The notes beneath the pieces are model-generated. The model saw nothing but the letters and a program-made list of their open reading frames with translations, was not told where the DNA came from and searched no databases. A program made the position numbers and the translations under genes. Of a stretch of DNA of 64,000 bases, positions 1 to 64,000 are shown one piece after another. The stretch comes from Moheibacter lacus (GTDB taxonomy: Bacteria > Bacteroidota > Bacteroidia > Flavobacteriales > Weeksellaceae): the NCBI RefSeq assembly GCF_014042165.1, contig NZ_JACDZE010000003.1, forward strand, positions 73,568 through 137,567, given 5' to 3'. Each line of letters begins with the position of its first letter. The first letter of the stretch is position 1.

Positions 1-2
1 GA

Positions 3-731
3 AATTTAATTTTTTCTTTGGCATTTGAAATTGTATATCTGATGATCATTTTTATGTTGAAATACAAAAAAGATTTTGATGAATTTTCAAGGAGTTTGAT
101 TCGGGTGGAAAATGAAAGGAAATTGCTTACTGAAGAATTGATTTCTGTTCAGGAAAAAGAAAGAATGCGGATAGCACAAGATATACACGATGGAATAGGA
201 GGAGCATTTCAAGCTTTCAGATTTTTGTTGAGCCAGGAAAATTTGAAAAACGGAGACAAATTACAGTCGGTTCTCAAAGAAATTAACAGTGATTTCAAAC
301 AATTGATTCATAGATTATCACCAAAAGGTCTCCAGTCCCATGGATTGTTTAAAACCATAGAAGCAGACGCACTTATTTATGAAGATGTGCCTAAAGTAGA
401 ATTGAATTTAATTGGAGATGAATCACTCATTCCATTGTCCATGAAAATCAATCTATACCGTATTTATCAAGAACTTTTTACCAATGCTTTGAAACATGCC
501 AATCAACTGACGCATGTATATATTTCGATTGCCGTTGATACAGAAGATGTACGTTTGATGGTAGAAGATAATGGAAGTCAACAAGTTAATTCTACCCTTT
601 TTCAGTCATCAGATGGCCATGGGTTGTCTAACATACGATCCAGAATTGCCTACTATAAAGGCGATATCCATATCCATAGTTCCATTACAGGAACAACAAT
701 CATCGTTAACCTCCCTTTTCCAAATACTTGA
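3..731 (+). CDS. Sensor histidine kinase (HisKA_3/NarX type), C-terminal part
   Basis: The gene is cut by the left edge: the frame is open from base 3, so the true start lies outside the window. What remains begins with a hydrophobic segment (probably the last transmembrane helix), then a short charged helical linker. The dimerisation domain follows, with its phospho-acceptor His in the motif DIHDG (about residue 60 of the visible part). A HATPase domain comes last, with an N-box (YQELFTNALKHA) and a G-box (DGHGLSNIR). This is the layout of kinases that pair with LuxR/NarL-type response regulators. The stop at 729-731 lies 2 bases before the response regulator start, so the two are surely co-transcribed partners. 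The signal sensed cannot be told because the input domain is missing. Confidence 0.9.
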   Translation, partial: NLIFSLAFEIVYLMIIFMLKYKKDFDEFSRSLIRVENERKLLTEELISVQEKERMRIAQDIHDGIGGAFQAFRFLLSQENLKNGDKLQSVLKEINSDFKQLIHRLSPKGLQSHGLFKTIEADALIYEDVPKVELNLIGDESLIPLSMKINLYRIYQELFTNALKHANQLTHVYISIAVDTEDVRLMVEDNGSQQVNSTLFQSSDGHGLSNIRSRIAYYKGDIHIHSSITGTTIIVNLPFPNT

Positions 732-733
732 AA

Positions 734-1357
734 ATGATAAAAATTATTTCAATCGACGACCATAAACTCTTTTTTGCAGGTTTATCTGCCATAATGGAAC
801 AAGAAGATGATTTGTTGCTTATCAATGGTTTTGAACAATTAAAAGATTTAAATTCATTTTTAGAAATAGAAAAGCCAGATATGATCTTGCTTGACATTCA
901 TCTACAATCAAAATCAGGCATTGCGATAGCAAAAGAAATAAAATATCAATTTCCTGAAATAAAGATCATGATGCTTTCCATGGACGTGGACCATACTTAT
1001 TTTCACGAATTGACCGATATAGGTGTAGAAGCCTATTTGTCAAAAGAAATTGAGGCCCATGTTCTTATCAATTTAATCAGGAAGATACAAAGTGGAGAAA
1101 GGCTACAGTTTGAAAAGAATAAAGTAACTCCTTATACAAAATCAGAGATTTTAAGCGATAATTTTAATCTTACAGAAAGAGAAATAGAAATTCTCAATTT
1201 CATTAAAAAAGGCTATACCAACCAACAAATTGCAGATGCCTTGTTCAGAAGTATCTGGACCATCAAAACCCATCGGAAAAATATCAAACAAAAATTAAGT
1301 ATCAAAAATGGCTATAAATTTCCAATCGACCTAGATGATTTAAACAATGAAATCTAA
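734..1357 (+). CDS. LuxR/NarL-family response regulator
   Basis: Partner of the kinase just upstream. An N-terminal receiver domain holds acidic residues at the start (IDDH), the phospho-acceptor Asp in LLDIHL (about residue 54) and the conserved Lys in YLSKE. A C-terminal LuxR-type helix-turn-helix (LTEREIEILNFIKKGYTNQQ) follows. The ATG at 734 is preferred to the in-frame TTG at 728, which overlaps the kinase stop. The protein is 207 aa, normal for the family. The recognition helix is followed by an atypical tail (IKNGYKFPIDLDDL) instead of the usual short helix. Target genes are unknown; none of the neighbours is an obvious target. Confidence 0.9.
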   Translation: MIKIISIDDHKLFFAGLSAIMEQEDDLLLINGFEQLKDLNSFLEIEKPDMILLDIHLQSKSGIAIAKEIKYQFPEIKIMMLSMDVDHTYFHELTDIGVEAYLSKEIEAHVLINLIRKIQSGERLQFEKNKVTPYTKSEILSDNFNLTEREIEILNFIKKGYTNQQIADALFRSIWTIKTHRKNIKQKLSIKNGYKFPIDLDDLNNEI

Positions 1358-1412
1358 ATCCCTTTCCTCAAAAAAAAAAATATTTCAATCAAATTTGATG
1401 AAATTAACTTTC

Positions 1413-2669
1413 CTACTTTTTCTTTTTAAATCTAAATTGTTTATTAGAGTTATTGGCTTTTGGGTTTGAATGGTCTTTGGGTTTGCGACTAGGTCTGGCT
1501 TGTTTTTGTTTAGGCGGTGAAAGTTCGAAGTTTTCCATAGGGAATGGATGATTTTTTACTTCCGGAATTTTGATGCCAATGGTTTTTTCGATGTCTTTTA
1601 CATAGGCCTTTTCATCAATGTCACATAAAGAAATCGCTACACCTTCTGCACCGGCACGTCCACCACGACCTATTCTGTGCACATAGGTTTCCGGGATATT
1701 TGGGATTTCAAAATTGACTACATATTTCAGCAAATCGATGTCGATTCCTCTCGCGGCAATGTCCGTCGCGACTAGAATCTGAATCTTTTTGTTTTTAAAA
1801 TTGTTCAGTGCATTTTGACGTGCATTTTGGGATTTATTGCCATGAATGGCTGCGCCAGTAATCCCTAATTTAGAAAGTGCTCTCACCAATTTATCAGCAC
1901 CGTGTTTGGTACGTGTAAAAACCAAAGTACTCTCTTTGGTGTTTTCTTTTAATAATTGATGTAACAATTTGATTTTGTTTCCTTTATCTACAAAATAAAT
2001 CATTTGTTGAACAGTTTCTGCAGTTGTGGATTCCGGTGTAACCTCCACTTTTACAGGATTTTTCAAAATGGTATGCGCCAATTCTTGAATCGGTTTGGGC
2101 ATGGTGGCAGAAAAGAAAAGATTTTGTCTTTTTTCGGGTAATATTTTGAGTAATTTTTTGATGTCGTGGATAAATCCCATATCGAGCATACGGTCTGCTT
2201 CGTCTAGCACAAAAATTTCAATGTCTTTCAGCGAAATGATTTTTTGTCCTACCAAATCGAGCAATCTTCCCGGCGTTGCGACGAGCACATCTACGCCATT
2301 TCGCAATCTTCCCACTTGCGGATTTTGTTTCACACCACCAAAGATTACAGCGTGTTTGAGCGGCAGATGTTTGCCATAATCTGCAAAACTCTCATCGATT
2401 TGGATGGCGAGTTCACGGGTTGGGGTAACGATGAGTGCTTTGATATTTCGGTTGCGGTTTTGGGATTTTTGATTTTGCAACAATTGGAGAATCGGAATGG
2501 CAAAAGCTGCTGTTTTTCCGGTTCCGGTTTGGGCACATCCCAGCACATCTTTTTTCTCCAAAACGGGAGGAATCGCTTGTTGCTGAATGGAAGTGGGTGT
2601 TTTATAGTCCAATTCTTCTAATGCTTTTAAAATCGGATCTATGAGGTTTAATTCTTGAAATGTATGCAT
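1413..2669 (-). CDS. DEAD-box ATP-dependent RNA helicase, RhlE-like
   Basis: An RNA helicase of 418 aa that unwinds RNA duplexes, typically in ribosome assembly, RNA decay or cold adaptation. All family motifs are visible: Q-motif near the start (PTSIQQQAIP), Walker A (AQTGTGKT), PTRELA, DEAD (VLDEADRMLDMGF), SAT (FFSATMP), the helicase C domain (ATDIAARGIDI) and HRIGRGGRAG. A Lys/Arg/Asn-rich tail of about 45 residues, typical of RhlE proteins, ends the protein. The ATG at 2669 is chosen over the in-frame TTG at 2684 because it puts the Q-motif at the usual distance. Upstream is an unusually long leader of about 190 nt with a strong hairpin. Confidence 0.93.
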   Translation of the reverse strand: MHTFQELNLIDPILKALEELDYKTPTSIQQQAIPPVLEKKDVLGCAQTGTGKTAAFAIPILQLLQNQKSQNRNRNIKALIVTPTRELAIQIDESFADYGKHLPLKHAVIFGGVKQNPQVGRLRNGVDVLVATPGRLLDLVGQKIISLKDIEIFVLDEADRMLDMGFIHDIKKLLKILPEKRQNLFFSATMPKPIQELAHTILKNPVKVEVTPESTTAETVQQMIYFVDKGNKIKLLHQLLKENTKESTLVFTRTKHGADKLVRALSKLGITGAAIHGNKSQNARQNALNNFKNKKIQILVATDIAARGIDIDLLKYVVNFEIPNIPETYVHRIGRGGRAGAEGVAISLCDIDEKAYVKDIEKTIGIKIPEVKNHPFPMENFELSPPKQKQARPSRKPKDHSNPKANNSNKQFRFKKKK

Positions 2670-2783
2670 AAATGTTTTGTTCAATAATTTGTTGAATTCT
2701 TCACTTGAAATTGAAAAAATCTGATTTAATATTAAATAAATGAAGTTTATTTCTGGATAATCAATTTACTGTTATTTTCTTTT

Positions 2784-2828
2784 TAATCAACTCTTTTAAT
2801 GGGTAAAGAGGTGAATGAGAGTTGATTA
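2784..2828 (-). promoter_or_regulatory. Stem-loop in the leader of the RNA helicase mRNA
   Basis: A perfect 11-bp inverted repeat (TAATCAACTCT at 2784-2794 and its complement at 2818-2828) encloses a 23-nt loop. It lies between the likely promoter of the helicase gene and its ATG, about 115 nt upstream of the start. No T-run follows it, so it is more likely a structural element in the leader than a terminator. DEAD-box helicase genes in many bacteria have long, temperature-responsive leaders; a role of that kind is inferred. Confidence 0.6.
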
Positions 2829-2866
2829 GGTGGTTTGTTTTTCAATTATCAGAAGAATAACTGCTG

Positions 2867-2874
2867 CAAAAGTA
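2867..2874 (-). promoter_or_regulatory. Promoter -7 element (TACTTTTG) of the RNA helicase gene
   Basis: On the minus strand these bases read TACTTTTG, an exact match to the Bacteroidota -7 consensus TAnnTTTG. Transcription from here would give a leader of roughly 190 nt. No clear TTG is seen at the expected -33 position. Confidence 0.5.
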
Positions 2875-3001
2875 CGATAAATTAAGGATTTTTAAGGAGA
2901 TTTAAACTCGAGGTTTAATATTTATGTTTTCCTTCAAATCTCCAAATTTTCTAATTTCTAAATTAAAAACTATCTTTACCCAAACATTACGCAGAAGAGA
3001 A

Positions 3002-3445
3002 ATGGATGCTGTTAAACAAAAGAATTACGAGATAGTCAAGCAGGTTTTTACCAATTTTTTGGAAGAACAAGGACATAGAAAAACGCCGGAGCGCTATGCG
3101 ATTTTGGAAGAAATTTATTCGACCGACGAGCATTTCGATATCGATCGTTTATACATCATGATGAAAGAAAAGAAATACCGTGTGAGTCGGGCAACTTTGT
3201 ACAATACAATTGAGATTTTGTTGGAAGCCAAATTGGTACGCAAACATCAGTTTGGAGACCAACAAGCCCATTATGAAAAATCTTATTTCGACAAACAACA
3301 CGACCATATTATCCTTTCTGATACCGGTGAAGTGATCGAATTTTGTGATCCAAGGATTCAATCCATCAAAGCAACCATCGAAGAGGTTTTCGGCATAAAA
3401 GTTGACAGCCATTCTCTTTATTTTTATGGCAGAAGAACGCAATAG
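3002..3445 (+). CDS. Fur-family transcriptional regulator
   Basis: A 147-aa metal-responsive repressor of the Fur/PerR/Zur superfamily. The winged helix ([15 protein letters not shown] to [12 protein letters not shown]) is followed by a dimerisation/metal domain with the HDHIIL motif. The ATG at 3002 is chosen because homologues begin close to the RKTPER helix; the reading frame extends 26 codons upstream but that part overlaps the promoter. Unlike most Fur proteins it has only one cysteine (EFCDPR) and no CxxC pair, so it lacks the structural zinc site. Its last 20 bases overlap the start of the OstA-like gene, suggesting co-transcription. Whether it senses iron, zinc or peroxide cannot be told. 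Confidence 0.9.
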
Positions 3446-5297
3446 AAAATTTAAATTTTTATCGATTTTCCTCCTCCTTTTTTTGGGGGTTTTTGTGTTG
3501 GGGCAAGTTCCGTCCGGTGGAAAAAAACCACCTCCCAAAAAAATCAAACATATGCATTCGGACGTGATGCGTGTACTTCCTTCCAAATTTGAAGGCAATC
3601 CATTTGCCTACGGGAAAGTGGGATTTGAACACGATGGAACCCGTTTGTACAGTGATAGTGCGGTTTATTATCAGAAAGAAAATTATTTCCGTGCTTGGGG
3701 AAATGTACGCATGATCAACGATACGGTTACCATGACTTCTGATAGTCTTGTATACGATGGAAACACCAAAATAGCCAAAGCTTTTGATCGGGTTCATATG
3801 AAAGACAAAAAATCGGAACTTTTTGCTGATTATGTGGAATACAACCGCGTAACGGATATAGCCATTGCTTCCGGAAATGTGGTCATGATCGATCCAAGCC
3901 AACGCATAGAAACACCTTATATGGTGTATGACCGGAAATCTGGAATAGCTCGAACCGACCAAGGCGCCATCATAAGAGGAAAAGACGGAACCGTCACGCA
4001 TACCCAGGTTTTAGTGTATAATTCCAAAACCAAAACCATTGATTTTGATCGGAATACGACGATTGAAACACCGGATTATCGGATCAATTCCGATAAAATG
4101 ATCATGAATCAATCGACCGATGTGACGGAATTTATAGGAAGAACGACGATTACCGACCGTAAAAATCCAAGGAATTATATTTCTATGCCGACCGGTGGTG
4201 GAACTTTCAATAAAAAAACAGGAGAAGCCTTTTTGAAAAAAAGGTCCACGGTTTACAGAGAAGGGAAAGAATTGCATGGAGATGAAATGTATTTCAATGA
4301 TAAAACCGGATTTGGTTGGGCAAAAGGAAATGTTTTGATAGATGACCCGGAAGAAAAAAGATTCATCAGAGGCGAATATGGCGAAGCGCATCGCGAACTC
4401 GATTCGGCTTTTGTGACCGGAAATGCTTACGCCGTAAAAGCTTTTTCTACGGATTCGCTTTATTTTCATGCCGATACGATCATGGCGGTTCAGCGAAAGG
4501 ATTCGACCAAAGTTTTGAAAGCCTATTTCAACGCACGTTATTTTAAAAGTAATGCCCAAGGAAAATCGGACTCTATTTTTTACAATGAAACCAAAGGATT
4601 GATGAAATTTTTCCGTGATCCGATCATGTGGTCCGGCGAACAGCAAATCACAGGAGATACGATTTATGCGTATAATAATCCTGAACTGCAGATCATGGAT
4701 TCGGTTCGGGTTTTCAATAATGCATTTGCGATTTCCAAAGTTGATTCTTTAAACGATAAAGAATTTAACCAAGTAAAAGGGAAATTTATGACCGGATTCT
4801 TTTTAAATAATGAGTTAAATTTAGTAGAAGTTCACGAAAATGCTCAAGCGCTAAATTTTGTGGATGATGAAGATCATGTCACCAAAGTCAAAGAAAGAAT
4901 CGGGATCAACACTTCAGATTGTGGGATCATCGAAGCTGAAATAAAAGGAAGTGAAGTAGAGGTTTTGGCATGTCGGATTCAAGCCAATTCCAAATTGTAT
5001 CCTGAATCCAAATTGCCCGAGAAATCTAGGTTCCTAAAAGATTTTATATGGCGTGGTGAAGAAAAAATGCAAAAATGGCAAGATATTTTTGATGAACCGC
5101 CGGCTTATTTAGAAGTGAAAATGAAAGAGAGTGGGACGGAAACACAAGAAATGGAAAAAATAGATTTGGATGATGTTGTGAGTTCAAATTCAAATCAATC
5201 CGATAGTGGTTCGGCAATTCAAGTTGATCCAAAATTAAATGAAGAAGCAGATCCGATTCAAAATACCGTAGAACCTACAAAAGAAAATGAAAAATAA
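3426..5297 (+). CDS. OstA/LptA-like outer-membrane lipopolysaccharide transport protein
   Basis: A 623-aa exported protein. An N-terminal hydrophobic segment ([16 protein letters not shown]) acts as signal peptide or anchor. The body is built of repeated beta-strand units of the OstA/LptA type (for example [18 protein letters not shown] and [19 protein letters not shown]), the fold that carries lipopolysaccharide across the periplasm. The last 80 or so residues are acidic, low-complexity and probably disordered. Bacteroidota encode such long OstA-like proteins in addition to LptD. The ATG at 3426 is used; it overlaps the end of fur by 20 bases, and the ATG-less upstream extension lies wholly inside fur. 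The role in LPS transport is inferred from the fold. Confidence 0.85.
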
Positions 5298-5357
5298 TCC
5301 GTTTTAGATTAGTATTTTTACTTTTTTAATTCAGAATGCTGAAAAATTGAACCCAAA

Positions 5358-6005
5358 ATGAAAAAATTTACCTTTCTTATAACCACGCTATTATTTGTTT
5401 TTTCCAGTTGTTATATTTATAAACCTTATCAATTTAAAGATGAGGAAACTGTTGTGCGTCAGGATAATAGAAGTTCTCTTTCTCTTCGAACCGAAATGGC
5501 AGGTAAAAAAGAAAAAGAAGATGCTGAGAATAGAAGGAGGTCAGAGGAGATTCAAAAAGAAGAAAGACTAAAAACGGAACAAAAAGCTAAGTTAGAATTA
5601 GAATCTACTGATTTGACGGAAGATGAATTGCAAAGAAAAGCTGAATTTGAAAACAATGAAAGACTTGCTTTGAATAAGGGAAAAGATCTAGGAGAAGTTT
5701 CGTCCAAGATGGAATCTGAAATGGCCATGTCTGCTGAGGATAGTTTGAAAATTAAAATTAAACCGAATCTTTATTATCGAATTGCTGCCGATGGTGAGAA
5801 GTATAAAATACAAGCAGATCAATGGGAGGGCGATACTTTGGTTTCACATATCATCAGAAAACCGGAAAAAGTATTGCGTTTTCACAAAAACCAAATTGAC
5901 CCAGAAAATTTAGAAGAAAGAAGATTCTCAAAACCATTTTCTGATTTGATTACCGTAGGATCTTATGTTACAGGAGGTGTGATCATCTTATTGTTAGTTT
6001 TGTAA
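5358..6005 (+). CDS. Putative lipoprotein with charged coiled-coil region
   Basis: A 215-aa protein not assigned to a known family. It has a lipoprotein signal peptide (hydrophobic stretch ending FSSC, Cys at residue 18). A very Lys/Glu-rich segment from about 50 to 125 is likely to form a coiled coil. A small globular part (PNLYYRIAADGEKYKIQADQ) precedes a second hydrophobic segment at the very C-terminus (VGSYVTGGVIILLLVL). Two membrane anchors at opposite ends is unusual. Its stop overlaps the start of the aminotransferase gene by one base (TAATG), so the two are translationally coupled. Function unknown. Confidence 0.75.
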   Translation: MKKFTFLITTLLFVFSSCYIYKPYQFKDEETVVRQDNRSSLSLRTEMAGKKEKEDAENRRRSEEIQKEERLKTEQKAKLELESTDLTEDELQRKAEFENNERLALNKGKDLGEVSSKMESEMAMSAEDSLKIKIKPNLYYRIAADGEKYKIQADQWEGDTLVSHIIRKPEKVLRFHKNQIDPENLEERRFSKPFSDLITVGSYVTGGVIILLLVL

Positions 6006-7195
6006 TGAAAGCCTCAAAACTTCAACAAGACTTTTTTCAATACCAAGCCAAAACAACGCCTTTTGCGTCCGGATTTGAAGTAGATTTTGCGCGAGGAACT
6101 TATGTTTACGGGAAAGATGGAAAGGCCTATTTGGATTTTGCAGCCGGTGTTTCTGCCAATACACTTGGACATTCACATCCTAGAGTCAATCAAGCCATCA
6201 AAAATCAAGTCGATCGACATCTTCATGTGATGGTTTATGGCGAATATGCCCAAGAAAAACCAGTGGAATTATGTCGTAAATTGGCAGCGGCATTGCCCAA
6301 TCCACTTGATACGACCTATTTGGTGAATTCTGGAACAGAAGCCATCGAAGCTTCCATGAAATTGGCAAAACGATACACAGGTCGTGAAGAAATCATCGCT
6401 TGTAAAAATGCTTACCATGGTAATACCCATGGTTCGCTGAGTTTGGCAGGACGAGAAGAAAAGAAACGGGCATTTCGGCCATTATTGCCCAACATAAATT
6501 TCATCGAATTCAATTCAGAATTAGAATTAGCAAAAATCACCCAAAAAACTGCCGGAGTTGTTGTCGAAACGATTCAGGGCGCATCGGGATTCAAATTGCC
6601 TCAAAATGATTATTTGAAGAAATTAAAGAACCGATGTGAAGAAGTTGGGGCTTTGTTGATTCTAGACGAAATCCAACCGGGATTTGGGCGGACAGGAAAA
6701 TTATTTGCATTTGAACATTATGATATGGTGCCAGATGTTCTTGTGATGGGAAAAGGAATGGCGAGTGGGATGCCGATCGGTGCTTTTACTGCCAGTGCCG
6801 AAATGATGGATTGTCTTTCGCATCATCCGACTTTGGGGCATATCACGACTTTTGGTGGAAATCCGGTTGTGGCAGCCGCTGCATTGGCAACTTTGGATGA
6901 ATTGCTGGAATCTGATTTGATGCATCAAATTGATGAAAAAGAAAAATTATTCAGAGAATTATTGGTTCACCCAAAAATCAAAACCGTTCACGGACGAGGT
7001 TTAATGCTCGCACCCGAATTGGAATCGGAAGAATTTGCACTTGAAGTTGCCGCCAAAGCGATGAAAAAAGGATTGATTCTTTTTTGGCTGATGTACAGCA
7101 TTCAAAATCTGAGAATTACGCCACCGATTACGATTTCGAAGGAAGAAATCAGAGAAGGTTGTGGGATTTTGTTGGAGGTGTTGGATGAATTTTAA
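6005..7195 (+). CDS. Class III PLP-dependent aminotransferase (acetylornithine/ornithine aminotransferase-like)
   Basis: A 396-aa pyridoxal-phosphate enzyme of the ArgD/OAT/GabT group. Visible features are the substrate-side motif FAAGVSANTLGHSHP, the phosphate-binding SGTEAIEASMKLA (from residue 109), the cofactor Asp in LDEIQPGFGRTG (Asp221) and the Schiff-base Lys in MGKGMASG (Lys250). The length is normal. No arginine biosynthesis genes are nearby, so the true substrate cannot be inferred from context; such genes are often labelled aspartate aminotransferase family in Bacteroidota. It starts on the last base of the preceding lipoprotein stop. Confidence 0.9.
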   Translation: MKASKLQQDFFQYQAKTTPFASGFEVDFARGTYVYGKDGKAYLDFAAGVSANTLGHSHPRVNQAIKNQVDRHLHVMVYGEYAQEKPVELCRKLAAALPNPLDTTYLVNSGTEAIEASMKLAKRYTGREEIIACKNAYHGNTHGSLSLAGREEKKRAFRPLLPNINFIEFNSELELAKITQKTAGVVVETIQGASGFKLPQNDYLKKLKNRCEEVGALLILDEIQPGFGRTGKLFAFEHYDMVPDVLVMGKGMASGMPIGAFTASAEMMDCLSHHPTLGHITTFGGNPVVAAAALATLDELLESDLMHQIDEKEKLFRELLVHPKIKTVHGRGLMLAPELESEEFALEVAAKAMKKGLILFWLMYSIQNLRITPPITISKEEIREGCGILLEVLDEF

Positions 7196-7238
7196 TTTGC
7201 GATTTTGGAATTCAGAATTACTAAATAATAAGATAAAA

Positions 7239-7769
7239 ATGAATGATTTAGCTCAACGAATTGATGATAATATAGCGCGAGTAGCGGATTTTCCTCAGCC
7301 TGGAATCCAATACAAAGACATCACTTCGCTTTTTCAGCAACCAGAACTTTGCAACGAAATGGTGGAAGCATTTGCGGAATTTAGCCGTGGGAAAATCGAT
7401 GCGGTTTGTGGAATTGAAAGCCGTGGATTTTTATTTGGGTTGTTGATTGCGCAAAAATTAAATCTTCCATTTGTATTGGTTCGCAAACAAGGGAAATTGC
7501 CTCCACCTACAGTTGCAGAATCTTATGAATTAGAATATGGAAATGCAACGATCGAAGTCCAACCGCAATACATCCAAAATGGGCAACGGTTTTTGGTGCA
7601 CGATGATGTTTTGGCAACAGGCGGAACGGCGGAAGCCACGGCAAAATTGATAGAGAAATGCGGTGGAAAAGTAGTGCAATTTAGTTTTATCGCAGAATTG
7701 GAATTTCTACACGGACGTGAAAAATTGAATCCTTTTACGACTGATATTCAGAGTTTGGTGAGGTATTAA
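7239..7769 (+). CDS. apt: Adenine phosphoribosyltransferase
   Basis: Converts adenine and PRPP to AMP in purine salvage. The 176-aa protein matches APT in length and motifs: FPQPGIQYKDIT near the N-terminus, the ESRGF motif of the active site, LVRKQGKLPP, and the PRPP-binding loop HDDVLATGGTAEAT. The ATG at 7239 is chosen because homologues begin about ten residues before the FPQPGI motif; an upstream in-frame ATG at 7161 would overlap the aminotransferase. It is the last gene of the plus-strand block and is followed by a palindromic repeat element. Confidence 0.95.
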   Translation: MNDLAQRIDDNIARVADFPQPGIQYKDITSLFQQPELCNEMVEAFAEFSRGKIDAVCGIESRGFLFGLLIAQKLNLPFVLVRKQGKLPPPTVAESYELEYGNATIEVQPQYIQNGQRFLVHDDVLATGGTAEATAKLIEKCGGKVVQFSFIAELEFLHGREKLNPFTTDIQSLVRY

Positions 7770-7776
7770 TTGTAGA

Positions 7777-7854
7777 TACGTCAAGTTGAGCTTGACTCAA
7801 CTACTCATTGCGAAAAAAGATAATTTGATGCTGAAACAAGTTCAGCATGACGTA
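7777..7854. repeat. Composite palindromic intergenic repeat (RHAELVSAS type)
   Basis: The element is bounded by TACGTCA (7777-7783) and its complement TGACGTA (7848-7854). Inside are two hairpins: GTTGAG/CTCAAC with a 5-nt loop (7785-7801) and TGCTGAA/TTCAGCA with a 5-nt loop (7829-7847). Read on the minus strand the second hairpin translates as RHAELVSAS, a string I recognise as a recurrent artefact of a dispersed palindromic repeat in Bacteroidota genomes. It sits between convergent genes, so it may also affect transcript ends. Confidence 0.75.
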
Positions 7855-7862
7855 CTTCGAAA

Positions 7863-8987
7863 TTACCCGATATTCTTCTTAAAAGTCTTCCTTCTTTTGT
7901 GTTGAACAGGATTATAATCCGTCCAAAGCGCTTGAACACTTTGGTTTTCTTCCAGTTCAGGATTGGTTTCCAAATATTTGATATTGTGTTTGGTAAAGGT
8001 CTCAAACATATCTTTAAAGATGATGGATGTTATGCCTTTTTTCTGGTATTTCGGATGCACGCCGATTAAAACAAATTCGACCGTATCGTTCTTTTTCTTT
8101 GCTTTTAACAAATGGTACCAACCAAACGGGAAAAATTTACCATTTGCTTTCTGAAGTGCTTTTGCAAAAGAAGGCATCGTGATCGCAAAGGCGCATAATT
8201 CCCCATCTCCATCCTCGATGAAACTGATGAAATCCGGATTCAATATCGCCGAATATTTCTTTGCATAATGTGCTTTCTGTTCTTCAGAAATCGGTACAAA
8301 GGTTTCCAATCCTTTGTAAGATTCTTCTAGTAAATCAAAAACCGGCTTGATATAAGGCTGCATTTCTTTGGCGGTTTTAAAATGCAAGAGTTTTAATTTG
8401 TATCGTTCTGTCACCAATTTGGCGAAATCATAAATTTTTGGAGCAATAGACTTTGGGGCAGTAAGAAATTGTTCCACCCATTCTTTTTCTATTTCGAACC
8501 CTAATTTTTTTAAATGTTCAGGATAATAAGCATAATTATATTGGCCGATTGCCGTAGCAATTCGATCAAAACCAAAAGTCAGCATTCCGGCTTTTTCCAA
8601 ATTGGAAGCACCCATGGGACCTTCCATAAATTCCAAACCGTTTTCCTTTCCTACTTCTTCCAATTTCGAAATCAAAGCTTTGGTAACTTCGATGTCATCA
8701 ATCATATCCAACCAGCCAAATCTTAATTTTTTGATTTTCAATTCATTGACTTCTATGTCGTTGATGATTGCAGCCACTCTTCCCACTATTTTCCCTTCTT
8801 TGTAAGCAAGAAAATAACGAGCTGATGCAAATTTAAAAGCAGGATTTTTGGTAACGTCCAAACTGTTTACTTCGTCCACCATCAAGGCTGGGACGAAATA
8901 GGGATTTCCTTTGTACAAATTCATTTGAAATTTGACAAAATCTCTTAACTCTCTCTGCGTGTGTATTTCTTTGATTTCGATACTCAT
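7863..8987 (-). CDS. GNAT-like N-acetyltransferase domain protein
   Basis: A 374-aa protein of a family common in Bacteroidota and annotated as GNAT-like. The N-terminal half contains RYFLAYKEGKIVGRVAAIIND, the strand pattern of an acetyltransferase. The C-terminal half has VEFVLIGVHPKYQKKGI, which resembles the acetyl-CoA binding motif of a second GNAT domain. No signal peptide or membrane segment is seen. The gene is alone on the minus strand with convergent apt downstream. Substrate unknown. Confidence 0.75.
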   Translation of the reverse strand: MSIEIKEIHTQRELRDFVKFQMNLYKGNPYFVPALMVDEVNSLDVTKNPAFKFASARYFLAYKEGKIVGRVAAIINDIEVNELKIKKLRFGWLDMIDDIEVTKALISKLEEVGKENGLEFMEGPMGASNLEKAGMLTFGFDRIATAIGQYNYAYYPEHLKKLGFEIEKEWVEQFLTAPKSIAPKIYDFAKLVTERYKLKLLHFKTAKEMQPYIKPVFDLLEESYKGLETFVPISEEQKAHYAKKYSAILNPDFISFIEDGDGELCAFAITMPSFAKALQKANGKFFPFGWYHLLKAKKKNDTVEFVLIGVHPKYQKKGITSIIFKDMFETFTKHNIKYLETNPELEENQSVQALWTDYNPVQHKRRKTFKKNIG

Positions 8988-9020
8988 AATTTGCTAAATC
9001 GTGGGCAAAGATAAGTGAAT

Positions 9021-10469
9021 CTACGGATTTAAATCAAAACCTTTATCCAAATACATTTCGGTTCCAAATGGATCAAGACTCTGAGAAGTTTTAAACAAGC
9101 TAGCATGCAAATTTGGAGAAATATTTTTGTTGAAATTGGAATTTGATATCATGGAGATTGCAGCAGATAGCAGTGGTTCGTTGATATTTCCAAGCGGCAA
9201 TAAATCTTCTAAATAATGGATTTCATTAACTTCTTGATTGGGAACGATGCCAAAAGTTGGACTCGACTGATTTTGAGAATTTTTGTATTCGAAAACGATG
9301 GGTTGCATCGCCCAGGTATGATTAGGATTCACATTTTCATTTGAAGAATAATAGTCTTGTGGAGCATCATAAAGCGTAATTGAACCAACTGTTTTTCCAT
9401 AAGTAGTTGTTCCAATTGTAACGACTTCGATATAAGGTTTCAGACAACTGATGAGCATTTCTGTAGCAGAAGCTGAGTTTCCGGTGGTCAAAACATAGAC
9501 TTTGTTGAGGTTCAAATGTTCGATGGTGAAATTTCCATTTTCAACTAAATTATCATCATAGGTTTTCCCTTGATTTTCAAATTTATAAGTGGTATTGTTA
9601 GAAGAGGCTTTTTCATTAAAAGTCAATCTGGTGAAATCTTGTTGGTCAAATTGTCCGGTGATCATGCTTCCCAAATATGCCGAAGTTTGGACAGATCCAC
9701 CACCATTGTAACGTAGATCCAAAATCAAATCCGTGATGCCCTGACCCTTCAATTGCGCAATGGCAGCGTTCAATTCGTCATTATAATTGGCCCGAAATCC
9801 ATTGAAAACCAAATAGCCGATGGTATGTCCATCTATCGAAAAAGTATTGGATTGATAAACCGGATTTTCTTGTATTTCAACTTTGGTGAGCGAAAATTCT
9901 TCATTGGAATTGAACAATTCTCCATTCTGAATGTATCCCATCCCAAATGTAGCAGAATTCTGTCCCAAAAGTTGATTATAGTTTTGGTCGGTCAACTGGG
10001 TTCCATTGATGCGCGTAAAAATATCACCCCGCTGCAAACCTGCATTGGAAGCAGGAGAATTGGGTAAAACATATTGAACATACCCAAATAATTGAGAAGT
10101 ATTTTGACCGGCATAAACCAGCCCAAAATCCATCCCATAAGATTTTGTTATTCCGGCAAATGCATTATCCAATTCATGGTAATCTTCTACGATCCATGAA
10201 AAACGATCCGTATTTCCATAATCATACAACAAATTGAAAAATAGCTCGTCGGTTTGTTGCGAATTCAGATATTCCGTGTATTGAGCATCTGATGAAAATC
10301 GATCATCTGCCAAATCGGGAACATCTTCTTGCCAATAATACCAAAGATTCATCGCCTTCCACACAAAATCGTTTACAGAAGCGGAAGGAGGAAGTCCATT
10401 ATCATCATCGTTGTTACAAGAATTGGCTATGAACAACAGAAAAAACAAAGCAAAAATTTTGTATTTCAT
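9021..10469 (-). CDS. S41-family (C-terminal processing) peptidase, lipoprotein
   Basis: A 482-aa serine protease anchored as a lipoprotein: the signal peptide ends in FIANSC with Cys at residue 18, followed by an Asn/Asp-rich linker. A PDZ-like domain follows (YVLPNSPASNAGLQRGDIF, roughly 130-180). The S41 catalytic domain contains LILDLRYNGGG, the nucleophile Ser in TTGNSASATEML and the general-base Lys in TTYGKTVGS. The Ser/Lys dyad is intact. It presumably cleaves exported proteins at the outer membrane or periplasm; the target is unknown. Single-gene unit, divergent from the next small lipoprotein gene. Confidence 0.9.
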   Translation of the reverse strand: MKYKIFALFFLLFIANSCNNDDDNGLPPSASVNDFVWKAMNLWYYWQEDVPDLADDRFSSDAQYTEYLNSQQTDELFFNLLYDYGNTDRFSWIVEDYHELDNAFAGITKSYGMDFGLVYAGQNTSQLFGYVQYVLPNSPASNAGLQRGDIFTRINGTQLTDQNYNQLLGQNSATFGMGYIQNGELFNSNEEFSLTKVEIQENPVYQSNTFSIDGHTIGYLVFNGFRANYNDELNAAIAQLKGQGITDLILDLRYNGGGSVQTSAYLGSMITGQFDQQDFTRLTFNEKASSNNTTYKFENQGKTYDDNLVENGNFTIEHLNLNKVYVLTTGNSASATEMLISCLKPYIEVVTIGTTTYGKTVGSITLYDAPQDYYSSNENVNPNHTWAMQPIVFEYKNSQNQSSPTFGIVPNQEVNEIHYLEDLLPLGNINEPLLSAAISMISNSNFNKNISPNLHASLFKTSQSLDPFGTEMYLDKGFDLNP

Positions 10470-10578
10470 GGGATTGGAATATTAATTGTATTTTTAAATC
10501 AATGAATTTGAATAGTAATAGAACTCAAATTTAGTTATTAAAAGTATAAAATCTTCCTTAAAAAATCATATCGCAGCC

Positions 10579-10977
10579 ATGAATCCCTTCAAAATATTCA
10601 TTTTAATCGTCATGACATTTCAATTGATAAGTTGTCAGAAAAACAAATTGACAGAGGAAATACAACCTGAAATTTTGACAGCTACCTATGAAACGATGAC
10701 CAGAGGAGAATCCGAAAGAGGATACAATGTGCTTTTGGAGGTAAAAGGTTTACCGAAATCAACCGAAATCAAACAAATTCTGCTAAATAAAAGGTTGTTT
10801 GATGTTCATTCGTTTAAGAATTCAGAAAATAATCACTTGATGGTGGAAGCATTTTTACCGCTTCAATCCAGAATGATTCAAAATTTCAAACCGCCAAAAC
10901 CTGACAACCGACCTGACGGTATAATTTTTGAAATCGATGGAAAAACGTATTTTTACGAAATTAAATTTGAATTATAA
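10579..10977 (+). CDS. Small putative lipoprotein, unknown function
   Basis: A 132-aa protein with a signal peptide ending in LISC (lipid-anchored Cys near residue 19) and no family I recognise. The mature part is mixed alpha/beta with a run of Pro/Asp residues (PPKPDNRPDG) before a final pair of strands (IIFEIDGKTYFYEIKFEL). It lies 15 bases upstream of the zinc peptidase gene and is probably transcribed with it. Confidence 0.65.
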   Translation: MNPFKIFILIVMTFQLISCQKNKLTEEIQPEILTATYETMTRGESERGYNVLLEVKGLPKSTEIKQILLNKRLFDVHSFKNSENNHLMVEAFLPLQSRMIQNFKPPKPDNRPDGIIFEIDGKTYFYEIKFEL

Positions 10978-10992
10978 ACTAATTATATAACT

Positions 10993-11688
10993 ATGGGATT
11001 TGATCCGATTTATCTGATTGTAGTAGGTGTGCCGATGCTTTTGAGCATGTATATCAGTTACCAATTGAAAAGTAAATTCAAACATTATTCAAAAGTCCAT
11101 TTGGCGAATGGAATGAGCGGAAAAGAAATCGCCGAAAAAATGTTGTCTGACAACGGCATTCACGATGTGAAAGTGATTTCGACCGCAGGTCAGTTGACCG
11201 ACCATTATAATCCGGCTAACAAAACCGTTAATCTTTCTGAAGTCGTTTACCACGAAAGAAATGCTGCGGCTGCGGCTGTTGCGGCGCATGAAGTCGGACA
11301 TGCTGTTCAGCATGCAAAAGGTTATTCTTGGTTGCAGATGCGTTCCAAAATGGTGCCGATGGTCAATATTTCCAGTAATTTGCTACAATGGGTGTTGATG
11401 GGTGGAATTATTTTGTATGCTTCTTCCGGGATTTCATCTGTTTTGTGGATAGGAATCGTACTTTTTGCCATTACAACTGCTTTTGCATTTGTGACTTTAC
11501 CGGTCGAATACGATGCAAGTAACCGTGCATTGGCTTGGTTAAAAGAAAGAAATATGGTGATGCCGAACGAATACGACGGAGCAAAAGATGCACTAAAATG
11601 GGCAGCGAGAACCTATTTGGTGGCAGCGATTGGGTCATTGGCGCAACTGCTTTATTTTGTGATGATCGCAATGGGAAGAAGAGAGTAA
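10993..11688 (+). CDS. Membrane zinc metallopeptidase, YugP-like
   Basis: A 231-aa inner-membrane protease. An N-terminal membrane helix (residues 1-20) precedes the zinc-binding motif HEVGHAVQHA around residue 98. Two or three hydrophobic helices follow (VNISSNLLQWVLMGGIILYA, VLWIGIVLFAITTAFAFVTLP). The layout and motif match the neutral zinc metallopeptidase family PF04298. Substrates are not known. A strong terminator follows. Confidence 0.9.
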   Translation: MGFDPIYLIVVGVPMLLSMYISYQLKSKFKHYSKVHLANGMSGKEIAEKMLSDNGIHDVKVISTAGQLTDHYNPANKTVNLSEVVYHERNAAAAAVAAHEVGHAVQHAKGYSWLQMRSKMVPMVNISSNLLQWVLMGGIILYASSGISSVLWIGIVLFAITTAFAFVTLPVEYDASNRALAWLKERNMVMPNEYDGAKDALKWAARTYLVAAIGSLAQLLYFVMIAMGRRE

Positions 11689-11714
11689 TTTTTCTTCTTT
11701 TTAAAATATTTTCC

Positions 11715-11751
11715 AAACCTGTCAGGTCTTAATGTCTTGACAGGTTTTTTT
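11715..11751 (+). terminator. Rho-independent terminator after the zinc peptidase gene
   Basis: A 10-bp perfect stem (AAACCTGTCA at 715-724, TGACAGGTTT at 738-747 of this kilobase) with a 13-nt loop, ending in a T-run (TTTTTTTC). Confidence 0.9.
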
Positions 11752-11837
11752 CTTTCATAAAGTTGATACAAGACTTTATTAAAATATTTGGCAATCCTAC
11801 AATTCTGATTAATTTTACGCTTCAAAACAAACTTAAA

Positions 11838-12998
11838 ATGGCTACAGATTATTTTCAAATAGACGACTTGTTGACGGAAGAACATAAATTGGTTCGACAA
11901 AGCGTGCGGGACTTTGTCAATCAGGAGATTAAACCTGTGATTGACAATGCAGCGCACAACCATACCGACATCCCCGGATTGATGCCGAAACTCGGTGCAA
12001 TCGGAGCTTTAGGGCCTTATATTCCGGAACAATATGGTGGAGCTGGTCTCGATCAAATTGCTTATGGATTGATTATGCAGGAATTAGAAGCAGGCGATAG
12101 TGCAGTTCGTTCGGCGGCTTCCGTTCAGTCTTCTTTGGTGATGTATCCGATTTACACCTTTGGTTCGGAAGAACAACGTATGAAATATTTACCCAAATTG
12201 GCTTCAGGTGAAATGATCGGTTGTTTCGGTTTGACGGAACCCAATCATGGTTCCAATCCCGCTGGAATGGAAACCCGCGTAGTCGATAAAGGCGATCATT
12301 ATATTTTAAATGGTGCCAAAATGTGGATTACCAATTCCCCGATTGCAGACATTGCAGTCGTTTGGGCAAGAGATGAAGAAGGAAAAATCCGCGGACTGAT
12401 TGTAGAGCGTGAAATGAAAGGATTTTCAACGCCTGAAACTCATGACAAATGGTCTTTGCGTGCATCAAAAACCGGAGAATTGGTGTTTGAAGATGTGGTT
12501 GTTCCGAAAGAAAACGTATTGCCAAATGTCAGCAGTTTGAAAGGACCGCTTTCTTGTTTGAATTCTGCCCGATATGGAATTTCCTGGGGTGTAATTGGCG
12601 CTGCGATTGATTGTTATGAAGTAGCTCTACAATATGCTTTGGAGCGAAAACAATTTGGGAAACCGATTGCTTCTTTTCAATTGCAACAAAAGAAATTGGC
12701 TGAATTCATTACCGAAATCACCAAAGCCCAATTATTGGTTTGGCGTTTGGGAACGTTGAAAAATGAAGACAAAGCGACTCCGGCTCAGATTTCCATGGCA
12801 AAACGAAACAACGTGAAAATGGCGATTGACATCGCACGTGAGTCCCGTCAAATCCTTGGTGGAATGGGGATCGTAGGCGATTATCCGATGATGCGCCATG
12901 CTGCCAATTTGGAATCGGTGATTACCTACGAAGGAACGCATGATATCCATTTGTTGATCACCGGAAACGACATTACGGGAATTAATGCATTTGAATAA
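11838..12998 (+). CDS. gcdH: Glutaryl-CoA dehydrogenase
   Basis: An FAD-dependent acyl-CoA dehydrogenase of 386 aa that oxidises and decarboxylates glutaryl-CoA to crotonyl-CoA in lysine/tryptophan degradation. Typical motifs are the FAD-binding CFGLTEPNHGSNP and MWITNSPIADIAVVWA, and the QILGGMGI signature. The catalytic Glu sits in VITYEGTHDIHLL near the C-terminus, where glutaryl-CoA dehydrogenases carry it, and the ending ITGINAFE is characteristic of that subfamily. The ATG at 11838 fits homologues; the longer frame upstream overlaps the promoter region. A TAATTTTA sequence just upstream is a near-consensus -7 element. Confidence 0.88.
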   Translation: MATDYFQIDDLLTEEHKLVRQSVRDFVNQEIKPVIDNAAHNHTDIPGLMPKLGAIGALGPYIPEQYGGAGLDQIAYGLIMQELEAGDSAVRSAASVQSSLVMYPIYTFGSEEQRMKYLPKLASGEMIGCFGLTEPNHGSNPAGMETRVVDKGDHYILNGAKMWITNSPIADIAVVWARDEEGKIRGLIVEREMKGFSTPETHDKWSLRASKTGELVFEDVVVPKENVLPNVSSLKGPLSCLNSARYGISWGVIGAAIDCYEVALQYALERKQFGKPIASFQLQQKKLAEFITEITKAQLLVWRLGTLKNEDKATPAQISMAKRNNVKMAIDIARESRQILGGMGIVGDYPMMRHAANLESVITYEGTHDIHLLITGNDITGINAFE

Positions 12999-13009
12999 AT
13001 TAATTTTGA

Positions 13010-13130
13010 GTGCATAGCGATAAGTGATTAGTAATTAGATTTTTATAGTTTTTGATAATAATTCTTAGAAATGATTCTTTTTATCTTGGTATTAAAACTA
13101 ATTACTAACCACTATGCACTAATCGCTTAT
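13010..13130. repeat. Large imperfect inverted repeat between gcdH and the E2 gene
   Basis: The left copy AGTGATTAGTAATTAG (13023-13038) pairs with CTAATTACTAACCACT (13098-13113), 15 of 16 bases, across a 59-nt loop. Both arms also carry permuted GTGCATAG and GCGATAAG/ATAAGCGATTAG blocks. The core 13-mer GATTAGTAATTAG recurs at 43700-43712. Confidence 0.6.
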
Positions 13131-13138
13131 CAAACACT

Positions 13139-14365
13139 ATGAAAGAAATCCAAATTCTCCTTCCCAAAATGGGCGAAAGTGTAATGGAAGCTACCATTAC
13201 AGATTGGCTGAAACAACCGGGCGATAAAATTGCCAAAGACGAATTGTTTGTGACCATCGGGACGGACAAAGTCGATAGTGATTTACCTTCGGAATATGAA
13301 GGAATTCTCAAGGAAATTCTGGTTGGAGAAGGCGAGGAGGTGAAAGTCGGGCATCCGATTGCGATTCTCGAAGTTTCGGCCGATACGGTGGTTCATGCAG
13401 AAAAAGTTGAAATCAAATCAACCGAAATAAATTCTATAAATTCTTCTGTTGAACTTTTGGAAACCAAATCTTTGGACGGGAAATCTTTTCTTTCGCCAGT
13501 TGTTCGCAGAATTGCGGCGGAAAATCGATTGGAAGTGGAAGATTTAAAGAAAATAACGCCAACCGGTGAAAATGGAAGAATCCGAAAAGTGGATATTCTT
13601 AAATTTCTTAAAAAGGACGAAAAACCAATTCCACAAAAGGTTTCTACAAAATTAAATTTAAACATACAACCTGAAGATACGGTCGAAACATTGCCGAGAA
13701 TTCGCCAAATCGCTGCGGAACATCTTCAAACTTCTTATCAAATCATTCCACATGTTACGACTTTTTCGGAAGTAAATGTGACGAATTTGGTGAATTATCG
13801 CGAAAAAATCAAAGACGAATTTCAGCAAGAAAACGGACTGAAACTGACCTATACACATTTCATCATGAAAGCGGTCATCGATACGTTGGTGGAATTTCCA
13901 AAATTCAATTCCTGGATGAACGAAGACGAATTGATCCTGAAAAAGGACATCAACCTTGGATTTGCAACAGCTTTACCTGACGGAAATCTCATCGTTCCCA
14001 ACGTCAAGAAAGTGAACGAAATGTCGCTAAAAGAAATCATCGAAAGCGTGAATTTGGTGGGGAATAATGCCAAATCCAACAAATTAAAATCGGCCGACAT
14101 TCAGGATACGACCTTTACGGTGAGCAATACCGGAATTTTTGGAAGTTTGATGGGAACGCCGATTATTTCCCGACCGCAAGTTGCGGTTTTGGCTTTGGGT
14201 GAAATCCGCTCGGGAGCCGGAGTTGTGGTGGTTGATGGAAAAGAAGAATTGGCAGTTTGTAAAATGATGATGCTATCACTTTCCTATGATCACAGAGTGA
14301 TTGATGGCGCTTTGGCTTCGCAATTTTTGAGTACGTTGAAGAAGCGGTTGGAGAATTTGATTTGA
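13139..14365 (+). CDS. Dihydrolipoamide acyltransferase, E2 of a 2-oxoacid dehydrogenase complex
   Basis: A 408-aa E2 subunit that transfers acyl groups to CoA via a swinging lipoyl arm. Domains in order are an N-terminal lipoyl domain with the lipoylated Lys in IGTDKVDSDLPS (about residue 43), a peripheral-subunit-binding domain (LSPVVRRIAAENRLEVEDL, 120-160), and the C-terminal catalytic domain with the signature LSLSYDHRVIDGALA containing the active-site His. The matching E1 and E3 genes are not adjacent, so whether the complex uses pyruvate, 2-oxoglutarate or branched-chain acids cannot be decided; lipoyl domains with KVDSDLPS favour the branched-chain/other group. Confidence 0.9.
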   Translation: MKEIQILLPKMGESVMEATITDWLKQPGDKIAKDELFVTIGTDKVDSDLPSEYEGILKEILVGEGEEVKVGHPIAILEVSADTVVHAEKVEIKSTEINSINSSVELLETKSLDGKSFLSPVVRRIAAENRLEVEDLKKITPTGENGRIRKVDILKFLKKDEKPIPQKVSTKLNLNIQPEDTVETLPRIRQIAAEHLQTSYQIIPHVTTFSEVNVTNLVNYREKIKDEFQQENGLKLTYTHFIMKAVIDTLVEFPKFNSWMNEDELILKKDINLGFATALPDGNLIVPNVKKVNEMSLKEIIESVNLVGNNAKSNKLKSADIQDTTFTVSNTGIFGSLMGTPIISRPQVAVLALGEIRSGAGVVVVDGKEELAVCKMMMLSLSYDHRVIDGALASQFLSTLKKRLENLI

Positions 14366-14414
14366 TAATTTGATAATTTGATAATTTGGAAATTTGAAGA
14401 TTTGAAAATTTGAA
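14358..14414. repeat. Short tandem repeat of AATTTG-type units
   Basis: From the E2 stop codon to the next start there is a run of units ATAATTTG, ATAATTTG, ATAATTTG, then variants (GAAATTTG, AAGATTTG, AAAATTTG). The run exactly fills the space between the two genes. Repeats of this kind can expand or shrink by slippage. Confidence 0.7.
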
Positions 14415-14415
14415 A

Positions 14416-14808
14416 ATGAATATAAAAGCGAAAATAATTTTCTCAATTCTAATTTTGATACAATTTATTTTTACTTATTTTTCAGTTTGGATTTATTTAA
14501 TGGATTCAAGTCCAATTTATTATTTGTATAATCATATTTTTTCAGGATTTATTTTCTTAATTGGTTGGATTTTTTTAGTTCTTTTAAATAAGTATTATTT
14601 TCCGAAAATTATTATTCCAATAATTTTAATGCCTTTAGGAGTTTCATTGGCTATTTCAATACCAATTATAATTGATGTAAATGCAAGTGTTCAGACTAGA
14701 CGAATTGCAATAATATTAATTGGACTACTGACAATCCTTCAAATATTTTTTTGGATACGATTATTAGTTAGTGATAATAAAATTCATAATTCAACATTTA
14801 AAATTTAG
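14416..14808 (+). CDS. Small integral membrane protein, unknown function
   Basis: A 130-aa protein with four predicted membrane helices: IIFSILILIQFIFTYFSVWI, FSGFIFLIGWIFLVLL, IIIPIILMPLGVSLAISIPI and IAIILIGLLTILQIFFWIRLL. No motif that points to a function was seen. The ATG at 14416 directly follows the tandem repeat and is preferred to the TTG at 14410 inside it. Very high A+T and Ile content compared with its neighbours. Confidence 0.65.
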   Translation: MNIKAKIIFSILILIQFIFTYFSVWIYLMDSSPIYYLYNHIFSGFIFLIGWIFLVLLNKYYFPKIIIPIILMPLGVSLAISIPIIIDVNASVQTRRIAIILIGLLTILQIFFWIRLLVSDNKIHNSTFKI

Positions 14809-14815
14809 AATTCTA

Positions 14816-15718
14816 TCACACCCATTCTTTCGGATGCATCAAAATCTTCAAAAGTTTTTCTTCTTCTGAGCCAACTTCGGGCTGATGATTATAATGCCAT
14901 TGTACATGCGCAGGTAAACTCATCAGGATGGATTCAATTCTTCCATTGGTTTTAAGTCCAAATAAAGTCCCGCGGTCGTGAATTAAATTGAATTCCACAT
15001 AACGGCCACGACGGATTTCCTGCCAGGTTCTTTCTGCCTCTGTAAAACTTTCGTTTTTGTGTTTTTCCACAATGGGAACATAAGCTTCGAGGAATGAATC
15101 ACCGACGGATGTCACAAAATCATACCAGAAATCCACATCAAATTCCGCTGTTGGTTTTAAATAATCAAAAAACAATCCGCCGATTCCACGTGCTTCACCT
15201 CGGTGTGAATTCCAGAAATATTCGTCGCATTCTTTTTTGTATTTCGGATAGAAATCGGGATGGTGAGAATCGCAAACTTTTTTACAAACCGAATGCCAAT
15301 GCGACGCATCCGCTTCGTCCAAATAGTAAGGAGTTAAATCTTGTCCACCACCGAACCATTGGTCGACCACATTTCCATTATCATCATACATTTCGAAATA
15401 ACGCCAGTTGGCATGTGTAGTGGGAACTTTTGGGCTTTTTGGGTGAATGACCATACTCAGTCCGCAGGCGAAAAATTTTCCTGATGAAACATTGAGCGCT
15501 TTTTGCATGGTTTCGGGCAATTCCCCAAAAACTCGGGAAATATTGACACCACCTTTTTCTATCACATCACCATTTTCAATGACCATCGTGAGTCCGCCAC
15601 CACCACCTTCGCGCTGCCATTCGTCTTTATGGAATTTGGCTTTGCCGTCTACGCGTTCTAACTCGTTGGTGATGGTAGTTTGGAGGTTTTGGATATAGTT
15701 GAAGAATTGGTCTTTCAT
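14816..15718 (-). CDS. hemF: Oxygen-dependent coproporphyrinogen III oxidase
   Basis: Converts coproporphyrinogen III to protoporphyrinogen IX with O2 in haem synthesis; cytosolic. The 300-aa protein has the family signatures: WQREGGGGGLTMV near the N-terminus, HPKSPKVPTTHANWRYFE with active-site His and Arg residues, GGGQDLTPYYLDEAD, and FFDYLKPTAEF. The ATG at 15718 is chosen over an upstream ATG at 15760 because a promoter -7 element (TACATTTG) lies between them. Single-gene unit. Confidence 0.96.
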   Translation of the reverse strand: MKDQFFNYIQNLQTTITNELERVDGKAKFHKDEWQREGGGGGLTMVIENGDVIEKGGVNISRVFGELPETMQKALNVSSGKFFACGLSMVIHPKSPKVPTTHANWRYFEMYDDNGNVVDQWFGGGQDLTPYYLDEADASHWHSVCKKVCDSHHPDFYPKYKKECDEYFWNSHRGEARGIGGLFFDYLKPTAEFDVDFWYDFVTSVGDSFLEAYVPIVEKHKNESFTEAERTWQEIRRGRYVEFNLIHDRGTLFGLKTNGRIESILMSLPAHVQWHYNHQPEVGSEEEKLLKILMHPKEWV

Positions 15719-15735
15719 CTGAATTTGATTTCTAA

Positions 15736-15743
15736 CAAATGTA
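15736..15743 (-). promoter_or_regulatory. Promoter -7 element (TACATTTG) of hemF
   Basis: Exact match to TAnnTTTG on the minus strand, 17 bases before the hemF ATG at 15718. It decides the start codon, because the alternative ATG at 15760 would lie upstream of transcription start. Confidence 0.6.
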
Positions 15744-15869
15744 AAATTTTGAATGACCATTTTTTATGACTTTTATAATGTTTGCTAATTCAAATTGAAT
15801 CTAATTTAAATTTTACTTTCGACTTTTAGGGATATTATGGGAATTGAAATAAAATTTTATTGACCCAAA

Positions 15870-15900
15870 TTGACAGATTCTAAAAAAATATGTAGTTTTG
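15870..15900 (+). promoter_or_regulatory. Promoter of hpt-adk (TTG-N20-TAGTTTTG)
   Basis: TTG at 15870-15872 and TAGTTTTG at 15893-15900, separated by 20 bases, agree with the Bacteroidota -33/-7 consensus. The hpt ATG follows 16 bases later. Confidence 0.75.
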
Positions 15901-15916
15901 GCACACATTGAAACTT

Positions 15917-16453
15917 ATGGAAGAAATTATCATACACGACAAGGTATTTATACCCTATATTACATTTGAAGAAATCGAACATGCGATCAAAAGGATGGCC
16001 AATACGATTTATGAACAACATAAAGATGAGGTTCCGGTATTTATCGGGGTTTTAAATGGTGTGGTGATGTTTATGAGTGATTTTTTGAAACAATATCCTG
16101 GGCAATGTGAGATTTCTTTTTTAAAAATGGCTTCTTATGAGGGAACAGCATCTACAGGAGAAGTGAAATTACATATGGACATTCCCATGGATTTGACGGG
16201 ACGGCATGTGATCATCCTTGAAGATATCGTAGATACTGGAAATACGCTGGAAGCACTACATAAAATTTTAAGTAAAAAGAATGCGAAAAGCATAAAAATA
16301 GCTACACTTTTGTACAAACCGGAGGCGTATAAAAAAGATCTGACGATCGATTTGGTTGCGCTGACTATACCGGATAAATTTGTGGTAGGTTATGGATTGG
16401 ACTATGATGGTCTAGGCAGAAACTTACCGGATATTTATCAAATTAAACAATAA
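15917..16453 (+). CDS. hpt: Hypoxanthine phosphoribosyltransferase
   Basis: Salvages hypoxanthine (and often guanine) to the nucleotide using PRPP. The 178-aa protein carries FIGVLNGVVMF, the flexible-loop ASYEGTASTGEV and the PRPP-binding motif VIILEDIVDTGNT. The ATG at 15917 is used; an in-frame TTG at 15908 lies too close to the promoter. The stop is 2 bases before adk, so the two purine-nucleotide genes form an operon. Confidence 0.94.
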   Translation: MEEIIIHDKVFIPYITFEEIEHAIKRMANTIYEQHKDEVPVFIGVLNGVVMFMSDFLKQYPGQCEISFLKMASYEGTASTGEVKLHMDIPMDLTGRHVIILEDIVDTGNTLEALHKILSKKNAKSIKIATLLYKPEAYKKDLTIDLVALTIPDKFVVGYGLDYDGLGRNLPDIYQIKQ

Positions 16454-16455
16454 AA

Positions 16456-17034
16456 ATGATCAACATCGTATTATTTGGCCCTCCGGGAAGCGGAAAGGGA
16501 ACCCAAGCTAAATTTTTAGAAGAAAAATTCAATTTGAAACAATTGTCTACCGGAGATATGTTCCGGTACAATTTGAAAAACCAAACCGAATTGGGTAAAT
16601 TGGCTCAGTCCTACATGGACAAAGGGCATTTGGTGCCGGATGAAGTAACGACCAATATGTTGCGTGAAGAACTGAAAAAACATACAGGTTTTTCAGGTTT
16701 TATCTTTGATGGTTATCCCAGAACGACTTCACAGGCAGAATCTTTGGATCAAATTCTCAAAGAAGACTTGAATCAAGAAGTTTCAGTTTGTCTTTCTTTA
16801 AAAGTAGAAGATGAAATTTTAGTAGGACGTTTGCTTGAAAGAGGAAAAGAAAGCGGTCGTGCGGATGATGCAAACGAGGATGTGATCCGAGAAAGAATCG
16901 TCGAATACTACAAAAAAACAGACGAAGTCGCCGAACATTACAAAGCTCAAAATAAATATGCCGAAATCAATGGCGTAGGTGAAATTGCTGAAATCACAGA
17001 TAAATTGTCGGCTGAAATCGAGCGATTTACTTAA
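16456..17034 (+). CDS. adk: Adenylate kinase
   Basis: Interconverts ATP + AMP and 2 ADP. The 192-aa enzyme has the P-loop GPPGSGKGTQ at residue 7, the AMP-binding FDGYPRTTSQAE, and a short LID region (LLERGKESGRADDA) without the four-cysteine zinc site. Hence it is the short-LID form. Second gene of the hpt-adk operon. The stop is one base from the end of the convergent acyltransferase gene, leaving no room for a terminator. Confidence 0.96.
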   Translation: MINIVLFGPPGSGKGTQAKFLEEKFNLKQLSTGDMFRYNLKNQTELGKLAQSYMDKGHLVPDEVTTNMLREELKKHTGFSGFIFDGYPRTTSQAESLDQILKEDLNQEVSVCLSLKVEDEILVGRLLERGKESGRADDANEDVIRERIVEYYKKTDEVAEHYKAQNKYAEINGVGEIAEITDKLSAEIERFT

Positions 17035-17035
17035 A

Positions 17036-18142
17036 TCAACTTTGAGATTTTAAGTAAGACTTTTTCATTTTAAGGAAATATTTTTCAAAATAATGGTAGG
17101 AAAAATGGGACATGATGATGGTGAAAAGAATCACAGTTCCATAAAAGATCAGGATGAAAATGGAGTCGTTAATCATTCGAAAATCAATTATCTTTAAAAA
17201 GATGAATCCGACGATTTGCATGGCAATTGCGTGATACATATAAATTCCGTAAGAAATTTTCCCTAAATGATTTAAAATTTTTGAATCAAAAACCGGAATT
17301 GATTTTTGAGACAAAATCCAAATGACCATCGGGAAAAGGATCATGGAAATCAAATGATACAAAGCGTCTGATAATCCTTCAAAAAGAGGTGTGAAAAAAT
17401 ACAGAATGAACAGCGTTAAAATAGAAAATCCTAAGATTTTAGGAAGTTTAAAATCTGGGAATTTCAGTGAAAGAATAGCAATGATTCCACTTACAGAAAA
17501 ATAATAATAAAGCATTTTAAACTTTCTAAGCCATTCTAAGCCAGTGTAATTGTAAAAGAAAAAATATACAATTGAAAAGGTAATCAGGAAAGTTAAAATT
17601 CGTTTGTTTTTAATTAGGAGAAAAACAGGAGCGATCAAAATATAAAATTGCTCTTCGATGCTGATGGACCATAAAATCTCCAAAATGCCGCCGGGTTTAA
17701 ACGTCTCTAAAACATTGGCCAAAAATGTAAATCCAAATAGCAAACTTTCTTTAATAGGGAAATCATGTGCATCCAGCATGCCTAATTGTGGTAAAATAAC
17801 CGCATAATACAATATCCCAAAAATAAGCACCAAATAATACAAGGGGAAAATCCTGAGGATACGATTGAGGTAAAATCTTTTGAGGTTAACATGATTGGTT
17901 TTTCGTTTTTCATCGTATAACTGCCTGATGATCAGGAATCCGCTTAGCGAGAAAAATACATAAACAGCTTCAGTTCCTTTGTGGAAAATCGACCAATCTT
18001 TGAAAAAAGGAAAACCGCGGTTTTCGCAAAATTGAGGAAGATGATAAAGGATGACGAACAATGCCAGGAAAAACCGCAAAGAATTTAGGTTGGGAAGTTG
18101 ACTTAGCGGTTGTTTCAAGTCTATTTTATTGAGATTATTCAA
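17036..18142 (-). CDS. Acyltransferase 3 family membrane protein (OafA/YrhL-like)
   Basis: A 368-aa integral membrane acyltransferase, a family that adds acetyl or other acyl groups to surface sugars and lipids. The N-terminal LNSLRFFLALFVILYHLPQF carries the conserved Arg and His of the family (motif R-F...H). About ten hydrophobic helices follow, and SLSGFLIIRQLY is the usual second motif. The start appears to be a TTG at 18142, overlapping the end of the upstream gene by 8 bases (TTGAATAA); there is no ATG in a plausible place. The substrate cannot be inferred. Confidence 0.88.
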   Translation of the reverse strand: MNNLNKIDLKQPLSQLPNLNSLRFFLALFVILYHLPQFCENRGFPFFKDWSIFHKGTEAVYVFFSLSGFLIIRQLYDEKRKTNHVNLKRFYLNRILRIFPLYYLVLIFGILYYAVILPQLGMLDAHDFPIKESLLFGFTFLANVLETFKPGGILEILWSISIEEQFYILIAPVFLLIKNKRILTFLITFSIVYFFFYNYTGLEWLRKFKMLYYYFSVSGIIAILSLKFPDFKLPKILGFSILTLFILYFFTPLFEGLSDALYHLISMILFPMVIWILSQKSIPVFDSKILNHLGKISYGIYMYHAIAMQIVGFIFLKIIDFRMINDSIFILIFYGTVILFTIIMSHFSYHYFEKYFLKMKKSYLKSQS

Positions 18143-18515
18143 CCTTTTTTATTTCCTTAATTACCGTTTGTTTTTTACAAATCTGATACACCACATCAAA
18201 TTTCTTTTCCTCTCTATAAGCTGCTCGATAAGTTCTACAAGGTGTTTCCCGAACTTCATCCGTTCCGAAATTGGTGATTTTACTCTTTTTGAAAATTTCG
18301 TTAAAAAGAAAAACACTGTCCATTTTTTCAGCATTGATGGTTTGTTGGGCTTCGGCTGAAAAACTCATCGGATAAATTTTGGCTTCTTCCAGAGCACGGG
18401 AATTTGGGAAATAGGAGCATTGCATAGACCTTGGTCCAAAAAACATCAATACCAATACAACACCAATTGAAAGTCCAATCAAGTAAAAACGCAGTCTCTT
18501 CCAAAATCCCATCAT
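18135..18515 (-). CDS. Small membrane-anchored protein, unknown function
   Basis: A 126-aa protein with one N-terminal membrane helix (FYLIGLSIGVVLVLMFF) and a small exported domain containing three conserved-looking cysteines (MQCSYFPN, ETPCRTYR, YQICKKQ). I do not recognise the family. It overlaps the acyltransferase gene by 8 bases and starts 20 bases after ald, so it belongs to a tsaE-ald-this-acyltransferase transcription unit. Confidence 0.7.
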   Translation of the reverse strand: MMGFWKRLRFYLIGLSIGVVLVLMFFGPRSMQCSYFPNSRALEEAKIYPMSFSAEAQQTINAEKMDSVFLFNEIFKKSKITNFGTDEVRETPCRTYRAAYREEKKFDVVYQICKKQTVIKEIKKVE

Positions 18516-18535
18516 TGCTTTAAAAATTTTGGCAA

Positions 18536-19741
18536 TTATACGATTAATAAATTAATGTCATGAAATGGAAGGTCAAACCAATCGCTGATTTTCTTTTTGG
18601 TCATGCGGCCATGGAATAAATAAATACCGGAACGTAAGCCTCTGTCACATTTTATTACATGCTCAAAACCACCTTCTTTGGCGACTGAAAGTAGATACGG
18701 AAGGAAAAAATTGCTCAATGCTTTTGTAGTGGTACGTGAAACACGTGAAGTGATATTGGTCACACCATAATGGATAACGCCGTGTTTGGTGACGATTGGA
18801 TTGCTATGCGTCGTGATTTCTGAAGTTTCAAAACAACCGCCATTGTCGATGCTCAAATCGATAATGACCGCACCTTCTTTCATGTTTTGGACCATTTTTT
18901 CCGTTACCACACAAGGCGTTCTGGCATCTACACGTAATGCGCCTATGGCTACATCACATCGTTTTAATGCTTTTCCTAATTCCTTTGGATCGAGCATGGA
19001 AGTCGAAATTCTTACTCCCAAATCGGTTTGTAATCTGCGCAATCGACTGAGTGAATTGTCAAAGACACGGACATTTGCTCCCAGTCCCAATGCTGCTTTT
19101 GAAGCGTATTCACCAACTGTTCCACCACCGAGAATTACAATTTCAGCAGGACGAACTCCGGCTATACCGCCCATCAAAACACCATTTCCACCATTGGTAT
19201 TGGACATCAATTCTCCGGCCAATAAAACAGAAGTTGTTCCGGCGATTTCGCTCAATAAACGAACGACCGGTAAATATCCATGTTCATCTTTGATGAATTC
19301 AAATCCGAGTGCAGTGATTTTTTTAGCTGACAATTTTTCAAAATAACTTCTGGTTTGCATGTTCAACTGAACCGTTGAAACCAAAAATGTACCAGGTGTC
19401 AATAAGTCGATTTCATCTGAAGTTACGGGACTGACTTTTAAAACGATGGGTTTGGAAAATACTTCTTTTGTGTCATAAGAAATCTGTGCACCTGCCTCAG
19501 CATATTCTTGGTCGGTATAATTGGCACCTTCTCCGGCACCGGTTTCAATTGTTATTTCATGACCATTTGCTACTAAAACCTGCACAGCGTCAGGTGAAAG
19601 ACAAAGACGTCTTTCCTGTAAATGGGTTTCTTTTGGAATCCCGATGGTTAATTTTCCTTCTTTTAACTGAACTTCAAGCCGCTCTTCTTTGGGCATCAAT
19701 TCCTGACGGGAAAAAGGTGTGTACACTCCGCTATGTTCCAT
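18536..19741 (-). CDS. ald: Alanine dehydrogenase
   Basis: NAD-dependent oxidative deamination of alanine to pyruvate and ammonia, or the reverse. The 401-aa protein has an N-terminal catalytic domain (IGIPKETHLQERRLCLSP, with substrate-binding Arg and Lys) and a central Rossmann fold with EIVILGGGTVGEYASKAALG. A later segment contains VIIDLSIDNGGCFETS. Compared with ordinary Ald it has about 30 extra N-terminal residues, a form common in Bacteroidota. It lies 9 bases downstream of tsaE but also has its own likely promoter inside tsaE. Confidence 0.9.
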   Translation of the reverse strand: MEHSGVYTPFSRQELMPKEERLEVQLKEGKLTIGIPKETHLQERRLCLSPDAVQVLVANGHEITIETGAGEGANYTDQEYAEAGAQISYDTKEVFSKPIVLKVSPVTSDEIDLLTPGTFLVSTVQLNMQTRSYFEKLSAKKITALGFEFIKDEHGYLPVVRLLSEIAGTTSVLLAGELMSNTNGGNGVLMGGIAGVRPAEIVILGGGTVGEYASKAALGLGANVRVFDNSLSRLRRLQTDLGVRISTSMLDPKELGKALKRCDVAIGALRVDARTPCVVTEKMVQNMKEGAVIIDLSIDNGGCFETSEITTHSNPIVTKHGVIHYGVTNITSRVSRTTTKALSNFFLPYLLSVAKEGGFEHVIKCDRGLRSGIYLFHGRMTKKKISDWFDLPFHDINLLIV

Positions 19742-19750
19742 CTTTTAAAT

Positions 19751-20155
19751 TTACACAAAAATAATGGTTCTTTGGTTTTCCTCCGCAACTATTTTAACAG
19801 TATGATAAGAAGTTGGAAGGAGATTTTTGATTTTATCGGGCCATTCGATGAAGCAATAATTTCCAGAATCTAAATATTCTTCTATACCAAAATCCATCGC
19901 TTCTTCTTCAGATTTGATCCGATATAAATCAAAATGAAAAACCTTTCCCATTTGGGTTTCATATTCGTTGACGATAGAAAAAGTAGGACTGGAGGTTTCA
20001 TCTTCACTTCCCATTTGGTGGATGATTTCTTTGATCAAAGTGGTTTTTCCTGCGCCCATTTCGCCATCAAACAAAATGATTTTCTGGTGAAAGTTGGAAA
20101 TGATTTCTTTGGCGACATTTGGCAATTCTTTTAATTGGTTGATGTTGAAATTCAT
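19751..20155 (-). CDS. tsaE: tRNA threonylcarbamoyladenosine biosynthesis ATPase TsaE
   Basis: The P-loop ATPase partner of the TsaD-TsaB complex that makes the t6A37 modification of ANN-decoding tRNAs. The 134-aa protein contains the Walker A motif GEMGAGKTTLIK (around residue 34), the family signature SSPTFSIVNEY and the HFDLYRI motif. The ATG at 20155 fits homologues. In flavobacteria tsaE is commonly found beside ald and porX; here the two YeeE-like genes and a broken rhodanese gene lie between tsaE and porX. Confidence 0.94.
   Translation of the reverse strand: MNFNINQLKELPNVAKEIISNFHQKIILFDGEMGAGKTTLIKEIIHQMGSEDETSSPTFSIVNEYETQMGKVFHFDLYRIKSEEEAMDFGIEEYLDSGNYCFIEWPDKIKNLLPTSYHTVKIVAEENQRTIIFV
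19756..19763 (-). promoter_or_regulatory. Internal promoter -7 element (TATTTTTG) for ald
   Basis: Exact TAnnTTTG match on the minus strand inside the last codons of tsaE, 14 bases before the ald ATG. It would let ald be expressed independently of the genes upstream. Confidence 0.45.
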
Positions 20156-20239
20156 TCGATAAAAATAAATACAAATGTAAGCCTGAATAATTTGTTGCAA
20201 GAAATTTTCTGGAATAATAATTTTAATTCGAAAATGCTA

Positions 20240-20734
20240 TCAGTGTGGCAATCTATCTCTGAAAAAACCGTAAACCCAAGTTCCGGCTATGGCACTCAAA
20301 AGGGTGACAATTATCACCGTTGCACCCGTTCCGATTTGTGCAAATAATGGGCCGGGACACGCTCCCGTGATGGCCCAACCAAAACCAAAAATAAGTCCGC
20401 CATAAATTTGCCCTTTGTTAAATGATTTGGGTGCAATCTTAATCGGTTCGCCATAGATGGTTTTGATATTCAATTTTTTAATCAAAAAAACGGAAATCAT
20501 GCCTACAATTACTGCACTTCCGATGATTCCATACATATGAAAGGATTCTAATCGAAACATTTCCTGGATGCGAAACCAACTGATTACTTCTGATTTTACG
20601 AAAACAATTCCGAACAATATTCCTACAATTAAGTATTTCAAATTATGGTACCATTTGTGCTGCAATTGGCTTTCGTTGACGCAGATAGCGTCTAATTCGC
20701 GAAGCTGAAGATCTTTTTCTGTATTTTTTTGCAT
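20240..20734 (-). CDS. YeeE/YedE-type transporter half (DUF6691-like)
   Basis: A 164-aa membrane protein with four hydrophobic helices. The motif GFGWAITGACPGPLFAQIGTG, with its cysteine, is typical of the C-terminal half of YeeE/YedE proteins, which take up thiosulfate or other sulfur compounds. About 45 residues before the first helix are charged and cytosolic. It lies 11 bases downstream of the other half, so the two form a split transporter. Thiosulfate as substrate is inferred from the family and from the adjacent rhodanese gene. Confidence 0.88.
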   Translation of the reverse strand: MQKNTEKDLQLRELDAICVNESQLQHKWYHNLKYLIVGILFGIVFVKSEVISWFRIQEMFRLESFHMYGIIGSAVIVGMISVFLIKKLNIKTIYGEPIKIAPKSFNKGQIYGGLIFGFGWAITGACPGPLFAQIGTGATVIIVTLLSAIAGTWVYGFFRDRLPH

Positions 20735-20745
20735 TTCAATTTGAA

Positions 20746-21309
20746 TTAAAGTGAAAGAATAAAAGGCAAAATCAAATTTGCCATAATGAAACCACCGATC
20801 ATAAAACTAATGGTCGCGATCAATGAAGGAAGTTGTAGGTTGGACAATCCCATAATGGCGTGTCCACTCGTACATCCACCTGCATAACGGGTTCCAAAGC
20901 CAACCAGAAATCCACCAACTACCATCATGATAAATCCTTTCAAGGTAAACAATGATTGCCAATTCATGATATCTTCAGGAACTAAATTGTTGAAATTCGT
21001 AATGCCGTAACCTGCTAATTCTGAAGCCAATTTTGGGTGGACTTCAACTGGATTGGGATTGGATAAGAGGTTTACAGCGATTGCTCCGCCTAAAAATATG
21101 CCCAAAACAAAAATTAAATTCCAAATTTCTTTTTTCCAATCGTATTTGAAAAATGGAATGTTGGCGGGTATACACGAAGCACAAACGTGCCGTAACGATG
21201 AGCTGATACCAAACGATTTGTTGCCAATGATTAATAGCGCTGGAACGGTCAATCCGATTAATGGCCCTGCGATATACCAGGGCCAAGGTTGTTTTATAAT
21301 TTCTATCAT
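20746..21309 (-). CDS. YeeE/YedE-type transporter half, N-terminal partner
   Basis: A 187-aa protein with about five membrane helices and the family motif TRYAGGCTSGHAIMGLSNL, in which the Cys is the one that handles thiosulfate in characterised YeeE. A second pair of cysteines is in LRHVCASCIPA. The ATG at 21309 is used rather than TTG at 21315. Together with the downstream gene and the upstream rhodanese-like gene it looks like a sulfur-uptake cassette. Confidence 0.88.
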   Translation of the reverse strand: MIEIIKQPWPWYIAGPLIGLTVPALLIIGNKSFGISSSLRHVCASCIPANIPFFKYDWKKEIWNLIFVLGIFLGGAIAVNLLSNPNPVEVHPKLASELAGYGITNFNNLVPEDIMNWQSLFTLKGFIMMVVGGFLVGFGTRYAGGCTSGHAIMGLSNLQLPSLIATISFMIGGFIMANLILPFILSL

Positions 21310-21392
21310 TTTCAATTTTAAGAGTTTGTATAAATTTAAGGTTAAGATATTATTTCCATACGAAATTAATTCTGTTAAAATTTAAGCCGGCT

Positions 21393-21791
21393 CTAAGTAT
21401 TTGCACAAAAGGAATCCTTACAAGAAATCACTTTTTCATTTGTTTCCAACCATTCTTTCATTCCGCCTGAAAAATTTTTGATATTTTCAAATCCATTTTT
21501 AACGAGAATAGAATAAGCTATGGCTGAACGATCTCCTGACTGACAATGGATCACAACCTGTTTTTCTTTGCTGATTTTATCTAAATTGTCCTAGATGGTT
21601 CCAACAAAAAGATTTTCTGCTCCTTCGATGTGTTCTGTTTCGAATTCGGTTGCGCCACGTACATCCAGAATTTGGACATTTTCTTTATTGAGGTAGGTTT
21701 TAAATTCTTCAAGAGAAAAAACATCAGCCGTTTGAAGTTCTATATCCAAATTCCCAATTGGAAAACGCAAAGCTTCTAAATTGTCAGTCAT
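21393..21791 (-). pseudogene. Rhodanese-like sulfurtransferase gene interrupted by an in-frame TAG
   Basis: The first 66 codons give the N-terminal part of a rhodanese domain (VQILDVRGATEFETEHIEGAEN). Then a TAG codon at 21593-21591 stops it. The same frame continues without a shift through 65 more codons, including the catalytic loop VIHCQSGDRSA with the active-site Cys and a typical end (GFENIKNFSGGMKEWLE), to a TAG at 21395-21393. The gene is therefore complete apart from one nonsense codon. It may be a recent pseudogene or a sequencing error. It is the first gene of the YeeE/YedE cassette. Confidence 0.85.
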
Positions 21792-21835
21792 GAGCAAATT
21801 TTTTCTGAAACAAATTTAGTTTGGAATAATGGATA

Positions 21836-21874
21836 TAAAACAAAACCTCCAAGATTTTCTTATTCCAGGAGGTT
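21836..21874 (-). terminator. Rho-independent terminator after porX
   Basis: On the minus strand AACCTCC (complement of 21868-21874) pairs with GGAGGTT (complement of 21844-21850) and is followed by TTGTTTTA. A 7-bp stem with a 17-nt loop, 25 bases after the porX stop. Confidence 0.65.
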
Positions 21875-21898
21875 GAACTGTTTTTAAGTCAGAAAAAA

Positions 21899-23446
21899 TT
21901 ATTTCGGATTCAATGTCACAAAAGGAATGATCATTTCTTCCATAGAAACACCACCATGCTGGTAGGTATCTTTGTAATAATTTACATAATGGTTGTAATT
22001 TTTAGGATAAGCCAGGAAGATGTCTTCTTTAGCAAAAATGTATTTGGACGTCATATTGACTTTTGGTAAATAATAGTCTTCGGCATTGTCAATTGCAAAA
22101 ACATCATCATCATCATATTGTAATTTACGACCCATTTTATAACGCAGATTGGTGCTGGTTTCACGATCACCTACAACTTGCGAAGGTTTCCGGACATAAA
22201 TAGTTCCATGATCGGTTGTCAACAAAATTTTCATTCCTTCTTCTTGTGCTTTTTTTACAATTTGCAACAAATAGGAATTTTCAAACCAATTTTTAGTCGT
22301 GGATCGATAGGTTTTATCGTCACGGATCATTTGACTGACGATACGGTTGTCCGTTTTGGCGTGGGAAAGAATATCGATGAAATTATAAACAATTACTGTC
22401 AGATTTTTGTTTTTGTATTGGTGGAATTCATCGAGGATTTTCTTTTCAAAATCAGAATTCAACACCTTAAAATATTGGGTTGTTAAATCACCAAGTCCCA
22501 GTCTTTTCATTTGGTCCTCAAGGAATTCTTTTTCAAATTGGTTTTTATTTCCTTCATCATTATCGTTTAACCATTCATTTGGGAAACGCTTTTCGATTTG
22601 GGACGGCATCAATCCGGAGAAGAATGCATTTCGTGCATATTGCGTTGCCGAAGGCAAAATGCTGTAATACATCTGTTCTTTTTCCAAATTATAAAACTGA
22701 TTGAAAAGCGGTTCGATGGTTTTCCATTGGTCATAACGTAGGTTGTCCACCATGATGAGCAGCGTCTTTTTGTCTTTTGCCAAATGCGGTTTGACATAGT
22801 CTTTAAAAACGGTGTGTGATAAGACAGGCTTTTCTTCTGTATGCAACCAGTCGTGATAATTTCTTTCGACGAATTTAAAAAAAGAAGCATTGGCTTCTTG
22901 TTTTTGGGCTTCAAGGATTTTGACCATTTCGGTGTCCTGAATATTTTCCAACTCCAATTCCCAAAACACCAACTTTTTATAAATATCGCGCCAGTCTTCA
23001 AAATCCCGAGCATTCATCATGTCCATGGCGATGCTGCGGAACTCTTGTTGATAATTGACTACGGCTTTTTCTGTAATGATTTTATTGGAATCCAAAATCT
23101 TTTTCAAACTCAATAAAATTTGATTTGGATTGACAGGTTTGATGAGGTAATCGGCGATGTGAGAGCCAATGGCTTCTTCCATGATATGCTCTTCTTCATT
23201 TTTTGTGATCATCACGATAGGAAGTTGAGGTTTGATTTCTTTGATTTTTTGCAAAGCTTCCAAACCACCCATTCCGGGCATGTTCTCATCGATTAAAACG
23301 GCAGAAAAATTTTCATTTGGAATTATTTCCAACGCATCCGTCGCATTATTGATCATTTGTGTTTCATATCCTTTTTTCTCTAAAAAAAGAGAATGTGGTT
23401 TCAATAAGTCGATTTCATCATCGATCCATAAAATTTTTATAGCCAT
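21899..23446 (-). CDS. porX: PorX, response regulator with PglZ phosphodiesterase domain (T9SS control)
   Basis: A 515-aa regulator of the type IX secretion system. The receiver domain (1-120) has the acidic pair Asp9/Asp10, phospho-acceptor Asp53 in LIDENMPG, and Lys103. A helical linker precedes a PglZ/alkaline-phosphatase-type domain (about 210-515) with LLIMVDNLRYDQW, the likely nucleophile Thr268 in PSATQYAR, and metal-ligand residues in LTTDHGT and QHGGVSMEEM. All expected active-site residues are present. In characterised bacteria PorX works with kinase PorY and sigma factor SigP; neither is in this window. Divergent from the HD-domain gene; a terminator follows. Confidence 0.95.
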   Translation of the reverse strand: MAIKILWIDDEIDLLKPHSLFLEKKGYETQMINNATDALEIIPNENFSAVLIDENMPGMGGLEALQKIKEIKPQLPIVMITKNEEEHIMEEAIGSHIADYLIKPVNPNQILLSLKKILDSNKIITEKAVVNYQQEFRSIAMDMMNARDFEDWRDIYKKLVFWELELENIQDTEMVKILEAQKQEANASFFKFVERNYHDWLHTEEKPVLSHTVFKDYVKPHLAKDKKTLLIMVDNLRYDQWKTIEPLFNQFYNLEKEQMYYSILPSATQYARNAFFSGLMPSQIEKRFPNEWLNDNDEGNKNQFEKEFLEDQMKRLGLGDLTTQYFKVLNSDFEKKILDEFHQYKNKNLTVIVYNFIDILSHAKTDNRIVSQMIRDDKTYRSTTKNWFENSYLLQIVKKAQEEGMKILLTTDHGTIYVRKPSQVVGDRETSTNLRYKMGRKLQYDDDDVFAIDNAEDYYLPKVNMTSKYIFAKEDIFLAYPKNYNHYVNYYKDTYQHGGVSMEEMIIPFVTLNPK

Positions 23447-23462
23447 AAACCTGAATTTCTGT

Positions 23463-23470
23463 TAAATTTG
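23463..23470 (+). promoter_or_regulatory. Promoter -7 element (TAAATTTG) of the HD-domain gene
   Basis: Exact TAnnTTTG match 30 bases before the likely TTG start at 23500. No clear TTG at -33. Confidence 0.5.
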
Positions 23471-23499
23471 TTCCTAATTTACTGATTAAAATTTTCAAT

Positions 23500-24723
23500 T
23501 TGGAGTATGTAAACAAACTAAAGGTATTTAACGATCCGGTGCACGGATTTATTAGCATACCCAACGAATTAATTTTCGACATCATTCAACATCCCATTTT
23601 TCAACGACTGCGAAGAATATGCCAAACTGGTTTGACAGAAATGGTTTATCCGGGCGCCAAACATTCTCGATTTCACCATGCGCTTGGTGCGATGTTTCTG
23701 ATGCAGAAAGCCATAGAGGAGCTTCGTGCAAAAAATGTAGAAATTACAGATGAAGAAAAAAATGGAGTTTTATGTGCGATTCTTTTACATGATATAGGCC
23801 ATGGACCTTTTTCACATACGTTGGAAAATACGTTGATAGAAGATTTGTACCATGAAAAAATTTCTTTGTTTCTAATGGAGAAATTGAATGCTGAATTTTC
23901 AGGTGAATTGGATTTGGCGATTCAGATTTTCAAAGGCGAATATAAAAAACAATTTCTGACCCAATTGGTTTCCAGCCAATTGGACATGGATCGTTTGGAT
24001 TATTTAAAAAGAGATAGTTTTTTTACCGGTGTGGTTGAGGGAAACATCAATCCTGACCGGATCATTTCGACTTTAAATGTTAAAGATGATTTGCTGGTGG
24101 TGGACTCAAAGGGGATTTATTCGATAGAGAAATATCTGACAGCTAGGATGTTCATGTATTGGCAAGTCTACAATCACCGGACTTCCTATACGGCTGAAGT
24201 TTTATTGACCCAAGCCTTTCGAAGAGCAAAGGAAATCAGCCGTAACGGAGGGAAAGTTTTTGCGACAGATGCTTTGGGATATTTTTTACAAAATGATACC
24301 AAAGACAGTTTGAAGAATCAATTGGATCAATTTATCAAACTGGATGATAGTGATGTTTGGGCTTCATTGAAAGAATGGCAATACCATGAAGATGTAATTT
24401 TATCGTTTTTATCACGTTGTTTAATTAACAGGAAGTTATTGGTCTCCAAAATATTTACCGAAGCTGTTTCTGATGAAGAGTTGAAAAAATTGGAAATAGA
24501 AGCAGCAGGATATTTAGGGATAGAAAATGGAGATTATTTTGTCCATCAATCTCCGATCAGAGTGATACCGTATGACAAGACAAAATCTCCAATTTTTATC
24601 ATGAATAAGGATCAGAGTTTACAAGAAATTTCAGTGAGTCCTTTACAGATTTTGTCAGAACATTTATTGAATCCGATCGAAAAGTATCATTTATGTTACT
24701 TAGATGTTAAGAAAAAAATATAA
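23500..24723 (+). CDS. HD-domain phosphohydrolase (dNTPase/SAMHD1-like)
   Basis: A 407-aa metal-dependent phosphohydrolase. The N-terminal signature KVFNDPVHGFISIP and IFQRLRRICQTGLTEMVYPGAKHSRF-type region (split here for length) are typical of the dGTPase-like HD family. The His-Asp metal site is HDIGHGPFSH, and SRFHHALG contributes another His. The activity on dGTP or other nucleotides is inferred. The start is a TTG: there is no ATG between the promoter and the conserved KVFNDPVHG, so this rarer start codon is the only good choice. It begins a plus-strand block with lpxD. Confidence 0.88.
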   Translation: MEYVNKLKVFNDPVHGFISIPNELIFDIIQHPIFQRLRRICQTGLTEMVYPGAKHSRFHHALGAMFLMQKAIEELRAKNVEITDEEKNGVLCAILLHDIGHGPFSHTLENTLIEDLYHEKISLFLMEKLNAEFSGELDLAIQIFKGEYKKQFLTQLVSSQLDMDRLDYLKRDSFFTGVVEGNINPDRIISTLNVKDDLLVVDSKGIYSIEKYLTARMFMYWQVYNHRTSYTAEVLLTQAFRRAKEISRNGGKVFATDALGYFLQNDTKDSLKNQLDQFIKLDDSDVWASLKEWQYHEDVILSFLSRCLINRKLLVSKIFTEAVSDEELKKLEIEAAGYLGIENGDYFVHQSPIRVIPYDKTKSPIFIMNKDQSLQEISVSPLQILSEHLLNPIEKYHLCYLDVKKKI

Positions 24724-24730
24724 TTCAAAT

Positions 24731-24759
24731 TTGAGTTAACCCCAAAATTTATATTTTTG
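24731..24759 (+). promoter_or_regulatory. Promoter of the lpx operon (TTG-N18-TATTTTTG)
   Basis: TTG at 24731-24733 and TATTTTTG at 24752-24759. Only 6 bases separate the -7 element from the lpxD ATG, so the mRNA should have essentially no leader. Confidence 0.65.
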
Positions 24760-24765
24760 CATACT

Positions 24766-25806
24766 ATGGAATTTAGCGCACTAGAAATAGCTTCTGTTTT
24801 GGAAGGTAGAATTGAAGGGAATCCTGAAATAAAAGTTTCAACCTTGTCCAAAATTGAGGAAGGGAAATCAGGGTCGATTTCTTTTTTATCCAATTTGAAA
24901 TATGAGCCGTATCTTTATAAAACCGAGGCTTCTATCGTGATTGTTTCAGATGGTTTTATACCAGAAAAAGAAATTTCTCCTACGCTGATTTTTGTAGAAG
25001 ATGCCTATAAATCCTTCACCAAATTATTGCATTACGCCAATCATTTAAAAAACAAAAAAGTAGGAATTGAACCCAATTCCCAAATTCACGATTCTGCCCA
25101 AATCGGCGAAAACGTTTACATCGGAAGTTTTGTTTATGTAGGTGAAAAAGTGAAAATAGGAAACGATGTGATGATCCATTCCAATGTTCATGTTGGTGAA
25201 AATGTAGCCATAGGAGAAGGAAGCGTGATCCATTCTGGTGTAAGATTATATACCGATACCAAAATTGGTAAAAATTGTATCATCCATTCCAATTCCGTTT
25301 TGGGAGCAGATGGATTTGGATTTACACCAACTGCAGAAGGGAAATTGGAAAAAGTTCCTCAGATTGGGAATGTGAAAATAGAAGACAATGTAGAAATCGG
25401 TTCATCATGTACGATTGACCGTGCTACTTTAGGAACGACACTCATCCGTGCAGGAGCGAAATTGGACAACCAAATTCAAATTGCGCACAATGTAGAAATT
25501 GGAGAAAACACGGTGATTGCTTCACAAACTGGTGTAGCAGGATCAACCAAAATCGGTAAAAATTGTATGATCGGAGGACAAGTTGGAATCGTCGGTCATT
25601 TAAAAATAGGAGATTACGTACAGATTCAAGCCCAAAGTGGGGTGAACAATAACGTTCCGGATGGTGCGAAAATCTATGGTTCACCATCTATGGATGCCTC
25701 AGATTTTAGAAAATCTTACGTATATTTCCGAAATTTCCCAAGCATCGTCAAACGATTGGAAGAATTAGAAAAAGAATATAAGCAACAACAAACAATAAAA
25801 GATTAA
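24766..25806 (+). CDS. lpxD: UDP-3-O-acylglucosamine N-acyltransferase
   Basis: Third step of lipid A synthesis: adds the N-linked hydroxyacyl chain to UDP-3-O-acyl-glucosamine. The 346-aa protein has the LpxD N-terminal domain (about 1-100), then a left-handed beta-helix of hexapeptide repeats (IGENVYIGSFVYVGEKVKIG and many more), with the catalytic His in NQIQIAHNVEIGENT. A short C-terminal helix ends in Lys/Gln-rich residues. The ATG at 24766 is set by the promoter; an in-frame TTG at 24757 lies inside it. Overlaps lpxC-fabZ by one base (TAATG). Confidence 0.96.
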   Translation: MEFSALEIASVLEGRIEGNPEIKVSTLSKIEEGKSGSISFLSNLKYEPYLYKTEASIVIVSDGFIPEKEISPTLIFVEDAYKSFTKLLHYANHLKNKKVGIEPNSQIHDSAQIGENVYIGSFVYVGEKVKIGNDVMIHSNVHVGENVAIGEGSVIHSGVRLYTDTKIGKNCIIHSNSVLGADGFGFTPTAEGKLEKVPQIGNVKIEDNVEIGSSCTIDRATLGTTLIRAGAKLDNQIQIAHNVEIGENTVIASQTGVAGSTKIGKNCMIGGQVGIVGHLKIGDYVQIQAQSGVNNNVPDGAKIYGSPSMDASDFRKSYVYFRNFPSIVKRLEELEKEYKQQQTIKD

Positions 25807-27200
25807 TGTCAGATAAACAAAAAACATTGGCTAACGAATACACCTTCAACGGTGTTGGTCTCCATACGGGACGCGAAGTTACCATGACATTAAAACCGGC
25901 ACCGGTAAATACTGGATTTGTATTTGTCAGAACGGATTTAGAAGGAAATCCTCATGTAGAAGCTGATGCAAATTACGTCACCAGCACTGAAAGAGGAACT
26001 ACGATAGAGAAAAAAGGTGTAAAGATCCATACTACGGAACACCTTTTGGCAGCGTTAACCGGAATGGATTTGGACAATGTTCTCATTGAAATCAACAATT
26101 CGGAAGTACCCATTTTAGATGGTTCTTCCAAATTCTTTGTGGAAGCAGTTGAAAAAGCTGGAATTGAAGAGCAAGATGAGGAAAGAGAGTATTTTGTCGT
26201 AAAAGATATCATCACCTATCAAGATCCCGAAACCGGATCTGAAATCACGGCTATTCCTGCCGATGAGTATCAAGTGACCACCATGGTCGATTTCGGAACC
26301 AAAGTTTTGGGGACTCAAAATGCTTCTATCAAAAGCATGTCCGAATTTAAAGATGAAATTGCCAATGCAAGAACTTTTAGTTTTTTGCATGAAATCGAAT
26401 ATTTATTGGACGCAGGTTTGATAAAAGGAGGAGATTTGGGAAATGCAATCGTATATGTAGACAAAGAAATCACGCCTGAAACCCGTCAAAAACTCACAAA
26501 AGCATTTAACAAAGAAGATGTTTCCATTCGACCAAATGGTGTTTTGGACAACATCACGCTTCATTATCCAAATGAAGCTGCTCGTCATAAATTATTAGAC
26601 GTAGTTGGAGATTTGGCTTTAATTGGAACCAAATTAAAAGCCAAAATCATCGCCAATAAGCCTGGGCATCAGATCAATACGAACTTTGCGAAAAAACTGA
26701 GCAAACAAATCGGAATTGCAAAAAGAAAAAATGTTCCGGAATTTGATTTGACCAAAGAGCCGATTTATGATATCAATGATATCATGAAAATTCTTCCACA
26801 CCGTCCGCCATTTTTATTGTTAGATAAAGTGATTGAAAAATCAGAATCTTCATTGGTTGGGGTAAAAAATGTTACGATGAACGAACCATTTTTCGTTGGA
26901 CATTTTCCGCAAGAACCTGTTATGCCGGGCGTTTTACAAGTTGAGGCTATGGCTCAATTGGGTGGGATTTTGGTTTTAGGAGAAATCGATGATCCAAAGG
27001 ATTATTCGACCTACTTCATGAAAATTGAAAATGTAAAATTTAAACGAAAAGTCATACCGGGTGATACTTTGGTTCTGAAAGTGGACTTATTACAACCCAT
27101 TAGAAGAGGAATCGTCCACATGCAAGGATACGGATATGTAAACGACACCATCGCTGTAGAAGCAGAAATGATGGCATTGGTAACAAAAGACAAAATATAA
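25806..27200 (+). CDS. lpxC-fabZ: Bifunctional LpxC deacetylase / FabZ dehydratase
   Basis: One 464-aa protein with two enzymes. Residues 1 to about 305 are LpxC, the zinc deacetylase committed to lipid A synthesis, with zinc ligands in HTTEHLLAAL and in the HKLLDVVGDLAL motif. Residues about 320-464 are FabZ, the 3-hydroxyacyl-ACP dehydratase of fatty acid synthesis, with the catalytic His in ILPHRPPFLLLD and Glu in PGVLQVEAMAQ. The fusion is characteristic of Bacteroidota and couples use and dehydration of the same hydroxyacyl-ACP. Starts on the last base of lpxD. Confidence 0.97.
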   Translation: MSDKQKTLANEYTFNGVGLHTGREVTMTLKPAPVNTGFVFVRTDLEGNPHVEADANYVTSTERGTTIEKKGVKIHTTEHLLAALTGMDLDNVLIEINNSEVPILDGSSKFFVEAVEKAGIEEQDEEREYFVVKDIITYQDPETGSEITAIPADEYQVTTMVDFGTKVLGTQNASIKSMSEFKDEIANARTFSFLHEIEYLLDAGLIKGGDLGNAIVYVDKEITPETRQKLTKAFNKEDVSIRPNGVLDNITLHYPNEAARHKLLDVVGDLALIGTKLKAKIIANKPGHQINTNFAKKLSKQIGIAKRKNVPEFDLTKEPIYDINDIMKILPHRPPFLLLDKVIEKSESSLVGVKNVTMNEPFFVGHFPQEPVMPGVLQVEAMAQLGGILVLGEIDDPKDYSTYFMKIENVKFKRKVIPGDTLVLKVDLLQPIRRGIVHMQGYGYVNDTIAVEAEMMALVTKDKI

Positions 27201-27211
27201 TTTTGGAAATA

Positions 27212-28003
27212 ATGAATCAACCCTTGGCCTACATTCACCCAAACGCAAAAGTTGCTGAAACAGCAATTATAGAGCCATTTTCAACGATTTATGACAATGT
27301 GGAAATTGGAGAAGGAACATGGATAGGCCCAAACGTCACCATCATGGAAGGTGCACGAATCGGTGAAAATTGTAAAATATATCCGGGAACCGTAATATCG
27401 GCAGAACCACAAGATTTAAAATATGTAGGTGAAAAAACTTTGACTTATATAGGAGATAATACCACAATCAGAGAGTGTGTTACGGTAAACAGAGGGACTA
27501 ATGCGCTGGGTTATACCAAAATTGGAAACAATTGTTTGGTGATGGCAACGGCACACATAGCTCATGATTGTATAATCGGTGACCATGTCATTTTAGTAAA
27601 TGGTGTAGGGCTTGCCGGTCATATAGAAATAGGCGATCATGCGTTTTTAGGAGGAATGAGTGCGGTTCATCAGTTTACGCATATAGGAGAACACGCTTTT
27701 ATAGCCGGAGGATCTCATGTCAGAAAAGATGTTCCGCCATTTGTCAAAGCGGCTAGAAATCCACTTTCTTATGCAGGTGTTAACTCAATCGGACTTCAAA
27801 GAAGAGGTTTTACGACAGAGAAAATCACCGAAATCCAAAACATCTACCGAGTGCTTTTTCAAAAAAGTAAAAACGTAACACAAGCTTTAGAAGTGATAGA
27901 AAAGGATTTTGAAGCATCAACTGAACGTGATCAGATTCTTGATTTTATCAAAAAAAGTCCGAGAGGCGTTATGTCCGGATATACAACAAGAGCAGAATTA
28001 TAA
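27212..28003 (+). CDS. lpxA: UDP-N-acetylglucosamine acyltransferase
   Basis: First enzyme of lipid A synthesis, attaching a hydroxyacyl chain to UDP-GlcNAc. The 263-aa protein is a left-handed beta-helix (VEIGEGTWIGPNVTIMEGARIG) with the catalytic His in MATAHIAHDCIIGDH and the LpxA-type C-terminal helical domain (GVNSIGLQRRGF, about 190-263). The ATG at 27212 is 11 bases after the lpxC-fabZ stop; same operon. Confidence 0.96.
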   Translation: MNQPLAYIHPNAKVAETAIIEPFSTIYDNVEIGEGTWIGPNVTIMEGARIGENCKIYPGTVISAEPQDLKYVGEKTLTYIGDNTTIRECVTVNRGTNALGYTKIGNNCLVMATAHIAHDCIIGDHVILVNGVGLAGHIEIGDHAFLGGMSAVHQFTHIGEHAFIAGGSHVRKDVPPFVKAARNPLSYAGVNSIGLQRRGFTTEKITEIQNIYRVLFQKSKNVTQALEVIEKDFEASTERDQILDFIKKSPRGVMSGYTTRAEL

Positions 28004-28024
28004 CAAAACAATCAAATTTATAAA

Positions 28025-28591
28025 ATGGCAACTACAGCAGATATACGAAAAGGACTATGTATCAACTGGAATGATGATACATGGAAAATTGTAGAATTCC
28101 AACATGTTAAACCTGGAAAAGGACCCGCATTTGTGCGTACAAAACTAAAAAGCGTAACGAATGGTAAAGTGCTGGATAATACTTTTTCTGCAGGGCATAG
28201 AATTGATGAAGTAAGAGTTGAAACTAGAAAGTACCAATATTTATACGATGATGATAATGGTTTTCATTTTATGAACAACGATGATTTTTCCCAAGTTTAC
28301 ATCAATAAAGGAATGATCGACAATGCGCAATTCCTAAAATCTGGAGACGAAGTAACGATTTTATTCAGAGCTGAAGATGAAATGCCATTGTCTGCGGAAC
28401 TTCAGCAGTTTGTGATCATGGAAATTACATACACTGAACCGGGATTGAAAGGAGATACAGCTACAAATGCTTCTAAACCGGCAACCACAGAAACCGGAGC
28501 TGAAATCCGGGTTCCACTTTTTATTAATGAAGGTGATAAAGTGAAAATCAATACAGAAGATGGTTCCTACATGGAAAGAATCAAAGAATAA
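28025..28591 (+). CDS. efp: Elongation factor P
   Basis: Relieves ribosome stalling at polyproline motifs. The 188-aa protein has the three beta-barrel domains of EF-P. The tip of domain I, FQHVKPGKGPAF, carries Lys32 at the position modified in other bacteria; no modifying enzyme gene is near. It is 21 bases downstream of lpxA and probably read through from the lpx operon. A strong terminator follows. Confidence 0.96.
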   Translation: MATTADIRKGLCINWNDDTWKIVEFQHVKPGKGPAFVRTKLKSVTNGKVLDNTFSAGHRIDEVRVETRKYQYLYDDDNGFHFMNNDDFSQVYINKGMIDNAQFLKSGDEVTILFRAEDEMPLSAELQQFVIMEITYTEPGLKGDTATNASKPATTETGAEIRVPLFINEGDKVKINTEDGSYMERIKE

Positions 28592-28613
28592 TTTCAAAAA
28601 AACATACCAAATT

Positions 28614-28650
28614 AACCCGACAGTTTTCTAAAAGTTGTCGGGTTTTTTAT
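28614..28650 (+). terminator. Rho-independent terminator after efp
   Basis: A perfect 9-bp stem AACCCGACA / TGTCGGGTT (28614-28622 and 28636-28644) followed by TTTTATTTTT. It ends the lpxD-lpxC/fabZ-lpxA-efp unit. Confidence 0.92.
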
Positions 28651-28724
28651 TTTTCAAGTGTAAAATTAAAAAAAATAGATAGGACAAATTAGCAACTTCA
28701 TAATTTTCAATTCATAAATTCCAT

Positions 28725-28732
28725 TAAATTTG
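28725..28732 (+). promoter_or_regulatory. Promoter -7 element (TAAATTTG) of the FabH-like gene
   Basis: Exact TAnnTTTG match, 44 bases before the ATG at 28777. Confidence 0.5.
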
Positions 28733-28776
28733 TCAAATCGCAAACAACAAAAGTATCAGAACTTAAATTCTACTCA

Positions 28777-29790
28777 ATGAAAAAGTCCATCATAACCGGA
28801 ATCGGTCATTATGTGCCGGAAAATATTGTAACCAATGACGATTTATCCAAACTCATGGAAACCAATGACGAATGGATCCAAGAAAGAACCGGAATCAAAG
28901 AACGTCGTCATTTAGGGAAACATTCCGGAGTTACGACTTCTGATTTGGGAACCAAAGCTGCTGAAATCGCCATTAAAAATGCGGGACTAACAGCAAAAGA
29001 CATAGATTTCATTTTATTTGCAACGCTGAGTCCTGATTATTTTTTCCCGGGATGTGGTGTATTATTGCAAAAGAATTTGGGTTGTGAAACGATCGGCGCA
29101 CTCGATGTTCGTAATCAATGCTCCGGATTTATTTATGCACTTGCGACAGCAGATGCTTATATCCGTTCCGGGATGTATAAAAATATTTTGGTAGTGGGAG
29201 CAGAAAATCATTCGTTTGGATTGGATATGACTACGCGAGGTCGAGGTGTTTCCGTGATTTTTGGAGATGGAGCCGGTGCGGTTGTGGTTTCGGCGACGGA
29301 TGATGAAAATCGGGGAATTATTTCTTCCAATATGCACAGTGAAGGAGAATTTGCAGAAGAACTGGCCGTTTTATTCCCGGGAACCAAATTGGGTTGGTCC
29401 GATGTGATGCTCGAAGAAGGAAATACCTTGACTCCTGAACAAATTTATCCGGTGATGAATGGAAATTTTGTTTTTAAACATGCTGTCACACGTTTCCCTG
29501 AATCAGTTAAAGAAGTATTTGAAAAGGCGGGTGAGGATTTTTCCAATTTGAAATTATTTATTCCGCATCAAGCCAATTTACGCATCAGTCAATTTGTTCA
29601 AAAACAGTTGGGATTACGCGATGATCAGGTTTTTAACAATATCCAGAAATACGGAAATACGACAGCCGCTTCAATTCCAATTGCGCTAAGCGAAGCTTTT
29701 CAAGAAGGCCGAATCCAAAAAGGCGACTTGATTTGTTTGACTGCATTTGGTAGTGGATTCACTTGGGGAAGTGTTTTGATCCGTTGGTAA
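28777..29790 (+). CDS. 3-oxoacyl-ACP synthase III (FabH-like)
   Basis: A 337-aa condensing enzyme that starts fatty acid chains from an acyl-CoA and malonyl-ACP. The catalytic triad is intact: Cys115 in RNQCSGFIYA, His264 in IPHQANLRI and Asn294 in KYGNTTAAS. The C-terminal end FGSGFTWGSVLIRW is typical. Housekeeping fabH normally sits with plsX and rpmF; this copy stands alone behind its own promoter, so it may be a second, specialised paralogue. Confidence 0.9.
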   Translation: MKKSIITGIGHYVPENIVTNDDLSKLMETNDEWIQERTGIKERRHLGKHSGVTTSDLGTKAAEIAIKNAGLTAKDIDFILFATLSPDYFFPGCGVLLQKNLGCETIGALDVRNQCSGFIYALATADAYIRSGMYKNILVVGAENHSFGLDMTTRGRGVSVIFGDGAGAVVVSATDDENRGIISSNMHSEGEFAEELAVLFPGTKLGWSDVMLEEGNTLTPEQIYPVMNGNFVFKHAVTRFPESVKEVFEKAGEDFSNLKLFIPHQANLRISQFVQKQLGLRDDQVFNNIQKYGNTTAASIPIALSEAFQEGRIQKGDLICLTAFGSGFTWGSVLIRW

Positions 29791-29837
29791 ATCCATTATT
29801 TCTTATTATTTCGCAATAATTCTGTATTTATTTCGAC

Positions 29838-29858
29838 TACCAATATCTTGGTATTTTT
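29838..29858 (+). terminator. Possible terminator after the FabH-like gene
   Basis: A short hairpin TACCAA-TATC-TTGGTA (29838-29853) followed by TTTTT. The stem is only 6 bp. Confidence 0.5.
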
Positions 29859-29946
29859 AAACTTTGTTTATTAAATATCAGAAGATTAAGGTCAATTCCT
29901 AAAAGATAAAGTGTTAAATTCAACCAACAATTAACACTAATTATTT

Positions 29947-32900
29947 ATGGACAAAATTTTACTAAAAATCAGTATTGTAATAATGCTGATGGCTTGGCAG
30001 TTTGGTTCGGCCCAGACGCTGGCAGAGAAACAAAAAATTGTAGATCGTTATGATTTAAACGAATTGCTCAAATTGGAAAATGAGTATTTTCAAAAAATCA
30101 GTTCTGAAAAAGAACGCGTAAAGGAATTGGCAACTTCCTTAAACGTTCCTTTGATCATAGAAGAAAATGGAACTTACCAAGAATTGCAAAAAATTCTTCC
30201 AGATGGTTCATTGATTTATTACACCACATTTAATGTAAATGCAGCTCGTTCTACCCGAACCAACCATTTAAATTCAGGAGGTTCATTGGGACTAAATCTT
30301 ATGGGTCAAAACATGACGGCACATGTTTGGGACGGTGGTTTGGCGAGAACTACCCACCAGGAATATGACGGAGCCGGTGGAACCAACAGATTCAGTATAG
30401 GAGATGGAACAACTACATTGAATTATCATTCGGCGCATGTAACGGGAACAATCATAGCTTCCGGTGTAAGTGCCAATGCAAAAGGTATGGCACCACATGC
30501 CCGAGCAATCGGTTACGAATGGAACAATGATTTGACGGAAGCTACATCTGCGGCCTCCAATGGAATGTTGATTTCCAATCATTCTTATGGTTTCCGTTCG
30601 GATTTGGTACCGGATTATTATTTCGGAGCCTATATAACGGATTCCAGAGATTGGGATAATTTATTGTTTAACGCGCCGTATTACCTAATGGTCGTAGCAG
30701 CCGGAAATGATGGAAATACCAATTACAATGGTGCTCCGCTTGGAGGGAATTCAGCTTATGATAAATTGACCGGTCATAGTACTTCCAAAAATAATTTGGT
30801 GGTGGCAAATGCCAATGATGCCAATATCGATAACAATGGAAATTTAGTAAGTGTTACCATTAATTCTTCGAGTAGTGAAGGTCCGACTGATGATTACCGG
30901 ATCAAACCGGATATCACCGGCAACGGAACATCTGTGTATTCGACGTATGAAACCAGCAATACCGCTTATGGAACGATTACTGGAACCTCAATGGCTTCAC
31001 CAAATGTAGCCGGAACCTTGTTGTTATTGCAACAGCATTATAATAATTTGAATTCTAATTTTATGCGTGCTGCGACTTTAAAAGGATTGGTTCTGCATAC
31101 AGCAGATGATGCCGGTTCTGCCGGTCCCGACGCTATTTTTGGTTGGGGATTATTGAATGCCAAAAAAGCTGCCGAAACCATCACAGCCAAAGATAATGGT
31201 TCACTGATTCAGGAGTTGACTTTAACCAGCGGCCAAACTTATCAATTTACGGTAGATTCAGATGGAATAAACGAATTAAGAGCTTCTATCAGTTGGACAG
31301 ATCGTCCCGGAACCGCCACAACCCAAACCAATTCGCCTACAAAAGTATTGGTCAATGATTTGGATTTACGGATTACCAAAGGTTCTACCACGTATACTCC
31401 TTGGAGATTAACAGGCATCACAACCAACGGTAAAGGTGATAATATTTCCGATCCCTTTGAAAGAGTAGAAGTTGCAGGAGCTTCCGGAACATATACCGTA
31501 ACAGTTTCTCATAAAGGATCTCTTACAGGTGGAAGCCAAAATTATTCATTAATCCTTACCGGAGTTTCTTCCACACCAGTTCAGTGTGAAGCAACAACTC
31601 CAACCGGATTGTCGGTGGATGGAATTGGAAGTTCAACTGCATCGCTTTCTTGGGATGCTGTTGCCGGAGCTTCTTATGATTTCCGTTACCGTTTGGTAGG
31701 AGCAACTAATTGGACGACGAGTGCAGAAACTTCTACTTCCAAATCTTTGAGTGGTTTAACTGCCAACTCTCAGTACGAGGCTCAAGTTCGAAGTAATTGT
31801 GATGCAGGTGCATCGTCGGCTTATTCGGCTTCAGTAAACTTTACCACAACAGAAGTTCAAATCAACTATTGTGCATCTGCCAGTACCAATGTAAACGATG
31901 AATTCATCCAAAGAGTTCAGTTGAATACGATCAATAATCCTTCTGGTGCGCAGTTCTATTCAGATTTCACTAATATTTCAACTAATTTAAATAAATCTCA
32001 AGCTTATACCATTACGGTTACTCCACAATGGACCGGAACGAATTATAATGAAGGATATTCCGTTTGGATTGATTATAACAAAGATGGTGATTTCAACGAT
32101 TCAGGTGAACAAGTTTGGACCAGAACACCGACCAATGCTTCTTCTGTAAGTGGAACATTTACAGTTCCGGCTTCTGCTTTTGATGGTGCGACGCGTATGC
32201 GGGTTTCCATGAAATACAATGCAATTCCAACTTCTTGTGAGTCCTTTACTTATGGTGAAGTTGAAGACTATACTGTGGTAATTGCTGCATCGGCTGCAGA
32301 TACACAGGCTCCTTCAGCACCAACCAATTTAGCAGCTTCCAATGTTGCCCAAACCACGTTGACGTTAAATTGGACAGCTTCTACAGATAATGTGGGCGTA
32401 ACCGGATACGATATTTTTTCCGGTTCGACCAATATCGGTTCGACAACAAGTACTTCTGCTAATATTACCGGATTAACTGCCAATACTGCTTATGCGTTTA
32501 CCGTAAAAGCAAAAGATGCGTCCGGAAATGTTTCTTCATCCAGTAACGTGGTAAATGTTACGACGCTTGCAGATAACCCAGACCCGGGATTGGTGTTGAG
32601 TATCACTTTTGATAATTATCCGGAAGAAACTTACTGGAGAATTTACAGAGGAACAACCATCGTTGCTTCCGGCGGAACTTATGGTTCACAACCCGATGGC
32701 TCGACTTTGGATATACCATTGACGTTGAGTCCTGATTGTTATAGATTGACATTCTATGATACTTATGGCGACGGAATGTGCTGTTCGTATGGAAACGGTT
32801 CTTATACTTTGAAGCAAGGTACTACTGTATTGGCAAGTGGAAGTACTTTCCGTTCTTCACGTTCCACCAATTTCTGTATAACTCAGTCCTTCAATAATAA

Positions 32901-33159
32901 CAGTACGTATGCATCAACTGAGACAGATGAAACAAGTCTTCATTTAAAAGTGTATCCAAATCCGGTAAAAGAATTCTTAAATATATCCTTGAACGGATTT
33001 GAAGCCCAAACCTACCAAATCATGGATATGTCCGGTAGAGTGGTGATGCAAGGAAGATATACGGAAAACTTGGATGTTTCCCGTTTGGATTCCGGTATTT
33101 ATGTTTTGAAATTGATGATCGGCGAGAAATCAAAATCTGAACGATTTATCAAAAAATAA
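29947..33159 (+). CDS. Secreted S8 (subtilisin-like) protease with GEVED and FN3 domains and T9SS sorting signal
   Basis: A 1070-aa exported protease. A signal peptide (about 1-22) is followed by a short pro-region. The S8 catalytic domain (about 115-410) has the triad Asp129 (HVWDGG), His161 (YHSAHVTGT) and Ser348 (GTSMASPNVAG), plus oxyanion Asn254. A beta-sandwich domain (420-545) resembles a P domain. Then come an FN3 domain, a GEVED-type domain (YGEVEDYTV near 775), a second FN3 domain, and a Cys-rich domain (DTYGDGMCCSYGNGSYTL). The last 75 residues form a type A T9SS C-terminal sorting domain (LKVYPNPVKEF to GIYVLKL). It should be secreted and lipid-anchored or released at the cell surface. 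Confidence 0.95.
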   Translation: MDKILLKISIVIMLMAWQFGSAQTLAEKQKIVDRYDLNELLKLENEYFQKISSEKERVKELATSLNVPLIIEENGTYQELQKILPDGSLIYYTTFNVNAARSTRTNHLNSGGSLGLNLMGQNMTAHVWDGGLARTTHQEYDGAGGTNRFSIGDGTTTLNYHSAHVTGTIIASGVSANAKGMAPHARAIGYEWNNDLTEATSAASNGMLISNHSYGFRSDLVPDYYFGAYITDSRDWDNLLFNAPYYLMVVAAGNDGNTNYNGAPLGGNSAYDKLTGHSTSKNNLVVANANDANIDNNGNLVSVTINSSSSEGPTDDYRIKPDITGNGTSVYSTYETSNTAYGTITGTSMASPNVAGTLLLLQQHYNNLNSNFMRAATLKGLVLHTADDAGSAGPDAIFGWGLLNAKKAAETITAKDNGSLIQELTLTSGQTYQFTVDSDGINELRASISWTDRPGTATTQTNSPTKVLVNDLDLRITKGSTTYTPWRLTGITTNGKGDNISDPFERVEVAGASGTYTVTVSHKGSLTGGSQNYSLILTGVSSTPVQCEATTPTGLSVDGIGSSTASLSWDAVAGASYDFRYRLVGATNWTTSAETSTSKSLSGLTANSQYEAQVRSNCDAGASSAYSASVNFTTTEVQINYCASASTNVNDEFIQRVQLNTINNPSGAQFYSDFTNISTNLNKSQAYTITVTPQWTGTNYNEGYSVWIDYNKDGDFNDSGEQVWTRTPTNASSVSGTFTVPASAFDGATRMRVSMKYNAIPTSCESFTYGEVEDYTVVIAASAADTQAPSAPTNLAASNVAQTTLTLNWTASTDNVGVTGYDIFSGSTNIGSTTSTSANITGLTANTAYAFTVKAKDASGNVSSSSNVVNVTTLADNPDPGLVLSITFDNYPEETYWRIYRGTTIVASGGTYGSQPDGSTLDIPLTLSPDCYRLTFYDTYGDGMCCSYGNGSYTLKQGTTVLASGSTFRSSRSTNFCITQSFNNNSTYASTETDETSLHLKVYPNPVKEFLNISLNGFEAQTYQIMDMSGRVVMQGRYTENLDVSRLDSGIYVLKLMIGEKSKSERFIKK

Positions 33160-33179
33160 ATTATTCCATTTTTAATTAA

Positions 33180-33213
33180 AAAAGCCGTCCCATAGTTATT
33201 TAGGACGGCTTTT
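33180..33213. terminator. Bidirectional terminator between the two T9SS cargo genes
   Basis: An 11-bp perfect stem AAAAGCCGTCC / GGACGGCTTTT with a 12-nt loop. A-run and T-run flanks allow termination from both sides, which suits the convergent genes. Confidence 0.9.
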
Positions 33214-33231
33214 GTCGTATGTGAATTTTAA

Positions 33232-34698
33232 TTATCGAATGATCAATTTCTGTGTAGATTTTGATTTTTCTGTTTCGAATTCAACTAAATAAATACCTTT
33301 AGGAAGTCTTATTTGAATTTGTTTTTGAACTGAATTTTTTTCTTCGGTTTGGATCAATTTTCCATTCAAATCGAAGATTTTAATCGTTCCGTTTTCTACG
33401 GATTCGATTTGGAACGAATTTTTAGCCGGATTTGGATAAATTCTAAAAGATTTTTGATCGAAATCTACAGTTTCCATTACAATTCCACATTCAAATGGAT
33501 CAAAAAATACTTCACCCAAAGCAGGATCGTCTACAACATGAGAAATTACACTTTCCACATCTTCTGCAGTAGATTCCTGACCTTCGATCCAACAATTGTG
33601 CAAAGCTTTTATTGGATTAGGAGTGTTGTTAAACAATGCGTAAATTTCCCCTCCATTTCCATTTTCACTGAAAATATTTCCACCCGGATTCAGGTCTTCC
33701 GCATCATCACTTCCCAAATTGGCTTGTGCAGTTCCGATAACCGTTATGCCCCAAAGGTTTCTTCGGATTTCATTTCCTTTAATAATAACCATTTCTGTAT
33801 TGTAGAGTGAAATTCCACTTCCTCCATTCATCGGATTGGTTTCAGTATCATTGTCCTCCAAAATATTATTTTCAATCACGCCGGAAGATGGCCCTAAGGA
33901 AGTAAAACCGTAACGGTTGTCACGAATCGTATTGTTTTTAATAACAAATTGATTTTGTACACCCGCCAAACTGGAAACAGAAACGCCTCCAACTACCGTA
34001 AAATCACGGTTTCCGATGATCGTGTTGTTGATGATCCGTGTAGAGTCGGCGGTTCCACTTGGTCCCATGTTGATTTGTGGTCGGTTGTTATTGGTCGTAT
34101 TATTTCCTTCAAAAAGACAATTCTCAACTTGAATCGCAACAGAATTGGTCGCACCTGAACTCAAAGCGGGATGGATATTATTTCTAAAAGTCGAATTTCT
34201 CACAACCGGGCTTCCATTTGAAAAAGAAATCGCTCCTCCGGTGGCAGAACCATCTGATTTGTTGTTATTGGACACTTCTGAGTTCTCCATTAAAAAGTCC
34301 GGTGTGATGACGCGAATTCCACCTCCGTATTCAACCAGGGTATTGTTGAAATAAATTTCAGAAGTATCAAACATCCAAAATCCTTCATAAGGATTTTCAG
34401 GATCAACTGCTGTGATGGTAATTTCATCTGCATCACTTGAAAAAAAACCTTTTACTTCAATCTCAACATCTGCAGCTATTTTTAGAACTAAGTTTTCATT
34501 CAATGAAAGAGAATCGTTTACTTCTACCAATAAATTTTCATGCAGGGTATATTCGTTTCCAGAAACTGTAACCGTAGTAGGAGAATTGGCAGCTATATCG
34601 TCCAATGTCCAATGAACTCCGGTGTTTGGGGTAGAATACTGCGCAACTAGTGGAGTGAAACAAAAAGTCATGAATAAAGATAAAAATCGAATTGTCAT
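33232..34698 (-). CDS. Secreted parallel beta-helix protein with T9SS sorting signal
   Basis: A 488-aa exported protein. The signal peptide ends around residue 19 (TPLVAQ). The body (about 60-390) is a right-handed parallel beta-helix of Asn-rich coils (for example VIENNILEDNDTETNP, VIKNNTIRDNRYGFTS), the fold of pectate lyases and many carbohydrate-active or adhesin proteins. The last 75 residues are a T9SS type A sorting domain (FRIYPNPAKNSFQI to KGIYLVEF). No catalytic motif identifies a substrate, so polysaccharide binding or lysis is only a possibility. Convergent with the protease gene. Confidence 0.88.
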   Translation of the reverse strand: MTIRFLSLFMTFCFTPLVAQYSTPNTGVHWTLDDIAANSPTTVTVSGNEYTLHENLLVEVNDSLSLNENLVLKIAADVEIEVKGFFSSDADEITITAVDPENPYEGFWMFDTSEIYFNNTLVEYGGGIRVITPDFLMENSEVSNNNKSDGSATGGAISFSNGSPVVRNSTFRNNIHPALSSGATNSVAIQVENCLFEGNNTTNNNRPQINMGPSGTADSTRIINNTIIGNRDFTVVGGVSVSSLAGVQNQFVIKNNTIRDNRYGFTSLGPSSGVIENNILEDNDTETNPMNGGSGISLYNTEMVIIKGNEIRRNLWGITVIGTAQANLGSDDAEDLNPGGNIFSENGNGGEIYALFNNTPNPIKALHNCWIEGQESTAEDVESVISHVVDDPALGEVFFDPFECGIVMETVDFDQKSFRIYPNPAKNSFQIESVENGTIKIFDLNGKLIQTEEKNSVQKQIQIRLPKGIYLVEFETEKSKSTQKLIIR

Positions 34699-34794
34699 AT
34701 GTTGTTAATTAAAATTTGGGTTGCAAGTTAGAATAATTTGCCGAAATTTGCTTGTTAGAAAAACCTAATTAATATTTGCAAAGGTCACAATGAT

Positions 34795-35202
34795 ATGTTG
34801 ACGAAAAAGACAAAATACGGATTAAAAGCGATGACTTATTTGGCCAAAAATACTTCTGGTCAACCAGTTTTGATTTCTGAAATAGCGGAAAATGAAAATA
34901 TACCTTTAAAGTTTTTGGAAGGAATTCTTTTAGATTTAAAGAAAAACGGATTATTACTATCCAAAAAAGGAAAAGGTGGAGGATATTTTTTAGAAAGACC
35001 TGCCGAATCCATTTCTTTGGCTTCAATCATTCGTGTTTTGGATGGTCCGATTGCACTTTTACCGTGTGTAAGTTTGAATTATTATAAAAAATGTGATGAT
35101 TGTCAGGATGAGGTGTCATGTTCCTTAAACCGAGTGATGGTGCAGGTTAGAGACAAAACGCTAAAGGTTTTGGAAAGCCAATCTTTAAATGATTTAGTTT
35201 AA
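34795..35202 (+). CDS. Rrf2-family transcriptional regulator with cysteine cluster
   Basis: A 135-aa winged-helix regulator (KKTKYGLKAMTYLAKN, IPLKFLEGILLDLKKNGLL, KGGGYFLERP). The C-terminal part holds four cysteines (PCVSLN, KCDDC, SCSL), the region in which IscR, NsrR and RsrR bind a Fe-S cluster; cluster binding is inferred. The ATG at 34795 is preceded by an overlapping three-codon frame (ATG ATA TGT TGA from 34790), which could affect initiation. No iron-sulfur or nitrosative-stress genes are next to it. A candidate small RNA follows directly. Confidence 0.9.
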   Translation: MLTKKTKYGLKAMTYLAKNTSGQPVLISEIAENENIPLKFLEGILLDLKKNGLLLSKKGKGGGYFLERPAESISLASIIRVLDGPIALLPCVSLNYYKKCDDCQDEVSCSLNRVMVQVRDKTLKVLESQSLNDLV

Positions 35203-35222
35203 AATCAAAAAAAAATAATTTT

Positions 35223-35234
35223 TTAGTATACTAA
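35223..35234. promoter_or_regulatory. Perfect 12-nt palindrome (TTAGTATACTAA), operator candidate
   Basis: The palindrome lies 15 bases upstream of the -7 element of the candidate small RNA, overlapping where the -33 element would be, and 20 bases after the Rrf2 stop. This is a natural place for a repressor or for Rrf2 itself to bind; that is inferred. Confidence 0.5.
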
Positions 35235-35249
35235 TTTGATAGACTTTAC

Positions 35250-35257
35250 TATATTTG
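35250..35257 (+). promoter_or_regulatory. Promoter -7 element (TATATTTG) of the candidate small RNA
   Basis: Exact TAnnTTTG match in the gap between Rrf2 and recN, where no protein gene follows on this strand. There is no TTG at -33; a palindrome takes that place. Confidence 0.5.
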
Positions 35258-35261
35258 TGGT

Positions 35262-35361
35262 GTACAAAAGCATAACGGTTTGTACAGGTCTTATTTTTTA
35301 AGATTATTTGTGTGTTAGTTATTTATGCCTCATGGTCGAAGTCTCAACTATGAGGTTTTTT
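35262..35361 (+). ncRNA. Candidate small RNA of about 100 nt
   Basis: Between the -7 element and a terminator lie three hairpins. The first is a perfect 8-bp stem TGTACAAA / TTTGTACA (35261-35268, 35279-35286). The second is TCTTA / TAAGA with a T-rich loop (about 35288-35302). The third is the terminator CCTCAT / ATGAGG with six T (35328-35361). The predicted start falls at the first hairpin. No reading frame of note is inside. A known flavobacterial RNA family such as Flavo-1 is possible but I cannot match it from memory. Confidence 0.45.
35328..35361 (+). terminator. Rho-independent terminator (small RNA and/or Rrf2 gene)
   Basis: Stem CCTCAT / ATGAGG (35328-35333, 35350-35355), loop of 16 nt with some internal pairing, followed by TTTTTT. 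The T-run is only on the plus strand, so it serves the small RNA or Rrf2, not recN. Confidence 0.7.
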
Positions 35362-35379
35362 ATGCAAAATATTTTGGGT

Positions 35380-37035
35380 TTAAGCTTTGATCAGTTCTTT
35401 TGCCTGATCGATCGCTTTTTCTGTGATATCGGAACCGCTTAAAAGTTCAGCGATTTCTCTCACTCGGTTTTCATTTGAAAGTTCGTGAACCTGAGTTATC
35501 GTCTTTCCGTTTTTGATGTTTTTGGAAATTTTGAAATGTTGATTGGCTTTGGCAGCTACTTGAGGAAGATGGGTGATGCTGATCAACTGTAAACTATCAG
35601 CCATTTCTTTCATCAAATTTCCTACTTCATTGGCTACTTTTCCTGAAACACCGGTATCGATTTCATCTAAAATGAGTGTCGGCAATTCTAATTTTCCGGC
35701 AAGCGCTTTTTTGACCGATAACATCAATCTTGAACGTTCACCACCGGAGACTGATTTGCTCACTTGTTTCATTTCAGCACCTTTATTGGCGCTGAAAAGG
35801 AATTCGATTTCATCTTTTCCGTTCCATTGGAAATCTTTTTTCTGACTGAGTTCCAATTTCATGGTCGAATTTTCCATCCCCAATTTCCCCAAAGATTCCA
35901 GTATTTCCTTTTCTACCTTTGGAATGGATGATTTTCGCGCAATGGAAATTTCATCAGACAATGATCCCAATTGATTTTCAATTTGGTGCAAATCATTTTC
36001 GAGTTTCGAAATTTCAGCTTCTAAATTTTGAAAATTTTGGTTTTCGTTTTCCAATTCAAATTGAATGGATAACAATTCTTCAATCGAACTTACACGGTGT
36101 TTGTGTAATAAATTTTGGATCAAATCCAGTCGTTCGTTGACCTCAAATAACCTTTCGGGATTGGATTCCAAACGTTGGGTTTTTTGAGCAATTTCGGTAT
36201 TTAAATCATCCAATTCGATGCGCGAAGATTCCAGTCTTTTTTGATAATTTTCCAATTCTTCTCCCATTCCGGCCAATTTTTGAAGTTGGTTGGAAGCTTC
36301 ATGTAATTGGGAAAGAATGCCAAATTCTGCTGTATCTAATTTTGTGCTGATTTCAACTAAAACACGTTGGATTTCATCTACATTTTGTAATTCGATTTGT
36401 TCTTTCTCCAATTCTTCAAATTCATTTCGTACTAAATTCGTAGCCAAAAGTTCGTCCAATAAAAACTGTTTGTAATCAGCTTCACGACTGAGCTGATCGA
36501 GTTCTTCCCGTTTGGATTTGAGTCGAATTAGAATTTGATTTCGTTTTAAAAATTCTGTTTGGTATTTTCTGATCAAATTCATTTGCGAAGCAAAAGCATC
36601 CAGAATCTGAAGTTGAAAATCTTGGTGAAATATATTTTCAGTGTTGAATTGAGAATGAATATCAATTAATTTCTCCCCCAATTCCTGTAAAATGTTTAAA
36701 GTTACCGGCGTATCATTGATAAAAGCTCTGGATTTCCCGCTTGGAAGCAATTCTCTTCGCAATATGGTTTCTGCATCATAATCCAATTCGTTTTCTTCAA
36801 AAAAGGCTTGAAGCTGTAAATTGGAAATAGAAAATTGTGCTTCGATGATGCACTTTTTAGTTGAATCGTTGAGTTGTTTCAAATCGGCTCTTTCCCCCAA
36901 AATCAATTTTAATGCACCCAATAAAATGGACTTTCCTGCTCCGGTTTCACCCGTGATGATGGTCAATCCTTTTTGGAACTGCATCTGCAATTCATCGATG
37001 ATAGCAAAATTGGATACCGAAAGTCGGGTGAGCAT
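35380..37035 (-). CDS. recN: DNA repair protein RecN
   Basis: An SMC-like ATPase of double-strand break repair, 551 aa. The N-terminal Walker A is ITGETGAGKSILLGAL, the middle (about 150-370) is coiled coil, and the C-terminal half has the ABC signature SVSGGERSRLML and Walker B LPTLILDEIDTGVSG. All nucleotide-binding motifs are intact. It is the last gene of the bamD-rpoZ-coaBC-porD-recN block and overlaps the porD stop by one base. Confidence 0.96.
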   Translation of the reverse strand: MLTRLSVSNFAIIDELQMQFQKGLTIITGETGAGKSILLGALKLILGERADLKQLNDSTKKCIIEAQFSISNLQLQAFFEENELDYDAETILRRELLPSGKSRAFINDTPVTLNILQELGEKLIDIHSQFNTENIFHQDFQLQILDAFASQMNLIRKYQTEFLKRNQILIRLKSKREELDQLSREADYKQFLLDELLATNLVRNEFEELEKEQIELQNVDEIQRVLVEISTKLDTAEFGILSQLHEASNQLQKLAGMGEELENYQKRLESSRIELDDLNTEIAQKTQRLESNPERLFEVNERLDLIQNLLHKHRVSSIEELLSIQFELENENQNFQNLEAEISKLENDLHQIENQLGSLSDEISIARKSSIPKVEKEILESLGKLGMENSTMKLELSQKKDFQWNGKDEIEFLFSANKGAEMKQVSKSVSGGERSRLMLSVKKALAGKLELPTLILDEIDTGVSGKVANEVGNLMKEMADSLQLISITHLPQVAAKANQHFKISKNIKNGKTITQVHELSNENRVREIAELLSGSDITEKAIDQAKELIKA

Positions 37036-37937
37036 TATTTTTTCAGATTATTCCAAGTAGAACTATTGGTCGGTGAAAGCGCATTTAAGGTTTCTTTGAT
37101 TTCTCCTATGTTGACAGATGACATCATCCCACCTCCAAAAATTTTAGCGATTTCGTCTTTTTTGGCCATAAAGAAAATATCGAGCGGATAAAAAAGTGCA
37201 TAGTTTCCTCTCTGGTAAAAACTTAAAGTTTCTAAGGAATTTCCAATCGCATTTTTGGCTTTGCTTTCGTTGTCGCTCATTTGATCCAAACCTACTCTAT
37301 GGTACTGATAGTAAATGTTTCTTAGGGTTTTGTTGGTTGGTTTTAAAACGTTGTTGATCAGCGTACCTCGAGATTTATTTCCATCCATTTCACTCCACCC
37401 ACCGAACTGCGATCCCATTGCATTGGTTGCGATTTGTTGTGCAGTTTTAAAATGCGAAGTCCCACCTTCCAGTTGAAAAGTATCAGCATCCATTCCCAAG
37501 ATATAATAGACATAAAAAGCCATTGCATCCGTTAAATTTTTATTGCTGAATTTACGGGGATTGAAGATTAATTCTTCGAATTCTGTATATTCAAAATCAA
37601 ATTTACTGTCGACAAAGTTTAAAATCGGCGAATAATAAGTTGAGTTAAAAACAGGGCGTCGGGTTTGAATCTGTAGACGTCCGTTGTAAAAATTACCATT
37701 TCTTCCCGTGATGATGATCAGGAAATTGGACTCTATTTTTTCATGGATTTTATACCGGTTATCCGTCCATTTGGTCGTATTGATAAAATCGCTTAACGAC
37801 TTTTCTAATGTTTGAAATACTTGAGTGTTAGAGCCTTGTACTTGTGAGAAATCAACTGTAACGGTGGCTAAAAATTCCTGTGCAGAAATTGTAATTGAAA
37901 AAAGCAAACTGGCGACTAGCGCTTTCATTTTCATCAT
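37035..37937 (-). CDS. porD: Type IX secretion system protein PorD (DUF4835)
   Basis: A 300-aa exported protein with a signal peptide (ending SISAQ, about residue 20) and the full DUF4835 domain, for which the current family name is PorD: FLATVTVDFSQVQGSNTQVF near the start, INTTKWTDNRY, YYILGMDADTF and YHRVGLDQMSDN further on. Its exact role in the T9SS is not well defined. Overlaps coaBC by 4 bases and recN by 1 base, so it is firmly within the operon. Confidence 0.88.
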   Translation of the reverse strand: MMKMKALVASLLFSITISAQEFLATVTVDFSQVQGSNTQVFQTLEKSLSDFINTTKWTDNRYKIHEKIESNFLIIITGRNGNFYNGRLQIQTRRPVFNSTYYSPILNFVDSKFDFEYTEFEELIFNPRKFSNKNLTDAMAFYVYYILGMDADTFQLEGGTSHFKTAQQIATNAMGSQFGGWSEMDGNKSRGTLINNVLKPTNKTLRNIYYQYHRVGLDQMSDNESKAKNAIGNSLETLSFYQRGNYALFYPLDIFFMAKKDEIAKIFGGGMMSSVNIGEIKETLNALSPTNSSTWNNLKK

Positions 37938-39136
37938 ATCTTGTAATTTTCAAGGATAAAGTTAAGAATATCTTTTGCAACTTCTGTTTTATTTTTTGCT
38001 TCGTATGCAACCGGATTCCCATTGCGTGGAATCAAGGTGATTTTATTGGTGTTTTTTTGAAATCCTGCTTGTTCATCCCGCATAGAATTTAACACGATGA
38101 AATCCAGATTTTTCTTTTCCAATTTGCCTTTGGCGAACTCCAATTCGTTATTGGTTTCCAGAGCAAATCCTACCAAAATTTGGTGGGTTTTCTTTTCTCC
38201 CAATCCTTTTAATATATCAGGATTTTTCACCAATTCAATTGTCAGATTTTCATCGTTTTTTTTGATTTTTTGTTCAGCCATAGTTGCAGGTCTGTAGTCT
38301 GCAACGGCAGCCGACATGATGACGATGTCAGCGTTTTCAAACTGAGATTCCATTGCATCTTTCATTTCCATTGCAGAAACAACATCGATGCGGTTGATAT
38401 TGTAATTGGTAGTCGAAATAGAAGATGGACCGCAAACCAAAGTCACATCGGCACCCATTTCCATCGCTTCTTTAGCGATTTCGATGCCCATTTTACCGGA
38501 AGAAAAGTTGCCAATAAACCGTACAGGATCTAACTTTTCATAAGTCGGACCGGCAGAAACGAGTATTTTTTTACCAAATAATGGTGCTTTTTCTTTTAAA
38601 TCATTTTCTATGAATGAAAGGATGTTTTCCGGTTCAGCCATTCTTCCTTCACCGCTTAGACCACTGGCGAGTTCTCCAGATTCAGCCGGAATGATAATAT
38701 TTCCAAAACTTTCCAGTTTGGCTAAATTTTCTTTGGTGCTCGGATGTTGATACATATCGAGATCCATCGCCGGCGCAATGTAAACCGGACATTTGGCTGA
38801 AAGGTAAGCTGCCAAAACCAAATTATCAGAAGAACCGTCGGCCATTTTGGAAAGAGAATTGGCGGTCGATGGAGCGACTACCATAAAATCAGCCCAAAGT
38901 CCTAATTCGACATGGTTGTTCCAGTTGCCATTTTCTTCAGAAAACTCCCATTCAACTGGGTTTTTAGAAAGCGTAGCAAGCGTTAGGGGAGTAACAAAAT
39001 CAAGGGCTTTTGGCGTTAAAATGACTTTCACTTCGGCCCCTTCTTTTATAAAAAGACGAACCAGAAAAGCAGTTTTGTAAGCGGCGATCCCTGCGGTAAC
39101 GGCCAACAAAACTTTTTTCCGGTTCAGAATAGACAT
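37934..39136 (-). CDS. coaBC: CoaBC: phosphopantothenoylcysteine decarboxylase / phosphopantothenate-cysteine ligase
   Basis: Two steps of coenzyme A synthesis in one 400-aa protein. The N-terminal flavoprotein decarboxylase (about 1-185) has the early motif LLAVTAGIAAYK and the substrate-binding APAMDLDMY. The C-terminal ligase (about 190-400) starts with LVSAGPTYEKLDPVRFIGN and has MSAAVADYRP and the KKNDENLTIELVKNPDIL region. Overlaps porD by 4 bases. Confidence 0.96.
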   Translation of the reverse strand: MSILNRKKVLLAVTAGIAAYKTAFLVRLFIKEGAEVKVILTPKALDFVTPLTLATLSKNPVEWEFSEENGNWNNHVELGLWADFMVVAPSTANSLSKMADGSSDNLVLAAYLSAKCPVYIAPAMDLDMYQHPSTKENLAKLESFGNIIIPAESGELASGLSGEGRMAEPENILSFIENDLKEKAPLFGKKILVSAGPTYEKLDPVRFIGNFSSGKMGIEIAKEAMEMGADVTLVCGPSSISTTNYNINRIDVVSAMEMKDAMESQFENADIVIMSAAVADYRPATMAEQKIKKNDENLTIELVKNPDILKGLGEKKTHQILVGFALETNNELEFAKGKLEKKNLDFIVLNSMRDEQAGFQKNTNKITLIPRNGNPVAYEAKNKTEVAKDILNFILENYKI

Positions 39137-39149
39137 ATGCTATTGTATT

Positions 39150-39473
39150 TTAAGCTTCCTCGTTTGGATTTCTGTAATAGATATCGTTGCTCATCCATTC
39201 TTTAATCGCAATGGATGTTGGTTTTGGAAGACGTTCGTAAAATTTGGAAACTTCGATTTGCTCGCGGTTTTCAAAAATTTCTTCCAAAGAATCTGTATGC
39301 GAAGCAAATTCATCCAATTTTTGAATCAATTCCGATTTCATTTCCTGGTTGATTTGTTCGGCACGTTTACCCATGATCACGATGGATTGGTAAATGTTTC
39401 CCGTTTTTTCTTCAATTACACCTTTGTTAAATGTTTCTGTTGAAGTAGGTGCGTCAATGTCTTTGAAGTTCAT
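39150..39473 (-). CDS. rpoZ: RNA polymerase omega subunit, Bacteroidota type
   Basis: A 107-aa protein that assists assembly of RNA polymerase. The core motif NIYQSIVIMGKRAEQIN corresponds to the conserved omega helices, and the extended C-terminal part (FYERLPKPTSIAIKEWM) is the form seen in Bacteroidota. Its position between bamD and coaBC is the usual flavobacterial gene order and supports the call. Confidence 0.9.
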   Translation of the reverse strand: MNFKDIDAPTSTETFNKGVIEEKTGNIYQSIVIMGKRAEQINQEMKSELIQKLDEFASHTDSLEEIFENREQIEVSKFYERLPKPTSIAIKEWMSNDIYYRNPNEEA

Positions 39474-39496
39474 ATTGTCTAACTATTTGATTCGAC

Positions 39497-40363
39497 TTAA
39501 TTTAATATTGGTGTAGATTGCGTAGGATTTTCTTTTTTATCCTGTTCAATTTTTGCAAGGCTTTCTTTATGCTTGGTAAAATCGGCTTCTACTTTTTGAT
39601 TGATTTTATTAGCTTCATCTGAAAATTTAGAAGAAGGAAAAGCTTTGGTAAACAATCTGTACTGCGTCAAAGCTTCTTGTAATCTCAATTCTTTGCGATC
39701 GAAACGACTGAAATTTACTGCCAATTCATATTTGGAACGAAGCGAATACATCATGGCTTCTTCACGGAATTTTGTGTCGGGATAGTCATCCAACATATTG
39801 TCAAACGCAATTCCTGCCGCTTTGTATTTCAGTGTTTTATAATAAATTTTGGCAATTTCAAATGCTTTTTTCTCCAATTTCTGTCTCAATTCATTGATGT
39901 ATCCATTGGCTTCTTCTACACGAGAAGAATTGGGATAAGCATTGATAAAAGATTGTAATTCATCAATCGCACTGTATGTGCTGGTTTGATCTAAATTATA
40001 ATCCGGAGAATCTGTATAAAAAGAATAGGCCGATCGGTAAGCCGCTTCTTCTGCACGAGGATCAGTAGGATTGGTGATATAAAATGTTTTGAATTGATGT
40101 GCAGCTAAACGATAATTCTTGTCTTGAAAGTTTGCATCGGCTTGCTTATATGCAATGTCAGCAGCGTGTTCCGTTCCGGCAAATGCAGACGAAACTTTAG
40201 CATACAATTCTATGGCATTGGCCCATTTTCCTTCTTCATAAAATTCGTTGGCTGTCTGTAAAATGAAGTCTTTGTCCGTACTCTTCATCGCTTTCTCAAA
40301 ACGTTTGTTGCAAGAAACAACCACCGCCATCATGATCAATAAAACTCCTAATTTTTTAAACAT
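39497..40363 (-). CDS. bamD: Outer-membrane protein assembly factor BamD, lipoprotein
   Basis: The lipoprotein of the BAM complex that folds beta-barrel proteins into the outer membrane. The 288-aa protein has a lipoprotein signal (LIMMAVVVSC, Cys at residue 18), then about five TPR-like repeats (YEEGKWANAIELYAKVSSAF, DKNYRLAAHQFKTFYITNP and so on). The ATG at 40363 is chosen because it gives a perfect lipoprotein signal and because a -7 element lies just upstream; an ATG at 40396 would be upstream of transcription start. First gene of the block running to recN. Confidence 0.93.
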   Translation of the reverse strand: MFKKLGVLLIMMAVVVSCNKRFEKAMKSTDKDFILQTANEFYEEGKWANAIELYAKVSSAFAGTEHAADIAYKQADANFQDKNYRLAAHQFKTFYITNPTDPRAEEAAYRSAYSFYTDSPDYNLDQTSTYSAIDELQSFINAYPNSSRVEEANGYINELRQKLEKKAFEIAKIYYKTLKYKAAGIAFDNMLDDYPDTKFREEAMMYSLRSKYELAVNFSRFDRKELRLQEALTQYRLFTKAFPSSKFSDEANKINQKVEADFTKHKESLAKIEQDKKENPTQSTPILN

Positions 40364-40367
40364 TTTG

Positions 40368-40375
40368 CAAAGGTA
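40368..40375 (-). promoter_or_regulatory. Promoter -7 element (TACCTTTG) of the bamD operon
   Basis: Exact TAnnTTTG match on the minus strand, only 4 bases before the bamD ATG, predicting a leaderless mRNA. Confidence 0.55.
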
Positions 40376-40436
40376 TAAAATATTTGGAACAAACATAGTT
40401 TAAATGCTTGTTCCAAACTGTTAAGGTTTTCAAAAA

Positions 40437-40934
40437 TTATTTAGGAGCATTGAAAGTGGATATGTCTCTGTCAAACAGGTACATACCGCCTTTGTCGTCT
40501 CCGATCAATTTCAATTTGTCTAAAATAATTCGGGCCAATCTTTCTTCTTCGATTTGTTCTGAGACATACCATTGCAAGAAATTATGCGTGGTATAATCTT
40601 TTTCTTCCAATGTCAAATCGACTATTTCATTGATTTTTTCCGATACTTTGATTTCGTGCTCCAACACCATTTCAAAAACTTCATGTAGATTTTGGAAATC
40701 TTGTTTCGGCATGTGTAAAGAAGGAATAATCGCAGTCCCGCCACGTTCGTTGATAAAACGAACCAATTTTAACATATGCATCCTTTCTTCGTCAGAATGT
40801 GCAAATAAAAATTCTGAAACGCCTTCCAATCCTCTGGAATCAGCCCAGGAAGCCATCGCCAAATAGAGTTGGGAAGCGCCTGCTTCGGCTTCAACTTGAT
40901 TATTGAGGGCATCAATTATACTTTGTTTGATCAT
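40437..40934 (-). CDS. Ferritin
   Basis: Iron-storage protein of 165 aa forming a 24-subunit shell. The four-helix bundle carries the ferroxidase ligands: Glu in NQVEAEAGASQLYLAMA, the E-x2-H pair in SDEERMHMLKL, and Glu/Gln in FLQWYVSEQIEEE. No haem-ligand Met typical of bacterioferritin is evident. It starts 10 bases after dapA and is likely co-transcribed with it; the link between the two functions is not obvious. Confidence 0.95.
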   Translation of the reverse strand: MIKQSIIDALNNQVEAEAGASQLYLAMASWADSRGLEGVSEFLFAHSDEERMHMLKLVRFINERGGTAIIPSLHMPKQDFQNLHEVFEMVLEHEIKVSEKINEIVDLTLEEKDYTTHNFLQWYVSEQIEEERLARIILDKLKLIGDDKGGMYLFDRDISTFNAPK

Positions 40935-40944
40935 GATTTATGTT

Positions 40945-41820
40945 TTAAAGTTGTTCTACTAATGTTTTAATTTTCCCCGATAAATTTTCAGTTGCCGCAA
41001 CCAATGGTAATCGGGTGTATGGTTTGCAAATTCCTTTGTGGGAAAGCAAAGATTTGATTCCGGCTGGATTTCCTTCCAAATAAATGGAACGCGTGATTTC
41101 CATCAATTTGTAATGTAAATTATACGCTTCGTCCACTTTTCGTGCCAATCCCAAACGGATCATTTCCGTGTACAATTCCGGTAATCCTTGCGCAATGACT
41201 GAAATCACGCCTTTTCCGCCTGCCAAAGTCATCGGTAACCCAAATTCGTCGTCACCAGAAAGAACGATAAATTCCTCAGGTTTTTCTTTCAAAATTTCAG
41301 TGCTTTGCAAGAAATTGGGTGAAGCTTCTTTTATGGCGACGATGTTTTTAAAATCATTGGCCAATCGTAAAGTCGTTTCAGGATTGATGTTGGAGCCGGT
41401 TCTTCCGGGTACATTGTAAAGGATGATTTTAGCTTCCGTATTTTCAGCGATGGCTTTATAATGTTGGTAAATTCCTTCTTGACTGGGTTTGTTATAAGCA
41501 GGTGAAGCCGATAAAATGGCTGCGAAATCAGAAAGATCTGTTGATTTAAATTCTTCTATTACTTCCGATGTGTTGTTTCCGCCAATTCCCAAAACCAAAG
41601 GCAATCTTCCGGCATTTGCAGATTTTATAGTGGAAACGATTTCCGATTTTTCCTTTTTGGTTAGGGTTGGGGTTTCTGCGGTTGTCCCAAGACAAACCAA
41701 ATATTCGACGCCTCCTTTTATGCTGTAATTTACCAATTTTTCTAGTGCCGGAAAATCGATGCTTCCGTCTTGGTTAAATGGTGTAATCAGTGCAATTCCC
41801 GTTCCTGTAAGTGCTTTCAT
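40945..41820 (-). CDS. dapA: 4-hydroxy-tetrahydrodipicolinate synthase
   Basis: Condenses pyruvate with aspartate semialdehyde in the lysine/diaminopimelate pathway, needed for peptidoglycan. The 291-aa TIM barrel has CLGTTAETPTL, the catalytic Tyr in IILYNVPGRTG, and the Schiff-base Lys in IVAIKEASPN. All essential residues are present. First gene of a two-gene unit with ferritin. Confidence 0.96.
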   Translation of the reverse strand: MKALTGTGIALITPFNQDGSIDFPALEKLVNYSIKGGVEYLVCLGTTAETPTLTKKEKSEIVSTIKSANAGRLPLVLGIGGNNTSEVIEEFKSTDLSDFAAILSASPAYNKPSQEGIYQHYKAIAENTEAKIILYNVPGRTGSNINPETTLRLANDFKNIVAIKEASPNFLQSTEILKEKPEEFIVLSGDDEFGLPMTLAGGKGVISVIAQGLPELYTEMIRLGLARKVDEAYNLHYKLMEITRSIYLEGNPAGIKSLLSHKGICKPYTRLPLVAATENLSGKIKTLVEQL

Positions 41821-41825
41821 CTCTG

Positions 41826-41833
41826 CAAATTTA
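41826..41833 (-). promoter_or_regulatory. Promoter -7 element (TAAATTTG) of dapA
   Basis: Exact TAnnTTTG match on the minus strand, 5 bases before the dapA ATG, again predicting almost no leader. No TTG at the usual -33 spacing. Confidence 0.5.
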
Positions 41834-42104
41834 GATTGTAATAAATAAATAATAAAAGATTTTCAAGATTTAGAATTCAACTAAATCTCAATAAAAATTA
41901 GGCTCAAATTTAGCGGTAAAAAACTGAATATACCTAAAGCTTTTTGAGAATGTTCCATTTCATTCTTTTGAAACTAATGGCGCAGGATTTAATTAGATTT
42001 TGTCATGATTTTTGATCGTTTCACATCAAAAATACACGCCAAATTTTTAATTAGGGTTAAGATTTTATTAGGCCATTAACCAATTACTCCTCTGGAATAT
42101 CGCT

Positions 42105-42803
42105 TTATTTTTTGATGACTTTTTCAGTCTTTGTTTTTCCTTTTGATTCGATGGTAATAAAATATACTCCTTTTGGATAGTGCGTAAAATCGATTTCTAT
42201 TTTTGGAGCATTTGCACTTTGTTGGAAGATGTGTTTCCCACTTGCATCGGTGATTTTGATAGATTCAATTTCCAGTTTCGGGTTTTCGATGGTGAGTTTG
42301 TCGAGAACGGGATTGGGGTAGATGGAAACAGAATTTGAGGGCAAATCATTTGTATTTAGTACTTCAGTTGTGAATTCGGCACCCATAAAAATGTCATTTG
42401 AAACCAAAAGTTTGTAAAAACCATTTTCTTCTGTGATGGTGTAATCGTATTCGCCATTCATGGCACATTGGAAGCCTACTTCATAGTTTTGGTTTATGGG
42501 ATTAACACATTCCTCACCTTCCGTATTTGTGATGTCAAAATTAATTTCTGTATCATTCATTTCAACTGTTCCATCAATGGATTGGCACATTTCAGTATGG
42601 AAGGACAGATTTCCGCTTTCTTCTGAAAAAGTCAAAAGAATATTGTTCGGGTCAAATTCACCATCTTCTATTGGACCAAAGCCAAAACATTCATTATCAA
42701 AACTGATTAACCGCCATGTATGATTCAAAAGAATTTCTGAATTGGTTTGAGCGCTGACGAAATTGATACTGGAAAATAGGAATAGAATAAATAAATATTT
42801 CAT
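42105..42803 (-). CDS. Small secreted protein with T9SS sorting signal
   Basis: A 232-aa exported protein: signal peptide ending FVSAQ (about residue 19), a globular domain of about 120 residues with four cysteines (DNECFGFG, EMCQSID, EECVNP, QCAMNGEYDY) that could form disulfides, and a T9SS type A sorting domain in the last 75 residues (VSIYPNPVLDKLTI to KGVYFITI). The cargo domain begins NHTWRLISF, reminiscent of META/lipocalin-like domains, but I do not recognise a family. About 280 bases on its 3' side contain no gene. Confidence 0.8.
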   Translation of the reverse strand: MKYLFILFLFSSINFVSAQTNSEILLNHTWRLISFDNECFGFGPIEDGEFDPNNILLTFSEESGNLSFHTEMCQSIDGTVEMNDTEINFDITNTEGEECVNPINQNYEVGFQCAMNGEYDYTITEENGFYKLLVSNDIFMGAEFTTEVLNTNDLPSNSVSIYPNPVLDKLTIENPKLEIESIKITDASGKHIFQQSANAPKIEIDFTHYPKGVYFITIESKGKTKTEKVIKK

Positions 42804-42933
42804 GATGAAAGGTTTTAAAATTGAGAGAATTAAAGTTAGGATTTAAAATTTGAAATTGAAAATGAATTAATTTTAACTTGAAATTTATTTTAAACCAAAT
42901 AGATTGCTGAAATTTGTCAAAGATTTGATTTAC

Positions 42934-43677
42934 ATGAAAAAATTATCTTTTTCTTTATTGTTCGTTTCAATTTTATTCAGTAGTTGTTCTAAACAGCTTT
43001 ATCAAGTTCAAAAAGCGAATTTTACTGAAAACACTTCCATTAATTCCAATTTAAAGGAAGATCAAAAAATGAATACCATGATTGCTCCTTATAAATTAGA
43101 GCTCGAACAAACGATGGACAAAGTCATCAGTTATACGCCGATTGATTTGCCAAAAGACGGATTTAACAGTGCACTTGCCAATTTGAGTTGTGATATGGTT
43201 TTGGAAGAATCCAATTTGATTTTTGAACAAAAACATGGAGAGGAAATCGATCTTTGTGTATTGAATTGGGGTGGAATCAGAAGAAGTTTTACCAAGGGGG
43301 ATTTGACTGTGAAAAATGTGTATGAGCTGATGCCTTTTGACAACGAAGTAGTGGTAGCTACAGTTTCCGGAGAAAAAATAAAAGAAATGTTTCAATTCAT
43401 GTCCAACGCAAGTTTGGGGCATCCGCTTTCCGGAATTCAATTCATTTCAAACGATGAAAATTCGATTTTGATCAATGGTGAAAAATTGGATTTGAATAAA
43501 AATTATACCGTCGTAACCAACGATTTTCTTTTAAAAGGAGGTGATCAGATGAATTTTTTTATCGATCCAATTTCGGTTGAAAACCTTAACATCAAACAAC
43601 GTGATATCATGATGCAGTATTTTGAAAAATATGATACGGTTCAGGTAAATTTGGACAAAAGAATTTTAGATAAGTGA
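42934..43677 (+). CDS. 5'-nucleotidase C-terminal domain protein, lipoprotein
   Basis: A 247-aa lipoprotein (signal ILFSSC, Cys at residue 18) that consists only of the C-terminal substrate-binding domain of UshA-type 5'-nucleotidases: LCVLNWGGIRRSFTKGDLTV, the YELMPFDNEVVV motif and NFLLKGGDQMNFF-like end (TNDFLLKGGDQMNF). The metal-binding catalytic domain is encoded by the next gene, 39 bases downstream. The ATG at 42934 gives a perfect lipoprotein signal. The two proteins probably act together on nucleotides outside the inner membrane. Confidence 0.88.
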   Translation: MKKLSFSLLFVSILFSSCSKQLYQVQKANFTENTSINSNLKEDQKMNTMIAPYKLELEQTMDKVISYTPIDLPKDGFNSALANLSCDMVLEESNLIFEQKHGEEIDLCVLNWGGIRRSFTKGDLTVKNVYELMPFDNEVVVATVSGEKIKEMFQFMSNASLGHPLSGIQFISNDENSILINGEKLDLNKNYTVVTNDFLLKGGDQMNFFIDPISVENLNIKQRDIMMQYFEKYDTVQVNLDKRILDK

Positions 43678-43716
43678 TTCTTGAGGAATTAGTAAAATTG
43701 ATTAGTAATTAGAAAC

Positions 43717-44661
43717 ATGGAAAATCGTAGAACATTTTTGAAAAAAGCCGGAGCTGCTTCATTATTGACGATGATGCCAGTGGGAAATCTTTTGGCGGAA
43801 GAATTGAATGCAACACAAAAAATTACGATTCTTCATACAAACGACCAACATTCTAGAATTGAGCCGTTTGAAGTTTCAACCGATGAGAAATATTCGAACA
43901 AAGGCGGATTTTCACGTCGTGCGGCTTTGATTCAAAAAATTAGACAAGAGGAAGAAAATGTTTTGTTGCTTGACGCCGGTGATGTCGTGCAAGGAACGCC
44001 TTATTTCAATATGTTTGGTGGAGATTTGGAGTACAAATTGATGTCAAAAATGGGTTATGATGTGGGAACGCTCGGAAATCATGAATTTGACAATGGTCTG
44101 GAAGGAATTCAAAGCAGAATTCAACATGCTGAATTTGAAATCGTCATTGCGAATTATGATTTTGAAAATACAATTCTGGAAAATCTGTTCAAACCTTATA
44201 AAATTATCAAAAAGTCGGGTGTTAAAATCGGGATTTTTGGTGTGGGTGTGAATCTTAACGGTTTGGTTTCAAAAGATGCTTATCGTGAAATGAAATATTT
44301 GGATCCGATCGAAATTGCACAGGAAATGAGTCAAAAATTGCGGGAAGAAGAAAAATGCGATTTGGTGATTTGTTTGTCACACATCGGTTACGAATACAAA
44401 CACGATGAAACCATCGTTTCCGATAAACATTTGGCAATAAAAACTTCCGGAATCGATTTGATCATCGGCGGACATACGCATACCTTTTTGCCTCAACCTG
44501 AAGAATTTATGAATAAAGAAGGAAAAACGGTTTTGTACAACCAAGTCGGTTGGGCAGGATTATTTCTGGGACGAATTGATTTCTATCTTCAAAACGGAAA
44601 AATCAAACAAACAACAGCGTATCAACTGAGTGATTTTGAAGTAGATGGGAAGTTGGGGTGA
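43717..44661 (+). CDS. 5'-nucleotidase catalytic (metallophosphoesterase) domain protein, Tat-exported
   Basis: A 314-aa metallophosphoesterase. The N-terminus is a twin-arginine signal (NRRTFLKKAG followed by a hydrophobic stretch). Metal-site motifs run in order: LHTNDQHSRIEPF, LLDAGDVVQGTPYF, LGNHEFDNG, CLSHIGYEY and GGHTHTFLPQP, all intact. It lacks the C-terminal nucleotide-binding domain, supplied by the gene upstream. Export by Tat suggests folding with metal in the cytoplasm, while its partner is a Sec lipoprotein. Confidence 0.92.
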   Translation: MENRRTFLKKAGAASLLTMMPVGNLLAEELNATQKITILHTNDQHSRIEPFEVSTDEKYSNKGGFSRRAALIQKIRQEEENVLLLDAGDVVQGTPYFNMFGGDLEYKLMSKMGYDVGTLGNHEFDNGLEGIQSRIQHAEFEIVIANYDFENTILENLFKPYKIIKKSGVKIGIFGVGVNLNGLVSKDAYREMKYLDPIEIAQEMSQKLREEEKCDLVICLSHIGYEYKHDETIVSDKHLAIKTSGIDLIIGGHTHTFLPQPEEFMNKEGKTVLYNQVGWAGLFLGRIDFYLQNGKIKQTTAYQLSDFEVDGKLG

Positions 44662-44662
44662 A

Positions 44663-45688
44663 TTATTCCTTATCCTCACATTTACTCTCATCTTTTTCCA
44701 GTAAAACTTCGCCTTTGTGTAAATCCGTGTCTTTTCCGGGGTTGGTAACGACTTCTGTATGTTTTACGAGAACAGCGTAGGGGGAAGGTTGAATTCCGTT
44801 TTCATAAAATTTCGCATGTTCTTTGGTAAATTCCGCTCCGAAATAGAGAATCGCTGCCGAATAATAAATCCAAACCAATAAAATGATCACCGATCCCGCT
44901 GCTCCAAATGCACTTGCTGTAGCATTATGTTGCAAATACAAGGAAATCCCATACCGACCCAACATAAATAAAATCGCTGTGAAAACCGCCCCACCTACGA
45001 TGTGTTTGGTGTTTACTTTTGCGTCCGGCAACATCTTGAAAATCAAACCAAATAGTAAACTTATGACCAAAAATGTGATGCCCATATTGATCCAATTCAA
45101 CATATTGACTGTCATATCCGGTAAAATCCGATTGATATAGTTCATCAATAATTGAATGATAGAATTGATCAATAAGGAAGCGATTAATAAAAATCCCAAT
45201 CCCAAAACCATCGAAAAAGAAAGCAATCGGTCTTTGATGTATTTCAACCAACCTTTTTTTGGTTTGGGTTTCACGCCCCAAATCGTATTGATCGAATCCT
45301 GAATTTCGACAAAAATGGTGGTAGAAGTAAAAATTAAAGTAGAAACTCCGATGATGATGCCTATGGTTCCGGAATCCTGCTGACTGATTTTATCGATGTA
45401 GGTTTGGATTTGTATGGCGACTTCAGGTCCAAATAATTTGACCAATTCTTCAAAAACTTCAGCTTGGGCAGTGGATCCTTCTCCTTTGATTTGTTCACCA
45501 TAAAAAAAACCGATGCACCAAATCACAATTAATAACAGTGGACCGATGGAAAAAGTAGAATAATAAGCCAGCGAAGCGCTGAGTTTCATGCATTTATCAT
45601 CGCTAAAACTGATAGCCGCCTTGTAAATCAGTTTGGCAGTATTTTTCCAAAAATCAAGCGTAAATTTATTTCGTATCATTTCATTCAT
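44663..45688 (-). CDS. YihY/BrkB-family inner-membrane protein
   Basis: A 341-aa protein with six membrane helices and the family signature LSASLAYYSTFSIGPLLLIVIW near the N-terminus and VGGAVFTAILFMLGRYGISLYL further on. The family was once thought to be ribonuclease BN but has no proven activity. The C-terminal 45 residues are charged and cytosolic. Overlaps the upstream MFS gene by 8 bases. Confidence 0.9.
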   Translation of the reverse strand: MNEMIRNKFTLDFWKNTAKLIYKAAISFSDDKCMKLSASLAYYSTFSIGPLLLIVIWCIGFFYGEQIKGEGSTAQAEVFEELVKLFGPEVAIQIQTYIDKISQQDSGTIGIIIGVSTLIFTSTTIFVEIQDSINTIWGVKPKPKKGWLKYIKDRLLSFSMVLGLGFLLIASLLINSIIQLLMNYINRILPDMTVNMLNWINMGITFLVISLLFGLIFKMLPDAKVNTKHIVGGAVFTAILFMLGRYGISLYLQHNATASAFGAAGSVIILLVWIYYSAAILYFGAEFTKEHAKFYENGIQPSPYAVLVKHTEVVTNPGKDTDLHKGEVLLEKDESKCEDKE

Positions 45689-46976
45689 CTTTCCATTTGG
45701 TTTTCATTTTTAAAAAACACATGATGACAAAACTCATGCAAAATGAAGCGCCCATCGCGAGGGTCGAAACCTTCATTCCATCTGTCATTTCGATAATCAC
45801 ACCGAACAAGAAAAGTCCCAAACACAATGCCAGTTTTTCAAAAACATCATAAAAACTGAAATAAGTCGTATGATCATCAGTAGGCGGTAGCAATTTAGCA
45901 TAAGTCGAACGAGAAAGCGCCTGAATTCCACCCATCACAAGTCCCACCAAAGCTGCCATGATGTAGAATTGCATTTCTACAGTTGGACTGTTTTTTTTGA
46001 TCAAATATCCTATGATACAGACTATTACCCAAATGAAAATACCGATTAAAAGTGTGTTCCGGTTTCCAATTTTTCCCGAGAGAAATGAAAACAACCAAGC
46101 ACCCAAAATCGCTTCCAATTGAATCAATAAAATCGTCATGATCAATTTATCGGTCGTCAACCCGATTTCCGATTGACCAAACAAAGCTGCGATTAAAAAA
46201 ATCGTTTGCATGCCCAAACTATAAAAGAAAAATGAGCCGAGGAAAATCCGCAGTTGTGAGAATTTATTGAGTTCGTTTGCAGTATTTCGTAATTCTTTAA
46301 AACTCGATTGGATGATATTTTTTGGGATTTTTTTGTTGTGAATATTATTGGGAATTCTTCGAAATGTAATTTGCGCAAAACCCATCCACCAAAGGCCCAC
46401 GAACACAAAACTCAATCGCGTCCAGAACCCTTCGTTTCCTTTTCCTACGATTTGAATCAAAACCAAACAAATGACCAATAAAATCACAGAACCGACATAT
46501 CCGACCATAAATCCCTGAGCAGAAACTTTGTCCATTTTGTCTTCCGAAACGATTTCAGGTAAATACGAATTGTAAAAAACCATACTTCCCCAGTAACCCA
46601 ACGCCGCCAAAAGATTAAGCAAAAGTCCCAACCAAATGTTTTCTTCCGTAAAGAAAAACAATCCCATACAACTCAGAGAGCCGAGATAACAAAAGAATTG
46701 TAAAAATCTTTTTTTATTGCCGATTGTATCAGCAATCGAACTTAAAACCGGCGACAAAAGGATGACCAGGAAAAAACAAATCGCCAAAGTAAAATTAAAT
46801 GCGGCATCTGGATGAAATCCTAAAAACGTAATCCGAGTTCCGCTGTCGGCAACGGTGGTTACTGCACCATAATAAATTGGGAAAATCGCCGATGCAATCA
46901 CCAACGAATGAACCGAATTGGCCCAATCATAAAATTTCCAAGCATTGACGATTCCTTTGTCGTTTTTTTGAATCAT
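45681..46976 (-). CDS. MFS transporter, UMF1/Atg22-like
   Basis: A 431-aa carrier with about twelve membrane helices. The N-terminal WKFYDWANSVHSLVIASAIF is the signature of the UMF1 family, related to fungal Atg22 amino-acid exporters of the vacuole. The motif SPVLSSIADTIGNKKRFL matches the MFS loop 2-3 motif. The second half has GGIQALSRSTYAKLLP. The substrate is unknown. Followed in the same operon by the BrkB-like gene. Confidence 0.9.
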   Translation of the reverse strand: MIQKNDKGIVNAWKFYDWANSVHSLVIASAIFPIYYGAVTTVADSGTRITFLGFHPDAAFNFTLAICFFLVILLSPVLSSIADTIGNKKRFLQFFCYLGSLSCMGLFFFTEENIWLGLLLNLLAALGYWGSMVFYNSYLPEIVSEDKMDKVSAQGFMVGYVGSVILLVICLVLIQIVGKGNEGFWTRLSFVFVGLWWMGFAQITFRRIPNNIHNKKIPKNIIQSSFKELRNTANELNKFSQLRIFLGSFFFYSLGMQTIFLIAALFGQSEIGLTTDKLIMTILLIQLEAILGAWLFSFLSGKIGNRNTLLIGIFIWVIVCIIGYLIKKNSPTVEMQFYIMAALVGLVMGGIQALSRSTYAKLLPPTDDHTTYFSFYDVFEKLALCLGLFLFGVIIEMTDGMKVSTLAMGASFCMSFVIMCFLKMKTKWKDE

Positions 46977-47030
46977 ATTCCCGTTTTAGCGTTGTAAATA
47001 TAAACAACCCTATATTTATTTGGGATTAAA

Positions 47031-48044
47031 TTATGTGGAAGAATTCAATTCTTGAAAAACTTCAGCCGTAATTTTCAACGAATTCAATTTTGCTTCGAAA
47101 TCAAACATATTGGTATACACCATAATTTCGTCCAAATTCAAATCGGTTACAATTCTTCCGATTTTTTCTTTCAGAATTTCCTTATTTCCAATCATACTCA
47201 AAGCCGTCATCCGATGAACGCCGGCTTGCAATTCCGGACTTAAATTCTCCAAATTTGTATATTCAGGTGAACAAAGTGGCTTTCGATTATCGGTCAATAA
47301 ATTCACAATCGCTTGAAATTGCGGAAGCGAATGGTAAACCGCTTCGTCTTCCGTTTCGGCCGCAAAAACGCTCAAACAAAGCATGGAATAGGGTTTATCC
47401 AAATACTGACTCGGCGTAAAACGACTTTGGTAGATTTCAAAAGCTTGTTGGAATTGTCCCGGTGCAAAATGTCCGGCAAATGCATAGGGTAAACCTAGTT
47501 TTGCAGCAAGAAAAGCACTATCTGTACTCGACCCGAGGATGTAAATCGGAACATTTGCGCCTTCCCCCGGAAATGCGCGAACTTTTGAATTCTCATTGTC
47601 AAAACTGAAATACCGAAACAATTCTTGAATATGAAATTCGAAATTATAATTCAAATTTTGGTCACCACGACGCAAAACGCTCGCGGTCAAAGGATCTGTT
47701 CCCGGCGCACGACCCAATCCCAAATCAATTCTACCCGGAAACATCGCTTCTAGTGTTCCAAATTGTTCCGCAATGGAAAGCGTAGTGTGATTGGGCAACA
47801 TGATGCCGCCTGAACCGACTCGAATTTTTTTCGTTTGTTGGGCTACATGACCGATAAGTAGGGAAGTGGAGGCACTGATCACGCTTGGCATATTGTGATG
47901 TTCTGAAAACCAATAGCGTTCATAACCCAAATCTTCTGCAAACTGAGCTGATTTTACACTTTTATTAAAGGTCTCCTTGTAAGTGTCTCCTTCTACAACT
48001 GAAGCCAAATCAAGGATGGAATATTTTATGGAAGTGGAATTCAT
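47031..48044 (-). CDS. LLM-class (luciferase-like) flavin-dependent oxidoreductase
   Basis: A 337-aa FMN-dependent TIM-barrel oxidoreductase of the group with MsnO8-like proteins. Typical motifs are AEDLGYERYWFSEHHNMP, IRVGSGGIMLPNH, PGRIDLGLGRAPGTDP and YILGSSTDSAFLAAKLGLPYAF (two segments). Substrate unknown. The ATG at 48044 is preferred to an upstream frame start because a -7 element lies just before it. Confidence 0.9.
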   Translation of the reverse strand: MNSTSIKYSILDLASVVEGDTYKETFNKSVKSAQFAEDLGYERYWFSEHHNMPSVISASTSLLIGHVAQQTKKIRVGSGGIMLPNHTTLSIAEQFGTLEAMFPGRIDLGLGRAPGTDPLTASVLRRGDQNLNYNFEFHIQELFRYFSFDNENSKVRAFPGEGANVPIYILGSSTDSAFLAAKLGLPYAFAGHFAPGQFQQAFEIYQSRFTPSQYLDKPYSMLCLSVFAAETEDEAVYHSLPQFQAIVNLLTDNRKPLCSPEYTNLENLSPELQAGVHRMTALSMIGNKEILKEKIGRIVTDLNLDEIMVYTNMFDFEAKLNSLKITAEVFQELNSST

Positions 48045-48059
48045 TTTTATAATTTGACA

Positions 48060-48067
48060 CAAATGTA
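48060..48067 (-). promoter_or_regulatory. Promoter -7 element (TACATTTG) of the LLM oxidoreductase gene
   Basis: Exact TAnnTTTG match on the minus strand, 15 bases before the ATG at 48044. Confidence 0.55.
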
Positions 48068-48131
48068 TCGTCAAAGATTGATTTATTCTTTAAATTCAAA
48101 TTAAAAGAATCAATTTCGAAATAAAGTTTGG

Positions 48132-48641
48132 CTATGAAAGAAATTCTGACTTTGTGATTCTGTACAAAACTCCCGGATGAAGTGCGCATTCCATTTCGCT
48201 TTCGTATTTCATCCCAATTTTCTCCAAAACTCGAATCGAAGCATGATTCTCGTGCATAGCTCGTCCTATGATTTCTTCTAAATTTAATTTGGTGAAACCA
48301 AATTCTAAACAAGCTTTTGCACTTTCCGTGGCAAATCCTTTTCCCCAATGCTCTTCAAAAAAGCGGAAACCGATATCCGTTTCTTTTCCGTCAAATTTCA
48401 ATCCGCACCAACCGAGAAATTCTCCGGTTTCTTTTTCGATTACCGCCCATCGACCGTAGCCGTATGCTGCATAAGGTTTGTAGTTTTTCAAAAATTCCTC
48501 AGCCTCAGAAATGCTCTGAAATGGTGGATCACCTGTGTATTTTACCACATTGGGATTTGAATTTAATGCGTAGAAATTTTCTGCATCATCAACGGAAAGT
48601 TCACGTAAAATCAATCGAGGAGTTTGGAGGATGGTTTTCAT
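48132..48641 (-). CDS. GNAT-family N-acetyltransferase (RimJ/RimL-like)
   Basis: A 169-aa acetyltransferase. The N-terminal LQTPRLILRELSVDDAENFY is the RimJ/RimL signature. The acetyl-CoA-binding pyrophosphate loop is EHWGKGFATESAKACLEFGF, and the C-terminal HASIRVLEKIGM is the usual last motif. Substrate unknown; these act on ribosomal proteins, antibiotics or small amines. Confidence 0.9.
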   Translation of the reverse strand: MKTILQTPRLILRELSVDDAENFYALNSNPNVVKYTGDPPFQSISEAEEFLKNYKPYAAYGYGRWAVIEKETGEFLGWCGLKFDGKETDIGFRFFEEHWGKGFATESAKACLEFGFTKLNLEEIIGRAMHENHASIRVLEKIGMKYESEMECALHPGVLYRITKSEFLS

Positions 48642-48643
48642 AA

Positions 48644-49240
48644 TTAACTAATCCAAGACATATTTTGATCAATCAATTTCCATTTTCCATTTATCTTTTT
48701 GAATAATAAGGTGTTTCCAGAACCGCATAAAACTCCACAATTAATATCAATTTGAATTATCGCAGTATTTCCATCACTTGAAAGTATAGGCATGGAAATA
48801 GCAACGTTTGATGGTGTTATTTTTGTATTTTTTTGAACTAATCCATCTCCTGTTTCATCTTCCCACTCAAAATCACATTTATTAAGAATCTTTGAAAAAT
48901 GTTTCTCTCCATTTTCGTTTGAATACTTAATTTTTTTGGGTTTTATTTTGTTTATTTTCCAGTTTCTAAAATCTGAAAAACTTTCAAAGAAATTTTGAAT
49001 CCAATATTGAAAATAAACGGAAGGTTTGTCAATTAATGAAAACTGATTAAATTGTTCAGTATGAGAATAGACATACGTTTTGTTAATGCATATATAATCA
49101 TAATTATAATTTAGATCTGAAAAAATTTCATTCAGAATTTCATATTTCTTATTTTCAGAATGATATGAATAAAGATAATATCCTGCGAAAATAACAAAAG
49201 AAGAAAGAAATATTTTGGATTTAAATTTTAACTTTTTCAT
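48644..49240 (-). CDS. Hypothetical membrane-anchored protein
   Basis: A 198-aa protein of unknown family: an N-terminal membrane helix (KIFLSSFVIFAGYYLYSY), then a Lys/Asn-rich exported domain. The end (GNTLLFKKINGKWKLID) looks like the last strands of an NTF2-like or lumazine-type fold, preceded by two cysteines (NCGVLCGSG) that could be paired. Very A+T rich compared with neighbours. The GNAT gene follows after 2 bases. Confidence 0.65.
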   Translation of the reverse strand: MKKLKFKSKIFLSSFVIFAGYYLYSYHSENKKYEILNEIFSDLNYNYDYICINKTYVYSHTEQFNQFSLIDKPSVYFQYWIQNFFESFSDFRNWKINKIKPKKIKYSNENGEKHFSKILNKCDFEWEDETGDGLVQKNTKITPSNVAISMPILSSDGNTAIIQIDINCGVLCGSGNTLLFKKINGKWKLIDQNMSWIS

Positions 49241-49263
49241 CTCTCCAAATTTAGTCATTTATT

Positions 49264-49300
49264 AAAAAAGACCTCACAGGTTTCAAAAACCTGTGAGGTC
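49264..49300 (-). terminator. Rho-independent terminator after asnB
   Basis: A perfect 14-bp stem GACCTCACAGGTTT (49270-49283) with its complement (49287-49300) and a 3-nt loop. On the minus strand it is followed by six T. It ends asnB transcription. Confidence 0.92.
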
Positions 49301-49328
49301 TAAATTTTCAAATTACCTAATTTTCAAA

Positions 49329-50999
49329 TTATTTTTTATACGCTTCATTGTGCACATTGGCAACCGCACGCCCCGAAGGATCGTTTAGATTTTGAAATGC
49401 GGCATCCCATAAAAGTGCTTGTGGTGTAGAGCAGGCGACCGATTTGGCATAGGGAACGGTTAACGCAGCCGTATTGGATGGGAAATGTTCTTCAAATATA
49501 CTTCTGTAGAAATATTCTTCTTTGCTCATCGGCGGATTGACTGGAAATCTTGATTCTGCATTTAGCAATTGATTGTCAGACACTTTTTCGTTGACCATTT
49601 CTTTTAGCGTATCGATCCAACTGTAACCGACACCGTCGGAGAATTGTTCTTTTTGTCGCCAAGCGATTTCTTCCGGTAAATAATCTTCAAATGCTTTTCG
49701 GACCACCCATTTCTCCATTCGTCCGTTTTTGATCATTTTATCGTCAGGATTCAGACGCATCGCGACATCGATAAATTCTTTATCCAAAAACGGAACGCGG
49801 GCCTCGATGCCCCAAGCTGCCATGGATTTGTTGGCACGCAAATTATCATACAAATACAATTTGCTCAATTTCCTTACGTTTTCTTCGTGGAATTCTTGCG
49901 CATTGGGTGCTTTGTGGAAATACAAATACCCACCAAATAATTCATCAGAACCTTCACCCGAAAGCACCATTTTGATTCCCATGGATTTGATGACACGCGC
50001 CATCAGATACATCGGAGTAGAAGCGCGAACTGTCGTTACATCATAGGTTTCCAAAAAATAAATCACATCACGGATGGCGTCAAGACCTTCTTGAATGGTG
50101 AAATGAATTTCATGATGAATCGTTCCGATATGATCGGCAGCTTTTCTCGCCGCTTTTAAATCGGGAGAACCTTCCAAACCAACTGCAAATGAATGCAATT
50201 GCGGATACCAAGCTTCATCTTGATCACCTGATTCGATCCTTTTCGATGCAAATTTTTTCGTAACTGCTGCAACAACAGATGAATCCAAACCTCCCGAAAG
50301 CAAAACACCATAAGGAACATCTGACATCAATTGTCTGTGAACCGCTTTTTCCAATGCATCTTTTAATACCGGAATTTCAGTTGAATTGTTTTTTACATTT
50401 TCAAAATTTTCCCAATCGCGGCTGTACCATTTTTGCGGTTCCAAACCTTCCGGACTGTAAATATAATGGCCGGGAGGAAAGGTTTTGATCGTAGAACAAA
50501 TGCCTTCCAAGGCTTTCAACTCAGAAGCGACATAAAATTGTCCATCATTATCGGTTCCGTAATAAAGCGGGATGATGCCCATGTGGTCGCGTGCGATGAG
50601 AAAAGCATCTTTTTCTTCGTCATACAAAGCAAATCCAAAAATTCCATTCAAATCATCTAGAAAATCTTTTCCTTTTTCTTGGTACAATGCTAGAATGACT
50701 TCGCAGTCTGATTGGGTTTTAAAAGGATAATTGGGGAATTGATTTCGGAGTTCATTATGGTTATAGATTTCGCCGTTTACGGCCAAAATAAATTGGTTAT
50801 TATTGCCAAAAAGAGGTTGTTTTCCAGAAGTTGGATCTACGATTGCCAAACGCTCATGCGATAAAATCGCACGATCATTGGTGTAGATTCCAGACCAGTC
50901 AGGACCTCTATGCCGAATTCTTTTCGACATCTTCAAAATTTGAGGGCGGAGTTTATCCAAATCGTCGTTTATTAAAAACGCTCCTACTATTCCACACAT
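49329..50999 (-). CDS. asnB: Asparagine synthase (glutamine-hydrolysing)
   Basis: Makes asparagine from aspartate with ATP and glutamine nitrogen. The 556-aa protein starts MCGIVGAF, with Cys2 as nucleophile of the N-terminal Ntn glutaminase domain; HRGPDWSG, LAVNGEIYNH and the Asn/Gly oxyanion residues follow. The C-terminal synthetase domain has the PP-loop LLSGGLDSSVVAAV and SGEGSDELFGGYLYFH. Length and motifs match the E. coli AsnB type. Single-gene unit with its own terminator. Confidence 0.96.
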   Translation of the reverse strand: MCGIVGAFLINDDLDKLRPQILKMSKRIRHRGPDWSGIYTNDRAILSHERLAIVDPTSGKQPLFGNNNQFILAVNGEIYNHNELRNQFPNYPFKTQSDCEVILALYQEKGKDFLDDLNGIFGFALYDEEKDAFLIARDHMGIIPLYYGTDNDGQFYVASELKALEGICSTIKTFPPGHYIYSPEGLEPQKWYSRDWENFENVKNNSTEIPVLKDALEKAVHRQLMSDVPYGVLLSGGLDSSVVAAVTKKFASKRIESGDQDEAWYPQLHSFAVGLEGSPDLKAARKAADHIGTIHHEIHFTIQEGLDAIRDVIYFLETYDVTTVRASTPMYLMARVIKSMGIKMVLSGEGSDELFGGYLYFHKAPNAQEFHEENVRKLSKLYLYDNLRANKSMAAWGIEARVPFLDKEFIDVAMRLNPDDKMIKNGRMEKWVVRKAFEDYLPEEIAWRQKEQFSDGVGYSWIDTLKEMVNEKVSDNQLLNAESRFPVNPPMSKEEYFYRSIFEEHFPSNTAALTVPYAKSVACSTPQALLWDAAFQNLNDPSGRAVANVHNEAYKK

Positions 51000-51138
51000 A
51001 ATTGTAAAAAGTTAAATTATTTTAAATCTTAATTAAATAAATCAACGCAAATTAAGAATTATGTTAGGATATTATCAAAATTATTGTCAGGAATTTTTCT
51101 TTTTCTGAATTGGTGTTTTCCTGATGGATGCTTTAGAA

Positions 51139-51168
51139 TTGAATTCATCATTTTCTTTATTAAATTTG
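51139..51168 (+). promoter_or_regulatory. Promoter (TTG-N19-TAAATTTG) of the GLPGLI/PNGase F-like gene
   Basis: TTG at 51139-51141 and TAAATTTG at 51161-51168 with a 19-base spacer, the best match to the Bacteroidota promoter in the window. The ATG follows 19 bases later. Confidence 0.75.
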
Positions 51169-51187
51169 TGAAACTATACACAACAAT

Positions 51188-52870
51188 ATGCATCGTTATT
51201 TTTTTCTTTTTTTAATTCTATTCACAACTAACCTTTTTTCTCAAATCAATTTCGAATCCGATAAATTAACCAAAATCACTTATTTGGTCAGCAGCAACGG
51301 AAATACGGATGAAAACCAAAATCCGATTTGGGTTTTGGCGGATAAAGAAAAAACTTTGATTACTTCACGAGACAATTTTCAAGGCAATGGAAGTTTTCCG
51401 TTTGAGATGACTTTTATTCAGCCGGATGTAAAATCCTATTCTCAATTTGCTTTTCTTAATTCAACTGAATCCATTTCGATGAAAGATTTGGAATCCATTG
51501 GAAAACAAGAATTTGAGTTGATCGATGAAACGAAAAAAATACTCGGTTACAATTGCAAAAAAGCCAAAACGATGATCAATTCCAATACGATTGAAATTTG
51601 GTATACAAATGATTTGAGAATCAAAGGAGGACCAAGCGTTTTAGGAGCTGATTTGGGATTGGTTTTGGAAATGGTTCGAAATGGAAATTATGCAATACAA
51701 GCGATTGAAATCAAAAAGGAAAAGGTGAAAATTCCTGAAATTATTTTGAATTCGAAGCCAATTCAATTGGAAAAAATCGATTATCAGGATAAAATTTGGA
51801 AAAGTAGATTTACCACCATTCCGGTTTTTGAAAATCAATTGATCCATTGGTCGGAAGAATTTGAACCAAGAGAAAATGTCATGCGTTTTGCCAACGGAAC
51901 CATTGCGGTTAAAAAAATAAAATTCCCAAAATTGAATACTAAGGACCAAATTTTTGTTCAACTCATCGAACAATCCAACGGCGATGCTTATGACCGTACA
52001 GGAACGGTTTTTTTGATTCCGACTGACAAGAAACAATCTTTTCTTGACGGACTTCAAAACGGAGCAAAATATTTACCGGTTTTTTCAAATGGAAACGGAA
52101 AAGAATATCAGGGAGTTGTGGCAACTGAAAATTTTGAACCTTTGGTAGAATTGATGCGTTTTTTTACGCCTTTCGGTGTGAAGCATTTTAATGACCGATT
52201 GACACTAAAAGGTAAAGTTTGGCAAGATTCTGTGATGTATAGACAAGATATCGCTCATTTTGCTGATTTGATGAGTGAAAAAGAAGCATACATCGGGGTT
52301 TTTATAGGGAATTATGACAAAGGAGGTCATCAAATTTCCATGGAAATTACGATTCACAAAGAGGAAGCATCGAATAGTCCGTTGAAAAAAATCGTGCCTT
52401 TATTCAATACGTTGAATGTGATGGAAATGGCTGGGCAAGAGTATGGGACGATGTTTGATTCCGAAAATGGGTTGATTGTGGAATTTGAATTGAAAGAAAA
52501 TTTGAAAAACACAAAACTCCGCTATACAACGACGGGTCATGGCGGATGGGAAAACGGAGATGAATACCTTCAGAAGAAAAATACGGTTTCATTGGACGGG
52601 GAAATTGTTTTTGATTTGACTCCTTGGCGAGAAGATTGTGGTTCTTATCGTTTGTACAATCCGGTTTCCGGTAATTTCCCAAACGGACTTTCTTCTTCGG
52701 ACTATAGCCGTTCCAATTGGTGTCCGGGAACGGTTACCAATCCGTTTATCATCGATTTAGGAGATTTGAAAAAAGGAAAACATAAGATTCAAGTACAAAT
52801 TCCACAAGGTAAGCCGGAAGGAAGTAGTTTCAGTGCTTGGAATGTTTCAGGTGTTTTGGTTGGAGATTAG
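51188..52870 (+). CDS. Secreted GLPGLI-domain / PNGase F-related protein
   Basis: A 560-aa exported protein with a signal peptide (about 1-19, ending NLFSQ). Residues about 20-180 resemble the GLPGLI family (YNCKKAKTMINSN, WYTNDLRIKGGPSVLG, LGLVLEM). The rest resembles the two jelly-roll domains of peptide-N-glycosidase F, which cuts N-glycans from proteins: DAYDRTGTVFLIP around Asp269 corresponds to the catalytic-Asp region WDRYANVYV, and the C-terminal part has LRYTTTGHGGWENG and SNWCPGTVTNPFIIDL, close to WGHA and GWCPGM-type motifs. The second and third acidic residues of PNGase F do not seem to be kept, so activity is uncertain. No T9SS sorting domain is seen. Confidence 0.72.
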   Translation: MHRYFFLFLILFTTNLFSQINFESDKLTKITYLVSSNGNTDENQNPIWVLADKEKTLITSRDNFQGNGSFPFEMTFIQPDVKSYSQFAFLNSTESISMKDLESIGKQEFELIDETKKILGYNCKKAKTMINSNTIEIWYTNDLRIKGGPSVLGADLGLVLEMVRNGNYAIQAIEIKKEKVKIPEIILNSKPIQLEKIDYQDKIWKSRFTTIPVFENQLIHWSEEFEPRENVMRFANGTIAVKKIKFPKLNTKDQIFVQLIEQSNGDAYDRTGTVFLIPTDKKQSFLDGLQNGAKYLPVFSNGNGKEYQGVVATENFEPLVELMRFFTPFGVKHFNDRLTLKGKVWQDSVMYRQDIAHFADLMSEKEAYIGVFIGNYDKGGHQISMEITIHKEEASNSPLKKIVPLFNTLNVMEMAGQEYGTMFDSENGLIVEFELKENLKNTKLRYTTTGHGGWENGDEYLQKKNTVSLDGEIVFDLTPWREDCGSYRLYNPVSGNFPNGLSSSDYSRSNWCPGTVTNPFIIDLGDLKKGKHKIQVQIPQGKPEGSSFSAWNVSGVLVGD

Positions 52871-53292
52871 GATTTGTTTTCAAAGAGTTTTTCAAAAAAA
52901 CGTTCACAATTATAAACGGGAATTTCTGAAAAATAAAAGTCTGAAATATCTTCTGTTACGATTGTTTCGCAGCCTGAATTTATGGCCGAATAATATTCCA
53001 AACCGTCTTCGAAATCATTGATTTTCGGATTTTTGATAGTTGATTTTACGGTAGAAGCATCTGTGTTTGTAATTTGGATATTTTGGGAAATCAAATCCAT
53101 TTTTTCCTTTGCGCGCTGGGTTCCACATTTTTTCTCTGCAAAATAAAAAGCGATGGCCAGACAAATAGGAGAGGTGTAGATTTGAAATTTAGGATTGGAA
53201 CTTAAACTCAAAATTCTGGCGGCATTTGGATATAAAGGATATTGACGATTCAATACCGCCACCAAAACATTGGCATCCAAAAAAACTTTCAT
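52867..53292 (-). CDS. PIN-domain ribonuclease toxin
   Basis: A 141-aa PIN-domain protein, an RNase family that forms toxins of type II toxin-antitoxin modules. Acidic active-site residues are in VFLDANVLVAVLN (Asp6), the NDFEDGLEYYSA motif (Glu, Asp) and VTEDISDF (Asp). The ATG at 53292 is preferred; it is 5 bases after the antitoxin stop. It overlaps the end of the convergent GLPGLI/PNGase-like gene by 4 bases. Confidence 0.9.
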   Translation of the reverse strand: MKVFLDANVLVAVLNRQYPLYPNAARILSLSSNPKFQIYTSPICLAIAFYFAEKKCGTQRAKEKMDLISQNIQITNTDASTVKSTIKNPKINDFEDGLEYYSAINSGCETIVTEDISDFYFSEIPVYNCERFFEKLFENKS

Positions 53293-53296
53293 GTGT

Positions 53297-53551
53297 TTAT
53301 TTTTTGGAATCAAAGAAGTCGGATTTCATTTTTTTACGGGAAAAGGATTTTCCATATTCCGGTTTTTCTTCTGCAATTTGATTTACCCAATCTGCAATGG
53401 GAAGATCTTCTAGATTTTTATAATTGTTTGAAGTCATCTGTCTATAAATGAATTCGGTAAGACGCGACAAACTGATGTTGTTCTTTTCAGCAAATTCTTT
53501 GGCTTGTTTGATGACTTGTTGGTCAAAAGATAAAGTGATTTTTGCGTCCAT
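53297..53551 (-). CDS. Antitoxin, DUF6364-like (ribbon-helix-helix)
   Basis: An 84-aa antitoxin. The N-terminal half (MDAKITLSFDQQVIKQAKEF and ISLSRLTEFIYRQM) is a ribbon-helix-helix DNA-binding domain; the C-terminal half (LPIADWVNQIAEEKPEYG and a Lys-rich end) is the likely toxin-binding part. It lies directly upstream of the PIN gene, in the usual antitoxin-first order, and should repress their shared promoter. Confidence 0.88.
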   Translation of the reverse strand: MDAKITLSFDQQVIKQAKEFAEKNNISLSRLTEFIYRQMTSNNYKNLEDLPIADWVNQIAEEKPEYGKSFSRKKMKSDFFDSKK

Positions 53552-53566
53552 GATGGTAGATTTAGT

Positions 53567-53598
53567 TATACGACAAAGATATTAAATCTATACGTATA
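53567..53598 (-). promoter_or_regulatory. Promoter and operator of the toxin-antitoxin operon
   Basis: On the minus strand TATCTTTG (53581-53574) matches TAnnTTTG. A perfect palindrome TATACGTATA (53589-53598) lies just upstream, within the promoter spacer, and a further TATACG copy (53567-53572) lies at the predicted transcription start. Two like sites flanking the -7 element suit autorepression by the ribbon-helix-helix antitoxin. Confidence 0.55.
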
Positions 53599-53779
53599 AT
53601 TAGAGATTTCAAAGAATTAATAAATAATTAGAAAAATAATAAGTTTTCACCCAAAATTATTTACACAAAATATTTTATTTAAAGCATTGAAAATTAGCCT
53701 AAAAAACGTTTTCAAACAATTATAAACGACTGTAAATATTTTCTTACCGACTAAATTTTGGTAGAAGTGAAATCTTTGC

Positions 53780-53814
53780 ATCAGAGATTTGAGTTGGCAA
53801 ATCGATACTCTGAT
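53780..53814 (+). promoter_or_regulatory. Two-part hairpin in the leader of ssb
   Basis: ATCAGAG (53780-53786) pairs with CTCTGAT (53808-53814), and inside it ATTTG (53787-53791) pairs with CAAAT (53798-53802), leaving a 5-base bulge. It lies 31 bases upstream of the ssb ATG. A near-consensus -7 element (AATCTTTG) just upstream suggests the hairpin would be at the very 5' end of the mRNA. The rest of the 294-base gap before it shows no gene. Confidence 0.5.
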
Positions 53815-53845
53815 CTGAATGTTTAATTTTTTAAAATCTAAAGCC

Positions 53846-54175
53846 ATGTCACTAAGAAACAAAGTTACCCTAATCGGTAGAACAGGAAAAGAAGTCGAAA
53901 CCGTAAATTTTGAAAACGGATCACTCGCAAAAGTAAGTTTAGCTACTTCGGAACATTACACCAATGCCAAAGGTGAAAAAGTTGAAGAAACCCAATGGCA
54001 TAATTTGGTAGCCTTCGGGAAAACAGCCGAAATCATGCAGAAATATGTAGAAAAAGGCAAAGAAATCGCAATTGAAGGAAAAATTATCTATAGAAATTAT
54101 GATGATAAAGACGGTCAAAAACGTTACATCACCGAAATCAAAGTAGATGAACTCGTGATGGTCGGTGGAAAATAA
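53846..54175 (+). CDS. ssb: Single-stranded DNA-binding protein, short form
   Basis: A 109-aa SSB with one OB fold: NKVTLIGRTGKEVETV at the start, TQWHNLVAFGKTAEIMQKYV, and GKIIYRNYDDKDGQKRYITE. It ends immediately after the OB fold (VDELVMVGGK), so the flexible linker and the acidic tip (DDDLPF-like) that recruits repair proteins are missing. Bacteroidota often carry such a short second SSB beside the full-length one; this is likely an accessory copy. The ATG at 53846 fits homologues. Confidence 0.92.
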   Translation: MSLRNKVTLIGRTGKEVETVNFENGSLAKVSLATSEHYTNAKGEKVEETQWHNLVAFGKTAEIMQKYVEKGKEIAIEGKIIYRNYDDKDGQKRYITEIKVDELVMVGGK

Positions 54176-54206
54176 CCTCTCTAATTCCACTAACTAACTT
54201 TAACCA

Positions 54207-54242
54207 AAAAGCCATTCTGAGAAATTTCTCAGAATGGCTTTT
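54207..54242. terminator. Bidirectional terminator between ssb and katG
   Basis: A perfect 36-nt palindrome (18-bp arms AAAAGCCATTCTGAGAAA and its complement). A/T-runs at both ends allow use from both sides between the convergent genes. Confidence 0.9.
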
Positions 54243-54261
54243 ACACTTATACAATGAAAAA

Positions 54262-56466
<2,205 letters not shown>

Positions 56467-56601
56467 TTACGAAATTATTTTTTTCAGTTTCGTAAAGTTA
56501 AATGTTAATACTTTAAAAATTAAGATTTTAAATCTATAGTTTTAATTTTAAAATAAATTTAATTTATAGCAACACTTCCTTCTATAAATTAAATCAATTA
56601 T

Positions 56602-57054
56602 TTACTTCAATTCTAAATAGGAGTCGATTTTATCATTTGGAACCAAAACCGATAAAATATAATGTTGGATTTTCCATCCGTCTTTGGTCAGGATAACTAC
56701 ACCTGAACCGCGACAAGATCCCATCCAAGTGTCCAGATTTTCGTCAAACCATGCCAATTTTCCATCAGCATATACATTGATGTTCCGTACTTTCTTTTTA
56801 AAATCCCAAGCTTTCCCTGCATCGAAATAGGGTTTTGCCCAAACCCGCATTTCTTCACGTGTCCAGTTCTCAGATTCATCCGTTCCTAAATAATGCGCAT
56901 CTTCTGTCATTGCTCCAAAAAATGCATCGGAATTGGCTTGTGTTGCCGCCAAATGCCAGTTATCCAATAAAGTATTGATTTTTTCTTCGGCAGTTTGGGC
57001 AATTGAAATGGAAAAGAAAATGACAAATAGGAGAGTTGAGAAAGTGAGTTTCAT
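56602..57054 (-). CDS. Secreted NTF2-like (SnoaL/DUF4440-type) protein
   Basis: A 150-aa exported protein: signal peptide (1-19, ending SIAQ), then a cone-shaped NTF2-like domain (LDNWHLAATQANSDAFFGAM, YLGTDESENWTREEM, KLAWFDENLDTWMG, GWKIQHYILSV). Family members bind small molecules or act as simple enzymes, but no function is evident. It starts 4 bases after the GH3 gene stop, last in the M23-GH3-NTF2 operon. Confidence 0.85.
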   Translation of the reverse strand: MKLTFSTLLFVIFFSISIAQTAEEKINTLLDNWHLAATQANSDAFFGAMTEDAHYLGTDESENWTREEMRVWAKPYFDAGKAWDFKKKVRNINVYADGKLAWFDENLDTWMGSCRGSGVVILTKDGWKIQHYILSVLVPNDKIDSYLELK

Positions 57055-57058
57055 ATTT

Positions 57059-58564
57059 TTAAGATTTGATCAAATTTAACTCAAAAAATCCATCTGCAAT
57101 TTTTCGGTCGTTGGTCAATCGGGGCACTTTATTTTGACCTCCGAGTTTTCCTTGGGATTTCATGTATTCGTTAAATCCATTTGGTTTTACAGATGAAACA
57201 ACCAAGGTCCGCAACATATTTCCATCGATCAAATCTTGATAATAGGAATTCAGTTTTTGTAGATTTTGATCCAATTCTTCTGCAAATTCTTCTAAATTTT
57301 CTGGTTCTTTAACAAACTCAATCAACCATTCATGATAGGGAAGGCCTTCATTTGGATTCACTTGTGGAGCGACGGTAAATTCGGAAACTTGAATTTGAAA
57401 TTTTTGAGCAGTTGATTTCATCGCTTGTTCGACTTCGTGCGCAATAACATGTTCGCCAAATGCAGAAGTATAATGTTTGATTCGTCCTGAAACGACAATT
57501 CGATAGGGTTTTAAATTGGTAAACCGAACGGTATCGCCGATGTTATATCCCCAAAGTCCAGCGTTTGTGTTGAGAATGAGGACATAATCTTTGTCCAATT
57601 CCACATCTTTAAGCGAAATCCGAGTTGGGTTTTCATCAAAAAATTCGTTAACAGGAATGAATTCGTAAAAAATACCATTGTTCAAAAGCAGGAGTAAATC
57701 GTTGGCTTGAATGGAATCCTGATAGGCAATAAATCCTTCTGAAGCGGGATAAGTCTGGATTACATCCAAATCCTCACCGATGAGTTCGATCATTTTTTCT
57801 CGGTAGGGATTATAATTCACGCCTCCGGTGACCATCAATTGGAGGTTGGGGAAAATTTCTTTGATGGTTTTTTTACCAGATTTTTCGATTAGTTTTTCAA
57901 AATAATTGACCAACCAAGGTGGAATTCCGGAAATAAGCGTCATGTTTTCCGGTAAAGTTTCTTCTACGACTTTGTCCACTTTTGTCTCCCAATCTTCGAT
58001 GCAATTGGTTTCCCAAGTCGGCATTCGGTTTTTTTGTAAATATTTGGGAACGAAATGCGCTACGATTCCAGATAGACGTCCGATGTTGATTCCGTTTTTT
58101 TGTTCCAATTCAGGGCTTCCTTGTAAGAAGATCATTTTTCCTTCTACGAAATCTGCTGTTTTTTTTTCCAGCATATAGTTCAATAAAGCATTTCGAGCCG
58201 ATTTAATATGCGAAGGCATTGATTCTTTGGTGATGGGAATGTATTTGGTGCCTGAAGTCGTTCCGGAAGTTTTGGCGAAATAAATCGGTTTTCCTTCCCA
58301 AATAATGTCTGATTTTCCTTCTTTGATCAGTTCGATATAGGGTTTCAAATCTTCATAATCTCGAATGGGAACTTGTTTTTTGAAATCTTCGTAGGATTGA
58401 ATTTTTTCAAAATGATGGTCTTTTCCAAATTTGGTTTCAGTCCCAACAGAAATTAAATTATGAAATATTTTAGTTTGGAATTCGATTGGATTTTCGATCC
58501 ATTTTTTTTCCGATTTGGAAATAATTTGGGCAAATATTTGGGCGATTTTGGCTTTTAATCCCAT
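57059..58564 (-). CDS. GH3-like acyl-adenylate-forming protein
   Basis: A 501-aa protein of the GH3 family, known from plant enzymes that join amino acids to jasmonate or auxin through an acyl-adenylate. The ATP-binding P-loop equivalent is FAKTSGTTSGTKYIPI, and the later motifs TYPASEGFIAYQD and LRTLVVSSVKPNGFNEYM are present. The bacterial substrate is unknown. The ATG at 58564 overlaps the last base of the M23 peptidase stop. The position with a cell-wall hydrolase hints at an envelope role, but this is inference only. Confidence 0.9.
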   Translation of the reverse strand: MGLKAKIAQIFAQIISKSEKKWIENPIEFQTKIFHNLISVGTETKFGKDHHFEKIQSYEDFKKQVPIRDYEDLKPYIELIKEGKSDIIWEGKPIYFAKTSGTTSGTKYIPITKESMPSHIKSARNALLNYMLEKKTADFVEGKMIFLQGSPELEQKNGINIGRLSGIVAHFVPKYLQKNRMPTWETNCIEDWETKVDKVVEETLPENMTLISGIPPWLVNYFEKLIEKSGKKTIKEIFPNLQLMVTGGVNYNPYREKMIELIGEDLDVIQTYPASEGFIAYQDSIQANDLLLLLNNGIFYEFIPVNEFFDENPTRISLKDVELDKDYVLILNTNAGLWGYNIGDTVRFTNLKPYRIVVSGRIKHYTSAFGEHVIAHEVEQAMKSTAQKFQIQVSEFTVAPQVNPNEGLPYHEWLIEFVKEPENLEEFAEELDQNLQKLNSYYQDLIDGNMLRTLVVSSVKPNGFNEYMKSQGKLGGQNKVPRLTNDRKIADGFFELNLIKS

Positions 58565-59430
58565 CAGAATACGATGTATTGTTGCGGATCTACAGGAGTT
58601 CCATCGATCCAAAGTTCAAAATGCAAATGCGGACCGGTGGTGAGTTCTCCAGTATTTCCAACGGCAGCAATCACTTCTCCTTTTTTCACGACATCACCCA
58701 TTTTTTTATAAACGGTAAGGGCGTGTTTGTAAACTGAAATCATTCCTTGTTGATGCTGAATGACCGCTACATAACCTGTTTCTGGTGTCCAATCTGTAAA
58801 AATAACGGTTCCCGATGCAACGGATTTGATGGCTTCTCCTTGTTGGGCTGCGATGTCGATGGCCAAATGATTTTCTTCTGTGCTGTAGCCTGAGGTCATG
58901 ATGCCTTTGAGTGGTGTAAATAACAGGCTACCAGACTCTTGATTATCTTGAGTTCCTGCGACGCTGAATATTTCTTCTTGTTCCACTTCTTTTCTCAATT
59001 CTAAATCATCCTCAGTTGGCGCTAAATCAACTTTACTTAAATCGACAGAAGTAATTGGATTTTGCGTCGTATCAATTTCGGGAATGGGAACTTCTCCTGC
59101 CAAAATAATGCGAAGGTTTTTGATGTAAAGATCGTTGGCTTTGCTACGATTTTCTAAAACCTCGACTTGATTGGTTAATTTTAAAATTTCTTCCTTGTCC
59201 ATTACGCCTACATGTTTTTCAGATGGTAAGATGTAATCATGTAAGGGTGTGTACAGCAAAGTCAGCGTAGTGCAAGCGATGGTAAAGAAGGTTAACAAAG
59301 CCAATACTACCAAGACATTCATCCGGTTTAACCGAAATGAGAATTGTTCTTCCTGTGATTCTTCATTGAGAATGATCAAGGTATGTTTTTGGAACAATTT
59401 CCTGAAAATATTTTTTTTCTTTTTTTTCAT
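58564..59430 (-). CDS. M23-family peptidoglycan endopeptidase, membrane-anchored
   Basis: A 288-aa LytM/M23 metallopeptidase that would cut peptidoglycan cross-links in the periplasm. A Lys-rich N-terminus (KKKKKNIFRK) precedes one membrane helix (NVLVVLALLTFFTIACTTL, about 38-60), a short coiled coil (EEILKLTNQVEVLENRS) and the M23 domain (about 175-288). Zinc ligands are His and Asp in ENHLAIDIAA and HxH in GPHLHFELW; the active site is intact. First gene of the M23-GH3-NTF2 operon and divergent from sprE, as commonly seen in flavobacteria. Confidence 0.93.
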   Translation of the reverse strand: MKKKKKNIFRKLFQKHTLIILNEESQEEQFSFRLNRMNVLVVLALLTFFTIACTTLTLLYTPLHDYILPSEKHVGVMDKEEILKLTNQVEVLENRSKANDLYIKNLRIILAGEVPIPEIDTTQNPITSVDLSKVDLAPTEDDLELRKEVEQEEIFSVAGTQDNQESGSLLFTPLKGIMTSGYSTEENHLAIDIAAQQGEAIKSVASGTVIFTDWTPETGYVAVIQHQQGMISVYKHALTVYKKMGDVVKKGEVIAAVGNTGELTTGPHLHFELWIDGTPVDPQQYIVF

Positions 59431-59504
59431 TTATTCAATTGCAAATATCTAAATAGATTTTAAATGTACCATACAAGATTTTTTTAAATCCTACGTTTTT
59501 ATTG

Positions 59505-59512
59505 TAGTTTTG
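59505..59512 (+). promoter_or_regulatory. Promoter -7 element (TAGTTTTG) of sprE
   Basis: Exact TAnnTTTG match 16 bases before the sprE ATG. The -33 region is T-rich without a TTG. Confidence 0.55.
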
Positions 59513-59528
59513 TCGGGATTGGATACTT

Positions 59529-61997
59529 ATGAAAAAGAAATTACTCTTATTGGCTTGCTTAGGATTGATGGTCAGCTGCTCTGTGAAAAAAGATTCAGCA
59601 AAAAACCGGGCATTCCATAATTCAACTGCTTGGTTCAATACTTTGTTCAATGCAGAAGAAGAAATGGACAAAAAGATTGACGAATTGGAAATCAGTTATA
59701 AAGACAATTACTCCGAAATCCTTCCTGTTGATCCTCGACCTGAAATCGTTCAGCCTGAATTAAGTGAAGATTATATCGATCAAATGTCTGCAGGATTTAA
59801 AAATAAAACCGGCGGAAGTTCCAGTAAAGATGCTCCTCAGGTTACAGGATTTGATTTGGTAGAAAAAAAAGCATTGAAAGCGATTGAAAATCACTCAATG
59901 TTGATCGATGGTAGAGAGCGCAACAAAACCATGACGCGTGCTTATTTGGTACTTGGGAAGGCGAGATACAACAATGGAAAAAGTTTTGAAGCTTTAGAAG
60001 CTTTAAATTATATGCAAAATAAACTTCCATATAATAAGAAGTTCACACCTGAAGCTCGTTTGTATACTGCATTGGCCAATTTTCAAACCGGAAATTATTT
60101 TGAAGGAGAAAGGATTTTGGAGAATTTGAATAAAGATGATGGTTATAAAAAGAAATACCAAGAGAAATTTGCCAAATACTATGCAGAAAACATGATCAGA
60201 AATGGTGATTATGAAGAAGCCATCGAGTTACTTGATAAAACCATTGAGAATACAAAAAACAAAAAACGAAAAGCCAGGTATTATTTCATCGAAGGGCAAT
60301 TGTATTCGTTACTCGGAATGCAAAATGAAGCTGGAGAAGCATTTACTAGAGTTTATAAAATGAAGCCGGGTTTTGAAATGGAAGTAAAATCCCAATTGGG
60401 AATTGCTGCTAATTTTGATCCGGAGAAAAATAGTTACAATTCTTACAAAGAACATTTGCTTGATGTTTCAAAAAAAGGAAATTATGTTTCGCGTAAAAAC
60501 GAATTCTTCTATGCTATCGGTGACATGGCCATCAAAGAAGGAAAAGTAGAAGAAGCTCGAAAATATTTGAAGGAAAGTTTTGTAGGGCCAGCTTCTGATC
60601 CTTATGTAAGAGGAAGAGCATATGAAAGATATGCCGATTTGGAATTTGACCAAGGAAATTACGTTCATGCGTCGGCTTATTATGACAGTGCACTTTCCGT
60701 GACGCCTTACGATAAAGATATTGCCAGAATCACAGAAAGAAGTACGTCATTAAAATTTTTAATGGAGAAATATTATTTGGTGAAAAGAAACGATAGTATT
60801 TTGAAATTGGCATATATGACACAGGAAGAAAAAGACAAATTCTTTGGAGATTATATTGCCAAATTAAAAATTGAAGATGCAAAACGTCAGAAACAAATAG
60901 AAGAGGAAGCCACCATATTCCAAACCCAAACCAAAGGTGGTGGGAGTTTCGGTGGGTCGTTTGAAGGAGGCGGAAGTACTTTTTATTTTTATAATACCTC
61001 TTTAAAATCCAATGGTGTAAATGAATTCAAAAGAATATGGGGAAATGTCCGTTTGGGAGACAATTGGAGAAGTTCTACCGGAGGTGCTTTGAGCATTGAA
61101 GATCAAGAAGCAGAAATGCTGGGACAAGCTGATGCTCAAAACCCAAGACGATATGAATTGGATTTTTATTTGGAACAAATTCCAACCAAGCAAAATGAAT
61201 TGAACAAATTAAAAATTGAACGGGATACGACGGAACTTTCACTCGGAATTGGTTATTATGATTTGTTTAAAAATGCAAAATCGGCAACTGAAACCCTAGA
61301 ACATTTGGTGTCAACGCCTCCAAAAGAACAAGCGACAGAAGCACAAGCTTATTATCAGATCTATAGAATCAACCAAAAGGAAGAAAATTTAGCGAAAGCT
61401 GATGAATACAAAAATTTGATTTTGTCCAAATATCCAAATTCTATTTATGCGGAATATATTTTAAATCCGGAAGTAAATTTCATCACGCCGACTACAAAAG
61501 AAGCACTCGCTTATTATGAAGAAACCTATGATTTGTACAAAGCAGGGAAATATGATGAAGTGAAATCGAGGACGGTGGAAGCCGTTGAAAAATATCCTAC
61601 GGAAGCCATCATTGCCAAATTCTCATTGGTCAATGCATTGGCAATCGGGAAAACTGAAGGAAGGGAAAACTTTGTTTCAGCTTTAGAGTTGATTACCGTT
61701 GCGTATCAAAATTCAGATGAAGCTAAAAAAGCGCAGGAAATTTTGGATTTATTGAACGGGGTAACCAAAAAAGAGCAGGAAACAGAAGGGGAAGAAAGCA
61801 ATAAAAACCCAGAAACTAAAAGGGAGGGAGATGCCAAGCAACGACCCGGTCAAGGCAATGTTCGCGGAAATAATCCCAATTCAAATCCGAACTCAAACCC
61901 CAACCAATCCGGCACATCTCCAACTAGACCTCAGAAAAAAGAAGATGGTTCTGTGCAAAATGGTCCCGGAACTCCGGGTGACGCTGATGACGATTGA
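59529..61997 (+). CDS. sprE: SprE/PorW, T9SS/gliding motility lipoprotein
   Basis: An 822-aa TPR lipoprotein required for the type IX secretion system (PorW in Porphyromonas, SprE in Flavobacterium). The lipoprotein signal ends LMVSC (Cys at 18). The N-terminal region NRAFHNSTAWFNTLFNAEEE is the conserved hallmark. TPR-like repeats run through about 130-430 (YEEAIELLDKTIENTKNKKR, and so on) and again before the C-terminus. The last 70 residues are Asn/Pro/Gly/Glu-rich and disordered. In known systems it links PorKN rings to the core translocon. No other T9SS genes are adjacent. Confidence 0.93.
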   Translation: MKKKLLLLACLGLMVSCSVKKDSAKNRAFHNSTAWFNTLFNAEEEMDKKIDELEISYKDNYSEILPVDPRPEIVQPELSEDYIDQMSAGFKNKTGGSSSKDAPQVTGFDLVEKKALKAIENHSMLIDGRERNKTMTRAYLVLGKARYNNGKSFEALEALNYMQNKLPYNKKFTPEARLYTALANFQTGNYFEGERILENLNKDDGYKKKYQEKFAKYYAENMIRNGDYEEAIELLDKTIENTKNKKRKARYYFIEGQLYSLLGMQNEAGEAFTRVYKMKPGFEMEVKSQLGIAANFDPEKNSYNSYKEHLLDVSKKGNYVSRKNEFFYAIGDMAIKEGKVEEARKYLKESFVGPASDPYVRGRAYERYADLEFDQGNYVHASAYYDSALSVTPYDKDIARITERSTSLKFLMEKYYLVKRNDSILKLAYMTQEEKDKFFGDYIAKLKIEDAKRQKQIEEEATIFQTQTKGGGSFGGSFEGGGSTFYFYNTSLKSNGVNEFKRIWGNVRLGDNWRSSTGGALSIEDQEAEMLGQADAQNPRRYELDFYLEQIPTKQNELNKLKIERDTTELSLGIGYYDLFKNAKSATETLEHLVSTPPKEQATEAQAYYQIYRINQKEENLAKADEYKNLILSKYPNSIYAEYILNPEVNFITPTTKEALAYYEETYDLYKAGKYDEVKSRTVEAVEKYPTEAIIAKFSLVNALAIGKTEGRENFVSALELITVAYQNSDEAKKAQEILDLLNGVTKKEQETEGEESNKNPETKREGDAKQRPGQGNVRGNNPNSNPNSNPNQSGTSPTRPQKKEDGSVQNGPGTPGDADDD

Positions 61998-62013
61998 TCT
62001 TTCCATTAGAAGA

Positions 62014-62634
62014 TTATAAAAGCCCAAATTCAAAACAGTATTTGATGAGTTGAGCCGTGTTTTTGGATGCGGTTTTTTCCAACAAACTTTTGCGGTGACT
62101 GATGACCGTAAGTTGGCTGATGAATAATTTATCCGCTATTTCCTGATTGGTCAAACCCTCGGCAATCAACGCCAAAACTTCTTTTTCTCTTTTTGTAAAA
62201 ACCGGAGTCTTGGAAGTAGAGGGAATGTTATTGCTCAAAATTTTCCGGATAGAAGGTGGTAGAAATTTTTTCCCTGATGAGACTTTCTCTATAGTTTCAA
62301 CCAGTTCATCGGAATGCGTATTTTTCAAAAGATAGGAATCGGCACCGTTTTCCAACATTTTATGGATGATTCCGGCCTGATTGAAAGTACTCAGCGCGAT
62401 GATTCCCACTTCGGGAAATCGCTGTCGGATGGTTGCGCAGAATTCAATTCCGTTTCCGTCCGGCAGATTGATGTCCAGCAAAATGATGTCGGTATCGGGA
62501 TTTTGTTCCAGAAATTCGATTCCTGCATTTCCTTCGGAAGCATGTGCTACTTTTTCAACATAATTCAGATCATTGAGCATCGAACTGATTCCCTGCGCCA
62601 CCACCTGATGGTCTTCAATCATGAGTATTTTCAT
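62014..62634 (-). CDS. LuxR/NarL-family response regulator
   Basis: A 206-aa regulator. The receiver domain has acidic residues in IEDH, phospho-acceptor Asp in IILLDINLPDG (about Asp56) and Lys in LLKNT. The C-terminal LuxR helix-turn-helix is FTKREKEVLALIAEGLTNQE followed by ISQLTVISHRKSLLEKT. It lies 17 bases downstream of the kinase gene on the same strand, its obvious partner. Similar in design to the pair at the left edge but not a close copy. Confidence 0.92.
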   Translation of the reverse strand: MKILMIEDHQVVAQGISSMLNDLNYVEKVAHASEGNAGIEFLEQNPDTDIILLDINLPDGNGIEFCATIRQRFPEVGIIALSTFNQAGIIHKMLENGADSYLLKNTHSDELVETIEKVSSGKKFLPPSIRKILSNNIPSTSKTPVFTKREKEVLALIAEGLTNQEIADKLFISQLTVISHRKSLLEKTASKNTAQLIKYCFEFGLL

Positions 62635-62651
62635 CTAAATTAATTTTAGCA

Positions 62652-64000
62652 TTATCCAACCGGTATTTCCACATGAACGGCGGTTCCTGATTGGCCCGAA
62701 TCAATTTCCAGTTTTCCTTTCCAATAATTGACCCTGGATTTGATCCCGGTCAATCCCATGCCGCTTTCTTCTGCAATTGATTGGGAATCAAATCCTTTTC
62801 CGTTATCTTCCACGTCCAGTACCAATAAATCTTCATCTTTTCTTACCTGAACCAGAATTTCCGTCGCACCCGAATGTTTGATGACATTGTTGACCAATTC
62901 CTGAATGATCCGATAAACCGAAATATCCAATTGTTTTCCCATTCCGTTTTCTATGTGATAGGATTGATAAATGATGTTCAGTTCTTCGTTCTGAATACTT
63001 TGAAGAAATTCACCGATGGCGCCATCCAGCCCAAATTTAAGGATGCTCTCAGGCATCAGGTTGTGCGCAACTCTTCGCAATTCGCTGATGGATTCGTCCA
63101 AGAGATGAATGGATTTCTCAAACGCTGCCCCATCTTCTTCTGTGATAATCAGTTTTTTATGCATATTGTTCAAATTAATTTTTACGCCACTCAATAGACC
63201 TCCCAGCCCATCGTGAAGTTCTTTTGCCAATCGGCTTCTTTCATCTTCCTGGCCTTGTAGTAGAGCCTGAGTAGCAGAAAGCTGTTTTTCGGTTTCCAAC
63301 TCGTGAATACGCTGAGCTTGTAGTTTTTGTTTGTTCTGATAATTTTTATAAGCTAAAAATCCGATGATTCCTGCCACTAAAAGAAGGCCGGCAAGCCCAA
63401 AGTTGAGGGAGTTTTTCTGTTTTATTTTTAGGGTTTGGGCTTCTTTTTCAGCATTTAAACTTCGGATTTCGGCTTCTTTGGTTTCAAACCTGTATTTCGT
63501 TTCCAAGGCGATCATCCGGTTTTTGTTTTCTTCTATTTGGATTTCTTCGCTTAGTTTTTCATGTTCCCGTATGTGGATCAAGGCATTTTTTAAATCCCCT
63601 GATTTTTCATAAGCTTCAGATGCTTTTTTATGAAAATCCGCCAATTCGTATTTGATACCCAGTTCTTTGGCAATCGGGATTCCTATTTTTAGATTTTCAA
63701 TGGCTTTTTGATATTGTTTTGTATCGAGATAAATGTCTGAGAGATATAAATATCCATAAGCTTCACTTTCAGGAAAACCGAAGTTTTTTGCTTCATCCAC
63801 TGCTTGATTCAGATAATAAATTCCTTGTTCAGGTTTCATTTTACCAATGATAGAACCTTTGGCTAAAAGCGCATCCACACGATCGTAATCATCCCCGATT
63901 TCTAGGATTATTTTTTCAAATTCTTCAATATATTTCAGAGCTTCAGGATAATCTTTTTTATAATAATAAAGCATGGAGAGATTGTATAAAGGAGAAATCT
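62652..64000 (-). CDS. TPR-containing sensor histidine kinase (HisKA_3 type), partial
   Basis: The gene runs off the right edge; the frame is open to the last base, so the N-terminus is missing. The visible part begins with TPR repeats (YPEALKYIEEFEKIILEI, QYQKAIENLKIGIPIAKEL, SGDLKNALIHIREHEKL). A coiled coil and one membrane helix follow (NFGLAGLLLVAGIIGFLAYK, about 195-215 of the visible 449). The HisKA_3 domain carries His in LAKELHDGLGGLLSGV, and the HATPase domain has QELVNNVIKHSGA and SGMGLTGIKSR. Such TPR kinases are common in Bacteroidota; the signal is unknown. Confidence 0.92.
   Translation of the reverse strand, partial: ISPLYNLSMLYYYKKDYPEALKYIEEFEKIILEIGDDYDRVDALLAKGSIIGKMKPEQGIYYLNQAVDEAKNFGFPESEAYGYLYLSDIYLDTKQYQKAIENLKIGIPIAKELGIKYELADFHKKASEAYEKSGDLKNALIHIREHEKLSEEIQIEENKNRMIALETKYRFETKEAEIRSLNAEKEAQTLKIKQKNSLNFGLAGLLLVAGIIGFLAYKNYQNKQKLQAQRIHELETEKQLSATQALLQGQEDERSRLAKELHDGLGGLLSGVKINLNNMHKKLIITEEDGAAFEKSIHLLDESISELRRVAHNLMPESILKFGLDGAIGEFLQSIQNEELNIIYQSYHIENGMGKQLDISVYRIIQELVNNVIKHSGATEILVQVRKDEDLLVLDVEDNGKGFDSQSIAEESGMGLTGIKSRVNYWKGKLEIDSGQSGTAVHVEIPVG

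Follow-up and report, generated by a model that had tools for sequence, protein, structure and literature searches.

The gap between an Rrf2-family regulator gene (rrf2) and a convergent recN-like gene, within the window (the whole 64-kb stretch of DNA that was analysed), raises the question of whether it holds a gene of its own and, if so, what controls this gene and on what its product acts. An earlier note had suggested a short RNA of about 100 nt under repressor or activator control, perhaps by the adjacent Rrf2 protein. Comparison among related genomes supports this suggestion, with the transcript and the binding being predictions. On balance we favour a trans-acting small RNA of about 100 nt that is governed by the adjacent Rrf2 protein and acts on thiol-redox mRNAs. 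The RNA gene and its operator are well supported, and the targets, the signal and the sign of control are what we infer.

The predicted RNA gene between rrf2 and recN

The features of the locus are collected in Table 1. The window lies in a genome of 2.77 Mb (G000), which was compared with five others of the genus (G001 to G005). To judge from its relatives and from the tree of Rrf2 proteins, the family is Weeksellaceae, in which Chryseobacterium-like genera are also placed.

Table 1. Features at the rrf2-recN locus (positions within the window).
Feature	Position	Strand	Remarks
rrf2, Rrf2-family transcription regulator, 135 aa	34795..35202	+	Pfam PF02082, 131.3 bits
Predicted Rrf2 operator TAGTATACTAATTTGATAGACT, 22 bp	35224..35245	+	ends 4 nt before the -7 box; 15/22 columns invariant in five genomes
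-7 promoter box TATATTTG (TAnnTTTG)	35250..35257	+	no TTG at the -33 position
5' hairpin TGTACAAA...TTTGTACA	35261..35286	+	sequence not conserved; some hairpin predicted in 5/5 species
Predicted small RNA, about 100 nt	35262..35361	+	start inferred from the -7 box; conserved in G000-G004; fold z -3.67
Hairpin 2, TCTTA/TAAGA	35289..35303	+	13/15 columns invariant
Unpaired linker TTATTTGTGTGTTAGTTATTTAT, proposed pairing region	35304..35326	+	19/23 columns invariant
Intrinsic terminator, six T	35327..35361	+	27/35 columns invariant
recN-like gene, convergent	35380..37035	-	Pfam SMC_N, named recN by eye; not part of the system

Reading of the sequence recovered all of the elements that the earlier note had named between the two genes: the exact -7 element, the hairpin at the predicted start (arms at 35261-35268 and 35279-35286), the second small hairpin (arms at 35289-35293 and 35299-35303) and the terminator with six T (stem 35327-35355, T run 35356-35361). 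The claim that no protein gene follows held as well, as the sole ORF of at least 40 aa over the RNA (35308-35442, TTG start) crosses the terminator into recN. Read from its 5' end, the RNA would carry two hairpins, then the unpaired linker, and last the terminator. It folded at -24.7 kcal/mol, and 0 of 200 shuffles were equally good; in G002, G001, G003 and G004 the z values of the RNA were -6.05, -4.23, -2.96 and -4.05, respectively. Much of this value is supplied by the terminator, because the 67 nt preceding it reached a z of only -0.95. The 5' hairpin differed in sequence from species to species, and its fold clearly beat shuffles only in G000 and G002 (z of -2.66 in G000, -5.66 in G002, -1.61 in G001, -1.12 in G003 and -0.84 in G004). 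The 18-nt core of the linker had a mean unpaired probability of 0.89, 0.91, 0.55, 0.80 and 0.79 in G000, G002, G001, G003 and G004, respectively.

Rfam gave no match in the window at the gathering threshold. The search of Rfam that the earlier note had proposed, Flavo-1 included, was extended to E 10 over 35180-35400 and returned five weak matches, none of them a family member and none of them Flavo-1. The best of these was the trpB RNA motif (RF04312), and membership was rejected because its score of 21.7 bits (E 0.55) is below the gathering threshold of 59. A generic terminator scan reported nothing at the 3' end of the RNA, presumably because it accepts loops of at most 8 and the loop here exceeds this size. 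The RNA promoter was not reported by an E. coli-type promoter scan, which does not cover this promoter type.

A DNA search found the RNA element in 5 of the 6 genomes of the genus (G000 to G004), and each of the five copies lay directly behind an orthologue of rrf2. No element was found by this search in G005, an assembly that is 81% complete and in 570 contigs, and a joined query including the recN end, which had no positive control, also gave no match there; this may reflect an assembly gap. The recN gene (named by eye in G001 and G002) ends just behind the RNA in G000, G001 and G002. Its place downstream is taken in G003 and G004 by ribosomal protein genes (rpsH onward, named by eye), so the element belongs with rrf2. 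In these two genomes (L010/L388 and L011) rpsH and the subsequent ribosomal protein genes come right behind the Rrf2-RNA pair, and a TACATTTG box and a long leader precede rpsH, as if the ribosomal operon had been split there. Where recN is the neighbour, its transcript, if it read on, would be antisense to the RNA, which we regard as a side possibility.

The alignment of the five sequences showed a mosaic of conservation. Besides the values in Table 1, the columns were invariant at 4 of 21 positions in the spacer behind rrf2, 5 of 8 in the -7 box (where the program misplaced the G001 row, which lowers the count), 2 of 31 in the 5' hairpin region (35258-35288) and 3 of 14 downstream. Promoter, linker and terminator are fixed and the 5' hairpin is free to change, and we read this pattern as that of an independent RNA gene. 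The conservation that the earlier note had called for was therefore found for the second hairpin, the terminator and the operator, but the first hairpin is conserved at most as a fold and the exact palindrome in the promoter is not conserved. All 74 cells of the aligned stems paired (6 pairs being counted in hairpin 2). Covariation, which the note had also wished to see, was not strong: no pair had changed on both sides in either aligned stem, and the terminator stem was kept through one-sided changes (U-A to U-G and G-U to A-U). Among 246 genomes of the family, which strict filters had selected from a larger group, a covariance model built on the 3'-terminal 75 nt of the RNA matched 5 at 86 to 102 bits; the next best matches reached 38 (G003) and 34. 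The match in G003 was rejected as a second copy, being a terminator behind another gene. Six of the other loci listed by the model (one of them from G005, of the same genus, the rest from outside it) were inspected by eye and contained stems with T runs or loose likenesses, and no second copy. As far as searched, the RNA is thus restricted to the genus, and a viral collection contained no exact copy of the linker and stem. Taken together, the stretch is very probably a real RNA gene, as judged from its sequence and conservation.

The predicted operator in the RNA promoter

The earlier note had placed a perfect 12-nt palindrome at the position of the -33 element. This palindrome, TTAGTATACTAA, lies at 35223-35234 and has no second copy in the window, and none of 100 shuffles contained it. 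It is not the operator itself; it forms the left half of the 22-bp dyad. Its equivalents differ among the relatives, being TTAGTATACTTT in G002, ATAGTATACTAA in G003, ATAGTATACTGT in G004 and ATACTATAGTAA in G001. From the alignment we take the conserved unit to be the 22-bp site that contains most of the palindrome, and not the palindrome. The -7 box fits the consensus TAnnTTTG given in the available parts of PMC9723704 and PMC6847099; TATATTTG alone is not unusual, with 2 occurrences in the window against 4.1 expected.

Orthologues and near relatives of the Rrf2 protein were collected at 100 loci, of which 8 came from the genus (5 distinct) and one was cut off, and the 91 loci outside the genus were read. 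A site like TAGTCTAC-N6-GTAGRNT, a pattern partly shaped on the window site, was found within 500 nt behind rrf2 at 37 of the 91 (20 shuffles: mean 3.35, maximum 9) and within 130 nt at 33 (shuffled mean 1.75, maximum 5). The site in the RNA promoter thus has the operator pattern that is seen at the Rrf2 relatives of other genera. An unsymmetrised matrix was made from 25 of these outside sites and applied to both strands; of the 12 matching loci left out, L012 and L069 were judged to be chance and ten were near repeats. With this matrix 35224-35245 scored 23.0 bits, the best value in the window, and the next non-overlapping site scored 9.9. In a 400-kb sample of the genome the maximum was 10.1 bits, and 0 of 799,160 positions reached 23.0. 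The RNA promoters of G002, G001, G003 and G004 scored 18.9, 14.3, 20.8 and 16.7 bits, respectively. A symmetric matrix was dropped, as it was one base out of register (window site 9.0, with 94 sampled positions as high).

The distance between site and -7 box was read for 21 sites. At the RNA promoters it was 4 nt, or 5 nt in G001, in all five genomes. Likewise without a TTG at -33, a peroxiredoxin gene of the genus had a distance of 5 nt (3/3), a transporter gene elsewhere one of 3 nt (3/3), and L043, L051 and L088 one of 5 nt. The distance was 8 nt at a methyltransferase gene and 13 nt at the cysH loci L113, L116 and L117, where the TTG is present. L052, L114 and L115 had no exact -7 box within 45 nt of the site. 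Promoters without a -33 box are common in Flavobacterium johnsoniae according to the available text of PMC6847099, so the missing TTG at the RNA does not prove activation.

A pattern search of G000 with at most 3 mismatches returned five places. Three of them belong to the RNA, the peroxiredoxin gene and an AprA-type methyltransferase gene; the other two are weak and lie in or at coding sequence. The Rrf2-type operator stands before the peroxiredoxin gene in G000 (L285:1500-1552; PRK13189 family), G002 (L276) and G005 (L279), which suggests that oxidative stress may be a further cue for the regulator. An operator-like site was also observed at the methyltransferase promoter in G000 (L291:1500-1556) and G002 (L287).

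The RNA would be transcribed from a sigma-A promoter without a -33 TTG. The operator occupies the region that ends 4 nt ahead of the -7 box, so that gating of this promoter by Rrf2 is strongly indicated by comparison, and control of the RNA by the neighbouring Rrf2 protein appears likely. Alternatively, the RNA could chiefly represent the 3' end of the rrf2 mRNA, arising by read-through and released by cleavage as a 3'-UTR RNA, with the terminator serving rrf2. Only about 20 nt separate the rrf2 stop codon from the operator, and no other terminator was seen there by eye; the terminator scan likewise reported none in this gap, but it had also missed that of the RNA. In 5 of 5 genomes, however, the RNA is immediately preceded by a -7 box and an operator, for which a processed 3' UTR has no use. 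We consider this origin unlikely as the main one, though both routes may act together.

Candidate targets of the linker

The control of mRNAs by the small RNA would run through the conserved linker, which is proposed to pair with leaders just before the start codon and thereby to alter translation or stability. Action through the linker on mRNAs seems to us somewhat better than an even bet. When G000 was searched for the complement of the linker, the three best sites outside the RNA (1-2 mismatches) all lay in leaders: those of a gene for a TlpA-like thioredoxin, of a gene for a T9SS-sorted protein 2.4 kb further, and a leader elsewhere (L166). A further complementary site covers the first codons of the Omp28 gene, which is divergent from TlpA; this site is coding sequence for a conserved peptide, a point that counts against the reading.

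Paired with the linker of its own species, the TlpA leader forms 15, 13, 11 and 10 contiguous pairs in G000, G002, G001 and G003, respectively, and the Omp28 site forms 12, 12, 10 and 10. Among 697 sampled genes at most 10 contiguous pairs with the linker were found, a number reached by 4. The energy of the TlpA duplex was equalled or beaten by 0 of 381 sampled genes in G000, 0 of 100 in G002, 2 of 117 in G001 and 0 of 99 in G003; TlpA had been chosen for being the top site of G000, which leaves only the three remaining species as a test, and orthologous leaders are not independent of one another. The TlpA leader site of G005 scored -16.1, and 11 outgroup TlpA leaders without the site ranged from -2.5 to -12.1. 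Leaders of this kind stand before TlpA and DsbD in G005 too, yet no RNA was found in that genome. No close TlpA match was found in G004. Several secreted-protein genes of the TlpA/Omp28 cluster each have their own CACAC-type leader (L149, L151 and L232). We give the TlpA cluster even chances of being a true target.

The DsbD leaders contain CACACAC in 6 of 6 genomes of the genus. They form 11, 11, 9, 8 and 8 contiguous pairs in G000, G002, G001, G003 and G004, respectively, with energy ranks of 4 of 381, 0 of 100, 4 of 117 and 11 of 99 in the first four of these. An ACACACA stretch is present in the DsbD leader of all six genomes, more so than in the leaders of trxB and the desulfurase (L392-L395, L402 and L403). 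The thioredoxin reductase gene (trxB) is complementary in G000 (10 pairs) and G001 (14 pairs) and poorly so in G002 (6 pairs) and G004 (-10.2), and inspection of the G003 trxB leader by eye revealed no complementary motif. The cysteine desulfurase gene is complementary in G000, G003 and G005 and not in G001 and G002, and none was found in G004. The best-supported candidates are thus TlpA-like and the divergent Omp28, followed by DsbD, with trxB and the desulfurase being candidates in some species only. As a whole, the set is suggestive of thiol redox.

Exact sites of AACACACAAA outside the RNA lay at ORF starts in G000 in 5 of 13 cases, against 12.7% expected (84/659; p only 0.018). Genome-wide, matches to an 18-mer were not in excess, with 57 (five RNA copies included) against 69 for a control in which the pattern was read backwards. 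An ORF start followed 20 of the 57 sites and 20 of 65 control sites (65 of the 69 being read). The control shares the core AACACACAA and is therefore weak; still, these counts give no support for a wide regulon. AACACAC was rejected as a general start motif, as it occurred in 1 of 697 sampled genes against a permutation mean of 2.7.

The genome-wide counts would also agree with a reading in which the RNA titrates a protein (an RNA-binding regulator, RNA polymerase or Rrf2 itself) and the linker is a protein site and not a seed; an unpaired, conserved linker between two hairpins fits this as well. It would, however, leave the long complementarity at the starts of TlpA and Omp28 in 4 of 4 species tested without a place, and we hold titration to be improbable. 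If the linker does pair with mRNAs, as we prefer, pairing would hinder initiation, in the manner of GibS, which according to the available text of PMC7366714 binds repressed targets by pairing at their start regions. The mRNAs of Bacteroidota are described as lacking Shine-Dalgarno sequences in the part of PMC6847099 at hand. Repression of the targets is favoured over activation, by roughly two to one in our estimation.

The Rrf2 regulator, its neighbourhoods and known systems

Four cysteines of the Rrf2 protein (C91, C100, C103 and C109) are invariant in 10 aligned proteins, including that of the window. The Rrf2 proteins of Chryseobacterium also have four cysteines, with one residue fewer between two of them in the alignment. 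Rrf2 regulators that bind Fe-S clusters have the same kind of conserved cysteines. The NCBIfam match of the protein was at superfamily level only, and assignment as an IscR equivalog (TIGR02010, 77.9 bits against a cut-off of 207.55) or a CymR equivalog (NF047409, 71.6 bits against 195) was rejected. In a tree of 97 Rrf2 proteins, made from a short alignment and with many unsupported forks, the five RNA-linked ones formed one group (99/94), which stood beside L110 from another genus of the family (98/84) within a wide, mostly Flavobacteriaceae set.

A match to the cysH protein of L113 (PF01507, 147 bits) was found by tblastn at 13 of the 100 loci, L113 included; cysH encodes PAPS reductase. 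Several other Flavobacteriaceae loci carry a DUF2061 gene and then a reductase-like gene, named by eye, and a 60-residue piece of one reductase-like protein had no match in Pfam. At L050, L053 and L082 a transporter gene lies downstream, and the protein encoded at L053 resembles CitMHS and matches Na_sulph_symp. Eleven Chryseobacterium loci are without cysH behind the site and have a short ORF with a CysH-like start, followed by a membrane-protein gene. At these loci (L055, L057, L064, L068, L071-L073, L079, L081, L083 and L084) the -7-like box is kept, with the short ORF present in most. By this reading of the sequences, operator and cysH leader have outlived the enzyme gene in Chryseobacterium, and the short ORF may either encode a small protein or be a remnant in decay. 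The alignment of these loci, checked for a replacement RNA, contained no conserved terminator after the leader.

PF01507 was found in 1 of 6 genomes of the genus and in 0 of the 4 near-complete ones. The exception is G004, in which cysH-like genes stand beside a second Rrf2 gene (L389, contig C321) whose product is 53% identical to that of the window; this contig could be foreign or mis-binned sequence. As the tree, the neighbours and the invariant cysteines indicate, this is an old regulator that usually neighbours sulfate-assimilation genes, whose place in the genus is taken by the RNA. In sister lineages a regulator and site of this kind precede cysH or a transporter gene; the comparison of genomes shows a genus that has mostly lost cysH and retains the regulator with the RNA in that place.

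It may be asked whether only the promoter and terminator matter, the element being an Rrf2-operated remnant of the lost cysH operon that gives a functionless short transcript. The operator is indeed kept while cysH is absent from 4 of 4 near-complete genomes, and the 11 Chryseobacterium loci retain it without cysH and with the short ORF after it. A remnant does not account for a linker and hairpin 2 as conserved as the terminator beside a 5' hairpin free to change, nor for an RNA kept in two species with different downstream genes, and we consider it quite improbable. That the element belongs to the other strand, as the terminator region of the convergent recN, is suggested by the end of recN just behind it in G000, G001 and G002, but it is highly improbable, as the minus-strand stem is followed by CATAAATAACT and no T run, and it is largely refuted by G003 and G004, where recN is not the neighbour.

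We return to the Rrf2-controlled, trans-acting RNA. Given the sister genes and the four cysteines, the signal is probably cysteine/sulfur or thiol/Fe-S status; Rrf2 would sense sulfur, cysteine or the thiol/Fe-S state and open or close the RNA promoter. It is a tentative possibility that a sulfur/thiol-sensing Rrf2 without a classical cysH operon now tunes the envelope thiol-redox chain and cysteine use via an RNA in the operon's old place. If so, the chain tuned would comprise TrxB, DsbD, TlpA and Omp28, a sulfur counterpart of the logic of iron-sparing RNAs, and the regulon would have been rebuilt from enzymes to RNA.

The window protein shares the Rrf2 fold with CymR of Bacillus and IscR of Escherichia. 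CymR governs cysteine and sulfur genes and IscR governs Fe-S genes. Against these two, the window protein falls below both curated cut-offs, and its operator was derived here independently of theirs. In GcvA-GcvB, OxyR-OxyS and SgrR-SgrS a small RNA lies beside its own regulator gene, with an operator in the RNA promoter and a metabolite or redox signal; these pairs are divergent and their regulators belong to other families. In contrast, rrf2 and the RNA are in tandem, and the regulator family differs. The Rfam trpB RNA motif RF04312 is alike in layout alone (5' hairpin, spacer and terminator). To our knowledge, few small RNAs of Bacteroidota have a known controlling protein. A search of the literature by title found nothing on an Rrf2-controlled small RNA in Bacteroidota, which is weak evidence of novelty, and from its sequence the RNA looks like a new regulatory small RNA. 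The locus places regulator, operator, RNA and candidate targets in one testable frame, with sister genera showing apparent other targets of the regulator. If the reading is true, sulfur/thiol status would be linked to envelope disulfide chemistry through an RNA, and a regulator would have kept its site while its output shifted from an enzyme operon to an RNA.

As far as the available text of PMC9723704 goes, Rfp18 and the other Rfp RNAs of Flavobacterium psychrophilum are likewise flavobacterial small RNAs conserved in a genus, and several related targets are predicted from one pairing region, as here. Rfp18 differs in being linked to metalloprotease mRNAs, and the word Rrf2 occurs 0 times in that text. 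GibS of Bacteroides thetaiotaomicron, as described in the available part of PMC7366714, is likewise an intergenic small RNA of Bacteroidota, conserved in its genus and with a 3' terminator; like the proposed linker, its long seed is unpaired and binds mRNAs around their start codons. GibS differs in its length of about 145 nt, in the position of its seed at the 5' end, in its induction by N-acetylglucosamine and in its location between metabolic gene clusters, and it has been tested experimentally, whereas the RNA described here is a prediction.
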